This document shows positions 1 to 62,845 of a DNA stretch of 62,845 nt, in pieces; positions within the stretch are counted from its first letter, which is position 1; every line of letters starts with the position of its first letter. Below the pieces are notes generated by a model. It did not search any database, had not been told where the DNA came from, and saw only the letters and a program-made list of their open reading frames with translations. The translations under genes were made by a program, and so were the position numbers. The stretch covers positions 73,060 through 135,904 of the forward strand of contig CALZTY010000002.1 of assembly GCA_945829225.1 (NCBI GenBank). Direction: 5' to 3'. This DNA is from an uncultured Bacteroidales bacterium. GTDB lineage: Bacteria > Bacteroidota > Bacteroidia > Bacteroidales > Muribaculaceae.

Positions 1-1189
1 TGTTGCCACAGGCGATGATGAATGCGGCTTGTCCCTCGGCGGTGTCGAAGTGGTGGAAGTCGATGTCGCCGCGGTAGAGCAACTCGCCTACGGCGTAGTA
101 GGTGGCAAGGATACCCTCGCCCTCGTCCTTGGTCATCGAGATAGTGGTGGTCTGAGTCTTCACGGGGTTGTGGCTCAGTGCATATATGTCAATCACCAGC
201 GAGTTGCCGTCGCGCATGCTGATGTCGTCCATGAAACTGTAGTAGGGATTGTAGAACGACTCGAGATAGTGGCTGAATACCACGTAGGGCTTGCCATTAT
301 CTGTGAGTGTTATAATCATCGGGGTGCTCTCCTGGTCGCCCGGGAGCATCTGGATAGGTATCTCATAACTCAATACTACCTCGGGAGCGGCGGCTCCGGC
401 AGCGCGGTGGTACACGTCGAGCGAGATGGTCTGTGCCATGAAGTATTCCCACACAGCCTCGGTCCCATCTTTGTCCCAAGGATACTCACCGGTGTAATTT
501 TCGTTCATAATCGACATATACACGTCATCGTTGCCTTCCTCGCCGGCATTGAGCACGTCGCATATCAGGTTGGGCAGGGTGGCTACGACCACATCGTTGC
601 CGTCACCATCCTTGGCTCCGTCGATTTGATACACCAGCGAGCGATAGTTGTTGACGCCCATCTCCCAGTTGGCGGCGAGACCCAGCACGATTTCCATCTT
701 GCTGTCGTCGTTGAAGAAGTTGGTGGTGATGTAGGGCAAGATGTCGCAGTATACCACGCGTTGCTCACCCTCGAGGTAGTCGATATCGTCCTTGATGGTG
801 CCTATGAGTTCGTACTTCTCATTATATATATTGAGTACAAACGCGCGCATGATGTAGTCGTTGTAATACTCGTGTTCGATGACATCTTGGATGTACTCGA
901 TGGAGTAGAACCATAGGTTGTCGCCGGGCGCATCAAGGTCGCCGTAGGTGTTCACACCGGTGATGACACCCTTGACGGCTGGAGCCTCCTTGGCGGGTGC
1001 CTCGGTGGGATTAAGCATGGCGTTGTTGCGCTCGATGGCTGCTACACGCGACCCGCTGAAGGGCGCGGTGCTCTCACACTTATATACATGCTTGACGGGG
1101 TCAAAGACAGGGCGGCTCAGAGCCTCGCCTTTCACCGTGCCGGCACACATCATCAGTCCGGCAAGTACTGTTAGAGTAGATTTAATCAT
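1..1189 (-). CDS. secreted protein of unknown function, 3' end beyond the window
   Basis: An open frame runs on the minus strand from an ATG at 1189 to the left edge without a stop, giving at least 396 codons. The first about 22 residues (start MIKSTLTVLAGLMMCAG) form a typical signal peptide, so the product is exported. The mature part is rich in Asp, Tyr and Asn and reads like a beta-rich extracellular or periplasmic protein. I recognise no family or catalytic motif. The C-terminus, where a type IX sorting tail would lie, is off the window. It is followed upstream by an AT-rich gap and then the acyltransferase gene on the same strand, with no sign of co-transcription. That it is a real gene is well supported by frame length and codon use; its function is unknown. 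Confidence 0.8.
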   Translation of the reverse strand, partial: MIKSTLTVLAGLMMCAGTVKGEALSRPVFDPVKHVYKCESTAPFSGSRVAAIERNNAMLNPTEAPAKEAPAVKGVITGVNTYGDLDAPGDNLWFYSIEYIQDVIEHEYYNDYIMRAFVLNIYNEKYELIGTIKDDIDYLEGEQRVVYCDILPYITTNFFNDDSKMEIVLGLAANWEMGVNNYRSLVYQIDGAKDGDGNDVVVATLPNLICDVLNAGEEGNDDVYMSIMNENYTGEYPWDKDGTEAVWEYFMAQTISLDVYHRAAGAAAPEVVLSYEIPIQMLPGDQESTPMIITLTDNGKPYVVFSHYLESFYNPYYSFMDDISMRDGNSLVIDIYALSHNPVKTQTTTISMTKDEGEGILATYYAVGELLYRGDIDFHHFDTAEGQAAFIIACGN

Positions 1190-1279
1190 TTAAGGCTGTT
1201 TTTTTATAGAATACGCGTATTTCTGTTAGAATTTTTATACAAATTCTTAAAATTTGGTTACAAAGGTAATAATAATTTA

Positions 1280-2275
1280 TCACCTACACAAATACTCTTT
1301 CGCTCGTGAGGTAATCGTGTGGAACACGGCTGCGGCTACGATGCCGCCGACGAGCATTACACATAGCGCATATCGAGGTGCGAGGGCGGCTTTCCATGCC
1401 ATCTCGGTCAACAGGCCGTGTATTACATATATTTCTAACGAAATCGTGCCGAGATATCGCAAAGGTTTGTTGTTAAGCGTAATACCAAAACGCACCATGA
1501 AGTATAGCATAGCGCTGAACAGGGTGATTGCAGCAATCCAAATTAATATGCGCCCGGTGTACTCATATAAGTAGAACGCTGCGATAAACCCTATCAAGCA
1601 GCACAACGCCATCGGGTACATGCGGCGTTTTGTCAGCAATTGCTCGTACAAGGCTATTGTGAAGCCCACCGGCATAGCCAATTGTGATATGTACCATGCA
1701 TAGTAATGTCCTCCGCCGTAGCGGAATAACAATATTTGAACAAACGTGAGTATCCACACGGCTATTATCACTCTGCCCGGGTGCTTAAGGATACGAGCAC
1801 TCAAGTAGAACGATACATAACATATCATCAGTACATCAATGAACCATGTGAAGTACGATAGCGTGTCGCCATTGGTTATCCACATGCGTAATTGCTCCCA
1901 TATATCAATACCGGGGTTGTCTATGCGCATTATCGCGCACACAGCCGATGTGGTGAGCCACACGGGCAGCAATGTCCCGAGACGCCCTTGCCAGAAGTGT
2001 CGCAGATAAGCATCACCGCGTTGTTTCCAAGACTTGCCCATCCCGTAGCCCGACATCAAGAAGAACACACCGCAGATATAGGCGCCGGACTTCTCAAACA
2101 ATGGCACCCAGCGAGGATGGTAAAAGCAGCAATAATGAAATAATACGATGCTCACAGCCAACACACCGCGTAGCGCCAGGGTGTTGTCTACCGAGAAGTC
2201 GCGCAACTGATTACCTCGCAGGCTCATCACTAAGCCCACTATCATCACTAAGCCGAATATCGACGTAAATATCAT
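1280..2275 (-). CDS. acyltransferase family 3 membrane protein (OafA/YrhL-like)
   Basis: This is a polytopic inner-membrane protein of 331 residues. The N-terminal part carries the family signature: a substrate-side arginine and histidine in LRGVLAVSIVLFHY, followed by a GVFFLMSGYGMGKSW segment, then about nine further hydrophobic helices. Acyltransferase-3 proteins move acetyl or other acyl groups onto exported sugars or peptidoglycan; the acceptor here is unknown. A longer reading frame starts at 2338, but a perfect promoter (TTTG, 19 bases, TACCTTTG at 2280-2310) lies inside that extension and ends 4 nt before the ATG at 2275. I therefore take 2275 as the start and infer a leaderless mRNA. 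The gene stands alone, separated from the operon to its right by a strong terminator. Confidence 0.85.
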   Translation of the reverse strand: MIFTSIFGLVMIVGLVMSLRGNQLRDFSVDNTLALRGVLAVSIVLFHYCCFYHPRWVPLFEKSGAYICGVFFLMSGYGMGKSWKQRGDAYLRHFWQGRLGTLLPVWLTTSAVCAIMRIDNPGIDIWEQLRMWITNGDTLSYFTWFIDVLMICYVSFYLSARILKHPGRVIIAVWILTFVQILLFRYGGGHYYAWYISQLAMPVGFTIALYEQLLTKRRMYPMALCCLIGFIAAFYLYEYTGRILIWIAAITLFSAMLYFMVRFGITLNNKPLRYLGTISLEIYVIHGLLTEMAWKAALAPRYALCVMLVGGIVAAAVFHTITSRAKEYLCR

Positions 2276-2279
2276 CACA

Positions 2280-2310
2280 CAAAGGTATAAATTATTGAGC
2301 AATTGACAAA
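2280..2310 (-). promoter_or_regulatory. promoter of the acyltransferase gene, leaderless
   Basis: On the minus strand, TTTG (2307-2310), a 19-base spacer and TACCTTTG (2280-2287) match the Bacteroidetes -33/-7 consensus. The -7 box ends 4 nt before the ATG at 2275, so the transcript should begin at or next to the start codon. Confidence 0.7.
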
Positions 2311-2360
2311 ATCCCCAATAATTGTAATTTTTATGCAATTTGCATAATTCAAATTAAATA

Positions 2361-2399
2361 AAAAAAGGGGAGCCCTTGATGTGAAGGCTCCCCCTTTTT
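2361..2399 (-). terminator. strong intrinsic terminator, bidirectional
   Basis: A near-perfect stem (AGGGGAGCC with GGCTCCCCCT) is flanked by A- and T-runs on both sides. It lies just downstream of the minus-strand gene ending at 2421 and closes that operon. Confidence 0.85.
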
Positions 2400-2420
2400 A
2401 TTGTGGGTTGGGAATGGGTC

Positions 2421-4385
2421 TTAGAAGAGGACCTTGGTGGCTTGGGTTCCCTGACGACGGATGTAGATTTGACCTTCGGCGGGGTTAGCCACGCGGATGC
2501 CTTGGAGGTTGAAGTATTCAACGGGGGCATCGTTGGTGTCAACAATCATGTCGGCAACACCACCCTGGATGTCGCGAGTCTTGATGGTGCAAGCGTTCAC
2601 AACTTCACCGGTCTTGGTGTCCATGATGTAAACGATGATGTTGATGTTGTCCTTGTTGGATACACCCGAGAGGGTGAGGGTGTAGGAGTGCTCATACTCC
2701 TTACCGGCAACTACGGTGCCGGGGATGGTGTTGAGGATACCTGCATAGGAGTTGAGTTGGCGAGCAACATCGTTGTAGGTAACAGATACGGTCTCACCGA
2801 GGTTTTCCCAGCCATAGTAGTCGTAGGGAGCGCCTGAGTAGTAGTTGGTCTGGTTGTAGGGACCTACCTGGTCTTCGGTAACGCCGAAGGCGAGGCGGTA
2901 GATGCTGCGGCTGCTGTTGTCTTCGAATGTGAAGGCAAACTTCGAGTCGATTTGTACCTTAGCCTTGGTGTCGTCGGTGAAGGCGGCAGTGGCATTGACG
3001 GTAGCGATGGCGGGATATGACTGCATGTATTGGAGAGCATCAGCGAGTTCACTCATGTCGGGAAAAGCGACCAGTGTGCGGTTGAGCATGCACGAGGGAA
3101 CACCTTGGCTGCTGAAGAGAGTGTTGAATACCTTGGCATATGTGCTGGAGTACATGGGGTCGTCATTTGCGCTGGGACCGTGAACTGCTACGGGAATTAC
3201 TTCACCGTCGGGATAGGTCTCGCGGATAGTCTCCATAGTGGTGATACCTATGGGACAGTAGCCACACCAAGTACCGGTAGCTTCCTCAACCACGATGTTG
3301 CGGCTGTAGCCGGCGCCTGCGGGGATGATGGTGATAGTGCCGGTGCCTACATTGCTCTCGCTGTTGTTGGGCACACCATTGACCTTGGTGACGGTGAGCA
3401 CGATGTCGATGGGCTCCTTGGATGCTACATCGTAGGAGAGGTCCTCGGCACCGATGATTGCCTGCTTCTTGTATCCGAAGTTCTCGATGCCCTCGGTGGT
3501 ATAAACCTTAGCCTCTTGAGTGCCTACTTGAATGGTGTATTCCACTGAGGTAATCTCGTTGGAGGCAGCGTTCTCGAGCAGAGCGTAGAAGCCGAATTGT
3601 GAGCCTGTCTCGGCAATGGGAACATTGTTGGTGAGGGTGACGTCAACAAAGTCGGTGGGGAGGTTGTTGCCACACAGGGTAGCGGCGGTCCAGATGAAGC
3701 CGTAGCCAGAAGGTGCGAGGTTGTCCCATTTGAATGCGGATTGAGCAACGCCGGCATCGGCTGCTGCATACCAACCGCCTTCGTCACCGCTGTGGCTTGT
3801 GTTGTCGACCACGAGCATGATATCATCTTCGTGAGCGAGGGTGTATTTAACACCTACATAGAAAGCCTTGCCTGCCTCGATGGTGTAGGGAGTCTCCAGG
3901 GGCACAGTCACCTTGGTGAATCGGGTGTTGGGCACTTGGTCGTAATACTGCGAGTAGAAGGGCTCAGCCTGCAAGTCGTAGGTGAGGAATACGGTACATG
4001 CGGTGATGTTGTTGTTGTTGCCGGTAGTTTCGTTGATACCGGTGTAGTAGGAGATTTCGGTGAGGTTGTTACCGGCATACTTGGTAGCATCGGTAGCGGT
4101 GAACTCAAATGCTTGAGCAACCTGCATGCCTGGGGTTTGGTTGTTGAAAGCGAGGGCAGTGTATGGGTCAGCAGCGAGGCAGTACTCCATGGAGGGAGTT
4201 TCGGCGCGCGAGGGTGACATCATAGCACCGGGACCAACCTCGATTGTTTGGTCGACGCGTTGTTCGATGAACATACCCGGGGTACCATGTGTGCGTTGGC
4301 TTGCAAAGCCCGGGCTGACGATTGCCGATGCGCTTAATGTAGCGGCAACGGCAACAAGTGTGAGTAATGCTTTTTTCATAGTCAC
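2421..4385 (-). CDS. secreted Omp28-related protein with CxxC centre and type IX-like tail
   Basis: The 654-residue product starts with a signal peptide (MTMKKALLTLVAVAATLSASA). The middle holds a thioredoxin-like segment, ATGTWCGYCPIG, followed by predicted beta/alpha units. This is the Omp28-type fold that Bacteroidetes export in place of classical thioredoxins. The C-terminus (VEYFNLQGIRV ... IYIRRQG ... TKVLF) resembles type A sorting tails read by the type IX system, so the protein is probably released or anchored at the surface. It is the last gene of a six-gene minus-strand operon; the 28-nt gap to the previous gene and the terminator just after it support this. A role in thiol-disulfide exchange is inferred from the CxxC; the substrate is unknown. 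Confidence 0.75.
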   Translation of the reverse strand: MTMKKALLTLVAVAATLSASAIVSPGFASQRTHGTPGMFIEQRVDQTIEVGPGAMMSPSRAETPSMEYCLAADPYTALAFNNQTPGMQVAQAFEFTATDATKYAGNNLTEISYYTGINETTGNNNNITACTVFLTYDLQAEPFYSQYYDQVPNTRFTKVTVPLETPYTIEAGKAFYVGVKYTLAHEDDIMLVVDNTSHSGDEGGWYAAADAGVAQSAFKWDNLAPSGYGFIWTAATLCGNNLPTDFVDVTLTNNVPIAETGSQFGFYALLENAASNEITSVEYTIQVGTQEAKVYTTEGIENFGYKKQAIIGAEDLSYDVASKEPIDIVLTVTKVNGVPNNSESNVGTGTITIIPAGAGYSRNIVVEEATGTWCGYCPIGITTMETIRETYPDGEVIPVAVHGPSANDDPMYSSTYAKVFNTLFSSQGVPSCMLNRTLVAFPDMSELADALQYMQSYPAIATVNATAAFTDDTKAKVQIDSKFAFTFEDNSSRSIYRLAFGVTEDQVGPYNQTNYYSGAPYDYYGWENLGETVSVTYNDVARQLNSYAGILNTIPGTVVAGKEYEHSYTLTLSGVSNKDNINIIVYIMDTKTGEVVNACTIKTRDIQGGVADMIVDTNDAPVEYFNLQGIRVANPAEGQIYIRRQGTQATKVLF

Positions 4386-4413
4386 AAATGTTAATTAATG
4401 GTGAAACATAATA

Positions 4414-5097
4414 TTACTTAATGTACAATTTGCCTGATTGGGCGCCTAAAGTATAGACGTAAATGCCGGGGTTGAGCCCGAGGTTGAGGCTGCCGGTGCC
4501 ATTGACGGTGGCGTCGAGCACGCGCACGCCCTCGAGGGTGAAGAGTTGCAGGGAGGTGTCGCTCTCTACGTCATAAGCCACGCCACCGCGGATACCGCGC
4601 AGGCTGTGGTTGTTCTCGATGAGTGTAATGCCGGCGTCCTTGCCCATGACGAGGGTGAAAGTGATGTGAGTCTCGGTGTAGTCACCGTCTTGGGCTTCAA
4701 ATTCGGTCACCACGGTGGGAATTTCCTCGTCGGCTTCCAGTTCGACGATGTAGTCAAACATCAAGTTCAACTTGTTACCGGGGTTGATGGTGACATTTTT
4801 CTTGGTGACAGTGGTACCGCGCTCGCAGGCGCCGCCGGCACACATCTGGATTGACTCGCCCGAGGTGCAGCGAGCGGTCACTGTCAGCTTGGAGGTGTAG
4901 ATGTCGGTGGTGATGTAGAGGTCGGGCTTCATGGTGACTTCCTTCCAATCGCCGTAGTCATCGACTACGATGTCCTCAAAGGCGACTGTCTCGCCCGAGG
5001 TGATGGGGGTGTCACCGATGTAGAAGGTGAGTTTGCGTGCTTGGGCGCTGAAAGTGAGCATCAGCGCAGCCGCTGCAAGGAGAAAAATCTTTTTCAT
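4414..5097 (-). CDS. small secreted protein with type IX-like C-terminal tail
   Basis: The 227-residue product has a signal peptide (MKKIFLLAAAALMLTFSAQA), a beta-rich body with three cysteines (residues about 77-90), and a C-terminal tail (LFTLEGVRVLD ... NPGIYVYTLG ... KLYIK) of the sorting-signal kind. I recognise no catalytic domain. It sits 4 nt downstream of the Omp28-like lipoprotein gene and 28 nt before the larger CxxC protein. Given that setting it may be a substrate or partner of the redox proteins; the cysteines make that plausible but do not prove it. Confidence 0.7.
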   Translation of the reverse strand: MKKIFLLAAAALMLTFSAQARKLTFYIGDTPITSGETVAFEDIVVDDYGDWKEVTMKPDLYITTDIYTSKLTVTARCTSGESIQMCAGGACERGTTVTKKNVTINPGNKLNLMFDYIVELEADEEIPTVVTEFEAQDGDYTETHITFTLVMGKDAGITLIENNHSLRGIRGGVAYDVESDTSLQLFTLEGVRVLDATVNGTGSLNLGLNPGIYVYTLGAQSGKLYIK

Positions 5098-5101
5098 AGT
5101 T

Positions 5102-5920
5102 TTAGTCTTCGTTTTGGTTAGTGTTAGTGATTACGTCGGTACGAGCAGCCTGCACCACGCCGGCGGCATTGTAGACAAACGCCACGACTTGGAGGTTGTC
5201 GGGCACCCAGGTCTCGGTGGCAGTGGCTCGGAGTTCTTGTGTGTAGGTAAAGGATTGGTGTATCATCGCCTTGAGAGCGACGGGCTCGCCGCCCACGCCG
5301 TTGGTCGATGCGCGATACACATTGTTATGTACATAATTGTTGATGCGGCCCTCGGTGGCGCTCTCCTGGCGAGCTACGATGCCGTTCTCGATAATCCACA
5401 CCTGGAGGTATCCGTTGATGTCCTCGGTCTGCGAGCAGGTGATGTCGATGGCGATGTCGCTGTTGCCCTCGGGGCAGGTGGCGGTCATCTCGATTTCGAG
5501 CGGAGTGGGAGTCTCCAGGGCAGTGCGCACGGCGGTAGCCCACGCAGTGTGCTCGGTGGCGCCGCCGACGCGGTTGACCACGCCCATAGGCCAACTGGTG
5601 ATGCCCCAGGCGTTGTTGTAGGTGTCGCCCTCGGGCTGCATCAGTCCGGTATATCGGGTGTTGGTGGCAGGGATGCCGAAGGCGCCGGCATGGATGCTCA
5701 CCGCGATGACTGCATCGCCGTATTGCTCGACGAGAGCCTCGATAGTGGCGTGAGCGTCGGGGCAGTTGACACAATTTTGCCCGGTGAAGTCTTCGATGAG
5801 TACGGCACGCTTGGCGTCGACACTCTCGATGGGAATATAGCGCTCGTCCTCGGCGATATCATTGCACGCCGATGTGGCTACAGCCACAGTTGCGAGGAGT
5901 AATATGTTGCGAATGTTCAT
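5102..5920 (-). CDS. Omp28-like lipoprotein with thioredoxin-type CxxC
   Basis: The 272-residue product has a lipoprotein signal ending TSAC (Cys19), so it is anchored to a membrane, probably the outer one. The segment LIEDFTGQNCVNCPDAH matches the active-site loop of the Omp28/thioredoxin-like family and is followed by a cis-Pro-like SWPMG. The rest is a beta-sandwich-like C-terminal domain typical of Omp28. It lies 12 nt after the DUF6029 gene and 4 nt before the small tailed protein, in the same operon as a TlpA-like thioredoxin. The protein probably exchanges disulfides outside the cytoplasm; its target is unknown. Confidence 0.8.
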   Translation of the reverse strand: MNIRNILLLATVAVATSACNDIAEDERYIPIESVDAKRAVLIEDFTGQNCVNCPDAHATIEALVEQYGDAVIAVSIHAGAFGIPATNTRYTGLMQPEGDTYNNAWGITSWPMGVVNRVGGATEHTAWATAVRTALETPTPLEIEMTATCPEGNSDIAIDITCSQTEDINGYLQVWIIENGIVARQESATEGRINNYVHNNVYRASTNGVGGEPVALKAMIHQSFTYTQELRATATETWVPDNLQVVAFVYNAAGVVQAARTDVITNTNQNED

Positions 5921-5932
5921 AGCGATGCCGTA

Positions 5933-7603
5933 TTAGAAGGTGTACATATAAGAGACATTGAAGCCGCGGGTGGCGGGCACGTAGCGGCATACGCCGCCCG
6001 AGCAGTTGAAGCCGGCGCGGGTGCGACCGTAGCTCACTTGCAGGCGGTTGGAGCGGTAGGTGCCGGTGACGCCGAAGTTGTAGTAGTGGGTGTCGGTGAC
6101 GCCGGTGTTCCACATATCCGAGGCGGTGACCATCAGGTGGGGGGCTACCGACAACTCGAGCAAGCCGTATACCCAATCCTTGTCGTCGTCGTTGGTGTGG
6201 AGGTATTGCAACTCGTTGCGCAGGGTATATCGTCCGCCGAGTTTAATCTTGGTGTCGAGCACGAAGATATTGGAGCGGATGCGTCCGCCGTGACCCTCGA
6301 TGACGTCCTTGTTGTACATTTGGTTCATGTACATGAAGGTCTGGCTCACGTCGCGGCTCCATTTCTTGTCGATGATGAGGTTGACATCGTGGTAGTAAGC
6401 CTCGCTCATGCCGAAGAACGAAGTTTCGTAGCCGTTGGTGCCCTTGATTTCGTTGCCGATAACATAGTTGGGGTCTTTGTAGTCCAAGCCGCGGATGTAC
6501 GACACGTTGAGGGTCACCTTGGTGCCATATTTGCCGCCGAGGGCGCTGCCGCGTTTGAATTTGTAGGAGAAGGCGCCTTGGAAAGCCCATTCACCGTCGG
6601 CAGCCTGTGTGGCATAGGGGTAGAGGGCGGCGAGGGCATAGGTGTGGAGGTAGGAGAAGGCGGGCATATTGTTGAGCATCGCCGAGGTGCCCGACATGGA
6701 GCGCTGGCTGCGGAATGCCATGTTCTCGGAGCGCTTGGCTTGTATCTGGGCGCTGAGACCCGAGCGCGAGTAGGTGGCGCTGAGCATGGCGGCGGTGCCG
6801 CGCTTGTAGGTGTAACTGTTGTCGAACGACGGGTCTTGGTCTTTCCAGGCAAATTCGCCCATCAGCCCGATGTTGCCCTTGTTGAATTGGGAGCGGATGT
6901 CCCAGGCTCCCACGCGCTCGGGAAGGTTGAGGCGGTAGTCGGTGCCGGGAATGAAGATGTCTTCATCGTCCTCATCTTTAAGCACATATGCAGCCGAGAG
7001 GTTCCAAGTGATGCCACGGTCGGCGAGGGGCTTGATGTAGTCTTGGAAGTTGACCTCGGCTTCGCCGCCGTAGATTACAGAGCCCTTGTCCCAGTCCCAG
7101 TAGCGGCGCTGCACGCCTCCGAGGAGGGTGACGCGCAAGCCGGGGATAGCGGTGACCTTGAGGCGCCCGCCGCGCAGGGCATTGTCGATGCCCAAGGCGC
7201 GCTCCTGGTAGGTGCGGAGGATGAAGCCGCTGCCGAATTGCTCGTAGAAGTCGCCGGCGGTGAGTTCAAAGCCCTTGTAGCGGCCCTTGGCGTAGATGTG
7301 AGGCACGCCCCAGCCGGCAAAGTCGGGTTCGAAGCCCGGGAGGGGCCATTTCATAAACTCCATGCGCACACCGGCATCGACATACTTGCTGATGAGGTTG
7401 AGGTCGGCGTAGGAGTTGAAGAGAATGTCGTGGTCGGGGGAGCCGATGCCGATGGCGGCGTCTTCCTCGGGGAAGAGCACGTCGGCTTGGACGCTACCGT
7501 GCAGGGCAACGCCGTTGTCGCCGATGACCACGGCAGATGCCCACAGGGCGCTACCGAGCGCCACTGCGGTGGCTAATAGTCTGAGTGTGTGTGGCTTGCT
7601 CAT
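5933..7603 (-). CDS. DUF6029 family outer-membrane beta-barrel-like protein
   Basis: The 556-residue product has a signal peptide (cleavage near LWASA) and then long amphipathic strand repeats rich in Tyr, Gly and Arg, ending in a C-terminal Phe (YMYTF) as in outer-membrane barrels. I recognise the family as DUF6029, which in Bacteroidetes is found next to Omp28 and TlpA-like genes, as here. No plug, TonB box or catalytic motif is visible, so a transporter role is only inferred. It lies 6 nt downstream of the thioredoxin gene and 12 nt before the Omp28 lipoprotein gene, which argues for co-transcription and a shared pathway. Confidence 0.75.
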   Translation of the reverse strand: MSKPHTLRLLATAVALGSALWASAVVIGDNGVALHGSVQADVLFPEEDAAIGIGSPDHDILFNSYADLNLISKYVDAGVRMEFMKWPLPGFEPDFAGWGVPHIYAKGRYKGFELTAGDFYEQFGSGFILRTYQERALGIDNALRGGRLKVTAIPGLRVTLLGGVQRRYWDWDKGSVIYGGEAEVNFQDYIKPLADRGITWNLSAAYVLKDEDDEDIFIPGTDYRLNLPERVGAWDIRSQFNKGNIGLMGEFAWKDQDPSFDNSYTYKRGTAAMLSATYSRSGLSAQIQAKRSENMAFRSQRSMSGTSAMLNNMPAFSYLHTYALAALYPYATQAADGEWAFQGAFSYKFKRGSALGGKYGTKVTLNVSYIRGLDYKDPNYVIGNEIKGTNGYETSFFGMSEAYYHDVNLIIDKKWSRDVSQTFMYMNQMYNKDVIEGHGGRIRSNIFVLDTKIKLGGRYTLRNELQYLHTNDDDKDWVYGLLELSVAPHLMVTASDMWNTGVTDTHYYNFGVTGTYRSNRLQVSYGRTRAGFNCSGGVCRYVPATRGFNVSYMYTF

Positions 7604-7609
7604 CGTGTC

Positions 7610-8101
7610 TTATTTGCAGTGGTTGCGCACAATCTCGATAATGTGCTCCTCGGAGCCGTCGGTGTATCCGCTGTGCGAGTAGACGATATTGCCGTCGCCG
7701 TCACATACCAGCACATGGGGCACGCTCTGCAAGCCCAGGGCGTGGAACAGGTCGCTGTTCACGTCAAGCAGCACGTCAAAGTCCCAGCCCTCGGCATTTA
7801 CCAGGGGTTTCACCTTGTTGGCGTTCTGAGCCTCGTCGATCGAGACGAGTATCATTTTCACGCCGGTCTCGTCTTGCCAGTCCTCATACACCTCGGCGAT
7901 GCTGCGCAACTCGCGCAGACAGGGTTTGCACCAGGTGGCAAAGAAGCTGATTACAAAGGGTTTGCCATCGTTGCTCAGGGTGGCGGTGTTCACGGTGTTG
8001 CCATTGATATCCTTGAGGGACACCGACGGGATTTGAGCCGCCGAATTGATGGCAATCGAGGCGATAAACGCTAAGATTAAGGTTGATATAACTTTGCGCA
8101 T
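7610..8101 (-). CDS. TlpA-like thioredoxin, exported
   Basis: The 163-residue product has a signal peptide (MRKVISTLILAFIASIAINSAA) and a complete TlpA/ResA-type thioredoxin fold. The active site FFATWCKPC is near residue 55, and a cis-proline lies in LQSVPHVLV near residue 130. Such proteins reduce or isomerise disulfides in the periplasm. Its neighbours are a DUF6029 barrel and two Omp28-type proteins, so it probably passes electrons to them; that link is inferred. An 80-nt gap with a GC-rich hairpin separates it from the gene before it, which may set the expression level of the downstream part of the operon. Confidence 0.88.
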   Translation of the reverse strand: MRKVISTLILAFIASIAINSAAQIPSVSLKDINGNTVNTATLSNDGKPFVISFFATWCKPCLRELRSIAEVYEDWQDETGVKMILVSIDEAQNANKVKPLVNAEGWDFDVLLDVNSDLFHALGLQSVPHVLVCDGDGNIVYSHSGYTDGSEEHIIEIVRNHCK

Positions 8102-8125
8102 GCAGGTAGTTTTTTATAACCCACA

Positions 8126-8158
8126 AGCAGGCGACCCCCCGGCGGGGAGCCTCCTGCT
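8126..8158 (-). promoter_or_regulatory. GC-rich intergenic hairpin within the operon
   Basis: The arms AGCAGG (8126-8131) and CCTGCT (8153-8158) enclose a further C-run/G-run pairing. No U-run follows on the minus strand, so it is more likely an mRNA-stability or partial-termination structure than a full terminator. Confidence 0.4.
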
Positions 8159-8181
8159 GTGAGTATGTGGTTATTAATTAA

Positions 8182-9954
8182 TTATTTGCGTATCTTCGCG
8201 GTGATGGTGGTGTTATCGCCGGTAGCGCGTACTACGTAGATGCCGGCGGGGAGTTGGTTAGCAACAGTGCCATTGACGGTGGTGTCGAGGACGCGACGAC
8301 CCTGGAGGTCATATACGCTCACGGCGTTGATGTCGCCGGTGGTAACGAGGTTGCCGGCTGCGTCGAATGCAACTGTGCCGTTGCCTACGTTGACTACATC
8401 TTGTACACCTGCCATCTCAGTGGCATTGATAATCCACGAGAAGGTCACTGCGTCGTTCTCATTGTCGAAGGCGTTGACACACCACAAGCCCATCCATTCG
8501 AGGTCGGGAGTTGCGAGGCACAGACCGCTCACATAAGACTCCTCGGTAATCACCGGATAGTCGATTATGTTGCCATCTTCGTCGAGGATAGGATTGTCAA
8601 CGTCATAGCCCATGGGGATCTCGTATAAGAGGTTGTTGTCAACCCAAGCGGCAGCCTCTTCGCCGAAGCTCTTGAGGTAGTCCACGAGGTTGGTGATAAC
8701 GCCGTCCTTAACAATCCAACCGGCAGGAATAGTAGCGCTAATACCATTGGTGACGAACATTACGTCGTTGTTGGGCACGTCAAATACCATCATGTCTTCG
8801 CCGCCTGTATCAAGAGTGGTGGCTTCGCCGGTAGCGAGGTCGATGGTCACGGGCGAGTAGACTGTCTTGAAGGGGATCCATGCCATGGGGTCGTCATTTT
8901 CAACGGTGATACCACCCGAGGTGATGTACTTGCTGCCGTCGGGGGTCAGGAAGAGGTTGTTGAACTGATAGTCGGGGGCAGTCTCGAGCACAGTGTAGTA
9001 TGCATCATCGAAAGCACTGCTCTTCTCGCTCCATTCGTCGTAGAGGGGTTGCCAAGCCTCGACTGCAGCGTTGTAAGCTGCGATACCTTCTTCGCTCATG
9101 TAGTCCTGCTTGTTGGGATATTGACCCTGATACCAGCTGGCTACCCATTCGTCGTAAGCAGCTTGCCATGCGGCGAGTTCTTCCTCGGTCATGAAGTCAT
9201 CTTCCTGGGGCTTCTCGGGTTGCTCACCGGGCACTTCGGGGAATACAAAGTCGGCGGGGCAGAAAGCCTCGATGTTGGGCAGGATGTAGCTCCATTCGCC
9301 GTTAGCACCTTGTACATAGACGATAGGATACTGCAGGAAGCCGGTGTAGTCACGCACCTGACCGGCGATGGTCTTGCCATCCTCGCTGATGTATACAGCG
9401 GTGATGTATTGGGGAGTGCGACCGGTGAAGTCCTTCTCGGGGTGGGGGAGGACTTGATACTTGCCATAGGTGCCGTCCTCGGTGAGGTCCCAGATACAGG
9501 GCAGCTGCATGATGCCGTCATAGTCGAGTGACATGGGCGACATGGCTACGCTACCGCAGATGCGGGTGCCGTCGGGGGTGATACCGTTTGAGAGGCTGCC
9601 GCCTACAGTGCCTTCGCAGTTGAGTTCATGCCATTCGCCGTCTTTCCAGAAGCAGGCGCTACCATCCATGCTGGTCGAGCCGAGGATGATGCCTGTGGCG
9701 CTCAGATAGTTGCCGATGCCACCGGTGTAAGACTCGCCGGTCTCGTAATTTTCCTCGTATACATATTCATCCCATGTCTCGAGGTTGAGAATAACTACCG
9801 AGTTGTACAACTCTGATACCATATACTTGCCGTCGGGCGATACACCTTGCCACGAATATCCGGGCAATGCCAACGGCTCAACGAAATTGGCTTGCGCGGC
9901 GACACCGGCAGCCATCATTGCAATAACGAGTAAACTTTTCTTCATAGAAATCAT
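8182..9954 (-). CDS. secreted beta-propeller-like protein with type IX-like tail
   Basis: The 590-residue product has a signal peptide (MKKSLLVIAMMAAGVAAQA) and repeats of the kind SPDGKYMVS, TPDGTRICG, SEDGKTIAG and TPDGSKYITS, spaced as in beta-propeller blades. A Glu/Trp/Tyr-rich helical insert sits near residues 250-310. The C-terminal tail (VYDLQGRRVLD ... LPAGIYVVRA ... KIRK) is a clear type A sorting-like signal. It is the first gene of the minus-strand operon and carries the promoter seen at 10010-10041. The function is unknown; the propeller suggests binding rather than catalysis. Confidence 0.78.
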   Translation of the reverse strand: MISMKKSLLVIAMMAAGVAAQANFVEPLALPGYSWQGVSPDGKYMVSELYNSVVILNLETWDEYVYEENYETGESYTGGIGNYLSATGIILGSTSMDGSACFWKDGEWHELNCEGTVGGSLSNGITPDGTRICGSVAMSPMSLDYDGIMQLPCIWDLTEDGTYGKYQVLPHPEKDFTGRTPQYITAVYISEDGKTIAGQVRDYTGFLQYPIVYVQGANGEWSYILPNIEAFCPADFVFPEVPGEQPEKPQEDDFMTEEELAAWQAAYDEWVASWYQGQYPNKQDYMSEEGIAAYNAAVEAWQPLYDEWSEKSSAFDDAYYTVLETAPDYQFNNLFLTPDGSKYITSGGITVENDDPMAWIPFKTVYSPVTIDLATGEATTLDTGGEDMMVFDVPNNDVMFVTNGISATIPAGWIVKDGVITNLVDYLKSFGEEAAAWVDNNLLYEIPMGYDVDNPILDEDGNIIDYPVITEESYVSGLCLATPDLEWMGLWCVNAFDNENDAVTFSWIINATEMAGVQDVVNVGNGTVAFDAAGNLVTTGDINAVSVYDLQGRRVLDTTVNGTVANQLPAGIYVVRATGDNTTITAKIRK

Positions 9955-10009
9955 ACTTCTGTTAGGTTAATAATTTGTTTTCGCGTCTGTTAGTGTTGCT
10001 AAACGTCTG

Positions 10010-10041
10010 CAAAGTAAAGGTTTTTTATTCACAAAAACAAA
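10010..10041 (-). promoter_or_regulatory. promoter of the exported redox operon
   Basis: On the minus strand, TTTG (10038-10041), a 20-base spacer and TTACTTTG (10010-10017) give a one-mismatch match to the Bacteroidetes consensus. The start codon is at 9954, leaving a leader of about 50 nt. The rest of 9955-10183 is AT-rich with nothing else recognisable. Confidence 0.55.
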
Positions 10042-10183
10042 TTTTTATCAAATTTTATTCATTTTTGAGCGAAAATCTTCAAATTTCTTATCATTTTTCA
10101 CCCATATCCTTACCATTCATCGCCACCATCCCTCCCCCACAAACAATTTCATAGGGCTTTTATTCAAAAAATTTCTTTACATA

Positions 10184-10215
10184 CTTGCATAATAGTAACA
10201 AAATCGTTACCTTTG
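10184..10215 (+). promoter_or_regulatory. promoter of hicAB
   Basis: CTTG (10184-10187), a 20-base spacer and TACCTTTG (10208-10215) fit the Bacteroidetes consensus. An inverted repeat, GTAAC (10195-10199) and GTTAC (10206-10210), overlaps the -7 box and could be a repressor site. Confidence 0.65.
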
Positions 10216-10226
10216 CATCGTAATTT

Positions 10227-10241
10227 CAAAGCACATTGTAA
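10227..10241 (+). repeat. operator-like repeat, copy 1 (before hicA)
   Basis: CAAAGCACATTGTAA ends two bases before the hicA ATG. The same word recurs inverted between hicA and hicB and again after hicB, so the three copies frame the module. A HicB binding site is the simplest reading. Confidence 0.5.
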
Positions 10242-10243
10242 TT

Positions 10244-10429
10244 ATGAAAATCTCAGAGTTAACGAGACTGATTTCAAAATCCGGTTGTTATCTTCTGAAA
10301 CACAAGTCGAGGCATGACCTTTGGATTAATCCGGCAACGGGTGAGACCTTTCTCATACCGCGACATCAATCAGAGGAAGTACCGAAAGGTCTCGAAAGGG
10401 AAGCAAAGAAATGGGCAGGGATTGTATAA
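10244..10429 (+). CDS. hicA: HicA family mRNA interferase toxin
   Basis: The 61-residue product is the usual size for HicA, a double-stranded-RNA-binding-fold ribonuclease that cleaves mRNA when free of HicB. The start (MKISELTRLISKSG) and the motif SRHDLWINPATG place the catalytic histidine near residue 24; a second His-containing strand (FLIPRHQSEEV) is also typical. HicB follows 79 nt downstream on the same strand, an unusually wide gap for the pair. The region is AT-richer than the operons around it, suggesting acquisition. Autoregulation is suggested by the three repeat sites around the two genes. Confidence 0.88.
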   Translation: MKISELTRLISKSGCYLLKHKSRHDLWINPATGETFLIPRHQSEEVPKGLEREAKKWAGIV

Positions 10430-10470
10430 TCCCTCTCATTTCTCTCTCCTTGCTCGATGGTTTTATAATC

Positions 10471-10482
10471 CAATGTGCTTTG
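10471..10482 (-). repeat. operator-like repeat, copy 2 (between hicA and hicB)
   Basis: CAATGTGCTTTG is the exact inverted copy of the first 12 bases of copy 1. It lies 27 nt before the hicB start, where it could tune hicB expression separately. Confidence 0.5.
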
Positions 10483-10508
10483 AATTACCTAACGTAATAT
10501 TCTTAGTT

Positions 10509-10916
10509 ATGAAGATTAAGGCAATTGTAGAGAAAAACGACAACAATTTTTATGCAATAACTAGCGAAGACGTTATTGCCGGTTGTCATTTTGGCGGTTA
10601 TGGCTATTCTGCTCAAGAGGCTAAGGATGACTTCTTTGAAGGAATTAAGGAATCTCTTGAACTTGCCAAGGAAATGGGCAAGGAATCTGTCCCGGAGCCT
10701 CAAGATATAGAAGTTGACTTTCAATACGACATTCCTTCGTTTTTCAACTGCTTTGACTGGATTAACATTTCCGCATTTGCAAAGCAAGCCGGAATTAACG
10801 AGTCTAAAATGAGGGCTTATAAGGCTGGGTTGGCGACGGCTTCTGAGAGTACCGTTGCCAAAATCCTCAATACGATACATACTATGGGTGCAGCTATGAA
10901 TGCTGTTTCCTTGTAG
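10509..10916 (+). CDS. hicB: HicB family antitoxin with DNA-binding HTH
   Basis: The 135-residue product has the HicB partial RNase H-like N-terminal domain (MKIKAIVEKNDNNFYAITSE ..., then GCHFGGYGYSAQEAKDDF) and a C-terminal helix-turn-helix (SAFAKQAGINESKMRAYKAG, about residues 83-105). It neutralises HicA and should repress the operon. A longer frame opens at 10314, but that part overlaps hicA in another frame; the ATG at 10509 gives the natural family start. A strong terminator follows at 10941. Confidence 0.88.
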   Translation: MKIKAIVEKNDNNFYAITSEDVIAGCHFGGYGYSAQEAKDDFFEGIKESLELAKEMGKESVPEPQDIEVDFQYDIPSFFNCFDWINISAFAKQAGINESKMRAYKAGLATASESTVAKILNTIHTMGAAMNAVSL

Positions 10917-10930
10917 TTACAATGTGCTTT
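10917..10930 (-). repeat. operator-like repeat, copy 3 (after hicB)
   Basis: TTACAATGTGCTTT is the exact inverted copy of AAAGCACATTGTAA at 10228-10241. It starts directly after the hicB stop codon. Confidence 0.5.
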
Positions 10931-10940
10931 TAATTCTATG

Positions 10941-10977
10941 CCGGGCGCACCTCCTTGTGGATGCGCCCGGTTAGTTT
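10941..10977 (+). terminator. intrinsic terminator of hicAB
   Basis: A perfect 9-bp stem, CCGGGCGCA with TGCGCCCGG (10941-10949, 10962-10970), is followed by a short T-rich stretch. Confidence 0.8.
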
Positions 10978-11200
10978 TAATAATGTGTGTCCTTGTATCA
11001 GATATCGACAAGGGTCGAGGGAACTATTGCTTATGTCTATATGGCATTGACTCCCACGACTATCGCGGAAGCCTTTATGATATTCAAATGTTTAAATAGT
11101 TGAAAATTAACAACATACCGCAGAATTAACAACTTCTTGCCATTCAGGCAATAAATTAAGCATATTTAACCTTTTCAACCCCTTCTCACCTCAAAATGGG

Positions 11201-11857
11201 CTATTCTTTCCATTTTTCAGGAATTGAGTAAGTCTTGCCATCAATAGCTACTTTATCCGGCATAACAGCCGCTTGGAAGCGTCTAAGGTTCTTAATAAAT
11301 AGTACCGGTTTGCTACGATGGTGTATCAAGTTGTCTTTTAGGTCATTACTAAAATTTGATGGTGGAAAATATACCTTGATGCCTATTTTAGGGAAAAGTC
11401 TTTGGATTAATTCAATAGGTGGAACAAGATCACTGTCCGCACTGACAAGTGCAACAATATCTGTCGACCCCATCACACAATCTTCCACCATTCGTATGGA
11501 TATATTGACATCGGTTTTCTTTTCTTCAGGTCTTGCGATATCGCCCTTGCAGTATGGGCATATTATGTGTTTTTCCAAATATTTTCCTCGTACTATTTCG
11601 AATCGTTCGCCATTAATAAGTTTATTGGCGTTTAAAAAAGCACTTTGCCTACTGTTCTTTTGGGGACTTAATGGCGAGGCTGTGAAATATATTACTTTTT
11701 CGAGTGTTTGATCCTCGCCTAAGAAGCTCTCGCACAATTTTACCATATCGATCCAGTAGCATTTGCGCCATGCTCGATCGATTTGTTTACTACGCTTCAA
11801 GCCGAAATAAAAATTGAAGCCGTCAATGTAAAATGTTACTCGTTTCTTTTGTTCCAT
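11201..11857 (-). CDS. NYN domain (PIN-like) putative ribonuclease
   Basis: The 218-residue product begins RVTFYIDGFNFYFGLK, the first acidic motif of NYN/LabA-type nucleases. It continues with KKTDVNISI (second Asp) and VSADSDLVPPI (DSD motif), so all expected metal-binding aspartates are present. An internal CPYC pair near residue 98 (IICPYCKGDI) may bind zinc together with other cysteines. Such proteins are thought to cleave RNA; some associate with phage defence or stress. The gene is AT-rich like hicAB to its left and stands alone. Directly upstream is a short two-hairpin RNA ending in a terminator, which probably controls it. Family assignment is firm; the role is not known. Confidence 0.82.
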   Translation of the reverse strand: MEQKKRVTFYIDGFNFYFGLKRSKQIDRAWRKCYWIDMVKLCESFLGEDQTLEKVIYFTASPLSPQKNSRQSAFLNANKLINGERFEIVRGKYLEKHIICPYCKGDIARPEEKKTDVNISIRMVEDCVMGSTDIVALVSADSDLVPPIELIQRLFPKIGIKVYFPPSNFSNDLKDNLIHHRSKPVLFIKNLRRFQAAVMPDKVAIDGKTYSIPEKWKE

Positions 11858-11862
11858 ATCAT

Positions 11863-11917
11863 AAAAAAAGCCGCTCGTAAGCGGCCTGTTCCCTGCAAGA
11901 AAGCAGGGCGTTGCTTT
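11863..11917 (-). ncRNA. short two-hairpin RNA or attenuator before the NYN gene
   Basis: On the minus strand, a promoter at 11925-11958 is followed by hairpin CCCTGC/GCAGGG (11891-11908), then hairpin GCCGCT/AGCGGC (11870-11885) and seven Ts (11863-11869). The second hairpin plus T-run is a textbook intrinsic terminator placed 6 nt before the NYN start codon. The unit is either a small RNA of about 55 nt or a leader that decides read-through into the NYN gene. Confidence 0.55.
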
Positions 11918-11924
11918 TCTACCG

Positions 11925-11958
11925 CAAATTTACCGCTTTTTTGCGCTCTTACGGCAAA
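11925..11958 (-). promoter_or_regulatory. promoter of the short RNA / NYN gene
   Basis: TTTG (11955-11958), a 22-base spacer and TAAATTTG (11925-11932) lie on the minus strand. The spacer is slightly longer than usual. Confidence 0.5.
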
Positions 11959-12025
11959 TATTTAGTTAAAAAACACTAAACGATTAATTAATAAACCCTC
12001 AACAATAAACTCTAAACCCTAACCC

Positions 12026-12038
12026 CTAAACAATAAAC
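12026..12038 (+). repeat. dispersed 13-mer, copy A
   Basis: CTAAACAATAAAC occurs exactly here, at 20883-20895 and inverted at 30061-30073. All copies are intergenic and embedded in runs of AAACCCT-like words. Confidence 0.5.
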
Positions 12039-12046
12039 CCTCAACC

Positions 12047-13051
12047 CTAAAAGCCCTTGTACGCCTTGACGGTCTCGGCGACGCCGCGCTCCAGCGGGAA
12101 ATTCACCTTGAACCCGAAGTCGCGCACCGCATCGCTCACATCGCAGCTCCAATTGCGCTGGCGCATAATGCGATACTTGTCGCGGTTGAGCGTCGACACC
12201 CGTCCGCGTGCCAGTGCCACCTTCTCGGCAACCACCGATGCCACATATGCCATCCACAGCGGTAGCTTCACCGGTATCACACAGCGCTTGCCCAGCGCCT
12301 TAGCCACCATGCCGCGAAACTCCCGCTGGCTGTAGGCGCGGTCCTCGCTGATGATATATTTGCGCCGCAGCGTCGCCTCCGAGGCGATGGCGTCAAACAT
12401 CGCACCCACCAGGTCGTCGACATATATAAATGTGAGCATCTGGCGCTTATACCCCACGCCGAAGTCCCATCCGCGGTCGATGCACTTGATCATCATCAGA
12501 TAGTCTTGCTCGTGAGGTCCGTACACGCCTGTCGGGCGGAATATCGTCCACGGGAAGTCGGGCAGCGTCTCCAGATAGGTCTCGGTCTTGATTTTCGACA
12601 GCCCGTAGCGCGTATTGGGATTGGGCACCGTCCGCGACGTGATGGGCGTGTAGTCGCGCTCGTCGCTCGGCCCCACGGCGCTCAGCGAACTCATATACAG
12701 GAAGCGCTCGGGCACCATGTCGCACCGCCGCAGTATCTCCACAAAGGTGCGCGGATACATGAAATTGATGAGGTTGAAGTCGTTGTAGTCGGCACACTTG
12801 GTGGCGCCCAGGTTCCAGATGATATAGTCCCAGCGTCCGCCGGGAGCCTCGGCGCGCAGCGTCGCCTCCATGCCCTCGGGGTCGTCATAGTCAAGTACCA
12901 CGGCGTGCAGGCGCTCGTCCTGCAGATATCGCCGCGACGTGCTCGCCCGCACACCCACATATGTCTCGTAGCCGCGGCGCAAACCCTCGGCTGCTATGAA
13001 GCCGCCGATGAAGCCCCCGGCGCCTACTATCAACAAACTCTTCTTTTCCAT
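12047..13051 (-). CDS. NAD(P)-dependent SDR epimerase/dehydratase
   Basis: The 334-residue product is an extended short-chain dehydrogenase. It has the nucleotide-binding GAGGFIGG at residues 9-16, a serine pair (MSSLSAVG) as catalytic Ser, and YGLSK as the Tyr-x-x-x-Lys pair. RPTGVYGPHEQDY follows as in nucleotide-sugar or sterol-type epimerases. The substrate cannot be read from sequence. The -7 box TACCTTTG at 13056-13063 lies exactly 4 nt before the ATG, so the mRNA is probably leaderless; no clear -33 box is seen. The gene is isolated, with a dispersed repeat just downstream. Confidence 0.85.
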   Translation of the reverse strand: MEKKSLLIVGAGGFIGGFIAAEGLRRGYETYVGVRASTSRRYLQDERLHAVVLDYDDPEGMEATLRAEAPGGRWDYIIWNLGATKCADYNDFNLINFMYPRTFVEILRRCDMVPERFLYMSSLSAVGPSDERDYTPITSRTVPNPNTRYGLSKIKTETYLETLPDFPWTIFRPTGVYGPHEQDYLMMIKCIDRGWDFGVGYKRQMLTFIYVDDLVGAMFDAIASEATLRRKYIISEDRAYSQREFRGMVAKALGKRCVIPVKLPLWMAYVASVVAEKVALARGRVSTLNRDKYRIMRQRNWSCDVSDAVRDFGFKVNFPLERGVAETVKAYKGF

Positions 13052-13055
13052 GCCA

Positions 13056-13063
13056 CAAAGGTA
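13056..13063 (-). promoter_or_regulatory. -7 box of the SDR gene, leaderless
   Basis: TACCTTTG on the minus strand ends 4 nt before the start codon at 13051. The -33 position is A/T-rich without a TTTG. Confidence 0.5.
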
Positions 13064-13156
13064 CGAATATTTTTTTAAAAAATAGCGAGCGCGACTCCAT
13101 TGAGCCGCGCCCGCGCTTAAGTGTTTATTGCCTATAGGGCTTATAAGTCCAATTCA

Positions 13157-16100
13157 TCAGCGGATTGAAATCTTGGTAGCAGTGTTGCCGCAGCGACGGA
13201 TGTAGATGCCGGGGGTCAGTGCGCCCTCTACGCGTACACCCTGCAGATTGTAGTACTCGACAGCACCCTCGCTATCAACAACTACACTCTTAACACCCGA
13301 TACATTCCCTGTACCCTCAGTGTCATCAGGCTGTGCAACGGAGGTTACATTGATCAAAACATCTGTGCCTCTAAAAGCAACTTTTCTTACGGTGCCCTCG
13401 GGAGCCTTGAGCATATCGCTCATGCCACTCTTCACGAAGAACGGGAATACCGGCTGGATATCGAAGTTGCAGGATGCCATGGTAGTGTATTTGAGAGTTG
13501 CTTCTTCTCCGCTACCTACTACCTCAAAGGTGCCAACGTTGTTAAGTTTGATCTTGTTGTTGTCGCTGGCGAGATCTTTGTTGTCGCTTGTAAGACCCTC
13601 CAAGCCGAATTCATATTTGTATTCGCCATCGAGCTCGAAAGTGTATTCAGCCTCAAGTATCCATTTGCCGGTTTCCAACTCGTGAGCCTTATCTTGGTAT
13701 GCGAAGTATTGAACGCTCTCCACCTTGGCGGTGATTGCCGACAGGTCGGGGAGGGTGGCATTGAGTGCATAGGCGGTGGTGCCATCTACTACGGTGAAGA
13801 CACCGTCGGCGAGGTAAGGCAGATATGTTGCCGATGCATCGGCGCCGCAGATATTGCGGTCGTTGAGGTATACATTCTTGCCGGCGAGTTCTACCGAGCC
13901 GGTGCCGGTGATCTCGCTCAGCGACAGTACGTTAGCGCTTTCACCACCTTCGGTAGCGGTCGAGAGGCTCAAGGTTGCGCTGAATGTAGGAACAGCAGGT
14001 GCCTCCCATACAAGTGTAATGCTGGTGATGTAGGTTGCATTTTCTTTAGAACGAATACCAATGAATTGGTAATCTCCTGTAATGACTAATTCATATGTTG
14101 TTTTGCCATTTGAATTTTCATGATAATAGTAGAGAGATCCTAATGAAGTGCCCTGTGACTCAGACTTAAACAAATCAGGTGTTCCAGTGCCATCAGCCGA
14201 GTAAGGAGTATTCTTGCCATATACATCAAGTATTCTATCTTTATTAGTTGTGCTAATACTTGCATGACCCTCTTCATTCCAATCTACGATTATTTTGCGC
14301 AAAACATATTGGTTATTATTGCTACTTACAGCAATACCTGAGTTACTATTATTTGTACGTAAACGGAAGCCATTGGTATCCTTTGAAGTGTTGAATTGAT
14401 ATGTAATACCATTTAATTCAAGATTGCCTGATTTATAAGTAGTGCCATCTGCTATAAAGCTTGCATTAGTTAATACATGTGTTTGTGCGCCTCCAGCTGC
14501 TCCGGCATCTTTCACTACGATTGTGTAGGAGGCGATGCTCTCGGCGTAGTTGCCTTGTGCGGCGGCTGTGGCGGTGATGGTGGCTGTTACATCGGCTGTA
14601 CCGGTCTCAACAAATATTTCGCCGGTGTTCTCATCGACTACTGCTACTGCTTCGTTATCCGAAGCATAGGTGACGGTCAAGCCGTGGGGGTTGGTGAGCA
14701 CGGGCGCCACAAATTTGGCGCCCGTGAGCACTACAAACTGTTCGGCAAAGTATGAGATATTGCCTGCAGCGGGCGATACGGTGAATTCGATTGTGGCATA
14801 GTTGCCCTCCTCGTTGCCGGTCTCGGCTGCCTTGATAGTGGTGGTACCAACGCCTACCACAGTCACATTGCCTGCAGCGTCAACAGTAGCAACGCTCGGC
14901 TTGCTCGACGACCATGTTAAAGCCACTTTGTCGGGATTGTTAATAGGAAGTGCATGCACTCCACCGTCAGAATAGGTAACACCCATCGAGGTGGCTAAGA
15001 ATGACAGGCTCTTAGCAACAAACTCGACTGCATCGATTTCAATAGTAGTGCCCTTGAAGATGTTAACGAAGCCAATGATATTGTAAACACCATCGCGGGT
15101 AGGGGTCATGCCATTAGAGCTGAAAACTGTCAATTTATTGCCGTCACCGAAAGTAGCAGTTTTAGCAGTTGAATTGAAGGTTACGTTCTTGATAACAACA
15201 TACTTGTTGGAGTTAGCATATGTAAAGTCGGCAAATGTTGCCTCTACAGGAGTAGGTGCAGTGCCTGCTGTTTTCTCGCCAAGGGTGGCATTTTTGATTT
15301 CAGGCAAATTATTATAGATGGTGAAGTCACCGTCAACAGTTGCGATTACATCGCCGGGGTTATAGTCTGATTGATTGCCGTATACGAGCACACCATTTTC
15401 GCCATCAAAAAGGAAAATACGCATATTGGCATCATCTTGATAAGCGACTGTGGCATCAGTGAGGTGCACTTTGTAGCCGGTAGCATCGGCGATTGTGTTG
15501 AACTCGCTTATGTTGGTGATGTAGTATGGAAGTTCCTCGGAGGTCACCGTTGAAGAACCTTCAGCAGTGATGGCGATAGCCTTGACGGTGGTAGGAGCGT
15601 CGATTGAGAAGGGAGCGGTATACTTGGTCGAATTCTCGTCGGGTGTTGAACCATCTCTGGTGTAGTAAATTGTAGCATCCTTGGTTTCACAAGCCAGGGT
15701 TACCTGATTGTACTCGGCAGTAATTGTGGGAGCCGATACTGTAGGTCCGGACTCGCCACCACCGGTGCCTTCACCTTGTTCAATAGTGATGGTGATTTTT
15801 GATATTTGAACATTATTACCATTATTGAGAACCAATCTAAGGACTTGTCCTTCAACCTGCTTTTCAGCCGGGATGTCATAAGTATAAGTCGTACCTTTTG
15901 TGCTAAACGTTTTCGCAGCAACAATTACATCACCATTTTTATCGGTAATTTTTACTGCTACTTTTGTAGAACACTCTGTACTATTTAGGATTTCTACTTT
16001 TGTAACCTTACCTTCAAAAGCCGGAAATTCAATAAAATTACCTGTTGTTTTTCCTAATAGTAAAGCATTTTTATTAATCCAGTAGCAACCAGTCGACCAA

Positions 16101-16291
16101 GATGCGTTATATGTATATCCGGTTGTCGTAGAGGTAAAACTTCCTGTTCCTGGTTTACTTTGGGAAGTTTTTGGAAGACCTGTCCAAATGTTCTCCGTCG
16201 AAAAATCTTCTTCAACTTTTATTATTTCAGTTGCTGACAAAGGCATCAGCAACATGAAACAAAATGAAATAAAGAGTAAAAATCTTCTCAT
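13157..16291 (-). CDS. large secreted multi-domain surface protein (chitobiase-type, Big2) with type IX-like tail
   Basis: The 1044-residue product has a signal peptide (LLFISFCFMLLMPLSATE) and a chain of extracellular modules. First comes a beta-sandwich (about 30-180), then a chitobiase/FN3-like repeat with DATIYYTRDGSTPDE (about 190-255), an OB-fold-like segment (about 260-430) and a bacterial Ig-like Big2 module (TWSSSKPSVATVDAAGNV). A second beta-sandwich follows, then low-complexity beta domains and the tail VEYYNLQGVRVEG ... GIYIRRCGN. No catalytic motif is visible, so a binding, adhesin or scaffold role is inferred. Base composition switches within the gene: about 14030-14460 and 15790-16290 are AT-richer than the rest and match the two beta-sandwich modules, which suggests domain shuffling. 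Confidence 0.75.
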   Translation of the reverse strand: MRRFLLFISFCFMLLMPLSATEIIKVEEDFSTENIWTGLPKTSQSKPGTGSFTSTTTGYTYNASWSTGCYWINKNALLLGKTTGNFIEFPAFEGKVTKVEILNSTECSTKVAVKITDKNGDVIVAAKTFSTKGTTYTYDIPAEKQVEGQVLRLVLNNGNNVQISKITITIEQGEGTGGGESGPTVSAPTITAEYNQVTLACETKDATIYYTRDGSTPDENSTKYTAPFSIDAPTTVKAIAITAEGSSTVTSEELPYYITNISEFNTIADATGYKVHLTDATVAYQDDANMRIFLFDGENGVLVYGNQSDYNPGDVIATVDGDFTIYNNLPEIKNATLGEKTAGTAPTPVEATFADFTYANSNKYVVIKNVTFNSTAKTATFGDGNKLTVFSSNGMTPTRDGVYNIIGFVNIFKGTTIEIDAVEFVAKSLSFLATSMGVTYSDGGVHALPINNPDKVALTWSSSKPSVATVDAAGNVTVVGVGTTTIKAAETGNEEGNYATIEFTVSPAAGNISYFAEQFVVLTGAKFVAPVLTNPHGLTVTYASDNEAVAVVDENTGEIFVETGTADVTATITATAAAQGNYAESIASYTIVVKDAGAAGGAQTHVLTNASFIADGTTYKSGNLELNGITYQFNTSKDTNGFRLRTNNSNSGIAVSSNNNQYVLRKIIVDWNEEGHASISTTNKDRILDVYGKNTPYSADGTGTPDLFKSESQGTSLGSLYYYHENSNGKTTYELVITGDYQFIGIRSKENATYITSITLVWEAPAVPTFSATLSLSTATEGGESANVLSLSEITGTGSVELAGKNVYLNDRNICGADASATYLPYLADGVFTVVDGTTAYALNATLPDLSAITAKVESVQYFAYQDKAHELETGKWILEAEYTFELDGEYKYEFGLEGLTSDNKDLASDNNKIKLNNVGTFEVVGSGEEATLKYTTMASCNFDIQPVFPFFVKSGMSDMLKAPEGTVRKVAFRGTDVLINVTSVAQPDDTEGTGNVSGVKSVVVDSEGAVEYYNLQGVRVEGALTPGIYIRRCGNTATKISIR

Positions 16292-16394
16292 AATTGTTTG
16301 ATTAGTTGATGTTTATATGTTGATTATTGATAAATATCGCGGTTGGATATGTGCAAAAATATAATTAATATATGTGTAGCCATATAATCGAGTG

Positions 16395-16402
16395 CAAAAT
16401 TA
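16395..16402 (-). promoter_or_regulatory. -7 box upstream of the large surface protein
   Basis: TAATTTTG on the minus strand, about 100 nt before the start at 16291. A second possible -7 box, TATTTTTG, lies at 16354-16361. No convincing -33 box accompanies either. Confidence 0.4.
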
Positions 16403-16450
16403 TACAATAATAAGCATAAAACTATATTTTTATAGTTAAAAAATTGTTAA

Positions 16451-16632
16451 ACCTCCACCAAGGCGGATCACACCCACGGCGCAAAGACCCCGGCGGGGTC
16501 TCATCATCACTAACCCCAGGGTGGGCGAAGTCCTCCCTGGGGTCCCAAGAAGAAAGAAAAAACCAACCCTGGAAGGGTTGCAAACCACCACTAAACCAGC
16601 CTATAACAGCTACATTAGCTACATCAGCTATA
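16451..16632. repeat. intergenic palindrome cluster and AGCTA-type repeat
   Basis: Three GC-rich palindromes follow one another in the AT-rich spacer: GACCCC/GGGGTC (16486-16500), CCCCAGGG/CCCTGGGG (16514-16542) and AACCCT/AGGGTT (16565-16579). They are followed by AGCTACATTAGCTACATCAGC (first 13 bases at 16608-16620), whose first 13 bases recur inverted at 33179-33191. The look is of a REP-like or transposon-derived dispersed element. The rest of the 16292-16724 spacer holds only promoters. Confidence 0.5.
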
Positions 16633-16648
16633 TTTTTTCCAAGAAAAA

Positions 16649-16680
16649 TTTGCATATTAACAACAAACGTTGTAACTTTG
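16649..16680 (+). promoter_or_regulatory. promoter of the orphan terminase unit
   Basis: TTTG (16649-16652), a 20-base spacer and TAACTTTG (16673-16680) match the consensus exactly. The inverted repeat ACAAC/GTTGT (16660-16673) overlaps the -7 box and could be an operator. The start codon is 44 nt further on. Confidence 0.7.
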
Positions 16681-16724
16681 CAGCGCAAATTAGTTCATCT
16701 GTCATCAAAAACCTTTATCTTATT

Positions 16725-19112
16725 ATGAAAAATTACCACAACTCCCTGCTCCCGCTCCCGGGACAACCCCAAGGTGACTTCGCCGTCACCGCCTGCGACA
16801 ACCTCCGCCCAGCCTCGGGCAAGCAAGTCCTCGAACCCGCCCCTCTGCCCATGCAGCAAGCATCCGGCGGATACGTCCCAGCCGCCTTCTGCTCCCCCTC
16901 CGACGGCTCCCCCGGCTTCTACATCTACCGCAACGGCTCCGCCCTCTATATCTTCAGCCGCACCGGCACGCAATCCGTTGCAGATGTGGGTGTTGACTCC
17001 TTCTCGGTCGTCCCCGACGGCGACTATATCATCGTCGCCGGCGGTGGCTCCACGCGCCGCTTCTATGTGCGCGACGGGCGCTTCGACCCCGCCGCTCCAC
17101 GTGCCGTGTCGATGCCGCGCGTCCTCGCGCGACCGACTCCCAACATCTCGGTGAACATCCCGCCGGTCAAACTCTCGCGCCAGTACCTCTCTGGCGAGGT
17201 GCTCCTCGCCGCCGACTCGCAGCGCCTCTCCGACGCCGCCACTCGCGCCTACCTCGACCTCGACGCCGCCGCACGTGCCGCCGCCGTCAATTGGATGCCC
17301 ATGCTCGTCGCCCTGCGCCTGCGCAACTACCGCGGCGACATCGTCGGCACCACTCAGCCACGTCTCCTCGCCGGCGAGGAATTTGACCCCAATTTCGACT
17401 TCAATACCGACGACCTGCACACCACCAAGCCCGCCGAGCGCTCCATCGCCACCTGGCGCCTCGCTGTCGACTTCTCCACCCTCGCCGTCGACCCCGGGCA
17501 ATACACCCTCGAGGTACTCGCCACGCCGCCACTCCATCGCCTTGACCCTGCCGAGGGCTTCGACATCCGCCTGCGCTCCCGCTCCGACGACCCCTACTGG
17601 TGCCGAGCCATTCCTCGCGCCTGCCCCGTTGCCGCGCCTCGTGGCGCCGCGCCCTCGCGAGCCCCATTTATCGAGCGGCTTCTCGCCCGTTTCGAGGCTG
17701 CCGCATCGGTGGTCCACACCTTCCGCTTCAACTCCGAAATCTCGGGCACCCTCGACTGCCCGCCGCGCTTCGACACCCCGGCGAGCGACATCGCCGCCAT
17801 CTCTCGCGCCCTCGCCGTCATCCCCGACTCCTCGGCGCTCCCCTGGCTCGAGGAGCATCACAACTTCTCCCCGGCTGCCATCGCCGCCGGCGCCGCCGCC
17901 ACCCTCATGGCTGATATCACCGTCACCCCCGACGACAACTTCGCCGCCGAATCCTTCGCCGACTCCTTCGACTCGCAAGCCCGCTCATGGCACGCCGTCG
18001 CGCGCCTCGCCATGGCTGACGGCTCCTCGCGTGTGGTTACTTCTCAGGGCACCTCGGGAGCCCCATTGTCTTTCAATCCCGTTATCGCATATCCACACCC
18101 CGATGCCGTTGCGCTCTACATTGCCGTCAAGATTGGTGCCGATATCCGCTGTGCCTCGTGGGCGCTCCACCCCGATGGCTCGGGTCGCCGTGCCGTCAGC
18201 GTTGCCGCCGACTTGCGCTCGCAGGTCCTCTCCGATGTCCTCCCCGACTTTGTTATCCCCTCCGAGTCGCCGGCTCGGCAGCATTATAGCGACATTATCG
18301 CCGTCGCCGCCCCGGGACAACGTGCCCGGCGCTTCTTCCACGCCGCCGTGGGTGCCGTCAAGGTCATCGTCCCGGCGCGTCACAGCCAGGGCGCCTGGGA
18401 TTATGGACGCGCTCGCTTCCTTATCATGTCGTCGACAGGCATCTACAGCGCCGCGGTGTCGTCATCGCTGGAGAGCATTTCGATCAGCCGCATCGACTCG
18501 CGTGTCGTCGACGGCGCCCATGCCGTGGTCGACACCGGCACCGACATCCGCGTCATCGCCTCGGGTGCCTTGCTCTCCATCGCCGGCACTCGTGTCGTCA
18601 CCCTCGCCGGCAGCGTCGGTGATGCCCGCGCTCTCGCCTGGGACCACGTCCGTGCCGAGTTGTGGCTCATCCCCGAGGACGACTACCCCACGGTGATGAA
18701 TGAGGCTGCCGCCGGATGCTATCGCATCGGCTTGACTCTCAATCCCTTCCTCACCACTCAGGTCGCCGGTGTGTCTTTTGTCACCGATGTCGACGGCAAT
18801 TGCTACCACCTCGGCGTGGTGCAGCCCTACAGCCGCCAACCGGTGCGCTGGTGCGCCCGCGCCGCCTGCTCCGGCTCCCTGGCGCGTGTACTCCGCGCAT
18901 ATATCGCCGGAAATATCGCCTCCGGCTCCATCGATGTGCGCCGCATTTATCTGGGCAGCACCGCCCCGGGTGCCGAGTTGTCGCTCGCCCTCGACGGCGA
19001 GGTGCGCTCGCCCCTCTCGCGCGCCTTCATCGCCCGTGGCGATGCCTTCGAGGTATCCCTCGCCGGCGATGCCGCTCCAGGCTTTTTGTTCCACTCTATC
19101 TCGCTCGATTGA
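16725..19112 (+). CDS. 795-aa protein of unknown family paired with a terminase
   Basis: The frame opens earlier (16521), but the promoter at 16649-16680 and the ATG at 16725 (MKNYHNSLLPLPGQ) set the start. The 795-residue product has no signal peptide or membrane helix. It reads as beta-rich throughout, with a helical Ala/Arg-rich stretch and many short strands such as GFYIYRNGSALYIFSR and ADVGVDSFSVVPDGDYI that resemble propeller or tail-protein blades. I recognise no family. It ends 4 nt before a phage-type terminase gene on the same strand, so the two are surely co-transcribed and the protein is probably of phage structural origin. No other phage genes are near, and codon use looks like the host's. 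Whether it is a relic or a domesticated function is open. Confidence 0.8.
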   Translation: MKNYHNSLLPLPGQPQGDFAVTACDNLRPASGKQVLEPAPLPMQQASGGYVPAAFCSPSDGSPGFYIYRNGSALYIFSRTGTQSVADVGVDSFSVVPDGDYIIVAGGGSTRRFYVRDGRFDPAAPRAVSMPRVLARPTPNISVNIPPVKLSRQYLSGEVLLAADSQRLSDAATRAYLDLDAAARAAAVNWMPMLVALRLRNYRGDIVGTTQPRLLAGEEFDPNFDFNTDDLHTTKPAERSIATWRLAVDFSTLAVDPGQYTLEVLATPPLHRLDPAEGFDIRLRSRSDDPYWCRAIPRACPVAAPRGAAPSRAPFIERLLARFEAAASVVHTFRFNSEISGTLDCPPRFDTPASDIAAISRALAVIPDSSALPWLEEHHNFSPAAIAAGAAATLMADITVTPDDNFAAESFADSFDSQARSWHAVARLAMADGSSRVVTSQGTSGAPLSFNPVIAYPHPDAVALYIAVKIGADIRCASWALHPDGSGRRAVSVAADLRSQVLSDVLPDFVIPSESPARQHYSDIIAVAAPGQRARRFFHAAVGAVKVIVPARHSQGAWDYGRARFLIMSSTGIYSAAVSSSLESISISRIDSRVVDGAHAVVDTGTDIRVIASGALLSIAGTRVVTLAGSVGDARALAWDHVRAELWLIPEDDYPTVMNEAAAGCYRIGLTLNPFLTTQVAGVSFVTDVDGNCYHLGVVQPYSRQPVRWCARAACSGSLARVLRAYIAGNIASGSIDVRRIYLGSTAPGAELSLALDGEVRSPLSRAFIARGDAFEVSLAGDAAPGFLFHSISLD

Positions 19113-19116
19113 TGCC

Positions 19117-20865
19117 ATGGCTACCGACTACAATCCCATCATAGGTGACCCCGACGACGCCCTCGGGCGCGTCGAGGTGGCTACGCCCCTCGCCGATATG
19201 CCTCGCGCTTTTGTGCCCGTCACCATGGTCGACGACCCGCGTTATCCCACTGTCCTCGCCAATCCGCAGGCTTGGCAGCGCCTGCGTTGCTATCACGACT
19301 TCGAGTACTGGGCGGCGCGCTGTGTCACCATCAAGCACAAAATCTCCGGCGCCGATGTCCCCCTGGTCCTCAACAAGCCCCAGCGCCTCGTCGCCCGTAA
19401 ATTCGAGGCTGTACGCCGGCGCGGTCTCCCGGTGCGTGCCATCCTCCTCAAGGCGCGTCAGTGGGGCGGCTCCTCCCTCGTCCTTGCATACATGGCTTGG
19501 ATACAGTCGTGCCGCCAGCGCAACTGGCACTCCATCATCTGCTCCCAGGTCAAGGATACCTCCTCGACTATCCGTGGCATGTATTCCAAGATTTTGCAGA
19601 ACTATCCCGCCGACCTCTGGGACGGCGATGCCGGTCCGGCTTTCAAGCCCTTTGAACGCTCCGAGAATGTGCGCGAAATCGTCGGGCGCGGCTGCCGCGT
19701 CACCGTGGCGTCTATCGAAAACCAAGATGCCGTGCGCGGTGCCGACTATGCCATGGCTCACCTCAGCGAGGTCGCCTTCTGGCGCTCTACACCCTCGCGC
19801 TCCCCCGAGGATGTCCTCCGAGCCATTTGCGGCTCGGTACCGCTCATCCCCGACTCCTTCGTCGCCATCGAGTCAACCGCCAATGGCGTGGGCAATTTCT
19901 TCCACCGCGAGTGGCTTCGCTCCTGTGCCGGCGTCGAGGGGCGCATCGCCATCTTTGTCCCCTGGATGGATATCGACTACTACCGCGTCGACCCGCCTGC
20001 CGATGTACAGGTCATGGCTACCCTTAGCGACTACGAGCGCTCTCTCGCCGATATGGGCTGCGACGAGGCGCAGATTTATTGGTATCGACTCAAACTCGCC
20101 GAACTGGGCTCGCCCGACAAGATGATGGCTGAGTTCCCCACTACTGCCGAGGAGGCATTCATCGCCACCGGTGCCTCGGTCTTCGAGCGCGACAAGGTCG
20201 AGGCGCTACGTGCCGGCTGCTCGGCGCCCGACATGGTCAATGGAGTATGTGTGTGGCGCAATCCCGAGCCTCACGCCCATTATGTAGTCGCTGTCGACAT
20301 CGGCGGCTCCAATCCCCGTGCCGACTTCTCGGTCATCGTCGTCGTACGTGCCGACTCTCCGCGCCCCGAGGTCGTGGCTCAATGGCGCGGGCACATCTAC
20401 CACGACCTCCTCGCATACAAGGCGATGGAGATCGGGCGTCGATACAACGATGCCCTCCTCGTTGTCGAGAGCAACTCCCTCGAGGGTGGCGCCGCCGGCG
20501 GGCATGGCATGTATATCCTCGACCTCATGGCTAATTCTTATCCCAATATCTATCGCCGTCAGGTCTACGACGATGCCCTGTGCACCTCATCGTCGCGCAT
20601 CGGCTTCCACACCAACCGAGCCACCAAGGCTATGATTATCAGTGGATTGATTGCCAAGGTGCGCACCGCCGCATACATCGAGCACGACAGTGCCGCCTGC
20701 GACGAATTGCTCTCCTACGAGCACACCCCCGACGGCTCATATGCCGCTGCCATCGGCAGCCACGACGACCTCCTCATGGCGCGTGCTATCGCCCTCAGCG
20801 TCATCGACCACCTCGCATTCCCACCCCTCATCGACCCCGCCTCCCTCAACATCCCCTTCTGGTAA
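19117..20865 (+). CDS. phage terminase large subunit-like ATPase/nuclease, orphan
   Basis: The 582-residue product carries the TerL order of motifs. A deviant Walker A with leading lysine, KARQWGGSS, lies at 112-120; Walker B YAMAHLSEVAF with E218; and a coupling motif IESTANG near 251-257. The C-terminal RNase H-like nuclease has D394 (VAVDIGG), E451 (VVESNS) and D550/D551 (GSHDDLL). TerL proteins cut and pump phage DNA into capsids. All key residues look intact, yet portal, capsid, small terminase, integrase and lysis genes are absent: the gene is followed by speA. The ATG at 19117 is chosen because it starts 4 nt after the preceding stop; the longer frame from 18769 only overlaps that gene. 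Host-like base composition suggests long residence. Confidence 0.85.
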   Translation: MATDYNPIIGDPDDALGRVEVATPLADMPRAFVPVTMVDDPRYPTVLANPQAWQRLRCYHDFEYWAARCVTIKHKISGADVPLVLNKPQRLVARKFEAVRRRGLPVRAILLKARQWGGSSLVLAYMAWIQSCRQRNWHSIICSQVKDTSSTIRGMYSKILQNYPADLWDGDAGPAFKPFERSENVREIVGRGCRVTVASIENQDAVRGADYAMAHLSEVAFWRSTPSRSPEDVLRAICGSVPLIPDSFVAIESTANGVGNFFHREWLRSCAGVEGRIAIFVPWMDIDYYRVDPPADVQVMATLSDYERSLADMGCDEAQIYWYRLKLAELGSPDKMMAEFPTTAEEAFIATGASVFERDKVEALRAGCSAPDMVNGVCVWRNPEPHAHYVVAVDIGGSNPRADFSVIVVVRADSPRPEVVAQWRGHIYHDLLAYKAMEIGRRYNDALLVVESNSLEGGAAGGHGMYILDLMANSYPNIYRRQVYDDALCTSSSRIGFHTNRATKAMIISGLIAKVRTAAYIEHDSAACDELLSYEHTPDGSYAAAIGSHDDLLMARAIALSVIDHLAFPPLIDPASLNIPFW

Positions 20866-20882
20866 CCCATAAACTCTCAACC

Positions 20883-20895
20883 CTAAACAATAAAC
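20883..20895 (+). repeat. dispersed 13-mer, copy B
   Basis: Exact second copy of CTAAACAATAAAC, in the spacer between the terminase-like gene and speA. Confidence 0.5.
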
Positions 20896-20911
20896 ATTCA
20901 AAAAAAAGTCG

Positions 20912-20919
20912 TACCTTTG
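20912..20919 (+). promoter_or_regulatory. -7 box of the speA operon
   Basis: TACCTTTG, 53 nt before the speA start. No clear TTTG at -33. Confidence 0.5.
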
Positions 20920-20972
20920 TATCCTCATTTGTGACTATTAGCATTACCTCACCCTTTTAACATCTACTGCCG

Positions 20973-22874
20973 ATGAGAAAATGGCGCATTGAAGACAGTG
21001 CCGAACTGTACAACATAAACGGCTGGGGCCGTAACTATTTCTCGATTAACGACAAGGGACACGTCATCGTTACTCCCCGTGCCGGTTATGCTCCCGTCGA
21101 CTTGCGCGACGTTATGGACGAACTCAAGATCAAGGATATCTCCGCTCCCGTGCTCTTGCGCTTCCCCGACATCCTCGACAACCGCATCGAGAAAATTTCG
21201 CGCTGCTTCGCACAAGCCGGCGAAACATATGACTATCAAGCCAAAAACTTTATGATTTACCCCATCAAGGTAAATCAAATGCGCCCCGTGGTCGAGGAAA
21301 TTATCACCTACGGCAAGAAATTCAATATCGGCTTGGAAGCCGGCTCGAAGCCCGAGTTGCATGCTGTCCTCGCTACCAACATCGCCGACAATGCCCTCAT
21401 CATCTGCAACGGCTACAAGGATGCCAACTATGTCGAGATGGCTCTCCTCGCTCAGAAGATGGGGCGCCGCATCTACCTGGTGGTGGAGAAACTCAACGAA
21501 TTGGCTATCATAGCCGACGTTGCCAAGCGACTGAAGATCCGCCCTAATATCGGCATCCGCATCAAACTGTCGTCAACAGGCGCCGGCAAGTGGGTCGAGA
21601 GTGGCGGCGACCACTCTAAGTTCGGGCTCAACTCCTCGGAGTTGCTCGAGGCTCTCGATACACTCAAGCGCCGCGGACTCGCCGACTGCCTCAAACTCAT
21701 CCACTTCCACATCGGCAGCCAAATCACCAAGATTCGCGTCATCAAGAATGCACTACGCGAGGCTACGCAGTTCTATGTCCAACTCTCCAAGATGGGCTTC
21801 GATATCGACTTCATCGACATCGGCGGCGGATTGGGCGTCGACTACGACGGCACTCGCTCCTCGGCATCGGAGAGTTCGATGAACTACTCCATCCAGGAGT
21901 ATGCCAACGACGCTATCTCGGCGATTGTCGAGTGCTGCACCAAGAACGATATCAAGCAACCGAATATCATCACCGAGAGCGGACGCTCTCTCACCGCTCA
22001 TCACTCGATACTCATTATCGACGTGCTCGAGACTGCCGAACTCCCCCGCTGGCGCGATGATGCCGAGGTCGGCGACGATGCTCACGAACTCTCCCGCGAG
22101 TTGTACTCTATCTGGGATACTCTCGACTCGCACAACATCTTCGAGAGTTGGCACGACGCCCTCCAGATTCGCGAGGAAGCGCTCGACCTATTCTCCCTCG
22201 GTATGCTCGACCTCACCACGCGTGCTCAGATTGAGAAACTATTCTGGTCTATCGCTCGCGAGGTGGGCGAAATCGCCGCTTCGATGAAGCACGTCCCCGA
22301 GGAATTGCGCAAGATTTCCAAGATGATTCCCGACAAGTATTTCTGCAATTTCTCGCTCTTCCAGTCGCTCCCCGATGCTTGGGCTATCGACCAGATGTTC
22401 CCCATAATACCCCTCTCGCGCCTCGATGAAAAGCCCACACACACCTGCACCATCCAGGATATGACCTGCGATAGCGATGGCAAGTTGACCAATTTCATCA
22501 CCTCGCAGGGTAGCAAGGGCGCTCTGCCCGTCCACGCCCTCCGCGCCAATGAGCCTTACTACCTCGGTGTGTTCCTCGTGGGCGCTTACCAGGAAATCCT
22601 CGGCGATATGCACAACCTCTTCGGCGACACCAACGCCGTGCATATCAGCGTTTATAAGGACCACTACGAACTCGACCAAATCATCCAAGGCGAGAGCGTC
22701 GATGAGGTCCTCGAATACGTACAATTCAACCCCAAGAAACTTGTGCGAAACGTCGAGGCTTGGGTGACCGCTTCTATGAAGGCGGGAACCATCACCCCCG
22801 AGGAGGGTCGCGACTTCGTATCTACTTATCGCGCCGGGCTCTTCGGCTACACATACCTCGAGCACGACGACTGA
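20973..22874 (+). CDS. speA: biosynthetic arginine decarboxylase
   Basis: The 633-residue product is full length for SpeA, the PLP enzyme that turns arginine into agmatine for polyamine synthesis in the cytoplasm. The start (MRKWRIEDSAELYNINGWG) and the PLP-lysine region FMIYPIKVNQMRPVVEEI near residue 92 are diagnostic. Downstream, LIHFHIGSQ, DIGGGLGVDYDG and ITESGRSLTAHHS are the expected barrel motifs. It overlaps truA by one base (TGATG), so both are translated from one mRNA. A -7 box and a dispersed repeat lie upstream. No polyamine-responsive element is visible. Confidence 0.95.
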   Translation: MRKWRIEDSAELYNINGWGRNYFSINDKGHVIVTPRAGYAPVDLRDVMDELKIKDISAPVLLRFPDILDNRIEKISRCFAQAGETYDYQAKNFMIYPIKVNQMRPVVEEIITYGKKFNIGLEAGSKPELHAVLATNIADNALIICNGYKDANYVEMALLAQKMGRRIYLVVEKLNELAIIADVAKRLKIRPNIGIRIKLSSTGAGKWVESGGDHSKFGLNSSELLEALDTLKRRGLADCLKLIHFHIGSQITKIRVIKNALREATQFYVQLSKMGFDIDFIDIGGGLGVDYDGTRSSASESSMNYSIQEYANDAISAIVECCTKNDIKQPNIITESGRSLTAHHSILIIDVLETAELPRWRDDAEVGDDAHELSRELYSIWDTLDSHNIFESWHDALQIREEALDLFSLGMLDLTTRAQIEKLFWSIAREVGEIAASMKHVPEELRKISKMIPDKYFCNFSLFQSLPDAWAIDQMFPIIPLSRLDEKPTHTCTIQDMTCDSDGKLTNFITSQGSKGALPVHALRANEPYYLGVFLVGAYQEILGDMHNLFGDTNAVHISVYKDHYELDQIIQGESVDEVLEYVQFNPKKLVRNVEAWVTASMKAGTITPEEGRDFVSTYRAGLFGYTYLEHDD

Positions 22875-23608
22875 TGCGCTGGTTTATCGACCTGAGTTAC
22901 AATGGCGGTGCCTACCACGGCTGGCAGGTGCAGCCGGGCGTGGTGACCGTGCAGAGTGTCATCGAGGATGCTCTGCAACGACTCGTCGGCGCTCCGATGC
23001 CCATCGTCGGCGCCGGACGCACCGATGCCGGGGTCAATGCCCGCCAAATGATTGCTCATGTCGACCTCCCCGACTCCTTTGACCCCCTGCGTCCCGAGTT
23101 TCTGCGCTCGCTCAATGCCCTCTGTGGCAGGGATATAGCCATCCATTCGTTCACTCAGGTGGCTCCCGATGCACATGCTCGCTTCGATGCCACCGAGCGC
23201 ACCTACCGATATATGGCTCACACTGCCAAGGACCCCTTTGCCGGCAAACTCTCCTGGCAGGCGCCTGCCAACCTCGATTTCGACGCCATGAACCGCGCCG
23301 CCGCCGCGATCCTCGGACGACGCGACTTCACCTCGTTCTCCAAGTTGCACACCGACGTCAAGACCAACATCTGCGACCTCCGTGCCGCCGCATGGCACCG
23401 CATCGACGATAGCCATTGGTACTTCGAGATTACCGCCGACCGCTTCCTGCGCAACATGGTACGCGCGGTGGTGGGCACCCTCGTCGACGTGGGTCGGCAC
23501 AAGGTGGGCGAGGACCATCTCCAAGCCGTCGTCGAGGCACGCGACCGCTGCGCCGCCGGCACTTCTATGCCGCCCGAGCCTCTTTTTCTATGGTCTATTA
23601 AGTATTAA
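22874..23608 (+). CDS. truA: tRNA pseudouridine(38-40) synthase TruA
   Basis: The 244-residue product is a complete TruA, which makes pseudouridine at positions 38-40 of the tRNA anticodon arm. The catalytic aspartate is in GAGRTDAGVNA near residue 52; DFTSFSK and RFLRNMVRAVVGT are the other conserved blocks. A longer frame opens at 22760, but the ATG at 22874 overlapping the speA stop gives the family N-terminus (MRWFIDLSYNGGAYHGWQ). It sits between speA and a metal/cofactor import system on one strand, an operon of unrelated functions. Confidence 0.95.
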   Translation: MRWFIDLSYNGGAYHGWQVQPGVVTVQSVIEDALQRLVGAPMPIVGAGRTDAGVNARQMIAHVDLPDSFDPLRPEFLRSLNALCGRDIAIHSFTQVAPDAHARFDATERTYRYMAHTAKDPFAGKLSWQAPANLDFDAMNRAAAAILGRRDFTSFSKLHTDVKTNICDLRAAAWHRIDDSHWYFEITADRFLRNMVRAVVGTLVDVGRHKVGEDHLQAVVEARDRCAAGTSMPPEPLFLWSIKY

Positions 23609-23618
23609 ATATTTTATT

Positions 23619-24722
23619 ATGAGGGTTTTAAATGTTATTTTAGTAATTTGGGCACTCGCCGCCATCAGTTGCGGCTGCTCTCAAGCCACGACCGAGAGCG
23701 AGTCGCCGTCCACAGGTGCCGCCTATCTGCACATCACTCCGCGCGACGGATACACCGAGGTGCGCGTCGACGACCCCTGGCACCCCGATAAGCCCATGGC
23801 TCAATATGCCTTGGTGCCTCGCGGCAGCATCGTCGCCGTGCCCGACAGCCTCACCGCCATCACCGTGCCGTTGAAGCGCTGCATCGTCTACTCGATGGTA
23901 CACACCGCCGCACTCGACGAGTTGGGTTGCCTCGATGCCGTGGTCGCTGTCGCCGACCCGCAATTCTTTGCCCCGGACGACCCGGTCACCGAGCGCCTCG
24001 CCGATGGCTCGATCGCCTCTATCGGCTCATCGCTCGCGCCTATGGTCGAGAAAATCATCGCCATCGCGCCCGATGCCATCATCCTCTCGCCCGAGGATGG
24101 TGTGGATAACGCCCAAATTCATGCCGCCGGCATCCCTGTGGTGTATATGTCTGATTACTTGGAACATACACCTCTCGCTCGCGCCGAGTGGATTAAATTC
24201 ATAGGCTTGCTCACCGGGCGCGAGGCGCTCACCGACTCGATCTACGAGACTGTGTGCCACGAGTATTGCGGACTGCGCGACAATGCCTGTGCCACTGTCC
24301 GCCGCCCCACGGTGCTCACCGAGCGCCCGTATATGGGCGTGTGGTACCTCCCCGGCGGTGCCAGTTACAAGGCGCAACTCATCGCCGATGCCGGCGCTAC
24401 ATATGTATATGGCGACAACTCCGACACCGGCTCGCTCCAACTGAGCGAGGAGGCGGTCATCGCTCATGCCGGCAATGCCGACATTTGGCTCCTCAACGAG
24501 CAAGGTGAGTCTTCGCCCGATATCCTTGCCGACCGCATGCCCCACTGTCGTGCCTTTGCCGCCTTCCCCCATGGTATCTATTACTGCGATGCCTCCACCT
24601 CGCCGATGTTCCGCGACATCGCCTTCCACCCCGAGCGGGTCTTGCGCGATATGATTTATGTGTTCCACCCCGAGTTGCGCAACGGTCAACCCTTGCGTTA
24701 CTATAAACCCCTGGCACAGTGA
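23619..24722 (+). CDS. ABC importer substrate-binding lipoprotein (BtuF/FecB type)
   Basis: The 367-residue product has a lipoprotein signal with the lipobox AISC (Cys18). The body is a helical-backbone type III binding protein: RCIVYSMVHTAALDELGC and AIAPDAIILS-like blocks match the BtuF/FepB family, which delivers cobalamin, haem or siderophores to the permease. The frame opens earlier inside truA; the ATG at 23619 gives the signal peptide. The permease follows with a 4-nt overlap, then the ATPase, so the importer is complete. The ligand cannot be decided; no TonB-dependent receptor or cobalamin riboswitch is seen nearby. Confidence 0.85.
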   Translation: MRVLNVILVIWALAAISCGCSQATTESESPSTGAAYLHITPRDGYTEVRVDDPWHPDKPMAQYALVPRGSIVAVPDSLTAITVPLKRCIVYSMVHTAALDELGCLDAVVAVADPQFFAPDDPVTERLADGSIASIGSSLAPMVEKIIAIAPDAIILSPEDGVDNAQIHAAGIPVVYMSDYLEHTPLARAEWIKFIGLLTGREALTDSIYETVCHEYCGLRDNACATVRRPTVLTERPYMGVWYLPGGASYKAQLIADAGATYVYGDNSDTGSLQLSEEAVIAHAGNADIWLLNEQGESSPDILADRMPHCRAFAAFPHGIYYCDASTSPMFRDIAFHPERVLRDMIYVFHPELRNGQPLRYYKPLAQ

Positions 24723-25735
24723 GTAATAAACGCGCCATATTGGTCCTCATCGCCGCCGTGGCGGTCGCCTTGCTTGCCTTTGTCGGCTGCTTGTTCACCG
24801 GTGCTGCTGACATCGCCGCCGGCGATGTGCTCGCAGCCCTCACCGGGGGTAGCGGCAAGCCATCGGTCGACTATATCGTCATGAATACTCGCCTGCCCGC
24901 GGCTATCACCGCCCTGCTGTGCGGCATGGCACTGTCGATTGCCGGACTGCTCATGCAGACCACCTTCGACAACCCCTTGGCGGGTCCGTCAATCATGGGT
25001 ATCTCCTCGGGTGCCAGCCTCGGCGTCGCCATCGTCATGCTCGCCATATCCACCACCGCCTCGGCGTGGGGACAGAGCGCCGTCCTTGCCGGTGCCCTCG
25101 CCGGTGCCCTCGGGGTCCTCGCCCTGCTCACTTTGCTCGCCTCGGCGGTGCGTTCTGCCACCATGCTCCTCATCGCCGGCATCCTCATCGGATACCTCAC
25201 CTCCTCGGGCATCTCTCTGCTCAACTTCTTCGCCACCCGCGAGAGCATCCACTCCTACGTCATTTGGGGACTCGGCTCATTCAGCGCCGTCACTATGGAC
25301 GATATACCCCTCTTTGCCATCCTCGTCATTGTGCCGGCGATGGCTTCGCTCTTGTATGCCAAGACGTTGAATGCCTTGCTCTTAGGCTCGCGATATGCCG
25401 CCTCGGTGGGCGTGAATGTGGCTGCCGCGCGTCGCGGATTGCTGTTGCTCTCGGGCGTGCTCACCGCCTTTGCCACGGCATGGTGCGGACCTATCGGCTT
25501 CATCGGCATCGTGGTGCCGCATATCGCTCGCATGGCGGTGCGCTCCTCCGACCATCGCCTGCTGTTGCCTGCCTCGGCACTCATCGGTGCCGCCATCGGC
25601 GTGCTGTGCCTGTGGATATGCGTCAGCCCCGGTGCCGTCGGCATCCTCCCCGTCAACGCCGTGACTCCCATCATCGGCGCTCCCATCATCCTGTACATCA
25701 TCCTCAAACGCCGCTCCATATTTTATTTCAACTGA
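24719..25735 (+). CDS. FecCD-family ABC permease
   Basis: The 338-residue product begins with GTG at 24719, overlapping the stop of the binding-protein gene by four bases. It has about ten hydrophobic helices and the family blocks RLPAAITALLCGMALSIAG, PLAGPSIMGISSGASLG, and GPIGFIGIVVPHIAR (the ATPase-coupling loop). It forms the membrane channel for the substrate delivered by the lipoprotein before it and is powered by the ATPase encoded 2 nt downstream. Length and topology are normal for the BtuC/FecCD family. Confidence 0.92.
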   Translation: MSNKRAILVLIAAVAVALLAFVGCLFTGAADIAAGDVLAALTGGSGKPSVDYIVMNTRLPAAITALLCGMALSIAGLLMQTTFDNPLAGPSIMGISSGASLGVAIVMLAISTTASAWGQSAVLAGALAGALGVLALLTLLASAVRSATMLLIAGILIGYLTSSGISLLNFFATRESIHSYVIWGLGSFSAVTMDDIPLFAILVIVPAMASLLYAKTLNALLLGSRYAASVGVNVAAARRGLLLLSGVLTAFATAWCGPIGFIGIVVPHIARMAVRSSDHRLLLPASALIGAAIGVLCLWICVSPGAVGILPVNAVTPIIGAPIILYIILKRRSIFYFN

Positions 25736-25737
25736 TT

Positions 25738-26487
25738 ATGAGTCTGCAAGCCATCAACCTCACCGCCGGATATCGCGCCAAACCCATCGTCGCCGATGTC
25801 TCCCTCACGGCACGCCAAGGCGCGGTAACAACCCTCGTCGGTGCCAATGGCAGCGGCAAATCTACCCTCCTGCGCACCCTCACCGGCGCCCAGCAACCCC
25901 TCGCCGGCGAGGCGGTCATCGACGGTAGCCGCGTCGCCGACCTCTCGGCTGCCGCTCGCGCGCGCCTTATCAGCGTCGTTTTCACCGACCGCTCCGGTGG
26001 CGGCGGGCTCACCGTCTCTCAGTTAGTTGCTATCGGCAGGCATCCCTACTCGGGTTTCCTGGGGCGGCTCACCCCCGACGACCGCCATGCCGTGGCGGCA
26101 GCCCTCGAGTCGGTGGGCTTGAGCCACAAGAGCGGCGACTTCGTCGCCTCTCTCAGCGACGGCGAACGACAGAAGGCTATGATTGCTCGTGCCATCGCCC
26201 AGCAAGCCCCGGTCATGGTGCTCGATGAGCCTACTTCGTTCCTCGATGTGTCGGCACGTTTTGAGATTATGGCGCTGTTGCGTGCCATCGCCGACAGCGG
26301 AACCACCGTGATCCTCTCGACCCACGACATCGCTCCCGCTCTCGCCGTCAGCGACGACATCTGGGCTATCGTCAACCAACATCTCATCGCCGGAACTCGC
26401 GACAACATCATCGCCGACGGAACCCTCAACAGCGTATACCACGGCGCCACATTCGACCCCGCCACCCTCGACTTCAAACCCCTGTAA
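25738..26487 (+). CDS. ABC importer ATPase (FecE/BtuD type)
   Basis: The 249-residue product has Walker A GANGSGKST near residue 35, a Q-loop-like region, the signature SLSDGERQK (LSDGE rather than the commoner LSGGQ), Walker B VMVLDEPTS and a switch histidine in STHD. It energises the importer encoded just upstream. A longer frame starts at 24919 within the permease gene in another frame; the ATG at 25738 is the family start. It is the last gene of the operon and ends one base before the stop of a convergent minus-strand gene. Confidence 0.92.
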   Translation: MSLQAINLTAGYRAKPIVADVSLTARQGAVTTLVGANGSGKSTLLRTLTGAQQPLAGEAVIDGSRVADLSAAARARLISVVFTDRSGGGGLTVSQLVAIGRHPYSGFLGRLTPDDRHAVAAALESVGLSHKSGDFVASLSDGERQKAMIARAIAQQAPVMVLDEPTSFLDVSARFEIMALLRAIADSGTTVILSTHDIAPALAVSDDIWAIVNQHLIAGTRDNIIADGTLNSVYHGATFDPATLDFKPL

Positions 26488-26721
26488 CTACGCTTCAGGC
26501 AAGGAAATAAGGTATTCAGGTGCAAAGTCTGCACCATTTTCCCATTCTACAGTATTATATTTAATTACAAATCGTTTAAAGAAGTCAATATCTTTGAGTG
26601 GCTCAAAAACTACGCCTTTAAGCGATGATTTCAAGTCCACCACCTTTGTGATATTGTTGTTAAACCACAATTTAATGCGGTAATTATCAACATATTCCGC
26701 CTTTACAACCTCAATAAACAT
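26488..26721 (-). CDS. DUF2442 domain protein
   Basis: The 77-residue product matches DUF2442: a start with VVKAEYVDNYRIKLWF, the centre VVDLKSSLKG ... FEPLKD, and the ending YNTVEWENGADFAPEYL. The function is not established; the family often sits beside DUF4160, as here (6-nt gap). Such pairs behave like toxin-antitoxin or small regulatory modules, which is my inference. The gene is AT-rich compared with the ABC operon it abuts and is probably acquired. Confidence 0.85.
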   Translation of the reverse strand: MFIEVVKAEYVDNYRIKLWFNNNITKVVDLKSSLKGVVFEPLKDIDFFKRFVIKYNTVEWENGADFAPEYLISLPEA

Positions 26722-26727
26722 ATCCTT

Positions 26728-26985
26728 CTAATTTAGTGGTTCTATCTTATCCAAGGGTAATCCTTTTTGAGCTTTTTCCCAATTGGACAATAGTTCTAAA
26801 CGATGCAATTCAAGCCATTCAAGAATCATTTTCAGTGCTCGACCGGGCATCTCACCTCTAACAACACCATCTTTAATGCTGATTATTACTTTATAATCAC
26901 CATACCAAGCATGAAAATGTGCCGGAGCATGGTCAGCAAAGTTCATTAATATGATTATTCCATAAAATAAACTAATCTGAGGCAT
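26728..26985 (-). CDS. DUF4160 domain protein
   Basis: The 85-residue product is a typical DUF4160: MPQISLFYGIIILMNF, then HAPAHFHAWYGDYKVII and a closing RALKMILEWLELHRLELL. The longer frame to 27309 crosses the aminotransferase gene, so the ATG at 26985 is used, with a perfect promoter upstream (27017-27047). It is co-transcribed with the DUF2442 gene 6 nt downstream. The conserved HFHA suggests a metal- or nucleotide-handling role, but no activity is known to me. Confidence 0.87.
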   Translation of the reverse strand: MPQISLFYGIIILMNFADHAPAHFHAWYGDYKVIISIKDGVVRGEMPGRALKMILEWLELHRLELLSNWEKAQKGLPLDKIEPLN

Positions 26986-27016
26986 AAATAGTTCTTTGAG
27001 GTTTTTTGAATTATGG

Positions 27017-27047
27017 CAAAGGTACAACAAATTTTTATAATTACAAA
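27017..27047 (-). promoter_or_regulatory. promoter of the DUF4160-DUF2442 pair
   Basis: On the minus strand TTTG (27044-27047), a 19-base spacer and TACCTTTG (27017-27024) match the consensus exactly. Confidence 0.7.
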
Positions 27048-27049
27048 AA

Positions 27050-28312
27050 CTATTGGAGGGAGGAGCGGATGGTGGCGACGATGTAGCGGACGTCGTCGTC
27101 GGAGACGTATGGACCGGCGGGTAGGCACAAGCCACGGCGGAAGAGCCCCTCGGCGGTGCCGTTGACATAAGCCGGCGCATCGGCATACAAGGGTTGCAGG
27201 TGCATGGGCTTCCACAGCGGACGACTCTCGATACCGGCGGCTTGCAGCGCGAGTCGCAGAGCCTCGACATCGACGTTCGGCTCCACGGCTGTGTGAGGCG
27301 AGATGGCACGATGTGTCACTCCGGCGGCTCCGCCGACAGCACCGCTAATCACCTCGGCATATGCCTTGTCGCGCCCTGCCACACGCACCGAGTCGTCGAG
27401 GGTGACGGTGCAGAGCCAGAAGTTGGCGTCGTATCGCGGCGAGGGGTTTTCGTGGAGCGTGATGCCCGGAATATCGGCGAGTAACTCGCGATAGAGGGCT
27501 TGCACATGGCGGTGATGGGCGAGGTGGTCGGCGAGGATGCGCATCTGTCCGCGTCCGATGGCGGCGCAGACATTGGACAAGCGGAAGTTGTAGCCGAGTT
27601 CCTCGTGCTGATAGTAGGGATAGGACTCTCGCGCCTGTGTGGCGAAGAACATCAGTCGGCGACGAGCCTCGTCGTCGGGGCATATAATGGCACCGCCACC
27701 GCTGGTGGTGATCATCTTGTTGCCGTTGAACGACAGCACGCCATAGCGCCCGAAGGTGCCACATTCCTGTCCGTCGAAGCGGCTACCCATGCCCTCGGCG
27801 GCGTCCTCGACCACGGGGATGCCGTATCGGTCGGCAATGGCGAGGATTTGGTCGATGCGGCAGGGCATGCCATAGAGGTGGACGGCGACGATGGCTCGCG
27901 GGGCATGCCCGGTGACGGCGATGCGGTCGCGGATAGCCTCCTCGAGCAAGGCGGGGTCCATGTTCCACGACTCGGGCTCCGAGTCGACAAGCACAGGCGT
28001 AGCGCCGAGATAGCGTATGGGGTTGACCGACGCGCAGAAGGTGAACGACTGGGCGATGACCTCGTCGCCGGCGCGGACGCCACAGCCCATCAAGCCCAAT
28101 TGGACAGCCGAGGTGCCGTTGCACAGAGCCACAACGCGCTTGTCGAGCGCCGGGGCATCTCCGCGGTCATTGACAAATGCCTCGAGGTCGCGCTCGAAGG
28201 CATCGACATCGGGTCCCATGGGGACTATCCAATTGTCCTCAAAGGCTTTGAGCACATATTTCAATTCGTCGCCACCGAGATGGTTGAGACACAGGAGTAT
28301 TCTACGAGCCAT
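27050..28312 (-). CDS. DegT/DnrJ/EryC1/StrS family sugar aminotransferase
   Basis: The 420-residue product is a PLP-dependent nucleotide-sugar aminotransferase. The blocks LCNGTSAVQLGL (phosphate and cofactor contacts), VVEDAAEGMGSRFDG and the internal-aldimine lysine in SFNGNKMITTSGGG are all present. The closest pattern is PglE-like enzymes that aminate 4-keto sugars. The start at 28312 (MARRILLCLNHLGG) is chosen because the frame beyond it overlaps the glycosyltransferase gene in a different frame. It lies 5 nt after that gene, so the two probably act together in making a surface glycan. Confidence 0.9.
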   Translation of the reverse strand: MARRILLCLNHLGGDELKYVLKAFEDNWIVPMGPDVDAFERDLEAFVNDRGDAPALDKRVVALCNGTSAVQLGLMGCGVRAGDEVIAQSFTFCASVNPIRYLGATPVLVDSEPESWNMDPALLEEAIRDRIAVTGHAPRAIVAVHLYGMPCRIDQILAIADRYGIPVVEDAAEGMGSRFDGQECGTFGRYGVLSFNGNKMITTSGGGAIICPDDEARRRLMFFATQARESYPYYQHEELGYNFRLSNVCAAIGRGQMRILADHLAHHRHVQALYRELLADIPGITLHENPSPRYDANFWLCTVTLDDSVRVAGRDKAYAEVISGAVGGAAGVTHRAISPHTAVEPNVDVEALRLALQAAGIESRPLWKPMHLQPLYADAPAYVNGTAEGLFRRGLCLPAGPYVSDDDVRYIVATIRSSLQ

Positions 28313-28317
28313 AATTA

Positions 28318-29232
28318 TCAGATTTTCAATGCAGTAATAAATCGATAGATGCGGGCGACGCCACGTCCGCCCATACGAGAGTAATTGTAAAACAAGCGCC
28401 AGAGCCATCGGCGTGGCAGGGGAGTGGCGGCGATGATGTCGGCGGCACGCCTTGATGCGGCGGGGTCGCCGGCGCCCTCGCAGGCAAGGATTATGAGCCG
28501 GCGCAGGTCGACCCAATGTCGCTGATTGTCGGGCAAGCGGCTCTCGATGGCATCGACGGCGACATCCATGTGAGAGATGTCGGCATGTGAGGCGGCGCTG
28601 ATAGAGTCCTCGCTGACGAAGACGTCGACCGTGATGTCGCTGCCGGCATGGACCACGGTGGGCTTGAGAGCCAGGAGTCGCATCCCCAACTCGACGTCGT
28701 CGAAGAGACGAGCCCCCGGGAGCCATGCGCCGGCACGGCGAAACAAGTCGGTGCGAGCCATATAGCGCTGGGTGGCAAATGACGAGTGCATCAAGTTGTT
28801 GTAGACTATATCCCTGACAATGAAGCGCTTGAGCGCGGTCGATGAGCCATAGTGATAGAGGACGTTCCAGCCGATGATATCGGCATCGGGGTGTTGCCGA
28901 GCCGTGTCCATGGCGCGAGCGACATGTCCGGGACGCATAGTGTCGTCGCTGTCAAAGAACATGGTCCAGGGCGAGTTGACCGCCTGCAAGCCTCGGTTGC
29001 GAGCCACGCAAGCCCCGGGTTGAGGCTCGGATAACAACTCCAGCGAGAGATTGTCATCGCAGTGTTGCGATGCCCAATGCTGTACAGTAGCGGCGGAGCC
29101 GTCGGTGGAGCCGTTGTCCACCACAATCACTTGCAGGGGGCGATAGACCTGGGCAGCGATGCTGTCGAGAGTGCGGCACACGCTGTCGGCGCGGTTGCGC
29201 ACCGGGATTACTATGCTTATCTTGCTTTCCAC
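28318..29232 (-). CDS. glycosyltransferase family 2
   Basis: The 304-residue product starts with ISIVIPVRNRADSVCRTLDS and has VDNGSTDGS and FFDSDDTM, the nucleotide- and metal-binding motifs of GT2 enzymes, in an A-type fold. No membrane helices are visible, so it acts at the cytoplasmic face. It begins with GTG, and the -7 box TAACTTTG (29237-29244) ends exactly 4 nt before it, implying a leaderless mRNA shared with the downstream aminotransferase gene. Donor and acceptor are unknown. Confidence 0.9.
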   Translation of the reverse strand: MESKISIVIPVRNRADSVCRTLDSIAAQVYRPLQVIVVDNGSTDGSAATVQHWASQHCDDNLSLELLSEPQPGACVARNRGLQAVNSPWTMFFDSDDTMRPGHVARAMDTARQHPDADIIGWNVLYHYGSSTALKRFIVRDIVYNNLMHSSFATQRYMARTDLFRRAGAWLPGARLFDDVELGMRLLALKPTVVHAGSDITVDVFVSEDSISAASHADISHMDVAVDAIESRLPDNQRHWVDLRRLIILACEGAGDPAASRRAADIIAATPLPRRWLWRLFYNYSRMGGRGVARIYRFITALKI

Positions 29233-29236
29233 GGCA

Positions 29237-29244
29237 CAAAGTTA
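29237..29244 (-). promoter_or_regulatory. -7 box of the GT2-aminotransferase operon, leaderless
   Basis: TAACTTTG on the minus strand, 4 nt before the GTG start at 29232. The -33 position has no TTTG. Confidence 0.5.
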
Positions 29245-29438
29245 GCAATAATCCCTTAAAATACAGCATAGCGAGGCACAAAAAGCGAGTGTTAACGGTG
29301 GAGTGACAGATTGTAAGCAAATGGATTATGCAAAATATTCCTCAACAAGTGTTAATATAACTAACTTACTAAAATATAGGTATTTTAGGCTACTTTCAAA
29401 ATATAAGCGCCATATTAACAATGTTTAACTAAAATATT

Positions 29439-29469
29439 TTTGCATAGCACTTTTAACTCCGTAATTTTG
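29439..29469 (+). promoter_or_regulatory. promoter of the sigma factor gene
   Basis: TTTG (29439-29442), a 19-base spacer and TAATTTTG (29462-29469) match the consensus. The leader is about 55 nt. The remainder of the 29233-29529 spacer shows nothing else. Confidence 0.65.
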
Positions 29470-29529
29470 CAAGCAACAAGGGGACAGAGCCCTCGGAACT
29501 TTATAAAAAACCCACAAAAACGCACCAAT

Positions 29530-30033
29530 ATGACAAGCGAAAAATTCCAAGCCTCGCTGATGCAATTGCAAGACAACATGCTCAACTTCGCTTACATGTT
29601 GACCTCCAATCGCGATGACGCTTACGACCTGCTACAGGACACCACGCTCAAGGTCCTGGACAATGAAGAGAAATTTGCCGAGAACACCAACTTCAAGGGT
29701 TGGGTGTTCACCATTATGCGCAATATCTTCATTAACAACTATCGTCGAGGAGTGATGGCAGCCACGATGATCGACACCACCCAGAACCTTTATCACCTCA
29801 ATCTGCCCCAGACATCAGGCTTCGACGCGCCCGAAGACTCGCTCCATGCCGAGGAAATCACATCGGCGATCGATGCCTTGCCCGAGGACTATCGACTGCC
29901 CTTCTCGATGCACATTGCCGGCTACAAGTACAGCGAGATTGCCGATGAGACCGGCTTGCCGCTGGGCACCATCAAGAGCCGCATCCACTTTGCGCGCCAT
30001 CGCCTCCGCGAGCAATTCAAGGATTACCGGTGA
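29530..30033 (+). CDS. ECF-type RNA polymerase sigma factor
   Basis: The 167-residue product has sigma region 2 (NRDDAYDLLQDTTLKVL, then FKGWVFTIMRNIFINNYRR) and region 4 (YSEIADETGLPLGTIKSRI), separated by a short linker, as in ECF sigma factors. No anti-sigma gene follows. The longer frame from 29440 covers the promoter, so the ATG at 29530 is used. The last 103 coding bases are repeated, with eight changes, at 33057-33162 beyond a restriction-modification island. The gene here is therefore intact, but its 3' end may have been supplied by the incoming segment. Confidence 0.92.
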   Translation: MTSEKFQASLMQLQDNMLNFAYMLTSNRDDAYDLLQDTTLKVLDNEEKFAENTNFKGWVFTIMRNIFINNYRRGVMAATMIDTTQNLYHLNLPQTSGFDAPEDSLHAEEITSAIDALPEDYRLPFSMHIAGYKYSEIADETGLPLGTIKSRIHFARHRLREQFKDYR

Positions 30034-30036
30034 TGG
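29931..30036 (+). repeat. 106-bp direct repeat, copy 1 (sigma factor 3' end)
   Basis: This segment covers the region 4 helix-turn-helix, the stop codon and three further bases. Copy 2 at 33057-33162 has the same length with no gaps and eight mismatches by my reading; all but one (Asp to Glu) are silent. It marks the left border of the island. Confidence 0.88.
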
Positions 30037-30060
30037 AGGGGTGAGGGGTTAGGGTTTATA

Positions 30061-30073
30061 GTTTATTGTTTAG
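30061..30073 (-). repeat. dispersed 13-mer, copy C
   Basis: GTTTATTGTTTAG is the inverted exact copy of the 13-mer at 12026 and 20883. It lies at the left end of the island, 28 nt after the sigma stop. Confidence 0.5.
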
Positions 30074-30168
30074 TGTCGCCTCAAAGACGGCTCTTGTTTA
30101 GTTGTTTGCCAATTTCCGTACTTTTTGGTGAACTATTTTAGAACAGTTACGGATTAATCGCATAAAAA

Positions 30169-30200
30169 TTTGGATGGCAATGAGAAAAGAACTAACTTTG
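30169..30200 (+). promoter_or_regulatory. promoter of the restriction-modification operon
   Basis: TTTG (30169-30172), a 20-base spacer and TAACTTTG (30193-30200) match the consensus exactly. The predicted start near 30205 leaves a leader of about 190 nt. Confidence 0.65.
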
Positions 30201-30206
30201 CGGTGG

Positions 30207-30324
30207 ACCAAAAACAAAACCCTTGACTTGTCAAGGTCGGAGCAAAGAGGAGGGCTGGCCTCCAACGCTTCTCCCTTTGTTCTGAAAAATTATTTAAAGT
30301 TTAACCCCCTGTCGAAAAACGGGG
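30207..30324 (+). ncRNA. structured leader or small RNA upstream of the restriction gene
   Basis: The 30034-30395 spacer is mostly a predicted transcript with three hairpins: CCTTGAC/GTCAAGG (30221-30236), GGAGG/CCTCC inside CAAAG/CTTTG (30243-30279), and CCCC/GGGG (30306-30324). No riboswitch class is recognised. It could delay or tune restriction gene expression, as no controller protein gene is present. Confidence 0.4.
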
Positions 30325-30395
30325 AGTAGTATATCAATGAAACAATGAGTTAATGTAGATTCTCATTTAGACATAATTTATTGCTTATTTGCCTT

Positions 30396-31199
30396 ATGGA
30401 AGTACTATATAAGAATGATCAACGATATTTAGACATCTTCCTTACACCCCTTAAGGAATGTCAAAACTACCGTCCGAAATTTGGACATTCCACTACAGAA
30501 GGATATGACTTGGAGCAATTTCTTAAATTGTATCAAAGCGATCCTTTTTATAAATGGATCGGTCTGGATTCCCCATACATGTTTGCTGCACACAAAGCAG
30601 CTGGAGGTATGACATCAATATACCGTCAAATAGGTATTGGTTGTGAGCGCCTTTTAAGAGCTGTACTTGTAGATTCATTGGGGTATCAAAATAATGATCA
30701 AGCTTTTTGGTCTTATAAAACCAAAACTAAAGCTGGAAAAGATAAAACACTCTATTTAGATGGTTTTATAAATCTAACAAAAATCTCATACCCCGCAGTT
30801 CGAGCAAATGTCGAAAATTGGATGAAAGAGTTCTCCAAACAGCACAACATAAGAAGAAGACAGTTTGAAGGAATTGTTTTCGAAATTCGTCAAGGATACA
30901 AAAGCAAAGACAGTAAACGGCAAAATGCTGATATAGATAATGCGACTGTAGCGTATGCCAACAATCTCATTCCTGTTTTTGCAATATTCTCATCTCAAAT
31001 TGATGATGACATTGTGTTACGTTACACGAATAACAAATGTGGTATTCTAATCGGAAACTTATCCGAAAACCCTTATGTTTCTCTTTACGCCTTCTGCAAG
31101 GAAATATTAAATTATGATTTAGCCTTGTTCTTTGAAAGAAACACGGAGTCTATTAGACAATCAATTCAAAGTATTTTAAAGGAGCTATTATCTGTTTAA
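30396..31199 (+). CDS. putative Type II restriction endonuclease
   Basis: The 267-residue product abuts the methyltransferase gene with no gap, the normal arrangement for a Type II pair. The best active-site candidate is FEGIVFEIRQGYKSKDSKRQ near residues 155-175: acidic and lysine residues in a PD-(D/E)xK-like order, with KDSKRQNAD resembling the recognition/catalytic block of enzymes that cut CCGG-containing sites. That last point is a recollection, not a demonstrated match. The ATG at 30396 is preferred over a TTG at 30381. The gene is strongly AT-rich relative to the host and lies inside the repeat-flanked island, so it was acquired. The recognition sequence is unknown. Confidence 0.65.
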   Translation: MEVLYKNDQRYLDIFLTPLKECQNYRPKFGHSTTEGYDLEQFLKLYQSDPFYKWIGLDSPYMFAAHKAAGGMTSIYRQIGIGCERLLRAVLVDSLGYQNNDQAFWSYKTKTKAGKDKTLYLDGFINLTKISYPAVRANVENWMKEFSKQHNIRRRQFEGIVFEIRQGYKSKDSKRQNADIDNATVAYANNLIPVFAIFSSQIDDDIVLRYTNNKCGILIGNLSENPYVSLYAFCKEILNYDLALFFERNTESIRQSIQSILKELLSV

Positions 31200-32438
31200 A
31201 TGAAAAAGAACAAAGACTATACATTTAAATACAATCAAAATCTTGGCCGAAATGGTTGGTTAAGATTAACGCCTGCATACTCGGTAAAATTAGTTGAAGA
31301 AATTCTCGGAGATGATAATTTGTTCTCGGAGAAGAAAATATCTTCAGGAACCGTATTTGACCCATTTTGTGGCACAGCAACGACTGGTATAGTTGCTGCA
31401 GAGCGCGGATTAGATTCTATGTTATATGAAATTAATCCTTTTCTTTATTGGTTTTCAACAGCTAAAGGCCAGAACTATAATTCTGCAGATATTGATAATC
31501 AACTTAAGCATCTAAACAAGACTTTATATAGTGCACATTACAGCCAATATTGTAAATCTTGGACTCCTCCAATGAAAAATATAGAACGTTGGTGGAATTC
31601 TGTTACAGTAGAACAGCTTGGTAAACTCCATGAGTTCCTTATTGAAGAAATAGGACGCCCAACAATTCAGCCAAATGTTTCGAATCTCGCATGGATTGCC
31701 TTTGCTAGACTTGTAATTGAAAGTTCAGCTGCTGATTTTGGTCATATATCAGTGTCATTTAAGGACACTTGCAACTCATACGAAGAGGCTGAATTATTAT
31801 CACTCTTCGTTAAGTCTCTTGAGTATATTTCAGAATCCGCCAAGCGTCCCTTAAAAGGCAATGTTAAAATAATTTCAGGGGATTCGAGAGATGTGTGTCT
31901 TGATGATAAAGTTAATTACGTGATTACGTCTCCTCCATATCCCAATAGAATAAGCTATATCCGAGAACTTCGTCCATATATGTATTGGCTTGGCTTCCTG
32001 AATTCTGGAGAAGAGGCGGGTGAATTGGATTGGGCTGCAATTGGTGGTACCTGGGGAAGTGCCACAAGTAAATTGTCATCATGGGAATGCGATACCAACT
32101 GGTTTATGCCAACTTGCTTAACAGAAGCCGTAAACAAGATTAAAGAGTCTGACTCTAAGAATGGAAAAACTCTTGCAAAGTACGTACTTAAATTCTTTTA
32201 TGACATATATTTGCATTTTAAGAATTTAACGAAAAATCTCAAGGATGGCTGCGAACTATATTATATTTTAGGAAATTCATCTTTTTATGGAAACATGGTT
32301 CACACGGACTTGATTGTTTGTGAAATCATGGAATCTATCGGATATGAAAACCCTGTTGCAAAAATTATAAGGAAACGAAATTCAAAAAAAGAACTTTTTG
32401 AATTCCAAATTGAAGCTACATGGCACATCAAAAAATAG
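31200..32438 (+). CDS. DNA methyltransferase of the restriction-modification pair
   Basis: The 412-residue product has the AdoMet-binding motif FDPFCGTATTGIV near residue 52 and the catalytic motif TSPPYPNR near residue 242; SPPY is typical of amino-methyltransferases, often N4-cytosine. Motif I comes before motif IV with a long stretch between, which may hold the target-recognition part. It protects host DNA from the endonuclease encoded directly upstream; the two frames abut (TAA then ATG). The AT-rich composition matches its partner. No second methyltransferase or controller gene is visible. Confidence 0.88.
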   Translation: MKKNKDYTFKYNQNLGRNGWLRLTPAYSVKLVEEILGDDNLFSEKKISSGTVFDPFCGTATTGIVAAERGLDSMLYEINPFLYWFSTAKGQNYNSADIDNQLKHLNKTLYSAHYSQYCKSWTPPMKNIERWWNSVTVEQLGKLHEFLIEEIGRPTIQPNVSNLAWIAFARLVIESSAADFGHISVSFKDTCNSYEEAELLSLFVKSLEYISESAKRPLKGNVKIISGDSRDVCLDDKVNYVITSPPYPNRISYIRELRPYMYWLGFLNSGEEAGELDWAAIGGTWGSATSKLSSWECDTNWFMPTCLTEAVNKIKESDSKNGKTLAKYVLKFFYDIYLHFKNLTKNLKDGCELYYILGNSSFYGNMVHTDLIVCEIMESIGYENPVAKIIRKRNSKKELFEFQIEATWHIKK

Positions 32439-32535
32439 ATGCTATATCGCATTTTAGGCGTATAGGTCAAATTGCAGGCTGAAAAGCTTGCAACGCTGTG
32501 AATAGCAAAGAGATACTGCACTTCAAAAGCTTTGA

Positions 32536-32718
32536 GACCCAAATTTTCGTGTCGATAGCCCTCTATGGGTCATTTTGCAGGCTGAATTTCATGCTCTGGC
32601 ACAGCAAATTGGATATTCAAGTGGAGAATATACAATAATGGGCGAGCAAATATATGCACTTTCGACAGGGCTATATAGTACAGTACTTAAATGGCAGAAC
32701 CGCCAAGATTATGATTAG
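32536..32718 (+). pseudogene. gene fragment without a start, unknown family
   Basis: The 311-nt gap after the methyltransferase (32439-32749) holds an open stretch of about 60 codons bounded by two stops, with no start near its beginning. The translated part EFHALAQQIGYSSGEYTIMG ... GLYSTVLKWQNRQDYD looks like a real C-terminal end. I do not recognise the parent family. It is probably debris of a gene lost within the island. Confidence 0.4.
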
Positions 32719-32749
32719 ATAAGGCAATAATTAAGAGGTATATAACAAC

Positions 32750-33056
32750 TTAATCAGAAATTAGTTTTAAGTCAAAGAATAGTACTCGGCTTTTTAATGC
32801 TTCAGATTCGGAGATGCCAAAAGCAGCTTTTTCGCTTAATTCGGTTTTATAAAGAGGTTTAAAGCCATTCTTGATGTAGTAGTGGATTGTAGATTCGGTG
32901 TTGTAAGCATCAACAAGCATATAACGGCAAGCAGCCTTATTGTTTTCATCTACGAACCAATATTTAAGGGCATTCATTAGTTGTGTACCTACGTTAAGGC
33001 CAACTCCCTGAAAAGATTTATTTACGCCGAGCCGACCGATTAAAACAGCGGGATAG
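32750..33056 (-). pseudogene. GNAT acetyltransferase, 5' half missing
   Basis: The minus-strand frame encodes the C-terminal part of a GNAT enzyme: PAVLIGRLGVNKSFQGVGL (the acetyl-CoA-binding strand and loop), then CRYMLVDAYN and YYIKNGFKPL, the closing strands. An ATG at 32977 would give only 75 residues, but homology continues upstream in frame until about 33055 and stops at the junction with the duplicated sigma-factor segment (33057). The first half of the gene, and any DUF1778-type antitoxin that might have gone with a TacT-like toxin, are missing. The break coincides exactly with the island border. Confidence 0.75.
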
Positions 33057-33159
33057 CAGCGAGATTGCCGAGGAGACCGGCTTGCCCTTGGGGACCATCA
33101 AGAGCCGCATCCACTTTGCGCGGCACCGCCTGCGCGAGCAATTCAAGGATTACCGCTGA
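33057..33159 (+). pseudogene. duplicated 3' end of the ECF sigma factor gene
   Basis: The reading frame SEIAEETGLPLGTIKSRI through FKDYR and a stop repeats the last 33 residues of the sigma factor at 29530-30033. There is no start and no region 2. Differences from the intact copy are almost all silent, so this end evolved as coding sequence before it was cut off. Confidence 0.85.
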
Positions 33160-33162
33160 TGG
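33057..33162 (+). repeat. 106-bp direct repeat, copy 2 (right border of the island)
   Basis: Partner of 29931-30036. The sequence similarity may continue loosely to GGTTTATAG at 33172-33180, as also seen after copy 1. Beyond it lies AGCTAATGTAGCT (33179-33191), the inverse of a word at 16608-16620. Confidence 0.85.
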
Positions 33163-33255
33163 CGGGTTGATGGTTTATAGCTAATGTAGCTAAGATAGCT
33201 GATATAGCCGGGTAGAGGTAGTGATCCCCGGTAGGTGGGAAGTGATGGGGAGAGG

Positions 33256-33294
33256 AAAAAGAGAGGGCGATGCGTCTCGCGACGGGTCGCCCTC
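33256..33294 (-). terminator. terminator of the galK-galE-galM-nucleotidyltransferase operon
   Basis: The stem GAGGGCGA/TCGCCCTC (33263-33270, 33287-33294) is followed on the minus strand by a T-rich run. It lies about 28 nt after the stop of the nucleotidyltransferase gene. Confidence 0.75.
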
Positions 33295-33321
33295 GATGGA
33301 GTTATAAAAGGGGGGTAAAAA

Positions 33322-34227
33322 TCAGATGAAGAGGTGCTCGGGGTAAGTGCCGTCGGCGTGGAGGGAGGCGAATTTGGCGACGACTCCGGGGCGGTCGGCG
33401 GCGTAAGTGACGCCGAACCATCGGGAGGTGGTGTCGAGCACTTTGACGGTGGCTTCGCCGGAGCGAATGAGCGGGTCGATGCACAGGGGGACGTAGAATT
33501 CAGCCTTAGGCGCGTTGATATTAGCGTCGAGGAATTTGCGGAATTCGCGGTCGCTGAGGTCGAAGTAGTCGGGGGTGAAGCCCCACATGTTCATAGATAC
33601 GGGAGTGTTGGGCTCGAGGATTTGCTCGGTGCCGTTTTCGTCGGTGAATGAGATATCGCCGGAGGCATTGTATGCGATGGCTGTGCGCTCGACCACGGAA
33701 GTGAGGAGTCCGTCGCGAGTGACGCAAACGCCGCGAGCCACGGAGCCGTTCTCGGTCATGGTGTTACCGACGCGGAAGCCGACCATGCAGTAGTCGCCGG
33801 GGCGAGAGTGCGGTCGAGCGAGTTCGCGAGCGATGACTTCGAAGGCGTCGCGGCCGTAAAAGTCGTCGGCGTTGATGACGGCGAAAGGCTCGTTGATTGC
33901 TTCGCGCCCCATGAGGATGGCGTGGTTGGTGCCCCAGGGCTTTGAGCGGTCGGCGGGGCAGGTGTAGCCGTCGGGGAGGCGGTCGGTGGATTGGAAGACG
34001 ACCTCGACGGGCACGTGACCTTGGTATTTGCTCAATATCTTGGAGCGGAAGTCAGCCTCGAAGTCTTTGCGGATGACAAAGACCACCTTGCCGAATCCGG
34101 CTTGGAGGGCGTCGTATATCGAATAGTCCATAATTGTCTCGCCGTGAGGGCCTAAACCGTCGAGTTGCTTGAGTCCGCCATAGCGACTGCCCATGCCGGC
34201 AGCGAGGACAAAGAGAGTTGGTTTCAT
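33322..34227 (-). CDS. sugar-1-phosphate nucleotidyltransferase family protein
   Basis: The 301-residue product has the nucleotidyltransferase signature LAAGMGSRYGGLKQL at its N-terminus, WGTNHAILMGREA, and the metal-binding NADDFYGRDAF. These enzymes join a sugar-1-phosphate to a nucleotide. It follows galM by 3 nt in a galK-galE-galM operon that has no galT. Making UDP-galactose from UTP and galactose-1-phosphate is therefore its most likely job; this is inferred from context only. The galE product would then convert it to UDP-glucose. A terminator closes the operon just after the gene. Confidence 0.8.
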   Translation of the reverse strand: MKPTLFVLAAGMGSRYGGLKQLDGLGPHGETIMDYSIYDALQAGFGKVVFVIRKDFEADFRSKILSKYQGHVPVEVVFQSTDRLPDGYTCPADRSKPWGTNHAILMGREAINEPFAVINADDFYGRDAFEVIARELARPHSRPGDYCMVGFRVGNTMTENGSVARGVCVTRDGLLTSVVERTAIAYNASGDISFTDENGTEQILEPNTPVSMNMWGFTPDYFDLSDREFRKFLDANINAPKAEFYVPLCIDPLIRSGEATVKVLDTTSRWFGVTYAADRPGVVAKFASLHADGTYPEHLFI

Positions 34228-34230
34228 TGG

Positions 34231-35274
34231 TTACTTGGTAGAGAGTTTGAAAATAATGTGACGGCAGTAAGAGTCGCCGGGTCGGAGGACAGTCGAGGGG
34301 AAGTCGGGACGGTTGGGTGCGTCGGGGAAGTCCTGGCACTCGATGGCGATGGCGTCGTAGTCGTGGTAGGTGCAGCCGCCCTTTCCGGCAGGGGAGCCGG
34401 TGAGCCAGTTGCCGCCATAGACCTGAACGCCGGGCTGGTCGCTATGCACCTCGAGGACACGTCCCGAAGGCTCGTCGACCAGGGTGGCGATGTGCTTGAT
34501 CTGCCCGGGAGCGTAGTTGTCGATAGCCCAGCAGTTGTCGTAACCCTTGCCGTAGTTGAGTGCGGGGAAGTCGGCGCGCATATCCAGCCCGAAGGGCTTG
34601 GGTGCGGTGAAATCCATCGGAGTGCCGGCGACTGGAGCGAGGGAGCCGTCGGGGATGAGTGTATCGTCGGTGGGGAGGTAACGGGATGCAGCGAGCCACA
34701 GCAGGTGGTTGAGCGCCGAGCCGGCATTGTGTCCGGCGAGGTTCCAGTAGGCGTGGTTGGTGAGGTTAAGCACCGTGGGAGCGTCGGTGGAGGCGGTGAG
34801 GGTGAGGCTTAGGGCGTTGTCCTCGCTCCAGCGATAGGTAGCCTCGATGGCGAGGTTGCCGGGGTAGCCGGCATCACCGTCGGGCGAAGCGAGGGCGAAA
34901 GAAGCGCTGAGGTCGTCGGTGCTCACCAACGTCCAGTTGCGGTTTTGGAAGCCGTCTGGACCGCCATGGAGGCTGTTGGGGCCGTTGTTGATGGGCAGGG
35001 AGAAATCCTTGCCATCGAGGGAGAAGCGCCCGCGAGCGATGCGGTTGGCATATCTGCCGGGGACCTTTCCGGCGGCGGGACCGTCGCCGATGTAGTCGGT
35101 GGGGTCGTCGTAGCCCAGGAGGACGTCGGCGAGGTTGCCGTGGCGGTCGGGGACGAGCACCGACACGATGCCGGCGCCGAGGGTAGACAAGGTTACCGAG
35201 GCACCCGAGGCATTGACAAGGGTCACCAGGGTGATGTATCCGGCGGCAGAGGGTATGGTCTTAGAGGTAATCAT
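34231..35274 (-). CDS. galM: aldose 1-epimerase
   Basis: The 347-residue product is a galactose mutarotase. It has VPGRYANRIARGRF (sugar-binding Asn/Arg), LTNHAYWNL (catalytic His) and ECQDFPDAPN (catalytic Glu). It converts beta-galactose, released by the GH2 enzyme, to the alpha form used by galactokinase. The start at 35274 overlaps the galE stop by 3-4 bases; the longer frame to 35307 lies inside galE. No signal peptide is present, so the enzyme is cytoplasmic. Confidence 0.93.
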   Translation of the reverse strand: MITSKTIPSAAGYITLVTLVNASGASVTLSTLGAGIVSVLVPDRHGNLADVLLGYDDPTDYIGDGPAAGKVPGRYANRIARGRFSLDGKDFSLPINNGPNSLHGGPDGFQNRNWTLVSTDDLSASFALASPDGDAGYPGNLAIEATYRWSEDNALSLTLTASTDAPTVLNLTNHAYWNLAGHNAGSALNHLLWLAASRYLPTDDTLIPDGSLAPVAGTPMDFTAPKPFGLDMRADFPALNYGKGYDNCWAIDNYAPGQIKHIATLVDEPSGRVLEVHSDQPGVQVYGGNWLTGSPAGKGGCTYHDYDAIAIECQDFPDAPNRPDFPSTVLRPGDSYCRHIIFKLSTK

Positions 35275-36302
35275 TTGATGTTGCGGATATGTTTCTCCCA
35301 AGCCCAAGCGGCGCGGAGGGTGTCATCGAGGGAGCGCTCGGCTTTCCAGCCGAGGACCTCGTTGGCGCGGGTAGTGTCAGCCCAAACGGCGGGCACATCG
35401 CCGGCACGGCGCGCGGTGTATTGGTAGGGGAGTTTGAGGTCGTTAACTTTCTCGAAAGTGGTGATTAGTTCGAGCACCGACACCGGTCGACCGGTGCCGA
35501 TGTTGAAAATCTCGTATGAAGACTCCATGCGAGCGCCGACCATGCGGTTGACCGCGGCGACGTGAGCCTTGGCGAGGTCGACGACGTCGATATAGTCGCG
35601 GAGGCAAGTGCCGTCGGGGGTGTCATAGTCGTTGCCGAAGATGCTGAGCATGGGGCGGATGCCGGCGGCAGTCTGAGTGATGAAGGGCACCAGGTTGTTG
35701 GGCACTCCGCGGGGCAACTCACCGATGAGCGCGGAGGGATGGGCGCCGATGGGGTTGAAGTATCGCAGAGCGATGCCGTTGAGCCCGGAGTAGGCGCCGC
35801 AGCAGTCGCGGAGGATATCCTCGGCGATTTGCTTGGTGTTGCCGTAGGGCGAAGTTGCCGGCTGTCGCGGGGTTTGCTCGGTGACGGGGAGCACCTCAGC
35901 CTCGCCGTAGACGGTAGCCGAAGACGAGAACAGCACATTCGGGCGCCCGGTCTCCTTCATCAGTTCAACGATGTTCATGAACGACACCAGGTTGTTCTGA
36001 TAATACTTGAGGGGCTCGGCAACCGACTCGCCTACAGCCTTGAAAGCGGCGAAGTGAATGACCGAGTCGAAGGCATAGCGGTCGAAGACGGCGCGGAGAG
36101 CAGCGCGGTCGCAGGTGTCAACGACCTCGAAGGGGATGTCGCGCCCGACGATGTCGCGGACGCCGTCGACGGCATTGCGGTCGGAGTTGGAGAGGTTGTC
36201 GATGATAACAACGTCGTATCCGGCGTTGATGAGTTCAACGGCGGTGTGAGAGCCGATATATCCGGCACCGCCCGAGATAAGTACTGTCTTGTTGGAGTTC
36301 AT
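35271..36302 (-). CDS. galE: UDP-glucose 4-epimerase
   Basis: The 343-residue product is a full-length GalE, with NAD-binding GGAGYIGSH near residue 11, the Ser in SSSATVYGE and the YGNTK catalytic pair. RDYIDVVDLAKAH and the C-terminal WGWK-like region (LGWKAERSLDD) are as expected. It interconverts UDP-galactose and UDP-glucose. It lies 12 nt after galK and overlaps galM, so it is in the same operon as the rest of the Leloir steps. Confidence 0.96.
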   Translation of the reverse strand: MNSNKTVLISGGAGYIGSHTAVELINAGYDVVIIDNLSNSDRNAVDGVRDIVGRDIPFEVVDTCDRAALRAVFDRYAFDSVIHFAAFKAVGESVAEPLKYYQNNLVSFMNIVELMKETGRPNVLFSSSATVYGEAEVLPVTEQTPRQPATSPYGNTKQIAEDILRDCCGAYSGLNGIALRYFNPIGAHPSALIGELPRGVPNNLVPFITQTAAGIRPMLSIFGNDYDTPDGTCLRDYIDVVDLAKAHVAAVNRMVGARMESSYEIFNIGTGRPVSVLELITTFEKVNDLKLPYQYTARRAGDVPAVWADTTRANEVLGWKAERSLDDTLRAAWAWEKHIRNIK

Positions 36303-36314
36303 ATGTGGTGAAAG

Positions 36315-37451
<1,137 letters not shown>

Positions 37452-37472
37452 AGTATTGCTGCTTAATGAGTG

Positions 37473-37480
37473 CAAAGTTA
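37473..37480 (-). promoter_or_regulatory. -7 box of the galK operon
   Basis: TAACTTTG on the minus strand, 21 nt before galK. No TTTG at -33, so an activator may be needed. Confidence 0.5.
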
Positions 37481-37501
37481 GTAAAATTTTTGGTATTCGG
37501 A

Positions 37502-40500
37502 TTATTTAACATCAATAGAGATGGTAGCGGGCTTGAGACCGCGCGCCTTGACGGTAAAAATGAGGGTTCCGGGAGTGGCGGCACCGCGGACGATAGCAGT
37601 TGCAGCGCCACTGAAGAGGTCCATCTCGGGAGCCTGGAAGGGCAGGATGCATGTGGGGTCGCCGTTGGCGGTAGCCTCGAAGGAGCCGGCACCGGCGACG
37701 CTGAAATGCACGCGGCGGGAGTCGGTGGGCACGATGATGCCGTCCTTGTCAGCGACTTGGATGGTGATATACACCAATTCGTCGCCGTTGGCATCGATGA
37801 CGGTGCGCGACGGGGTGGCGACCAAGTGGTGGGGCTTGCCGGCGGTGCGCATGGAGCGGCGAGCGGCGATGTTGCCGTCGGCGTCATAAGCCACGACTTC
37901 CACTTCGCCGGGGGTGTATACCACGTCGTTCCACATCAGGCGGTAGCGCGATTGCAGGGTAGAGTCGTTCTTGCAGCGCACGCCTTGGCTCACGCCGTTG
38001 ATAAACAACTCAGCCGAGGGCAGCGAGGTGTAAACAAATATCGGGGTAATCTCGCCCTCGCGTCCTTGCCAGTTCCAGTGGGGAAGGATGTGGAGAGTGG
38101 TGTCGGAGGTGTTCCACTGCGAGCGATAGAGATAGAAGCGGTCCTTGGGCAGCGACGCGAGGTCGATGATGCCGAAGAGCGAACTGTGGCTGGGCCAAGC
38201 GTCGGTGTCGTAGGGCGAGGGCTCGCCGAGGTAGTCGAAGCCGGTCCAGACAAACTGACCGGGGCACCAAGGTTGCTCGTCCATGAGGAAGTCGATGTCG
38301 GGGGTGTTGGACCAGTCGCAGGTCTCGTTGTCATATCCCGAGGATTGGTGGTCGGGGTGCTGTACCTGGTTGTGGTATCGGTCGAAGGATACCGGGAAGT
38401 GGTAAACGCCACGCGATGACACGGTGGAGGCAGTCTCGGAGCCGAGGACGAGCCCTTGGGGCAGGATATCCAGGGCGCGCTGATAGTGAGTGGGCTTGTA
38501 GTTGAAGCCGGGGATGTCGAGAGCGGCGGCAAATCCGTTGTCGAGTACCGAGCCGATTTGGTCCATGCCACAGGTGACGGGACGTGTGGGGTCGAGGGCA
38601 TGCACCAGGTCTTGGAGCATTACCAATTCGGCGACACCGTCGGGACCCCATTGGCTGGGAACCTCATTGCCTATCGACCACATCACCACCGAGGGGTTGT
38701 TGCGATAGTGCTTGACCATATCGGTGATGTCGCGCTGAGCCCAATCGTTGAAGAAACGCCCGTAGCCGTTGGGCGATTTGGGACGGAAACTCCAGTCGTC
38801 AAAAGGCTCGACCATGAGCATGATGCCCATCTCGTCGCAGAGTTCCACCAATTCGGGAGCGGGCATGTTGTGAGAAGTGCGCACGGCATTGACGCCCATA
38901 TCCTTGAGCAGAGAGAGTTGGTGGCGGAGAGCCGAGCGGTTGACAGCCGCGCCCAAGGGACCGAGGTCGTGGTGGTTGCACACGCCGTGGAACTTGTATG
39001 GGAGGTCGTTGAGGAAGAAGCCCTTGTAGGGGATGTACTGCAAGGAGCGGATGCCGAAGCGAGTGTCGTAGCAGTCGACCTCAACGCCGTTGACACGCAG
39101 GGAGGTGCGAGCGGTATAGAGGGCAGGCGACTCGGGGCTCCATAACTCGGGGTCGTTGACCAGGAGATTTAGCGTATGGGTCTGACCATGAGCGATATAT
39201 GGGGCAGACATGACGGCAACCACCTTGCCGGCGGGGTCGAGAATGCGAGTGGTGACCTCCACGCGGCTGCCGGTGGCGGCGCCGGCGATTTCGAGGCACA
39301 GGCGCACCGAAGCCAGCGAGTCGGTGACCGTGGGTGTGGTGATATATGTGCCCCACACCGGGATGTGCACGCGGTGAGTGTCGACGATGTGGACATTGCG
39401 ATAGAGTCCTGCGCCGGGATACCAACGCGAGGTGCGCTCATAGTTCTCGAGGGTGACTACGAGGTCGTTGTCGCCGGGGACAGCGACAGCGCTGATGTCA
39501 GCATAGAACGAACTGTAGCCATATGGGCGATAAGCCACCTCGGTGCCGTTGACATATACGTGAGCGTTGCTCATGGCGCCATCGACGATGATGGCGAGGG
39601 CACGGTCGGTGGTGTCGGCGACAGAGAAGGAGGTGCGGTAGGTGCCGCGACCGATGAATGGCAGACCGGCGGTGCGCCCGGTCTTGACGGTAGCGGTGGA
39701 CTCACCGTTCTGGAACACAGCCACCTCCTGGAGGTCGTTGTTGCGGTCGAAGGGACCGTAGATAGCCCAATCGTGAGGCACGCGCACTTGTTGCCAAGCG
39801 GTGATTTCGTCGCCGTGACCGTGAGCGAATTGCCAGCCCTCGTTGAGGGTGACGTCAGAGCGACGAGCGGGGAGGAATGCCTCCAGGGCGGCATTTGGAG
39901 CGTCGTTGGCAAAGCAACCGAGGGTGTATCCGCCATTGTAGCCTGCGGGGGCTTGCGGCTCCCAGTAGAAGATGCCCTCGACATCGGCGCCCATGACGCG
40001 CGAGATGAGTTCGCGGCAGGTCTCGCCCTCGTCCCAGGGCATGCCTATCTCGCATATCATCACCGGCTTGTGATATTTAGCCTTGAGGTGCTTGACATTG
40101 GCGATGCAGTCGGCGGCAACTTTCTCCCAGCCGCCGGTTTCGCCGTTCTGCTGAGCCCAGAATGGGTATAGCGACATGCCAATCATATCGTATCGCCCGC
40201 CGTGGCTCTCGAGGAGGTCAAACATGCGGTCGTAGATTGCTTGGTTGTTGCCACAGTCGAGGTGGACGATGCACAGCGCGTTGGGGAAGATTGCTTTGAC
40301 GGCATCGTAGCCGGCATTGTTGAGGGCTGTGAGTTGCTCGGGGTTGTCGACCGAGCCCACGGGGAGCATCATGCCGGGAGTGGTCTCGTTGCCGATTTGC
40401 ACCCACTCGGGTGAGACGCCGGCATCGCGCAGGGCGGTGCAAGTGGCGGTGACATGGTCGGCGAGGGCACGGCATTGCTCGTTGAAGGGCAGCCCTTGCC

Positions 40501-40888
40501 AGGCGGCGGGCATCACTTGGTGCCCGGGGTCAGCCCAGGTGTCGGAGAAGTGGAAGTCAATCATCAGTCGCATGCCGAGGCTATCGGCGCGCACAGCCTT
40601 GGCTACCACGTCGGGGATGCTGTTCCAGTATTTGTCGGGGTTGACCCATACGCGCAGACGGATAGAATTGACACCACAGTAGTCGCGGAGCAGTTGCATA
40701 CACTCCATCTCGTGGCGGTCATTGCCGGGGGTGTAGAATTGCCGTCCCTCGGCTTCCATCCGGGATAGCCAACTGACGTCGGCGCCGCGAGCAAAGCCGG
40801 ACGCCGCCGTCAGACACCCCGAGTGGGGTGTCTGAGCCGTGGCGGCGAGCGCTATGGCGGCGGCAAGCAATAAAGATGTTAATCGCAT
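37502..40888 (-). CDS. GH53 endo-beta-1,4-galactanase fused to GH2 beta-galactosidase
   Basis: The 1128-residue exported protein (signal peptide MRLTSLLLAAAIALAATAQ) holds two complete enzymes. Residues about 30-340 are GH53: GFARGADVSWL, acid/base E168 in QIGNET and nucleophile E280 in MICEIGMPW. Residues about 345-900 are GH2: sandwich and Ig-like domains, then a barrel with acid/base E742 (MWSIGNEVP) and nucleophile E818 (LGSETASTVS). The C-terminal part has DUF4982-like (SAELFINGVSQG) and Ig-like domains. GH53 cuts beta-1,4-galactan inside the chain; GH2 removes terminal galactose. Having both in one chain should turn imported galactan fragments directly into galactose. It lies 12 nt after a second, stand-alone GH53 gene. 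Confidence 0.92.
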   Translation of the reverse strand: MRLTSLLLAAAIALAATAQTPHSGCLTAASGFARGADVSWLSRMEAEGRQFYTPGNDRHEMECMQLLRDYCGVNSIRLRVWVNPDKYWNSIPDVVAKAVRADSLGMRLMIDFHFSDTWADPGHQVMPAAWQGLPFNEQCRALADHVTATCTALRDAGVSPEWVQIGNETTPGMMLPVGSVDNPEQLTALNNAGYDAVKAIFPNALCIVHLDCGNNQAIYDRMFDLLESHGGRYDMIGMSLYPFWAQQNGETGGWEKVAADCIANVKHLKAKYHKPVMICEIGMPWDEGETCRELISRVMGADVEGIFYWEPQAPAGYNGGYTLGCFANDAPNAALEAFLPARRSDVTLNEGWQFAHGHGDEITAWQQVRVPHDWAIYGPFDRNNDLQEVAVFQNGESTATVKTGRTAGLPFIGRGTYRTSFSVADTTDRALAIIVDGAMSNAHVYVNGTEVAYRPYGYSSFYADISAVAVPGDNDLVVTLENYERTSRWYPGAGLYRNVHIVDTHRVHIPVWGTYITTPTVTDSLASVRLCLEIAGAATGSRVEVTTRILDPAGKVVAVMSAPYIAHGQTHTLNLLVNDPELWSPESPALYTARTSLRVNGVEVDCYDTRFGIRSLQYIPYKGFFLNDLPYKFHGVCNHHDLGPLGAAVNRSALRHQLSLLKDMGVNAVRTSHNMPAPELVELCDEMGIMLMVEPFDDWSFRPKSPNGYGRFFNDWAQRDITDMVKHYRNNPSVVMWSIGNEVPSQWGPDGVAELVMLQDLVHALDPTRPVTCGMDQIGSVLDNGFAAALDIPGFNYKPTHYQRALDILPQGLVLGSETASTVSSRGVYHFPVSFDRYHNQVQHPDHQSSGYDNETCDWSNTPDIDFLMDEQPWCPGQFVWTGFDYLGEPSPYDTDAWPSHSSLFGIIDLASLPKDRFYLYRSQWNTSDTTLHILPHWNWQGREGEITPIFVYTSLPSAELFINGVSQGVRCKNDSTLQSRYRLMWNDVVYTPGEVEVVAYDADGNIAARRSMRTAGKPHHLVATPSRTVIDANGDELVYITIQVADKDGIIVPTDSRRVHFSVAGAGSFEATANGDPTCILPFQAPEMDLFSGAATAIVRGAATPGTLIFTVKARGLKPATISIDVK

Positions 40889-40900
40889 GGCGCGGTGGGG

Positions 40901-41962
40901 TTAATATTGCTTAAAGGGGTCAAGAGCGACAGTGGGGCAGCCGTTGTCGTCGAAGCAGCCCTTGGAGTAGCCGCGGGATGCGGGAGCCTCGGGTTCCCAC
41001 CAGAAGATGCCTTGGAGTCCGGCAGCGACGCCGTCGGTCATCAGGCGTGACATCATATTTTTGGCGGTCTCGGCTTCGCGGTAGTCAAGACCTATCTCGC
41101 AGAGCATCACCGGTTTGCCGTATTGAGCGCTCAATGAGCGCACATTGGCGATGCAGTCGGCAACATTGCGTTCCCAAGTGTCGACGGCGGGGTATAGCGA
41201 CATACCAATCATGTCGTATTTGCCACCCTCGCCGGCGAGTTTGCCGAAGAGGCGAGTGTACAGCCCGATTTGGTCGCCGCTGTCGCAGTGGACGATGACC
41301 AGCGCGTCGGGGAAGATGGCTTTGACGGCATCGTAGCCGGTGTTGACCATTTGGGTGAAGTTGTCACCCTCGGAGAGACCGCCCAGGGGCCACATCATGC
41401 CGGTGCGAGTCTCGTTGCCAATCTGCACCCACTCGGGGGTGATGTCGAGGGCTTTGAGGCGACCCAGGACGTCGTTGATATGCGCGGTCATGGCGACTTT
41501 GACCTCCTCGAGGGACATGTCAGCCCAAGCGGCGGGGATTGACTGGCTCCCGGGGTCAGCCCAGGTGTCGGAGAAGTGGAAATCAATCATCAGGCGGAGA
41601 CCGAGGCTGTTGGCGCGGCGAGCCTTGATAACGAGGTCGTTGACATCACACCAGCCCTTGACGGTGGCATCGTTCTCGGGGTTGACCCACACGCGCAGAC
41701 GGATGGCATTGACACCGCAGTCGTCGCGCAAGAGTGTCATCAATTCCTTCTGCTCGTTGTCAACGTTGCAGAATGTGTAGCCCTGCGACTCGAGTTCGGT
41801 GACCCAACTAACGTCGGCACCGCGGGCAAAAGTGCCGCGCTCAATGACGATGGGCTCGTGATTTACCGGGGGATTGGTGATGGGGCTGTCCTCGGTGCAC
41901 CCGGCAGCCAACAGCCCGCACAGGGCTGTTGCTGCTATCAGTGATATATTGCTGAATTTCAT
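40901..41962 (-). CDS. GH53 endo-beta-1,4-galactanase, surface lipoprotein
   Basis: The 353-residue product has a lipobox LAAGC (Cys22) and an acidic stretch after it, as in surface-exposed Bacteroidetes lipoproteins. The GH53 barrel shows FARGADVSWV, RLRVWVNPEN, WVQIGNETRTGMMWPLGG (acid/base Glu) and MLCEIGLDY (nucleophile Glu). It probably makes the first cuts in galactan at the cell surface. It is in the operon with susC, susD and the SusE-like gene upstream and the GH53-GH2 fusion gene 12 nt downstream. Its barrel is clearly related to that of the fusion protein, suggesting a duplication. Confidence 0.95.
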   Translation of the reverse strand: MKFSNISLIAATALCGLLAAGCTEDSPITNPPVNHEPIVIERGTFARGADVSWVTELESQGYTFCNVDNEQKELMTLLRDDCGVNAIRLRVWVNPENDATVKGWCDVNDLVIKARRANSLGLRLMIDFHFSDTWADPGSQSIPAAWADMSLEEVKVAMTAHINDVLGRLKALDITPEWVQIGNETRTGMMWPLGGLSEGDNFTQMVNTGYDAVKAIFPDALVIVHCDSGDQIGLYTRLFGKLAGEGGKYDMIGMSLYPAVDTWERNVADCIANVRSLSAQYGKPVMLCEIGLDYREAETAKNMMSRLMTDGVAAGLQGIFWWEPEAPASRGYSKGCFDDNGCPTVALDPFKQY

Positions 41963-41974
41963 GATTGTGCAGAT

Positions 41975-43681
41975 TTATTTGGAGTAAGAATATGTGCAGT
42001 GGGCGAGGTCGACGGTGAGGATGTATTCGCCGTTCTCGAGGTCGTTGTCGCCTTCGAAGCCGTTCTGGTACAGGGCGAGTTGACCGGGAGTGCCGTTGCC
42101 ACCGAAGTAGAGGTCCCAGTTGTCATTGAGGATAATCTTGACGCCCCAGGGGGTGTTGGCGCTCTTGACGACGTGGGCGGTGTATACGCCGGGCTGTTCG
42201 GTGGGAGTCATCTCGGTGAGCGACCAGTCGTCGTTGAGACCGCTGTAACTTACCTTGGTGATAGAGGTGAGTTTGTAGGAGAGGCTGCCCAGGGAGATGT
42301 CAAAGAGGTAGAAGCCGGGGTCGGGAGCGGCGACGTTGCCCTCGCCGGCATAGACCAATTGACCCTCATAGGCGTTGCCACCATCGACCATTGAGTAGTA
42401 GTCGCCCCAATTGTCCACCTCGGTGTAGATGCGGTAGCCCCACTCGGAGTTGACGGGCAGAGCGGCGCCATAGTTGAGGTTGTCCTCGTCGTAGAGGTTA
42501 ACATACCAATCGAAAGTCCAGTCGCCGTATACACCAGAGAGGTAGAGGCGCGGATAGATGGTGGGCTGAGGCTCGGGGGCGCCTGCCGAAGCGTATACTG
42601 TGTATGCGCGGGGGTCGTTGAGGTCGAGCACCAGGGTGGTCTCGCCGGCAGCGGGGATATTCACGGCGATAGAGCCGCTGTTGCCCCAGGTGAGGGAGTT
42701 GGCATCGCCGGCAAATGATACGGGGGTGTCAATGGCGGCAGCGTCGTCGGTGCCGGTGGCAGCGTTGTATTGCTTGCCGGTGCCGGAGATGGTGATGTTG
42801 ATGGTGCCTGCCGATGCGGCGTTGAAGGTGTATACCCATTGGTTGGATTTGCGCTCGAAGGTCATTTCGCCGCTGAGGTCGCCGCCGAGGGTAAGAGCCG
42901 GGATGAGGAGTGCCGACCACTCGTTAATCTGAGTGTTGACCACGGTGTAGTAGCAGCCTGCCAAGCCGGGATACCAGAAGTTCCACACCTCGTCGCCGGT
43001 GTTGCTGTTGCCCATGACAAATGCGGTGCCGGTGACGCCATCGTTGCCCCAGATGGTGCTGTCGCCCTCGCGGAGCCACCAGTTCTCCCAGCCGCCGGCG
43101 CCGATGAAGCCGGTGTAGATGCCGTTGCTCTCGGGCGAGTATAGGATGCTGCCGGTGTCTTCCTGTGAGGCATTGAGGTAGAAGCCGATGGTCATGTCAA
43201 TCTTGTAGGGGGTAACGTTGACAGTCAGAGTGTTGCTGTAGGTGGGAGCCACGTTGTCGCCCAATGAGGATTTCACGCGGATGTAGACGGGAGCCTTGAC
43301 GTTGCCCTCGTAGCCGAGGCGCGAGAGCAGGCTGTTGAGTTCCTTGCAAGTGTATTGACGCTCGCAGGTGCCCGATGCCATGGTCTCGTCGACGGTGGTG
43401 CCGAACTCGGCATCGGCGGCAAATTGGATAACGTTGGTGACGGCATCGTTGGCAGCGGCGACGCGTGGGTCGCTGAGGGTGATTTCGCCGTTATCAGCCC
43501 AGTAGATTGTGAGGGCGAGTGCGTCGAGGTTGTCCTTGTCGAGGACGATGTCGGTGGTCTTGCCATCGAGTTGAGCCTCGGGAGCGCCGGCGGCGTAGAT
43601 GGTGTCGCCGTCCTTGTCGCAGCCGGCGGCGGTGAGTGTCAGCGCCGCGGCGATTGCTATATTATATATAATGTGTTTCAT
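41975..43681 (-). CDS. SusE/SusF-like outer-membrane glycan-binding lipoprotein
   Basis: The 568-residue product has a lipobox TAAGC (Cys21) and an N-terminal Ig-like SusE domain (LALTIYWADNGEITLSD). After it come tandem beta-sandwich binding domains with exposed aromatics such as GGWENWWLREG and YGDWTFDWYVNLY. Such proteins hold the polysaccharide at the cell surface. It lies 18 nt after susD and 12 nt before the GH53 lipoprotein gene. Its ligand here is inferred to be beta-1,4-galactan. Confidence 0.85.
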   Translation of the reverse strand: MKHIIYNIAIAAALTLTAAGCDKDGDTIYAAGAPEAQLDGKTTDIVLDKDNLDALALTIYWADNGEITLSDPRVAAANDAVTNVIQFAADAEFGTTVDETMASGTCERQYTCKELNSLLSRLGYEGNVKAPVYIRVKSSLGDNVAPTYSNTLTVNVTPYKIDMTIGFYLNASQEDTGSILYSPESNGIYTGFIGAGGWENWWLREGDSTIWGNDGVTGTAFVMGNSNTGDEVWNFWYPGLAGCYYTVVNTQINEWSALLIPALTLGGDLSGEMTFERKSNQWVYTFNAASAGTINITISGTGKQYNAATGTDDAAAIDTPVSFAGDANSLTWGNSGSIAVNIPAAGETTLVLDLNDPRAYTVYASAGAPEPQPTIYPRLYLSGVYGDWTFDWYVNLYDEDNLNYGAALPVNSEWGYRIYTEVDNWGDYYSMVDGGNAYEGQLVYAGEGNVAAPDPGFYLFDISLGSLSYKLTSITKVSYSGLNDDWSLTEMTPTEQPGVYTAHVVKSANTPWGVKIILNDNWDLYFGGNGTPGQLALYQNGFEGDNDLENGEYILTVDLAHCTYSYSK

Positions 43682-43699
43682 CGTTGTAAATGCCGGGGA

Positions 43700-45265
43700 T
43701 TAGTAGTTGACATTCTTGAGGTTGGGATTAGCCGAGGTCTCGGTGGTGGGGATAGGATAGATGTTGAAGCGGCTGTCGACAGCGCGACCTTCCATGATGC
43801 CGCCCTTCCATTGCCAGATGTATGCGTCGCCGGCAAAGCGGTTGAAGCGTACCAAGTCGCTGCGGCGCACAAGTTCGTAGTAGAGTTCGCGACCGCGCTC
43901 GTCAATCATGAAGCCGAGATTGAACTGAGCATCGGAGATGTCGCCCGAGTTGTCGCCATAGGCGCGACGGCGCACTTGGTTGACCAGTTCGCGAGCCTCG
44001 TCGCGGCTCATACCCGAGCCACCGCGCAGCACTGCTTCGGCAGCGGTGAGGTAAATTTCGCCCAAGCGGAAGATGGGGAAGTCGGTGGTCACGCCCACGT
44101 CGGTGGAGCAAGCTTGCTCGCCGGCATCGTTGAGGTTGGTCCATTTGCACGACCAGTAGCCCATGGCAGCGTCGTCCATGCCGCCGGTGAAGTATTGTTG
44201 TTGGTCCTTGATGACGAAGCGGAAGCGTCCGTCGCCGTCGGCGAAGAGCGAGGTGAACTCGCCGCGGGCGGTGAAACTACCCCAAGCGGTGTCGATGCCG
44301 TAGTTAGCTGTCTGAGAGTCGCCATTGGTGGGGCAAGAGCCGCAGATGATGTAGGTAGCCGAGCCCCAGGTAGCCGAGTAGGTGTTGTCGGTGGCGAAGG
44401 CAAAGATGATTTCGTTGGTGCGCTTGTCGTTGTCACCATTGAAGAGTTTGCCGTAGTCGGGCTCGAGAGTGTATCCCAGAGCCATGACCTTCTTGCAGAA
44501 GTCGATACACTCGGTAGCATGGGAGGTGCCGGTGTACACCTCGCCGTTGAGGGCAACGCGTGCGCCCAAGGCATAGGCGGCACCACGTCCGGCACGCGGA
44601 TACGACGGTGTGGCGGGCAGATCCTCGGCGATGGCGTTAATCTCGCTGATGATATAGTTGTAGAGTTGCTCGCCGTTGTAAGCCTCGGGGATGTATGAGG
44701 TCATGGGAGTGTTCTCGTCGACAAACGGACCTTGACCGAAGAGGTCCAGCACCCACCAATAGGTGAAGGCGCGCATGTAGCGGGCTTCGAGGGCGTAGGT
44801 GCGAATCTCGGCTTGTGTGGCGGCGTCAAAATGACTGATGTGGGCGTCGTCGCAGTAGCGCAGGAACTCGTTGGCGAGCGAGATGATGTAATACAAGCGG
44901 TAGTAGGTGTCGGATACCCACACATCGGTGGCTTTCCAGTTGATGGTGGAGATGTCGGTGAGGTTGTCGCCCGAGTTGTACTTGTAAGCGGCTTCGTCGG
45001 TGGGGAGTTCTTCGAGGTTGAAGAGGTTGCGGAGCATGTCTTCGCCGTTCTCGCTGCTGATGTCGGCGCTGCCGCCGCCACGCTCGGCGCCGATGAGGCT
45101 GTAAGCCGAGTAAACCTTGGCGAGCACCGAGCTATAGCCGTCGAGGCTGCTGTATACGTCGTCGGCAGTGGTGCCGATGACCGGCTTTTGGTCCAAATCG
45201 CCGGTGCAGGCGCTCATTCCTATCATTGCCACCAGCGCTATGGCTATGTTATATATCTTTTTCAT
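43700..45265 (-). CDS. SusD-like starch/glycan-binding outer-membrane lipoprotein
   Basis: The 521-residue product has a lipobox MSAC (Cys20) and the SusD pattern: N-terminal LDQKPVIGTTADDVYSS, helical repeats (YYRLYYIISLANEFLRYC; RYMRAFTYWWVLDLFG) and a C-terminal RRSDLVRFNRF ... YPIPTTE. It forms the lid of the SusC channel and captures oligosaccharides. The genes are 18 nt apart on either side, in the order susC, susD, susE-like, enzymes. Confidence 0.95.
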   Translation of the reverse strand: MKKIYNIAIALVAMIGMSACTGDLDQKPVIGTTADDVYSSLDGYSSVLAKVYSAYSLIGAERGGGSADISSENGEDMLRNLFNLEELPTDEAAYKYNSGDNLTDISTINWKATDVWVSDTYYRLYYIISLANEFLRYCDDAHISHFDAATQAEIRTYALEARYMRAFTYWWVLDLFGQGPFVDENTPMTSYIPEAYNGEQLYNYIISEINAIAEDLPATPSYPRAGRGAAYALGARVALNGEVYTGTSHATECIDFCKKVMALGYTLEPDYGKLFNGDNDKRTNEIIFAFATDNTYSATWGSATYIICGSCPTNGDSQTANYGIDTAWGSFTARGEFTSLFADGDGRFRFVIKDQQQYFTGGMDDAAMGYWSCKWTNLNDAGEQACSTDVGVTTDFPIFRLGEIYLTAAEAVLRGGSGMSRDEARELVNQVRRRAYGDNSGDISDAQFNLGFMIDERGRELYYELVRRSDLVRFNRFAGDAYIWQWKGGIMEGRAVDSRFNIYPIPTTETSANPNLKNVNY

Positions 45266-45283
45266 TGTTTTTGCGGATTATTT

Positions 45284-48200
45284 TTAGAAGTTAAGACCGA
45301 GGGTGAGCGAATAGGTGTGTGGGCGCGGGTAGACGCTGCTCTCGATGCCCCAGTTGCTCTCGGGGTCCACACCGTTGTAGTTGGTGATGGTGAATACGTT
45401 CTGCATCATTGCCGATACATGCAGCGATACATTGCGATACACCTTGCCGAAGTCGTAAGATACTTGAATATTGTCCATCTTGAGGAAGGATGCGTTCTCC
45501 ACGTAGTGGTCCGAGGAGTATTGCTTGCGCTGGAAGTTGGTCTCGAGGAAGGATTGCGAGAGGTTGTTGACCTGCCCCACGTTCCAGGATACACATTCCC
45601 AAGCACCGGTGTTGGCGGCGGTGCCGTTGTAGAGGTAGTTGCCTACCTGGGCGCGCAAGGCGGTGGAGATGGTCCAGCGCTTGTAGCGCAGCGAGGTGCT
45701 GAAGCCGAAGATCCAGTCGGGAGCCGCGTGGTGGTAGTAGTATTGGTCGGCATCGGTGATTTGACCGTCGCCGTTGAGGTCGGCATACATGCCCTCGATG
45801 GGCTTGCCGGTAGCCTCGTCATAGATTTGCTTGTAGACCTTGAAGGTGTTGGGGGCATAGCCGGTCTTGTAGACCATGACGGGTGTCGACTCCATGTAGC
45901 CGATGAATGTGTCGGCGGCGTCGGCGCCCTCCACGAGGCTCAGGTTGGTGATTTCATTCTTCTGCCAGGTGGCGTTGAATGAGGCGCTCCAGTTGAAGTC
46001 TTTGTTGTCGATGATGGTGCCGTTGAGGACGATTTCGACACCCTTGCTGCTTACATTGCCCACGTTGGAGAGCATTGTCTTGTTGAAGTTGATGCCGGCG
46101 GGGATGGGCACGGTGGCGAGGAGGTCCTCGGTCTTGCGGGTATAGAAGTCGACGCTACCATTGATGCGGTTGGACAGGAAGCCGTAGTCGATACCGAAGT
46201 TCCACGACTTGGTGGTCTCCCACTTGAGGTCGGGGTTGTACAGTTGGGGACGATACAGCGATATCCATTCGCCGTTGAAGAAGTAGTAAGCGCCTTGGTA
46301 TGAGGCGGTATAGTTGGGCAAGTAGCCGTAGTTGGAGATACCGTCTTGCTGACCGGTCACACCGTAGGAGGCACGCACCTTGAGTTCGTTCATCACGCCG
46401 AGGAGGTTCTCAAAGAAGCCCTCGCGTGACACGCGCCATGCCAGAGCCACTGAGGGGAACGTACCCCAGCGGTTGTCCTTGGCGAAGCGGCTCGAGCCGT
46501 CGCGACGGAATGTGGCGGTGAGCAGATAGCGGCTGTCGAATGTGTAATTGAGACGTCCGTAGTACGACAGCAAGCTGTGGCGCTCGTCGTAGGGTTGCGA
46601 GGTGTTGGTGATCTCGCCGGCGTCGTTGTAGGTGTCGTATGCCTGGCAGTGGTTGCGCCAGTATTGGTAGTCGTAACCCACAGTCACGTCGACTGTCGAC
46701 TTGATGTCGGTGAATTCCTTATTATAATTGGCATAGGCGGTGAGCAGGCGGTTGATGTTCTTCTGCGGGCCCTGGGTGTAGTGGTAGCCACCCGAGTTGT
46801 AGTTGTCGAATGTGTTTTGGTTCATGCCCACGATGCTCTTGCCACGCGAGGCGTCGATACCGCCGGTGACATGCACGCGCAATTCGGGGAGCCGGTGGAG
46901 GCGGTAGTCGATATCGAAGTTACCGACGAAGCGCCACACGCGAGCCTTGTTGTTGTATTGGCGGAGCATGGCGACAGGGTTGGCGATAGCGCCCTGGGCG
47001 GGTCCTTGGGCTGCATCGATTACTTCGTGATAGCCGCCGAAGATGGGCTCGCCACCGGGGGTGAGCACTTGCTGTCCGTTGGCATCATAGGTGCCGTAGA
47101 CGGGCTGTGTGGGGTCGTATGCGCCGGCATTCCACAGGGCGCCGGTGTTGGCATAGTGGTTGTTGGCATATGTGCCCTTGCCGCTGAGGGTCACGCGCAA
47201 GTGGTCGTCGAGGAACGAGGGCGTGAGGTTGAGGTTGGCGGTGTAGCGGTTTGAGCGGTCGGTGATAAGGATACCTTCTTGATACATAGCGCCCAAGCCT
47301 ACGCGGAAGGGCAGCCACGAGGCGGCGCGTCCCGAGATGCTGAGGCTGTTGTCGGTGCCGAAGGCGTTTTGGAATACCTCGTCAATCCAGTCGGTGTCGG
47401 TGCCGTGACCCAGGAGAGCCACTTGCTCGGGGGTGCCGAAGGTGTTGATTACCTCGCGGAATTGCGAGTTGCTCAGCACGGGAGCGGTGCGGTCGTGCTG
47501 CGAGATTGAGTTGGTGGTCTGGAACGATACGTGCACGCCGTCGCCCGAGCCCTTCTTGGTGGTGATGATGATGACACCATTGGAGGCGCGGGAGCCGTAG
47601 ATAGCGGTGGATGAGGCGTCCTTGAGGATGGTCATGCTCTCGATATCGTTGGGGTTGATGAGGCTGAGGAAGTTGCCCGAGCCGGTCACGCCGCCGCCCA
47701 CTTCCATAGGTACGCCATCGAGCACGATCAGAGGGTCGTTGGAGGCATTCAGTGAGGCGCCGCCGCGGATGCGGATGGTCGACGAGGCGTTGGGCGAGCC
47801 ACCGCTATTGGTGATCTGCACGCCGGCGATGCGACCGTTGATGAGTTCCTCGGGCGAGGAAATCATGCCTTGGTTGAAGTCTTTCTCGCTCACTGTGGCT
47901 ACCGAGCCGGTGAGGTCGTCCTTCTTGCGGACACCGTAACCGATTACTACCACTTCCTCGAGAAGTTCGTTGTCGGGTTGGAGGCTTACATTCACCACAT
48001 TGCCGGTGATGGCGACAGTGATGGTCTTGTAGCCGATGTAGGAGATTTGGAGTTGGTTGTTAGCCGCAGGGACCGGCAGGCTGAAGTTGCCGTCGAAGTC
48101 GGTAGTAGTGGCGATTTGCGCTCCGTCGACGCGCACTGTGGCGCCGATAAGCGGCTCGCCGTTCTCATCTGTGACGGTACCTGTCACCGTCCGTGGGCTC

Positions 48201-48292
48201 TGGGCTATTGCCGCAAGCGGCAGCAGAAGCACCGCTAAGATTATGCTCAGCAGGCGGCTCCTCATGGTTGTAGCCTTTAACGCTTTTTTCAT
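45284..48292 (-). CDS. SusC-like TonB-dependent outer-membrane transporter
   Basis: The 1002-residue product has a signal peptide and an N-terminal carboxypeptidase-like domain (TVTGTVTDENGEPLIGATV). The plug motifs are VIGYGVRKKDDLTGSVATV and SMTILKDASSTAIYGSRAS; the barrel ends in a C-terminal Phe (LTLGLNF). It imports glycan fragments, here most likely galactan oligosaccharides, using TonB energy. It is the first gene of the locus. An internal ATG 27 nt downstream (MRSRLL) is an alternative start. No extracytoplasmic sigma/anti-sigma pair or hybrid two-component sensor lies beside it. Confidence 0.95.
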   Translation of the reverse strand: MKKALKATTMRSRLLSIILAVLLLPLAAIAQSPRTVTGTVTDENGEPLIGATVRVDGAQIATTTDFDGNFSLPVPAANNQLQISYIGYKTITVAITGNVVNVSLQPDNELLEEVVVIGYGVRKKDDLTGSVATVSEKDFNQGMISSPEELINGRIAGVQITNSGGSPNASSTIRIRGGASLNASNDPLIVLDGVPMEVGGGVTGSGNFLSLINPNDIESMTILKDASSTAIYGSRASNGVIIITTKKGSGDGVHVSFQTTNSISQHDRTAPVLSNSQFREVINTFGTPEQVALLGHGTDTDWIDEVFQNAFGTDNSLSISGRAASWLPFRVGLGAMYQEGILITDRSNRYTANLNLTPSFLDDHLRVTLSGKGTYANNHYANTGALWNAGAYDPTQPVYGTYDANGQQVLTPGGEPIFGGYHEVIDAAQGPAQGAIANPVAMLRQYNNKARVWRFVGNFDIDYRLHRLPELRVHVTGGIDASRGKSIVGMNQNTFDNYNSGGYHYTQGPQKNINRLLTAYANYNKEFTDIKSTVDVTVGYDYQYWRNHCQAYDTYNDAGEITNTSQPYDERHSLLSYYGRLNYTFDSRYLLTATFRRDGSSRFAKDNRWGTFPSVALAWRVSREGFFENLLGVMNELKVRASYGVTGQQDGISNYGYLPNYTASYQGAYYFFNGEWISLYRPQLYNPDLKWETTKSWNFGIDYGFLSNRINGSVDFYTRKTEDLLATVPIPAGINFNKTMLSNVGNVSSKGVEIVLNGTIIDNKDFNWSASFNATWQKNEITNLSLVEGADAADTFIGYMESTPVMVYKTGYAPNTFKVYKQIYDEATGKPIEGMYADLNGDGQITDADQYYYHHAAPDWIFGFSTSLRYKRWTISTALRAQVGNYLYNGTAANTGAWECVSWNVGQVNNLSQSFLETNFQRKQYSSDHYVENASFLKMDNIQVSYDFGKVYRNVSLHVSAMMQNVFTITNYNGVDPESNWGIESSVYPRPHTYSLTLGLNF

Positions 48293-48406
48293 GGTTAATG
48301 TTAAAATTGATTTTTTGGGTTATGTTAAATTTTATTGTTGGCGGTATTTAGTGCAAATCCTAAAAACAATCTCTCTATTACCCCTTGCATTGTACTTAGA
48401 ACACTG

Positions 48407-48414
48407 CAAAATTA
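48407..48414 (-). promoter_or_regulatory. -7 box of the galactan locus
   Basis: TAATTTTG on the minus strand, giving a leader of about 110 nt before susC. A TTTG at the right distance is missing, which fits activator-dependent expression. Confidence 0.5.
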
Positions 48415-48519
48415 ATACTCATTAATATGTAAATCCACATTTTTTAGGACAAATCATCCCACAAATCGGACATCCCGGTCTTTTTTATCACACTTTGTCC
48501 CTCACGCACAGTACGAGAA

Positions 48520-48550
48520 GCCCCGCAAGACTCGCTCGGTCCTGCGGGGC
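48520..48550 (-). terminator. terminator of the malic enzyme gene
   Basis: Long stem GCCCCGCA.GAC with GTC.TGCGGGGC, followed by TTCT on the minus strand, 26 nt after the stop. Confidence 0.75.
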
Positions 48551-48575
48551 ATGTATTGTCATTCTTTGCAACGGC

Positions 48576-49913
48576 TCAGTACTTGAAACTGTTGTAAGAG
48601 GTCTGTTGCTTGATGAGGTATTGTATCAGGGCATCGTTGGTGTGAATGATTGACTCAAGGCTGCGAGTATAGGCGTTGAAGTCGACGATATGCCGGCGGG
48701 CGACACCCGATTGCTCGGCGGCACGGATGATGGCAGGTGCAACCTTGGTGAGCAGTCGCCGGTCGAAGGGCTTGGGCAAGATGTATCGCGAGCCGAAGTG
48801 CAAGTCGGGCTCGCCATATGCCGCGGCAATGTCAGCGGGTACCGGCTCGTGTGCCAATGCAGCGATGGCGATAGCTGCAGCCTTCTTCATCGGCTCGTTG
48901 ATGGCGGTGGCGCGGCAGTCGAGCGCGGCGCGGAAGATGTACGGGAAGCCCAGCACATTGTTTATTTGGTTGGGATAGTCCGACCGCCCGGTGGCAAAGA
49001 TGAGGTCGTTGCGCGATGACATCGCCTCGCCGTAGGTGATTTCGGGCTCGGGATTTGCCAGGGCAAAGACTATGGGGCGCGGAGCCATTGTGCGTATCAT
49101 GTCGGCGGTGAGCACTCCGGCAACCGACAGCCCCAAGAAGATGTCGGCACCGACAAGCGCCTCAGCGAGGGTGTGGATGTCGGTGCGAGAGGTCGCCATG
49201 CGCTGCTTGTAGGGGTTGAGATCGGTGCGCGACGTGGATATCACACCGCGCGAGTCACACATCACGATGTTTTCGCGACGGATGCCCAGGGCGCGGTAGA
49301 GGTTGGTGCATGCCATGGCGGCGGCACCGGCGCCATTCACCACCAGTCGTGCCGTGGTGATGTCCTTGCCCTGTATCTCCAAGGCATTGAGCAAGCCCGC
49401 CGCCGAGATTATGGCTGTGCCGTGCTGGTCGTCGTGCATCACGGGTATATTACATTGCTCCACCAGGCTTTCCTCTATCTCAAAGCACTCGGGAGCCTTG
49501 ATATCCTCCAGGTTGATACCGCCGAAGGTCGCCTCGAGCGACTTCACCACCTGCACAAATCGCTGCGGGTCGGTCTCGTTCACTTCGATGTCGAAGGCAT
49601 CCAAGCCGGCAAAAATCTTGAATAGCAATGCCTTGCCCTCCATCACCGGCTTGCATGCCTCGGCTCCGGTATTGCCTAAGCCCAGGGTGGCAGTGCCATT
49701 GGAGATGACTGCTACCAAATTGCCCCGATTGGTGTAGTCGTAACTGCGTGCCGCATCTGCTTTTATCTCCAGACACGGATAGGCGACACCCGGCGAGTAT
49801 GCCAGCGACAACTCCTCGGGCGTCATATATTGTTTGGTGGGAACTACTTCGATTTTGCCCGGACGCGGATTGCGATGGTAATCCAGCGCGGCTTGTTTCA
49901 ATGTCTCTTTCAT
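48576..49913 (-). CDS. malic enzyme without a phosphotransacetylase domain
   Basis: The 445-residue product has the bacterial malic enzyme core: [25 protein letters not shown], the metal-binding [12 protein letters not shown], and the nucleotide-binding [11 protein letters not shown]. It oxidatively decarboxylates malate to pyruvate, probably with NADP. Many Bacteroidales MaeB-type enzymes carry a C-terminal phosphotransacetylase-like domain of about 300 residues; this one stops before it. The longer frame to 49964 lacks homology, so the ATG at 49913 is used. The gene is alone between a terminator and the AraC regulators. Confidence 0.93.
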
Positions 49914-50060
49914 ATCGATTGTACCTGTAAAAATGTGATAGTAAGTACAATTAAAACGATCCACGACACCAAAAAGTTCCTAAAAAATAACAATAAATAT
50001 AGCCTCACACCTTCCGTAACCTCGCCGTCAACTCCTCCAAATGGTTTGTGAGGGGATGGA

Positions 50061-50954
50061 TTATTCTTTATTTGTTAATGCGTTGTGTGTCAGTTCTTTA
50101 ATTAGGGGGGGGTAGTGGTTTCCGCTCGCGAGCGAGTAGGAGCGCAGCGCTCGCCATTGTGCCGGCGTTGCGCCCGTCAGTCGGTTGCAGAAGCGTGTCA
50201 GCGCTCCGCTCGTCGATAGCGCTGTCTCCTCGGCGATTTCGTCAAGGTCCTTGTTGGAATACACCAATTGCCGCAGGATGTGCTCCAGCCGTCGACAATC
50301 GAGCAACTCGCTGAGCGACATATTCAGCACGTGCCGTGTCGCACGATGCAGATATTGACGGCTCACACCCAGCGCCTCGGCATACTCCTCGACGCCCTTG
50401 TCGGGCATTGTCTCGCGTGTCAGCATCTCGGTGAGCCGGGCGACAAGCGCATATGCCGAGTCGTCGGATGCCGAGCCACGGTCGTGCTCGCCAAAGAGAT
50501 ACATCGCGCTGAGGTACAAAGTCGCAAAGGTGCTCAGCATCATTTGGTCGTGAAAGAGGTGCTCGGGCGTGGTCGCGGCACGCTCTATATTATTAATGTG
50601 TATCAACAGCGACTCCATCGCCTTTGCTTTCAAGGGCATGTGTGCCAGGGCGCGACGTCGGGCATAGAATATGTAATCTATTGGTTTATACGCTGATAAC
50701 GCGCAGGCTTGCAGTGGATAAGTCCACACAGCCACCCACAACTCGCCATCGGGCGACACCTCTGCTATCGCCGGTGCCGATTGGCTCGGCGCGTGGACCA
50801 GTGCCGGAGCCGTCGCGATGTGCTCGGTACCCTCGCTGCGATACCTCACTAGCCCTCTTACAACCAAAACCATTGAATATGAGAGGTCTACGCCATTCAG
50901 CACCGAGGTGTCAGCGCCTGTGATGTGATATATCTGTGGCTTATGCTTCAACAT
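50061..50954 (-). CDS. AraC family transcriptional regulator (second of a pair)
   Basis: The 297-residue product has a cupin-like N-terminal sensor domain and a C-terminal double helix-turn-helix: KGVEEYAEALGVSRQYLHRA (first HTH) and LDEIAEETALSTSGALTRFC (second HTH). Its start lies 14 bases inside the end of the gene upstream, so translation is coupled. Neither ligand nor target is evident. The galactan locus has no regulator of its own, so one of the two AraC proteins is a possible candidate, though a malic enzyme gene lies between. Confidence 0.85.
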   Translation of the reverse strand: MLKHKPQIYHITGADTSVLNGVDLSYSMVLVVRGLVRYRSEGTEHIATAPALVHAPSQSAPAIAEVSPDGELWVAVWTYPLQACALSAYKPIDYIFYARRRALAHMPLKAKAMESLLIHINNIERAATTPEHLFHDQMMLSTFATLYLSAMYLFGEHDRGSASDDSAYALVARLTEMLTRETMPDKGVEEYAEALGVSRQYLHRATRHVLNMSLSELLDCRRLEHILRQLVYSNKDLDEIAEETALSTSGALTRFCNRLTGATPAQWRALRSYSLASGNHYPPLIKELTHNALTNKE

Positions 50955-51804
50955 GGCTTTGAATTATCTTGAAGAGCCGCTCGGCTGTGAGGTCTATCTC
51001 GCTGATGAGGAAGTTGCTCAGTGCTGCCGTTGAACCGAAGCCATGCGCCTCGGCTACCTCGGCGAGGGCAATCCCTCGGCACATATCGTTGCAGATGCTG
51101 CGTATCGCGCAGTGGTTGAGTATCTGCGACGGTGCATATCCGCTCACCTCCTTGACTGCACCGGCAAAGTGCTGTGGCGTCACACCCAATTTGGCGGCAT
51201 ACCATCTCACATCGCGTCGCGGATATTCTTGATTATTAAATAGATGCCTGAAGGCAGTGGTGAGTTCCATGGCACTATTGCCCACATCGCAATGCCGGTA
51301 GCCATAACTCCGCAACGAGGCATCGCACAAGTCGAGAATGAGACTCTTGAGCAGCGATACCTTGATTTCGTCGGTCCTATGCTTGGGTAGCGCCTGCACA
51401 CTCTCGACATAGCGAGCAAAGATATCGCCAAAGCCCGCCTCGTGCGTCACTACCGGCGCAAACCATCCGCGAGCCTCGTAGAAGTGGGGCAGGGGATAGG
51501 GATTGTCGGCAAATATCTGCCGAAATGCCTTCGCCGTGATGCTCACCACGTCGATACTCGCATCTGCCGTGGCATCATTGACCATAAAGAAGTCTCCATC
51601 GCTCACATCGTAGATGTCGCCACGGCATCCGCGATGTCGTGCCCCATTGATGATGACATTGACCTCTCCGCCAACTACCGCTACAAGGGTGTGCAAGCCG
51701 ATGCGCCGGGGCATCGTCATCACTTGGCGACGTCCGCGCATGCGCACTACCTCACACACTTCCTCTGCGGTGACCGGCGCCTCGGCTATATTCTTGGTTT
51801 TCAC
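50941..51804 (-). CDS. AraC family transcriptional regulator (first of a pair)
   Basis: The 287-residue product starts with GTG and has a cupin-type N-terminal half (RIGLHTLVAVVGGEVNVII, GDIYDVSDGDFFMV). Its C-terminal AraC DNA-binding domain shows VRWYAAKLGVTPQHFAGAV and LAEVAEAHGFGSTAALSNF. A degenerate -7 box, TAACTTCG at 51809-51816, ends exactly 4 nt before the GTG, suggesting a leaderless mRNA. It overlaps the second AraC gene by 14 bases. The two proteins are only loosely alike in sequence, so they are not a recent duplication. Confidence 0.85.
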   Translation of the reverse strand: MKTKNIAEAPVTAEEVCEVVRMRGRRQVMTMPRRIGLHTLVAVVGGEVNVIINGARHRGCRGDIYDVSDGDFFMVNDATADASIDVVSITAKAFRQIFADNPYPLPHFYEARGWFAPVVTHEAGFGDIFARYVESVQALPKHRTDEIKVSLLKSLILDLCDASLRSYGYRHCDVGNSAMELTTAFRHLFNNQEYPRRDVRWYAAKLGVTPQHFAGAVKEVSGYAPSQILNHCAIRSICNDMCRGIALAEVAEAHGFGSTAALSNFLISEIDLTAERLFKIIQSHVEA

Positions 51805-51808
51805 GGTG

Positions 51809-51816
51809 CGAAGTTA
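51809..51816 (-). promoter_or_regulatory. -7 box of the AraC pair, leaderless
   Basis: TAACTTCG on the minus strand (one mismatch to consensus), 4 nt before the GTG start. Confidence 0.4.
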
Positions 51817-51956
51817 CTAATTTTTGCCTAGTCCGTCGAAACAAGGTTTACATCGGGTGAAAAACGTCTTAAAAATCGCCCAAAATTCGGCTCCATTGGT
51901 TTACAACCGGTGCTTTTGTGCTTAAGCATTCAAGGCTCCCTATCCGCCAAATGAGA

Positions 51957-51964
51957 TAAATTTG
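51957..51964 (+). promoter_or_regulatory. -7 box of the starch-binding bead protein
   Basis: TAAATTTG, about 118 nt before the start at 52082. No TTTG at the right spacing. Confidence 0.4.
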
Positions 51965-52081
51965 TGCCAAAATTTTCCACCTTAAAAACGCAGAGCAAAC
52001 ATATCATAGAGAACTTATTCAATTATTAACCCGCGATGCCTCGGTGTCGCACAAACTTATAACCTATTAAAATATAATAGC

Positions 52082-53704
52082 ATGAAAAAATTGTTACTCC
52101 TAATTGCAACAGCCATCGTGTCCATGGCTGTCAATGCAGCGCCCATCACTGTCTATGTGCAGAAAGATGATGCTCCCTTTGATATCAAAAAGATTTACGC
52201 TTTCAGCGGTGGACCCTCGCTTCCTACTTCTGAAGGTACAGTTGGATACTGGCCCGGCGTAGACCTTACCAATACTACAACCATCAACGGCGTTAATTAT
52301 TATTACTATTCTTTCGATGAAGCAATTACTAAGGTTAGTGTGATTTTTAGCGATGGCACTAATAATAATCAGACAAAGGATATTAAGGATATACAAAGCA
52401 GTACAGCGTATAAACTCACAGGTTCTAATCAGTATAATTTTGAAAAAGTTGATATGACTATGGCTACCCCGGAGATCTCTGCTACCGGCAATAGGGTAAC
52501 TATCACTTGCGCTGATACTGAAGCCAAGATTTATTATACTCTCGATGGTAGCGATCCTACTGAATCGTTAACTCCCTATGAGGGCGCTTTTGACATCACA
52601 GAAACAAAAACTGTCAAGGCTATCGCCATCCGTGAAGGTTTCCCCTCGTCCACTATTGCTGAGAAAGCAGTAACTTATGTCGATCCTTCTACCGCCATCA
52701 CTGTCTACGTACAGAAGAAGGAAGGCTTTACCAATATTTACGCTTGGTACGATGATAATGGAAACAAGGAGCCTTGCGGTGCTTGGGGTGGTACTACTCT
52801 CACTGAAAGCGAAATAGTTGCCGGTGTTGAGTATTGGAAATATACCTTTGCAGCTGGCATCACAAGCGTGAATGTAATCTTTAATGGCACCGCCGGTGAA
52901 ACTGATAAAATTGAGAATATCACCAAAACAACATATTATAAAATCAACGATGACAAGTCTTGCTCAGAGGTGACTATTGAGACCAAGGTGGCTACTCCCA
53001 CTTTGTTCCAATACAAGAACAATATGGTCAAGTTGGAGTGCGAAACAGCCGGTGCTCGGATTTACTATACACTCGATGGTACCGACCCCTCCGGTGCCGT
53101 ACATCTTCTCTATGAAGGTCCCTTCCGCGTAGTTGATGACCTAACCATCAAGGCTGTAGCGGTATCAGAATTTCTTGACCCCTCTGATATCATGGAAGTA
53201 TCCTACAAGGCTAAGCATTACGATGAAAATTCGATTGTCGTCTATGTTGAAATCAAAAATAGCCCCTTCAAGCCCACCAAGATTTATGCTTGGGATTCAG
53301 AAGGTCAAGCCATCACCGAGGCTTGGTCAGGTACAGAGTTTAAGGATGAGGATATTGCTTATATCGCAGATAACGATACCTACTACTATGCTTATGTATT
53401 CGACCCGAAGTATACCTCGGTGAATGTGATTTTCAACAATGGCTCCTTGCAGACTGTCGATATCAAGGGTATAACTGCCAAAGAAACTTTCTACAGCATA
53501 AACAGCACCAAGGATAGCAGTAACCATTACAATGTTGATAAAGTTGGCGGTATCTCCGGCGTTGAAAACATTATTACAGAAGATATTGAAACTGAAGATA
53601 TGTTAATCGAATATTATAATCTCTATGGAATAAAAATTGAAAATCCGCAGCACGGCATCTACATCCGCAAGTGCGGAAATAAAGTTGAAAAGGTAGTACT
53701 ATAA
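52082..53704 (+). CDS. secreted protein with alternating CBM26-like and chitobiase-type modules and type IX-like tail
   Basis: The 540-residue product has a signal peptide (MKKLLLLIATAIVSMAVNA) and a regular module string. A CBM26-like module (ITVYVQK ... IYAFSGG ... VSVIFSDG) is followed by a chitobiase-type repeat (AKIYYTLDGSDPTES). The second pair is ITVYVQKKEGFTNIYAWYDD ... VNVIFNGT and ARIYYTLDGTDPSGA; a third CBM26-like module (VVYVEIKNSPFKPTKIYAWD ... VNVIFNNG) follows. The end IEYYNLYGIKIEN ... GIYIRKCGNKVEKV is a sorting-like tail. There is no catalytic domain, so it probably binds starch-like glucan at the surface; CBM26 is known for starch. Base composition is AT-richer than the neighbours. 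A strong terminator follows. Confidence 0.8.
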   Translation: MKKLLLLIATAIVSMAVNAAPITVYVQKDDAPFDIKKIYAFSGGPSLPTSEGTVGYWPGVDLTNTTTINGVNYYYYSFDEAITKVSVIFSDGTNNNQTKDIKDIQSSTAYKLTGSNQYNFEKVDMTMATPEISATGNRVTITCADTEAKIYYTLDGSDPTESLTPYEGAFDITETKTVKAIAIREGFPSSTIAEKAVTYVDPSTAITVYVQKKEGFTNIYAWYDDNGNKEPCGAWGGTTLTESEIVAGVEYWKYTFAAGITSVNVIFNGTAGETDKIENITKTTYYKINDDKSCSEVTIETKVATPTLFQYKNNMVKLECETAGARIYYTLDGTDPSGAVHLLYEGPFRVVDDLTIKAVAVSEFLDPSDIMEVSYKAKHYDENSIVVYVEIKNSPFKPTKIYAWDSEGQAITEAWSGTEFKDEDIAYIADNDTYYYAYVFDPKYTSVNVIFNNGSLQTVDIKGITAKETFYSINSTKDSSNHYNVDKVGGISGVENIITEDIETEDMLIEYYNLYGIKIENPQHGIYIRKCGNKVEKVVL

Positions 53705-53743
53705 AAGGCATGGTGTAGATGCCAGGATTTCCTTATCTATCAC

Positions 53744-53780
53744 AATCAGCCGGAGCTCCCCAGCCCCGGCTGATTTTTTT
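53744..53780 (+). terminator. intrinsic terminator of the bead protein gene
   Basis: Stem AATCAGCCGG/CCGGCTGATT (53744-53753, 53766-53775), with the T-run continuing to 53780. Confidence 0.85.
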
Positions 53781-53871
53781 CAATAACCCATAAACCTTCA
53801 AAAAATCGTTCATACGCAGCTTAAACCTCAAAAAATCCCCCATCTCAGCGCGCTATAAACGAAAATTTTAT

Positions 53872-53879
53872 TATCTTTG
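53872..53879 (+). promoter_or_regulatory. -7 box of the AAA ATPase gene
   Basis: TATCTTTG, 24 nt before the start codon at 53904. Confidence 0.5.
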
Positions 53880-53903
53880 CACCGACAAACTAAAACAGAA
53901 ATT

Positions 53904-55319
53904 ATGTTAATAGGCAGAAAATCAGAGCAACAGGAGTTACTGAGAGCTTATAACTCAGAATATTCAGAGTTCGTTGCTGTAACCGGACGTCGACGAATCG
54001 GTAAGACTTTCCTTGTGCGTGAGACTTTTGGATACCAATTTGCCTTCCAGCACTCCGGTTTGGCTAATCAAAAGACACGCGCTCAATTGCGAGAGTTCAG
54101 GCAATCGCTTCTACGTTGCGGTATGAAATCCTGTCGATTGCCTGCCGATTGGTTTGATGCCTTTTTTCTGCTCTCTGAATTTCTCGACAGCTTGCAGTGC
54201 GGTGGCAAGAAAGTGGTGTTCATAGACGAATTACCATGGATGGACTCGCCTCGCTCCAATTTCGTCTCGGCACTCGAGCATTTTTGGAATAGTTATGCCT
54301 CAGCGCGAAAGGATGTGCTACTGATTATTTGTGGCTCGGCTACGTCGTGGATTATAAATAATGTCTTCCGCAATCATGGCGGACTCCACAATCGAGTCAC
54401 TTACCGCATTAATCTCGCACCTTTTACACTACACGAGTGCGAGGAGTATGCACGTAGTCGACATTTAGAATTGACTCGATATGGTATTCTCGAGTGCTAT
54501 ATGATTATGGGAGGTGTTCCCTTTTATTGGTCAATGCTTGAGCGAGGCAAGAGTGTGGCTCAAAATATCGACTCGCTCATCTTCAATCCAATGGGCAAGC
54601 TTCATTATGAGTACACCGAACTATATCAATCGCTATTTAAAAATGCCGAACCCTACATCAAGGTGGTCACATTGTTGGGCACCAAGCGGATGGGGATGAC
54701 TCGCAGCGAGCTCGTTGCAGATGGTAATTTGAACAATAACGGCTCGCTTTCTGCGGTGCTCGACGACCTTGAGTCTTGTGGCTTTATTCGCAAATATTCT
54801 TGCGCATCATCGCGTCGCGATAGCTCTGTTTATCAGTTGATTGACAACTTCACTTTGTTTTATTTCAAGTTCTTGAAATCGAACTCTGTCAGCGAGGATT
54901 TTTGGACTATCAACACTAATACCCCGGCGCGAAACGCTTGGCAGGGACTTGCATTCGAGCAGGTGTGCTTTGAACATGTCCGACAAATCAAGCAGGCTCT
55001 CGGAATAGCCGGTGTCTCGACGCAAGTATACTCATGGCAGGTGAAGGGTGACTCCTCTGCCGGTGCTCAAGTTGATATGGTCATTGATCGTGCCGACCAT
55101 ATTGTCAATTTGTGCGAAATCAAGTTCTCAACTGCACAATATGTCTTGGATAAGGATGGAGAACTGAGCCTGCGTAACAAGCAGAGTCGCTTCAGCGAGG
55201 CTCACAAGTCGATCAATGCCGTGCATTTGACACTCATCACGCCTTTTGGCATCAAGCCCAATATGTACCAATATTGTGTCCAGAATGTAATCACTGCTGA
55301 CGACCTCTTCAAAGAATAG
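53904..55319 (+). CDS. AAA ATPase with C-terminal nuclease-like domain (archaeal-ATPase/DUF234 type)
   Basis: The 471-residue product has Walker A GRRRIGKTFLV near residue 28, Walker B KVVFIDELPWMD and a sensor-type GSATSW. The middle holds a winged-helix-like region (GMTRSELVADGNLNNNGSL ... LDDLESCGFI). The end AGAQVDMVIDRADHIVNLCE followed by IKFS fits the D...ExK core of a PD-(D/E)xK nuclease-like domain. Such proteins are common in Bacteroidetes and archaea; their cellular role is not established. The ATG at 53904 is preferred to the one at 53877, which lies only a few nt after the -7 box. The gene stands alone. Confidence 0.85.
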   Translation: MLIGRKSEQQELLRAYNSEYSEFVAVTGRRRIGKTFLVRETFGYQFAFQHSGLANQKTRAQLREFRQSLLRCGMKSCRLPADWFDAFFLLSEFLDSLQCGGKKVVFIDELPWMDSPRSNFVSALEHFWNSYASARKDVLLIICGSATSWIINNVFRNHGGLHNRVTYRINLAPFTLHECEEYARSRHLELTRYGILECYMIMGGVPFYWSMLERGKSVAQNIDSLIFNPMGKLHYEYTELYQSLFKNAEPYIKVVTLLGTKRMGMTRSELVADGNLNNNGSLSAVLDDLESCGFIRKYSCASSRRDSSVYQLIDNFTLFYFKFLKSNSVSEDFWTINTNTPARNAWQGLAFEQVCFEHVRQIKQALGIAGVSTQVYSWQVKGDSSAGAQVDMVIDRADHIVNLCEIKFSTAQYVLDKDGELSLRNKQSRFSEAHKSINAVHLTLITPFGIKPNMYQYCVQNVITADDLFKE

Positions 55320-55448
55320 GTCCTCGAATTTGCGTATTTTCGGACTTTTTCGCTCTAAAAATTTTGGTAAAATAGGGCTTTGGTTGTAAGGTTGATTTCT
55401 TGACGCAGTTTTTTACACTCAAGCGGTTCATATCTCAGTTTTTTTAAC

Positions 55449-55456
55449 TAACTTTG
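55449..55456 (+). promoter_or_regulatory. -7 box of the yqeY-serS operon
   Basis: TAACTTTG, 24 nt before the YqeY start. No TTTG at -33. Confidence 0.5.
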
Positions 55457-55480
55457 CGGTCTACAAACAGATAACGCCTT

Positions 55481-55933
55481 ATGGATTTATTTGAAACTAT
55501 CAACAACGACATTAAAAAAGCAATGCTGGCTCGCGACAAAGTGACCCTCGAGGCTTTGCGCGGCATCAAGAAGGAATTTCTCGAGGCTAAAACCGCTCCC
55601 GGTGCCAATGGCGAGTTGTCAGACGACACTGCCCTGAAGATTTTGACCAAGATGGCTAAGCAACGCCGCGAGAGCGCCAAAATTTACTCCGAGCAGAATC
55701 GCCCCGAGTTGGCTTCTGCCGAGTTGGCTGAGGTTGCCGTCATCGAGCAATATCTGCCCAAGCAACTCTCCGATGAAGAATTGACCGCCGAACTCACCAA
55801 GATAATCGCCGCTGTGGGCGCCTCCTCTCCCGCCGATATGGGCAAGGTGATGGGCACCGCTACCAAGGCGCTCGCCGGTCGTGCCGAGGGGCGCGCTATC
55901 TCTGCTAAGGTTAAGGAGTTGCTCGCCAAATAA
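55481..55933 (+). CDS. GatB/YqeY domain protein
   Basis: The 150-residue product is a complete stand-alone YqeY: MDLFETINNDIKKAMLARDK at the start, then KILTKMAKQRRESAKIYSE and the closing GKVMGTATKALAGRAEGRA. The domain resembles the tRNA-contacting tail of GatB, and a role in tRNA handling is assumed for the family. It is followed 36 nt later by serS on the same strand, which fits that theme. The start at 55481 gives the normal N-terminus. Confidence 0.92.
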   Translation: MDLFETINNDIKKAMLARDKVTLEALRGIKKEFLEAKTAPGANGELSDDTALKILTKMAKQRRESAKIYSEQNRPELASAELAEVAVIEQYLPKQLSDEELTAELTKIIAAVGASSPADMGKVMGTATKALAGRAEGRAISAKVKELLAK

Positions 55934-55969
55934 TTAACATAACTCAACAATTCTAAATCGCAATATACA

Positions 55970-57241
55970 ATGCTCACAATGCAGCAAATCAAAGCCGATC
56001 CCGAGCGCGTCATCGCTCGATTGGCTGTTAAGGGCTTCGATGGTCGCGATGCCATCACTCGTGTGATGAAACTCGACGACAACCGTCGCGCCCTCCAACT
56101 CAAAAACGACAATATGGCTGCCGACCTCAACAAGTTGGCTGCCTCAATTGGCGCTCACATGAAAGCCGGCGAGCGCGACGCCGCCGAAGCCGCCAAGGCT
56201 CAAGTAGCAGCCATCAAAGCCGACCAAAAGGTTATCGCCGACCAACTCGACCAAGCCGAAGCCGATATCCGCTCTATCTTGCTCAACGTCCCCAATGTCC
56301 CCTGTGACATGGTGCCCGAAGGTCGCACCGCCGAGGATAACGTCGTCGAGAAGACCGGCGGCCCCATGCCCGACCTGCCTGCCGACGCTCTCCCCCACTG
56401 GGACCTCGCTCGCAAATACAACCTCATCGACTTTGACCTCGGTGTCAAGATTACAGGCGCCGGCTTCCCCGTATATATCGGCAAGGGTGCCAAACTGCAA
56501 CGCGCCCTCATCCAATTCTTCCTCGACCAAGCCTCCGAAGCCGGCTATCTCGAAATACAACCCCCTTATGTAGTCAATGAAGCATCGGGCTACGGAACAG
56601 GACAACTCCCCGACAAGGAAGCACAGATGTATGTCGTCACCCTCGACAACCTCTATCTCATCCCCACCGCCGAGGTGCCCGTCACCAATCTCTATCGCGA
56701 CGTAATCCTCTCCGAGGATAAGTTGCCCATCAAGAATTGCGCTTACTCGGCATGCTTCCGTCGCGAAGCCGGCTCCTACGGCAAGGACGTCCGCGGTCTC
56801 AACCGCTTGCACCAGTTTGACAAGGTCGAGATCGTCCGCATCGAGCGCCCCGAGGACTCCTACGCTGCTCTCGAGGAGATGAAAGACCACGTACAAGGCT
56901 TGCTCGACAAACTCGGTCTCCCCTGGCACATCTTGCGCCTCTGCGGCGGTGATATGTCGTTTACTTCGGCTATTACCTTCGACTTTGAGGTGTGGTCGGC
57001 TGCTCAGAAACGCTGGCTCGAGGTTTCGTCGGTTTCCAACTTTGAGACTTATCAAGCCAATCGCCTCAAGTGCCGCTACCGTGGTGCCGACAAGAAGACC
57101 CGCCTGTGCCACACTCTCAATGGCTCGGCGCTCGCTCTCCCACGCATCATGGCTGCTCTCTTGGAGAATAATCAAACTCCCGAGGGCATCGTGGTCCCCG
57201 AGGTGCTCCGCCCATACACGCACTTTGACATCATCAACTGA
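55970..57241 (+). CDS. serS: serine-tRNA ligase
   Basis: The 423-residue product is full length: an N-terminal coiled-coil arm (about residues 30-100, binding the tRNA long variable arm) and a class II catalytic core. The core shows TAEVPVTNLYRD, the motif 2 segment FRREAGSYGKDVRGL and the motif 3 block NGSALALPRIMAALLE. It charges tRNA-Ser in the cytoplasm. It is probably co-transcribed with the YqeY gene 36 nt before it. By coincidence, a disrupted tRNA-Ser lies at the right end of the window. Confidence 0.97.
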   Translation: MLTMQQIKADPERVIARLAVKGFDGRDAITRVMKLDDNRRALQLKNDNMAADLNKLAASIGAHMKAGERDAAEAAKAQVAAIKADQKVIADQLDQAEADIRSILLNVPNVPCDMVPEGRTAEDNVVEKTGGPMPDLPADALPHWDLARKYNLIDFDLGVKITGAGFPVYIGKGAKLQRALIQFFLDQASEAGYLEIQPPYVVNEASGYGTGQLPDKEAQMYVVTLDNLYLIPTAEVPVTNLYRDVILSEDKLPIKNCAYSACFRREAGSYGKDVRGLNRLHQFDKVEIVRIERPEDSYAALEEMKDHVQGLLDKLGLPWHILRLCGGDMSFTSAITFDFEVWSAAQKRWLEVSSVSNFETYQANRLKCRYRGADKKTRLCHTLNGSALALPRIMAALLENNQTPEGIVVPEVLRPYTHFDIIN

Positions 57242-57285
57242 TGCTCTCCCCTCTCAATCTGATGTTTAACTAAATTCTTGTAGTT

Positions 57286-58626
57286 TTGGATATAGACCCT
57301 TTGCCGGCTGCCGAGCCGTTGCATCAAATATTGCTCACGATGGCGGGCGCTCCTACAATGAGCGTCACCGCCATCGTGGCTCTGCTTATTGCCGTTGCCA
57401 GCCTCTTCCTCAGCGGCTTTATCTCGGCAAGCGAGATTGCCTATTTCTCGCTCACTCCTTCCCAACTCGACGAGCTCGATGATACCCGCCATGGGCTTGG
57501 TATACGCCGACTCCTCAAGAAACCCGAGCAGTTCCTCGCTACCATATTGATTGCCAATAACTTGGTGAATGTGACTATCGTCGTGCTCACCAACTTTGCC
57601 CTCGGTCCTATCTTCGAGGGTATGGGCGAGGTGCTCAGTTTCATCCTGCAATCGGTAATCCTCACCTTCCTCATCTTGCTCTTCGGTGAGATTTTGCCCA
57701 AGTTGTATAGCAGCAACTATCCCGAAAAGTGGGCATGCAGTGCACTCCCGGGCATCACATTTATATATATGGTGCTGGCTCCGGCTGCCAAGTTGCTCGC
57801 CGGCTCATCGGTCATCGTCAACCGCATCGTCCGCCGCAACAAGGATACCATCACCGGCGAGGAACTCAGCCAAGCGCTCGAACTCACCGCCGATGCCTCA
57901 TCCAGTGACAAGGAAATCCTCGAGGGTATCCTCAAATACGGGGAGACCCACGCCAGTGAGATTATGACTCCGCGTGTCGACATCACCGACATTTCCGACT
58001 CAGCCTCCTTCAGCGACGTCATGAAGATTGTCATCGACAGTGGCTATGCCCGTATGCCGGTCTACCACGAGAGCGAGGATAACATCCGAGGCATCCTCTT
58101 TGCTCGCGACTTGTTGCCATATATCGGCAAGGTCGACGACACATTTGACTGGCGCACCCTCCTGCGCGAGCCCTTCTTCGTCCCCGAGTCGCGCATGATC
58201 GACGACCTCCTCGAGGACTTCCGCACTCGCAAGCAGCACCTCGCCATCGTCGTCGACGAGTATGGCGGCACCTGTGGCATCGTCACACTCGAGGACGTCC
58301 TCGAGGAAATCGTCGGCGATATCGACGACGAGTACGACACCCCCGACACCACCTATCGCCGCCTCCGCGACAATACCTACGAATTTGAGGGCCGCACCCT
58401 CCTCAACGACTTCTTCCGCATCACCGAACTCGACGAAGCCGACTATGCCGATGTCTGCGAGGATGCCGAGACCCTCGCCGGCATGCTCCTCGCCATCAAG
58501 GGCGACTTCCCCAAGGAGAAGGAGTCGCTGGTGTATGGGCGCTGTCGCTTCCTCGTCCTTGATATTACCGACCACCGCATCACCGGCGTCCGCGTCAAGG
58601 TGATGCCCGACGAGCAGACAGCATGA
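57286..58626 (+). CDS. gldE: gliding motility-associated protein GldE (CorC/HlyC family)
   Basis: The 446-residue product has an N-terminal DUF21 membrane region with about four helices ([34 protein letters not shown]). Two CBS domains follow ([33 protein letters not shown]), then a C-terminal CorC/HlyC domain. GldE supports GldD in type IX secretion and gliding in Bacteroidetes. The frame opens with TTG at 57286; ATG codons at 57340 or 57358 are possible later starts. It overlaps gldD by four bases, the usual pairing. Confidence 0.9.
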
Positions 58627-59168
58627 GAGCCACCGTGGCGATAATCCTCGCGGCGCTCCTCGCCGCTTGTGCCGGCTCGCCCGATACCATCCCGCGTCGA
58701 CATGCCTATCCTCGTGTCGCCACCCTTGACACGGCGATGGTTGATGTCGACTCCTTGCCCATCCATTTTTGCGTAAATGCCGATGCTGTTGTCGACCGCC
58801 CGCGCCCCGATTGGCTCGATGTGCGTTACCCTGCCTTTGGAGCCACTTGGCACATCTCTTTTACCTCATCTGATGACCTTGAGGAGGTAAAAGCCAATCG
58901 CATGCAGCGCCTCTTGCTCAATGCCGGCGACCGCCCCTTCCGTCGCGACGAGTGGCTCAATCCGGCCGGCTTGGACATCCTTACCTATGTAGCCGAGGGT
59001 GCTACAACGCCTCTGCAGTTCCTCGCCACCGACAATGCCTCAATCGTGGTGAGTGGCGCTCTCGTCTTTGATGACCAGCAGGCGTGTGCCAATACCGACT
59101 CCATCTCGCCGATTATCAACATCCTCGAGGAGGATATGCTACGTTCTCTCCAATCTCTGAGCCTATGA
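58623..59168 (+). CDS. gldD: gliding motility lipoprotein GldD
   Basis: The 181-residue product has a lipobox LAAC (Cys16) and the GldD pattern: an N-terminal RRHAYPRV (YPR motif), then CVNADAVVDRPRPDWLDVRY, YPAFGATWHISF and a C-terminal FLATDNASIVVSGALVF. GldD is an envelope lipoprotein needed for type IX secretion and gliding. It overlaps gldE upstream and the phosphopantetheinyl transferase gene downstream by four bases each, so all three are translated together. Its presence supports reading the C-terminal tails in this window as type IX signals. Confidence 0.9.
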   Translation: MRATVAIILAALLAACAGSPDTIPRRHAYPRVATLDTAMVDVDSLPIHFCVNADAVVDRPRPDWLDVRYPAFGATWHISFTSSDDLEEVKANRMQRLLLNAGDRPFRRDEWLNPAGLDILTYVAEGATTPLQFLATDNASIVVSGALVFDDQQACANTDSISPIINILEEDMLRSLQSLSL

Positions 59169-59665
59169 CTATCAAATTGGGCACCACCACAATCATTGTC
59201 GCTCCCATCGAGCCTCGTCCGGGCGAAAATCAACGTGCCGCCGAGCGCCGCTGTGCCGCTCAAGTAGTGGCTGATGCCTTGGGCGCGGAAGTGGTTATCG
59301 ACCATCGTCCCGATGGCGCCCCCTTTATCCCCGGTCGTGAGGACTTGCACATATCTATCAGCCACTCGCGACACCTTGTCGCTGTGGCTCTCGACGCCTC
59401 GCGGCGCATAGGCATCGACATAGAGGAGCCGCGACCTCGCCAATTGGAGCGTGTCGCCGAGCGCTTTCTCACCCCTGCCGAGCACGCTGTCTATGGCACC
59501 GACGACGAGGCGCTCCTGTTGGCATGGACCAAAAAAGAGGCGGCGTATAAGATTGCTCCATACGCCGACCTCCGTTTAATCGCTATTGATGACAATCCGG
59601 CTATCGAGTTTCCGCTATCCACCGTCGTCGATGGAGCGCGGCTCACTCTTGCCGTTGCACGTTAG
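59165..59665 (+). CDS. 4'-phosphopantetheinyl transferase (Sfp-like)
   Basis: The 166-residue product has the three family motifs: HISISHSR, GIDIEEPRPRQ (metal-binding Asp/Glu) and LLAWTKKEAAYK. It moves the phosphopantetheine arm of CoA onto carrier proteins. The longer frame from 59084 lies in gldD, so the ATG at 59165, overlapping the gldD stop, is used. The enzyme is on the short side for the Sfp class but intact. Coupling to gldD is also seen in other Bacteroidetes, to my knowledge; the functional reason is unclear. The gene converges on the GH13 gene with only 2 nt between stops. Confidence 0.9.
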   Translation: MTIKLGTTTIIVAPIEPRPGENQRAAERRCAAQVVADALGAEVVIDHRPDGAPFIPGREDLHISISHSRHLVAVALDASRRIGIDIEEPRPRQLERVAERFLTPAEHAVYGTDDEALLLAWTKKEAAYKIAPYADLRLIAIDDNPAIEFPLSTVVDGARLTLAVAR

Positions 59666-59667
59666 GC

Positions 59668-61032
59668 TTATTTGTTAAATACCAGATAGCCGCCGCCCGG
59701 CAGGGTGTCGGGAATTTCTGTTGCGCCGGTGAAGAACTCGCTCATTCCGCCGATGCGCGGCTTCTCGTTGAAGAGTTTTTGCTCCTCGGCGCTGAGGTTT
59801 ACGATCACCACAATCTCACCGCGGCGGAATGCTATCACGTCCTGCGATGCTGTGGGCAGTATTTCCATTGTTGCTCCTTGGGTGCCGCAACTCAGTTCGG
59901 GGAAACTGTGGCGCAGGCTACACAGTGCCTGATAGAAGTTGCTGACCTTGGGATTGGAACCCCATGTCGGTGGGGTGTCTTTCTTGAAGAATTCAAGAGC
60001 GCGGTCGAGTCCCACTTCTTGTCCGGTATATATCAACGGCATGCCCGGCAGAGTGAAGGTGAGCACGGCAAATGCTTGCTGCAACTTGCCCAGGCGCTCA
60101 AATTCGGTGCCCTCCCACGAGTTGAGGTCGTGGTTGGTAATCATATTCATCAGGAACGAGTCGCCGGGGTAGGCGGCTGCTTGCTCGTCGAGCAATTTGT
60201 AGATGTCGGCGGCATGTGCCTCGTCAAATTGGCGCACATTGCCCTGTGCGTCGGCAAAGGTGTATTGCCCCTGAGTGGCGGCGATGCTGCTGAAGAGGTC
60301 CTTCATAGGCCAGTTGTAGCCCATATCAAAGGTGTGGGCCATCAACTCGGGCTCGGTAGCCTCGGCGAGCATGAAGATGTCTTTCTTGACACTCTCCAAT
60401 GCCGGGCGGCACTCGTTCCAGAAGTCCACGGGTACTTGTCCGGCTACGTCGCAACGGAAGCCGTCGATATCTGCCTCGCGGAGCCAGAACTGTAGCGCGT
60501 CAATCATTGCGTGGCGCATCTCGGGGTTGGAATAGTCAAATTTGTAGACATCGGTCCAGTCAAAGGGTCCGTACATCTCGCCTTGCTCGTTGCGGGCATA
60601 CCAATCGGGATGCTCAGTAACCCACGCGTTGTCGCAGCCCGAGTGGTTGGGTACCCAGTCGATAATCACCTTCATGCCCAGGGCGTGGGCAGCGCGCACC
60701 ACTGCCTTGAAGTCGGCAAAGGTGCCAAACTCGGGATTCACTCCCTTGTAATCGCGCACGGCATAGTAACTGCCCAATTCGCCCTTGCGGTTCAACTCCG
60801 AGATGGGGTGGATGGGCATAAACCACAGGATGTCGACACCCAGACGCTTGAGGCGCGGCAGGTGTGCCTGGAAGGCGCGCAGGGTGCCCTCGTTGGTGTA
60901 TTGGCGCAAGTTTACTTCGTAGATGACGGCGCTACGGCTCCACTGAGGGTGGCTCACTGTGGTCGTCGGCTGCTGCGACCAGCCCATCAACGCGGCTATC
61001 GCTGCAACAATGCTTGTTAACAGTTTCTTCAT
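59668..61032 (-). CDS. exported GH13 alpha-amylase family enzyme
   Basis: The 454-residue product has a signal peptide (MKKLLTSIVAAIAALMGWSQ) and a complete GH13 barrel. Region I is IIDWVPNHSG; region II GFRCDVAG holds the nucleophile Asp; region III AEATEPE holds the acid/base Glu; region IV ITNHDLNSWEG holds the third acidic residue. It hydrolyses alpha-glucans outside the cytoplasm. The frame extends to 61074, but the ATG at 61032 gives the signal peptide. It has its own promoter box at 61072-61079 and no sus genes next to it, so it is not part of a dedicated locus. The CBM26-type protein at 52082 is a possible distant partner. Confidence 0.93.
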   Translation of the reverse strand: MKKLLTSIVAAIAALMGWSQQPTTTVSHPQWSRSAVIYEVNLRQYTNEGTLRAFQAHLPRLKRLGVDILWFMPIHPISELNRKGELGSYYAVRDYKGVNPEFGTFADFKAVVRAAHALGMKVIIDWVPNHSGCDNAWVTEHPDWYARNEQGEMYGPFDWTDVYKFDYSNPEMRHAMIDALQFWLREADIDGFRCDVAGQVPVDFWNECRPALESVKKDIFMLAEATEPELMAHTFDMGYNWPMKDLFSSIAATQGQYTFADAQGNVRQFDEAHAADIYKLLDEQAAAYPGDSFLMNMITNHDLNSWEGTEFERLGKLQQAFAVLTFTLPGMPLIYTGQEVGLDRALEFFKKDTPPTWGSNPKVSNFYQALCSLRHSFPELSCGTQGATMEILPTASQDVIAFRRGEIVVIVNLSAEEQKLFNEKPRIGGMSEFFTGATEIPDTLPGGGYLVFNK

Positions 61033-61071
61033 GTCTTTATCTAAGGATTTGGTTTTAACGTTTTGTACCGA

Positions 61072-61079
61072 CAAAGTTA
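61072..61079 (-). promoter_or_regulatory. -7 box of the GH13 gene
   Basis: TAACTTTG on the minus strand, 39 nt before the start at 61032. Confidence 0.5.
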
Positions 61080-61139
61080 CACATTATTATGTTGTATAGA
61101 GGGCTTGTGAAGGGTTTTTAGGGTTAAAGAGTGTTAAAT

Positions 61140-61171
61140 CTTGCGGGTGCTTGTCATTTTTTGTAAGTTCG
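61140..61171 (+). promoter_or_regulatory. probable promoter of the DUF2807 gene
   Basis: CTTG (61140-61143), a 20-base spacer and TAAGTTCG (61164-61171): one mismatch in each box. The leader is about 45 nt. Confidence 0.4.
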
Positions 61172-61219
61172 TGTCGTCTTATGTACAGAAACGACAAAAA
61201 CAAAAAACAACATAGAATC

Positions 61220-62011
61220 ATGAAAAAATTACTTCTTACATTCGTAGCAATCATAGCAGTCGCCATTATGGGCAACGCTAAGTCAACCAAGTTGGACATC
61301 AACGGCAAATTCTCAGGCATCAGCGTCAGCGGCAACATCGAGGTGACCTACACCCCTTCCACCAAGGTTAGCGCCAAGGTCAATGCTCCCGCAGGTGTCG
61401 AGGTAAAAGCCTCAGTAGTAGATAACGTCCTCACCCTCTCATCAACCGGCAACGCACAGGGCGACATCAAGGTCACCATCACCGGTCCCGCACTCGACGC
61501 CATCAGCACCACCGGCAATGCCGAGGTGAAGGTTGAATCTCCCATGAACACCACCGCCCTCGCCATCTCAGCCACCGGCGACAGCGAAGTGAAATTAGTC
61601 GGCGTCATCGCCTCCAACGTAGCCGTCAAGGCTTCGGGCAACTCCGAGGTGAAGTTTGACGAACTCATGTGCGAGAACCTTGCTCTCGACTGCTCAGGCA
61701 ACGCCGAAGCCGACTTTGGCACCCTCACCGGCAACGTCATGGCTATCAATGGCTCCGGTAACGCCGAAATCGACATCAAGCGCATCGCTCTCGACCGCCT
61801 CGCCGTCAACTGCTCGGGCAACGCTGAACTCGAAGTTGCCGGTCAGACCAACGTCATCACCTTCAACGCCTCCGACAAGGCTCACATCGACGCCTCTGCA
61901 CTCGCCGCTAATGGCGGTAGCGCCTCAGCCTCCGGCTCCGCTTTCATCAAGTGCCACGTCGCCGGTCTCAACGCCGTAACATCCGAAACAGCAACTATTC
62001 ATAACGTCTAA
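61220..62011 (+). CDS. DUF2807 (GIN domain) secreted beta-helix-like protein
   Basis: The 263-residue product has a signal peptide (MKKLLLTFVAIIAVAIMGNA) and a repeat every about 20 residues of the form S/T-G-N/D-A/S-E (SGNIEV, TGNAEV, TGDSEV, SGNSEV, SGNAEA, SGNAEI, SGNAEL). That is the right-handed parallel-helix pattern of DUF2807, sometimes called a putative autotransporter head domain. No anchor or sorting tail is visible, so it may stay in the periplasm. The frame opens earlier at 61151; the ATG at 61220 gives the signal peptide. A strong terminator follows. Confidence 0.88.
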   Translation: MKKLLLTFVAIIAVAIMGNAKSTKLDINGKFSGISVSGNIEVTYTPSTKVSAKVNAPAGVEVKASVVDNVLTLSSTGNAQGDIKVTITGPALDAISTTGNAEVKVESPMNTTALAISATGDSEVKLVGVIASNVAVKASGNSEVKFDELMCENLALDCSGNAEADFGTLTGNVMAINGSGNAEIDIKRIALDRLAVNCSGNAELEVAGQTNVITFNASDKAHIDASALAANGGSASASGSAFIKCHVAGLNAVTSETATIHNV

Positions 62012-62037
62012 CTCACAAACACACACTCATCCCTCTC

Positions 62038-62069
62038 GGAGCACCGCCCACCGCGGTGCTCCTTTTTTT
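62038..62069 (+). terminator. intrinsic terminator of the DUF2807 gene
   Basis: Perfect 10-bp stem GGAGCACCGC/GCGGTGCTCC (62038-62047, 62053-62062) and seven Ts. Confidence 0.9.
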
Positions 62070-62089
62070 GCTCACTAAGCACACTATAC

Positions 62090-62122
62090 AAAAAAACGCA
62101 CTAACTTTTAAGTTAGTGCGTT
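62090..62122 (-). terminator. intrinsic terminator of the tRNA-Ser gene
   Basis: Perfect 13-bp stem AACGCACTAACTT/AAGTTAGTGCGTT (62095-62107, 62110-62122). On the minus strand it is followed by a T-run. It lies 5 nt beyond the tRNA 3' end and belongs to the tRNA transcript. Confidence 0.85.
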
Positions 62123-62127
62123 GATTG

Positions 62128-62183
62128 CGGAGTGAGGGAGATTCGAACTCCCGAACCGCTTTTGACGGTTACACGCTTTCCAG
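62128..62183 (-). tRNA. tRNA-Ser(GGA), 3' part only
   Basis: On the minus strand the segment begins in the anticodon loop (CTGGAAA, anticodon GGA) and runs on through GCGTG, the long variable arm (AACCG/CGGTT), the T arm GGGAGTTCGAATCTCCC and the acceptor strand TCACTCC plus discriminator G. The 5' half is missing: the bases before the loop (AAAGT) cannot pair with GCGTG as the anticodon stem needs. Breaks at the anticodon loop are a usual site for tyrosine recombinases. The intact gene should be at the far end of the element to the right. Confidence 0.85.
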
Positions 62184-62247
62184 ACTTTAGTAAATTTCAC
62201 CCAAATAGTCTGATTAATAATAAGTTATGATTTTGTAAATTGAAAAT

Positions 62248-62266
62248 TTGCGAGTACTTTGCGAGT
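62248..62266 (+). repeat. short tandem repeat near the element end
   Basis: TTTGCGAGT occurs twice (62248-62256, 62258-62266) between the tRNA fragment and the XRE gene. Such arm-type repeats are often bound by integrases. Confidence 0.4.
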
Positions 62267-62268
62267 GG

Positions 62269-62751
62269 CTATTTTATCTCCAAAATGTGCTCAAAATCAA
62301 TGCCTTTACGGGCACAAAGCACTTGAAAGGCAGTAAGCTGGCGATTTAAGCGCATCACTTCCTCTTGAAGCTCATCGCATCTTTTGTCCTTCTTCATGAA
62401 CTGCTCTTTGAGTTCGGCGAGGTCTCGTTCGAACACCGCCATTTTGGTTAGCAATATGCCATCGGTGGGAGCAGGGGTAGCTACATTCTTATAGTTGCTA
62501 TATCCGTTATTGTCACCAACATTTCCTTCGTTATGAATACTTACACACTCGCTTGCATCATAATAAAACTCCTCTATGTTGGTAATTCCCATTTTTTCGA
62601 CCAATCTGTTGATATAGACCTGCGACACTTGTGTTTTTCCGCTTTCCATTGAGGAAATAGAGCTTTGTGGCAATCCAAGTATCGCGGCCAATTCACTTTG
62701 TTTCAGACCCATTGATTGGCGAAACTTCTTCAAATCGAATTTTTGTGCCAT
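62269..62751 (-). CDS. XRE-family regulator with C-terminal coiled coil
   Basis: The 160-residue product has a helix-turn-helix at about residues 8-60 (FRQSMGLKQSELAAILGL, SSISSMESGKTQVS), a polar linker, and a coiled coil at about 105-150 (ERDLAELKEQFMKKDKRCDE). It resembles repressors of prophages and conjugative elements. It is the first gene inside the tRNA-Ser scar, and a divergent promoter region with inverted repeats lies on its other side. It probably represses genes of the element to the right and its own gene. The composition is AT-rich, unlike the chromosome to the left. Confidence 0.82.
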   Translation of the reverse strand: MAQKFDLKKFRQSMGLKQSELAAILGLPQSSISSMESGKTQVSQVYINRLVEKMGITNIEEFYYDASECVSIHNEGNVGDNNGYSNYKNVATPAPTDGILLTKMAVFERDLAELKEQFMKKDKRCDELQEEVMRLNRQLTAFQVLCARKGIDFEHILEIK

Positions 62752-62782
62752 TAGATTGATATTGAATATTGAAATATTTTTG

Positions 62783-62842
62783 CAAATTTATTTGGCATAT
62801 CGGGAATATATCGCTATATTTGCAGAAAATTTGACGATATAT
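62783..62842. promoter_or_regulatory. divergent promoters and operator-like repeats of the right-hand element
   Basis: Minus strand: TAAATTTG (62783-62790) serves the XRE gene. Plus strand: TTTG (62791-62794), a 20-base spacer and TATATTTG (62815-62822) form a perfect promoter pointing off the window. Inverted copies ATATATCG (62806-62813) and CGATATAT (62835-62842) flank the plus -7 box and look like a repressor operator. Confidence 0.65.
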
Positions 62843-62845
62843 AGC

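Follow-up and report, generated by a model that had tools for sequence, protein, structure and literature searches.

Restriction-modification genes between diverged copies of a sigma factor gene end in an uncultured Muribaculaceae bacterium: a locus consistent with one-sided homologous integration

INTRODUCTION

DNA that enters a chromosome at the 3′ end of a gene may leave that gene complete. Element e14, which is inserted in icd, restores the 3′ end of its target, so that a complete gene on one side faces a displaced end on the other side, the two differing silently.

Similar layouts can arise by other routes. According to the available part of PMC3240628, in homology-facilitated illegitimate recombination (HFIR) one side of the incoming DNA pairs with the resident DNA while its other side undergoes an illegitimate join, and the resident DNA in between is lost. 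The same part of that source adds that linear DNA may also be ligated and then enter by a single crossover, which would produce a layout identical to the HFIR outcome. Displaced 3′ gene ends are also found in Vibrio T6SS clusters, for which the accessible sections of PMC5361080 propose a mechanism akin to HFIR. Finally, long target duplication of restriction-modification (R-M) gene complexes was described by Nobusato (2000) and Furuta (2010), as reported in excerpts of papers citing them (PMC3031569, PMC1643837, PMC3874152).

Here we analyze a locus in a 62,845-nt stretch, referred to below as the window, of the genome of an uncultured Bacteroidales bacterium assigned to Muribaculaceae (GCA_945829225.1). 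A preliminary description had drawn attention to two copies of a sigma factor gene end with R-M genes between them and offered two explanations, an element that targets such gene ends and an exchange with a diverged strain.

RESULTS

Organization of the locus

The insert between the two sigma gene ends (Table 1) is about 3 kb long and AT-rich (G+C of 0.365 in 30077–33056, compared with 0.61 both in 27000–29200 and in 33250–37000, and 0.53 in the sigma gene). Its parts are an R-M pair, one end of an IS256-variant element that stands alone, and a GNAT gene of which the C-terminal half is present. The earlier reading of this interval as an AT-rich Type II R-M pair, gene debris and a cut GNAT gene was accurate, and part of the debris can now be assigned to the IS end. 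Upstream, the best NCBIfam match of the intact sigma gene, copy A, is NF058625, GFO_1088 family (sigma_PG0214), with 98 bits, below the cut-off of 130. The first 43 nt past its stop codon resemble intergenic stretches elsewhere in the same genome, hence the left boundary of the foreign DNA probably lies near 30076.

Table 1. Features of the sigma factor/R-M locus, in positions of the window
Feature	Coordinates	Strand	Basis
Intact gene for an ECF sigma factor (copy A; 167 aa)	29530..30033	+	Pfam Sigma70_r2 3.5e-11, Sigma70_r4_2 1.3e-13
Left arm of direct repeat (3′ end of copy A)	29931..30051	+	Repeat alignment
Low-complexity intergenic DNA, resident type	30034..30076	+	Similar stretches elsewhere in own genome
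AT-rich leader of the R-M pair	30077..30395	.	Sequence; no Rfam match at E <= 1
Type II restriction endonuclease (REase; predicted), 267 aa	30396..31199	+	PADLOC PDLC03512 (REase_II) 1.1e-70, full length
DNA methyltransferase (MTase; predicted), 412 aa	31200..32438	+	PADLOC MTase_II 1.5e-27; PHROG 18146 2e-39
Lone IS end with a motif (TATRGGTCANWTTGCAGG) present twice in the same direction, 103 nt apart	32452..32586	+	Likeness to left end of IS256-variant element in L327
GNAT acetyltransferase, C-terminal half, 101 of about 200 aa	32750..33056	-	Pfam Acetyltransf_7 3.9e-5, below cut-off; longer relatives
Right arm of direct repeat (sigma 3′ end, copy B; stump without start)	33057..33177	+	Repeat alignment

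The stop codon of the REase gene directly abuts the start codon of the MTase gene, and both products belong to Type II families, family matches from which a Type II R-M function is predicted for the pair. No NCBIfam model matches either protein, and matches of the MTase to Pfam are all below cut-off. Related pairs occur elsewhere: in L176 and L177, REases 57% and 50% identical to that of the window adjoin homologous MTases. Among 49 genomes of the genus, the MTase is found in one, the window's own (E <= 1e-15), and among 394 other genomes of the phylum two have clear homologues (49% and 43% identical) and three have weak ones at 25–29%. In both clear cases the REase adjoins the MTase, and no sigma gene was seen among the ORFs of the stretches read around them. 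MTase relatives are present in 34 of 72,556 plasmid records, all less than 60% identical, the closest being a partial match of 48% from Morganella. No repeats surround the homologous R-M pair of L297, and that of L298 has one 31-nt repeat pair at 77%, which does not flank the R-M genes; both loci lie near contig ends. The debris peptide matches no Pfam family (E <= 1) and a single PHROG, at E = 0.043.

The IS end was recognized from L327, in which inverted motifs at both ends flank a transposase gene and two left-end motifs are likewise 103 nt apart. The L327 transposase matches the NCBIfam model ‘IS256 family, variant Zn-binding type’ (1.8e-114) and no Pfam family. Several copies of the motif in relatives lie within about 130 nt of contig ends. 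The window holds one such end only, and no transposase of the L327 type is found in the island, the best match in the window (E = 0.007) being outside it; the IS end is therefore solitary.

The GNAT piece is cut exactly where it meets the repeat, as the preliminary description had it. Its closest relatives, L212 and L213, are 89% identical and longer, the gene in L213 being intact with 201 aa, and similarity to 16 longer GNAT genes (open frames of 154–239 aa) stops at, or within about 5 nt of, the edge of the repeat. At positions 33057–33058 all 16 GNAT genes have C-T, mostly followed by G-C-G or a near variant, while the sigma sequence reads C-A-G-C-G; a single base is certainly common to the two sides, and five of six match if one mismatch is allowed. 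On the sigma side the join falls on the third base of codon 134. Since GNAT similarity ends at about 33057 in mid-gene and sigma similarity begins there, also in mid-gene, the right junction is, as judged from these alignments, a non-homologous join inside two genes. We also considered the GNAT protein as the toxin of a toxin–antitoxin pair and dropped the idea, there being no obvious partner gene beside the L213 homologue.

Silent divergence of the direct repeat

The two arms of the repeat are 121 nt long and identical at 109 positions (90%), and a chance match is excluded (E = 2.7e-41 in the 2.27-Mb genome). The 106 nt first described, ending at 33162, indeed contain eight mismatches in eight codons, seven of them silent and one replacing Asp by Glu; the repeat extends for another 15 nt, with four further mismatches. 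Beyond 18 nt past the stop codon, the similarity of the copies is inseparable from low-complexity sequence, its score being reached by 6 of 1000 shuffles and 23 of 5940 window controls.

The probability that at least seven of eight changes are silent is about 0.0004–0.0005 if changes fall on this stretch at random and unconstrained, and 0.010 if copy A was under selection and copy B was dead from the start. The predominance of silent differences implies that both ends diverged mostly within working genes, and copy B was probably part of such a gene during most of the time that separates the two copies. The earlier argument that both were once functional coding ends is upheld by these values, with the qualification that gene conversion between sigma copies could also produce the silent pattern. 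Matches in the other genomes searched are 67–81% identical (76% for the best-scoring one), so the source of copy B would be closer than any other species compared: a paralogue, or else a strain or sister species. Most of the nearest public records bear the labels Muribaculaceae, Porphyromonadaceae or Bacteroidales, and no genome of the same species was found among the genomes searched with the sigma region.

This pattern bears directly on an R-M insertion with long target duplication as in Helicobacter, whereby some 120 bp of the sigma 3′ end would have been copied and the copies would then have drifted apart. The R-M pair, the lack of a visible integrase and direct repeats of a fitting size, around 100 bp of target sequence on both sides of the R-M insertion, all agree with such an event, and for the insertion of some R-M systems, target duplications ‘in the order of 100 bp’ are reported (PMC3874152, with PMC3031569 and PMC1643837, in the parts available). 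However, a divergence of 10% in which nearly all coding changes are silent speaks against duplication followed by drift, even with one dead copy, and the inserted DNA exceeds the R-M unit. We consider this origin unlikely.

Multi-copy sigma genes in Muribaculaceae

The sigma gene is often multi-copy in Muribaculaceae, and in 7 of the 14 genomes in which two or more copies were compared, a pair is at least 93% identical in the gene. Close pairs have in common a leader of about 150–285 nt and the gene. On the downstream side their homology stops somewhere from 2 nt before to 7 nt past the stop codon in L081/L082, L091/L092, L123/L145, L119/L134, L276/L277 and the three G580 copies, and 17–127 nt past it in L278/L279, L290, L112/L118 and L097/L099. 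The G580 copies are alike over several further kb upstream, which we take to be an rRNA operon, and the repeated unit ends at the sigma stop codon or at most 7 nt beyond. Among 100 loci, rRNA-like DNA was detected near the sigma gene only at the three copies of one genome, the probe being part of that genome's DNA. L112 and L118, which belong to one genome, are 98.4% identical to each other, compared with 77–78% to the copies in matching contexts in other species (L107 and L142); on these identities, the pair is either homogenized or the product of a recent replacement of one copy by the other. Of 80 public-genome sigma loci, 10 are cut by a contig end at most 500 nt upstream of the gene and 10 at most 500 nt downstream of it (L084 and L085, which are not cut by a contig end, are omitted from the count), as repeats break assemblies in this way. 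No report of such multi-copy, homogenized sigma genes was found in open-licence papers.

It follows that copy B could also be the stump of a second, paralogous sigma gene, with a deletion having joined mid-GNAT to mid-sigma. The abundance of close pairs and the frequent end of their homology at or near the stop codon would suit this origin, silent changes could have been kept by gene conversion, and L120, in which a different sigma gene (36% identical) lies 463 nt behind, shows that such neighbors occur. Nevertheless, in the 14 genomes only two close pairs were seen on one contig, L084/L085, about 10 kb apart and inverted, and L112/L118, 37 kb apart. Moreover, copies A and B are the sole DNA matches to the sigma region in their own genome at E <= 0.001; at the protein level the genome has five matches to the sigma gene. 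A paralogue next door to the sigma gene is thus possible but unusual, and the deletion scenario appears rather improbable.

Searches for mobility and recurrence

Inspection of ORFs of 60 aa or more showed no integrase or recombinase in the island (the genes examined being the R-M pair, the GNAT piece and the IS end, which lacks a transposase), in agreement with what was first noted. We then surveyed 122 sigma gene hits, three of which are the window's own and the rest partly redundant, with flanks of up to 10 kb. No other case of a second sigma end downstream in direct orientation is present among them. The remaining self-matches are an inverted partner copy (L084/L085), short repeats past the stop codon (L092 and L094), the different sigma gene of L120 and an internal inverted match (L130).

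When the 121-nt end was compared with the 49 genus genomes, 24 matched at E <= 0.01, a search of low sensitivity given that 44 of the 49 carry the sigma gene when a longer query and a strict cut-off are used. All but 12 of the matches coincide with sigma genes found with the longer queries. Of the 12, one lies in a full gene, six are stretches of 21–39 nt without a sigma protein match, and the remaining five, which cannot be judged, are sigma 3′ ends truncated at a contig edge (one each in G042, G004 and G062, two in G003). Apart from these five pieces, the search detected no further displaced sigma end in the 49 genomes. In viral contigs there was no match to the R-M pair, the sigma gene or the repeat, nor was there any at the DNA level in plasmids and phages, the phages having been searched by DNA only; the REase had no protein match in plasmids.

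An empty site would have a single sigma gene between the genes for GT2 and the nucleotidyltransferase. Searches of the genus genomes with the nucleotidyltransferase and the GT2 did not reveal one; in G014, G046 and G051, which have the best GT2 matches, the two genes are on different contigs of draft assemblies. In none of the loci compared is another sigma gene a neighbor of a close match to the GT2, the R-M pair, the GNAT gene or the nucleotidyltransferase, which leaves any donor arrangement hypothetical. In L114 a galM-like gene, 45% identical to that of the window, comes after the sigma gene; this was not accepted as the same site. Clustering of sigma gene neighbors shows widely differing contexts, some of which recur in a few loci. 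Weak GT2-like matches occur about 3.6 and 7.5 kb from the sigma gene in L128 and L146, and a weak aminotransferase-like match about 3.3 kb from it in L137.

Taken together, these searches lend no support to the proposal that an element targets sigma 3′ ends, and the new integration route that the preliminary description saw implied is not called for; the survey that it suggested yielded no other displaced end at this spot, contig-edge pieces aside. A decayed integrative element, with the sigma 3′ end as its attachment site and its own copy restoring the gene, would explain the full gene on one side, the displaced end on the other and the silent differences, which is the layout of e14 in icd. 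Against it stand the lack of a visible integrase and of recurrence, the absence of a carrier of the sigma end from viral contigs, phages and plasmids as searched, and an edge that is a broken gene, so that we regard it as quite improbable. An assembly error joining two strains is very improbable: the genome is a draft of 85 contigs, but the longest identical run between copies A and B is 29 nt and the GNAT/sigma junction is not a sequence common to both.

DISCUSSION

We estimate at roughly one in two the probability that DNA of a close relative recombined homologously with this locus on the sigma side, was joined illegitimately on the GNAT side and left a stump of the resident 3′ end. The structure, the pattern of divergence and the junction in mid-gene are established here, and the searches revealed neither a mobility gene nor recurrence; the donor, the order of events and the route of entry we infer as follows. 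In the donor fragment, the R-M pair, the IS end and a portion of a GNAT gene would have come after a sigma gene, of which at minimum the 3′ end was present. The fragment would have paired with the resident sigma gene, with a crossover at or upstream of the 3′ end, and its other end, in the middle of the GNAT gene, would have been attached illegitimately to codon 134 of the resident sigma gene. The locus would then consist of a complete sigma gene and the cargo, with the 3′ end of the resident gene remaining as a stump. Equivalently, end joining of GNAT to the sigma 3′ end could have turned the fragment into a circle, which a single crossover then inserted. The 3′ end of copy A is accordingly predicted to be that of the donor and copy B that of the resident.

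Several observations favor one-sided integration. Among them are the mostly silent coding differences and the non-homologous right junction, and reactions of this type are on record as HFIR and as ligation with a single crossover, with a kindred mechanism proposed for the Vibrio T6SS clusters. The ragged cargo, namely, R-M pair, lone IS end, an unassigned piece and half a GNAT gene, resembles a slice of DNA rather than a bounded element. Among the 49 genus genomes the MTase was found in the window's own alone, and, pieces at contig edges aside, the searches gave no second case of a displaced sigma end. A local event that imports DNA would explain position, direction and ragged content at once. 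Of the two explanations first offered, exchange with a diverged strain is thus the one that fits best, in view of the silent divergence, and the self-targeting element is left unsupported.

Other observations count against one-sided integration. Neither a donor nor an empty site was found in the genomes searched. Read against the GNAT relatives, the join has its one certain common base, or the five of six with a mismatch, compared with mostly 3–10 bp in HFIR, and measured frequencies of HFIR are below those of homologous recombination by a factor of 100 to a million (both from the available part of PMC3240628).

A more far-reaching and distinctly speculative idea, to which we give little credence, is that the near-identical ECF sigma copies of Muribaculaceae form a recombination network, in which homology often ends at or near the stop codon, loci are homogenized and the gene body acts as a landing site that traps cargo such as R-M pairs without an integrase. 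The window would then be one caught step. The repeated duplication and homogenization of this ECF sigma gene in Muribaculaceae bear on regulation and on assembly breaks there.

The locus suggests a path by which a defence cassette may enter a chromosome without a mobility gene. Furthermore, silent differences allow a true duplication to be distinguished from an exchange between lineages, and the same test is applicable to other R-M insertions that have been called long target duplications.

Overall, we see in the locus a neat instance of a type of event already known, and not a new mobile element. As in islands and prophages that restore a 3′ end, such as e14 in icd, a complete gene and a displaced end differ by silent changes; unlike them, the locus has no integrase that could be seen and no recurrence that could be found, and its edge is ragged. 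The likeness to HFIR, as far as the available part of PMC3240628 describes it, lies in one homologous side, deduced here from the repeat, one illegitimate join, observed here as the non-homologous junction, trapped foreign DNA and replaced resident DNA, whereas the join in the window has little exact microhomology and the event is known here as an end state only. With the displaced 3′ ends of T6SS/Rhs loci, in the accessible sections of PMC5361080, the locus has in common that a new module is inserted at a conserved stretch and the former 3′ end is displaced downstream, but the cargo there is an effector–immunity pair and here an R-M pair behind a sigma gene. Finally, long target duplications of R-M complexes, as portrayed in the excerpts cited above, resemble the locus in the R-M pair, the lack of a visible mobility gene and direct repeats of about 100 bp of a host gene; in the window, by contrast, the repeats are 10% diverged with nearly all coding changes silent, and the cargo additionally includes an IS end and half of a foreign gene. 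Such long target duplications may in part represent the same process, seen sooner after the event.

Copies of the ECF sigma factor gene in Muribaculaceae

The ECF sigma factor gene is multi-copy in many Muribaculaceae, and near-identical copies occupy different loci in the relatives compared (L075–L154 and L271–L290). Homology between these copies spans the leader and the gene, frequently ending at or near the stop codon, and in one pair homogenisation between loci is evident. In genome G580, each of the three sigma copies (L291–L293) lies downstream of what looks like an rRNA operon, and the repeated unit ends at the sigma stop codon or within 7 nt of it. The two copies in genome G061 are 98.5% identical across 809 nt and form an inverted repeat, an arrangement through which the intervening DNA could undergo inversion.

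Other repeated and putatively foreign DNA

A search of the window's own genome revealed that the low-complexity intergenic stretch following the sigma gene, GGTTTATAGTTTATTGTTTAGTG-like, is dispersed, recurring at several places on other contigs. The end motif TATRGGTCANWTTGCAGG is also repeated and belongs to an IS256-variant element. Two short stretches (~0.2 kb) in genome G463 are bounded by inverted motifs and look like non-autonomous copies. Upstream of the sigma gene, the AT-rich DUF2442/DUF4160 gene pair is likely another foreign insert.

Features in the window and in loci from relatives
Feature	Location	Details
TATRGGTCANWTTGCAGG end motif/IS256-variant sites	window 32452–32586; L327 1–1400; L323 4280–4455; L324 4588–4763	
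GGTTTATAGTTTATTGTTTAGTG-like stretch	window 30034–30076	
DUF2442 + DUF4160 pair	window 26488–27050	Pfam 5.9e-13 and 6.2e-19
Inverted sigma pair	L290 (G061), same place as L084/L085	copies facing each other, ~10 kb apart
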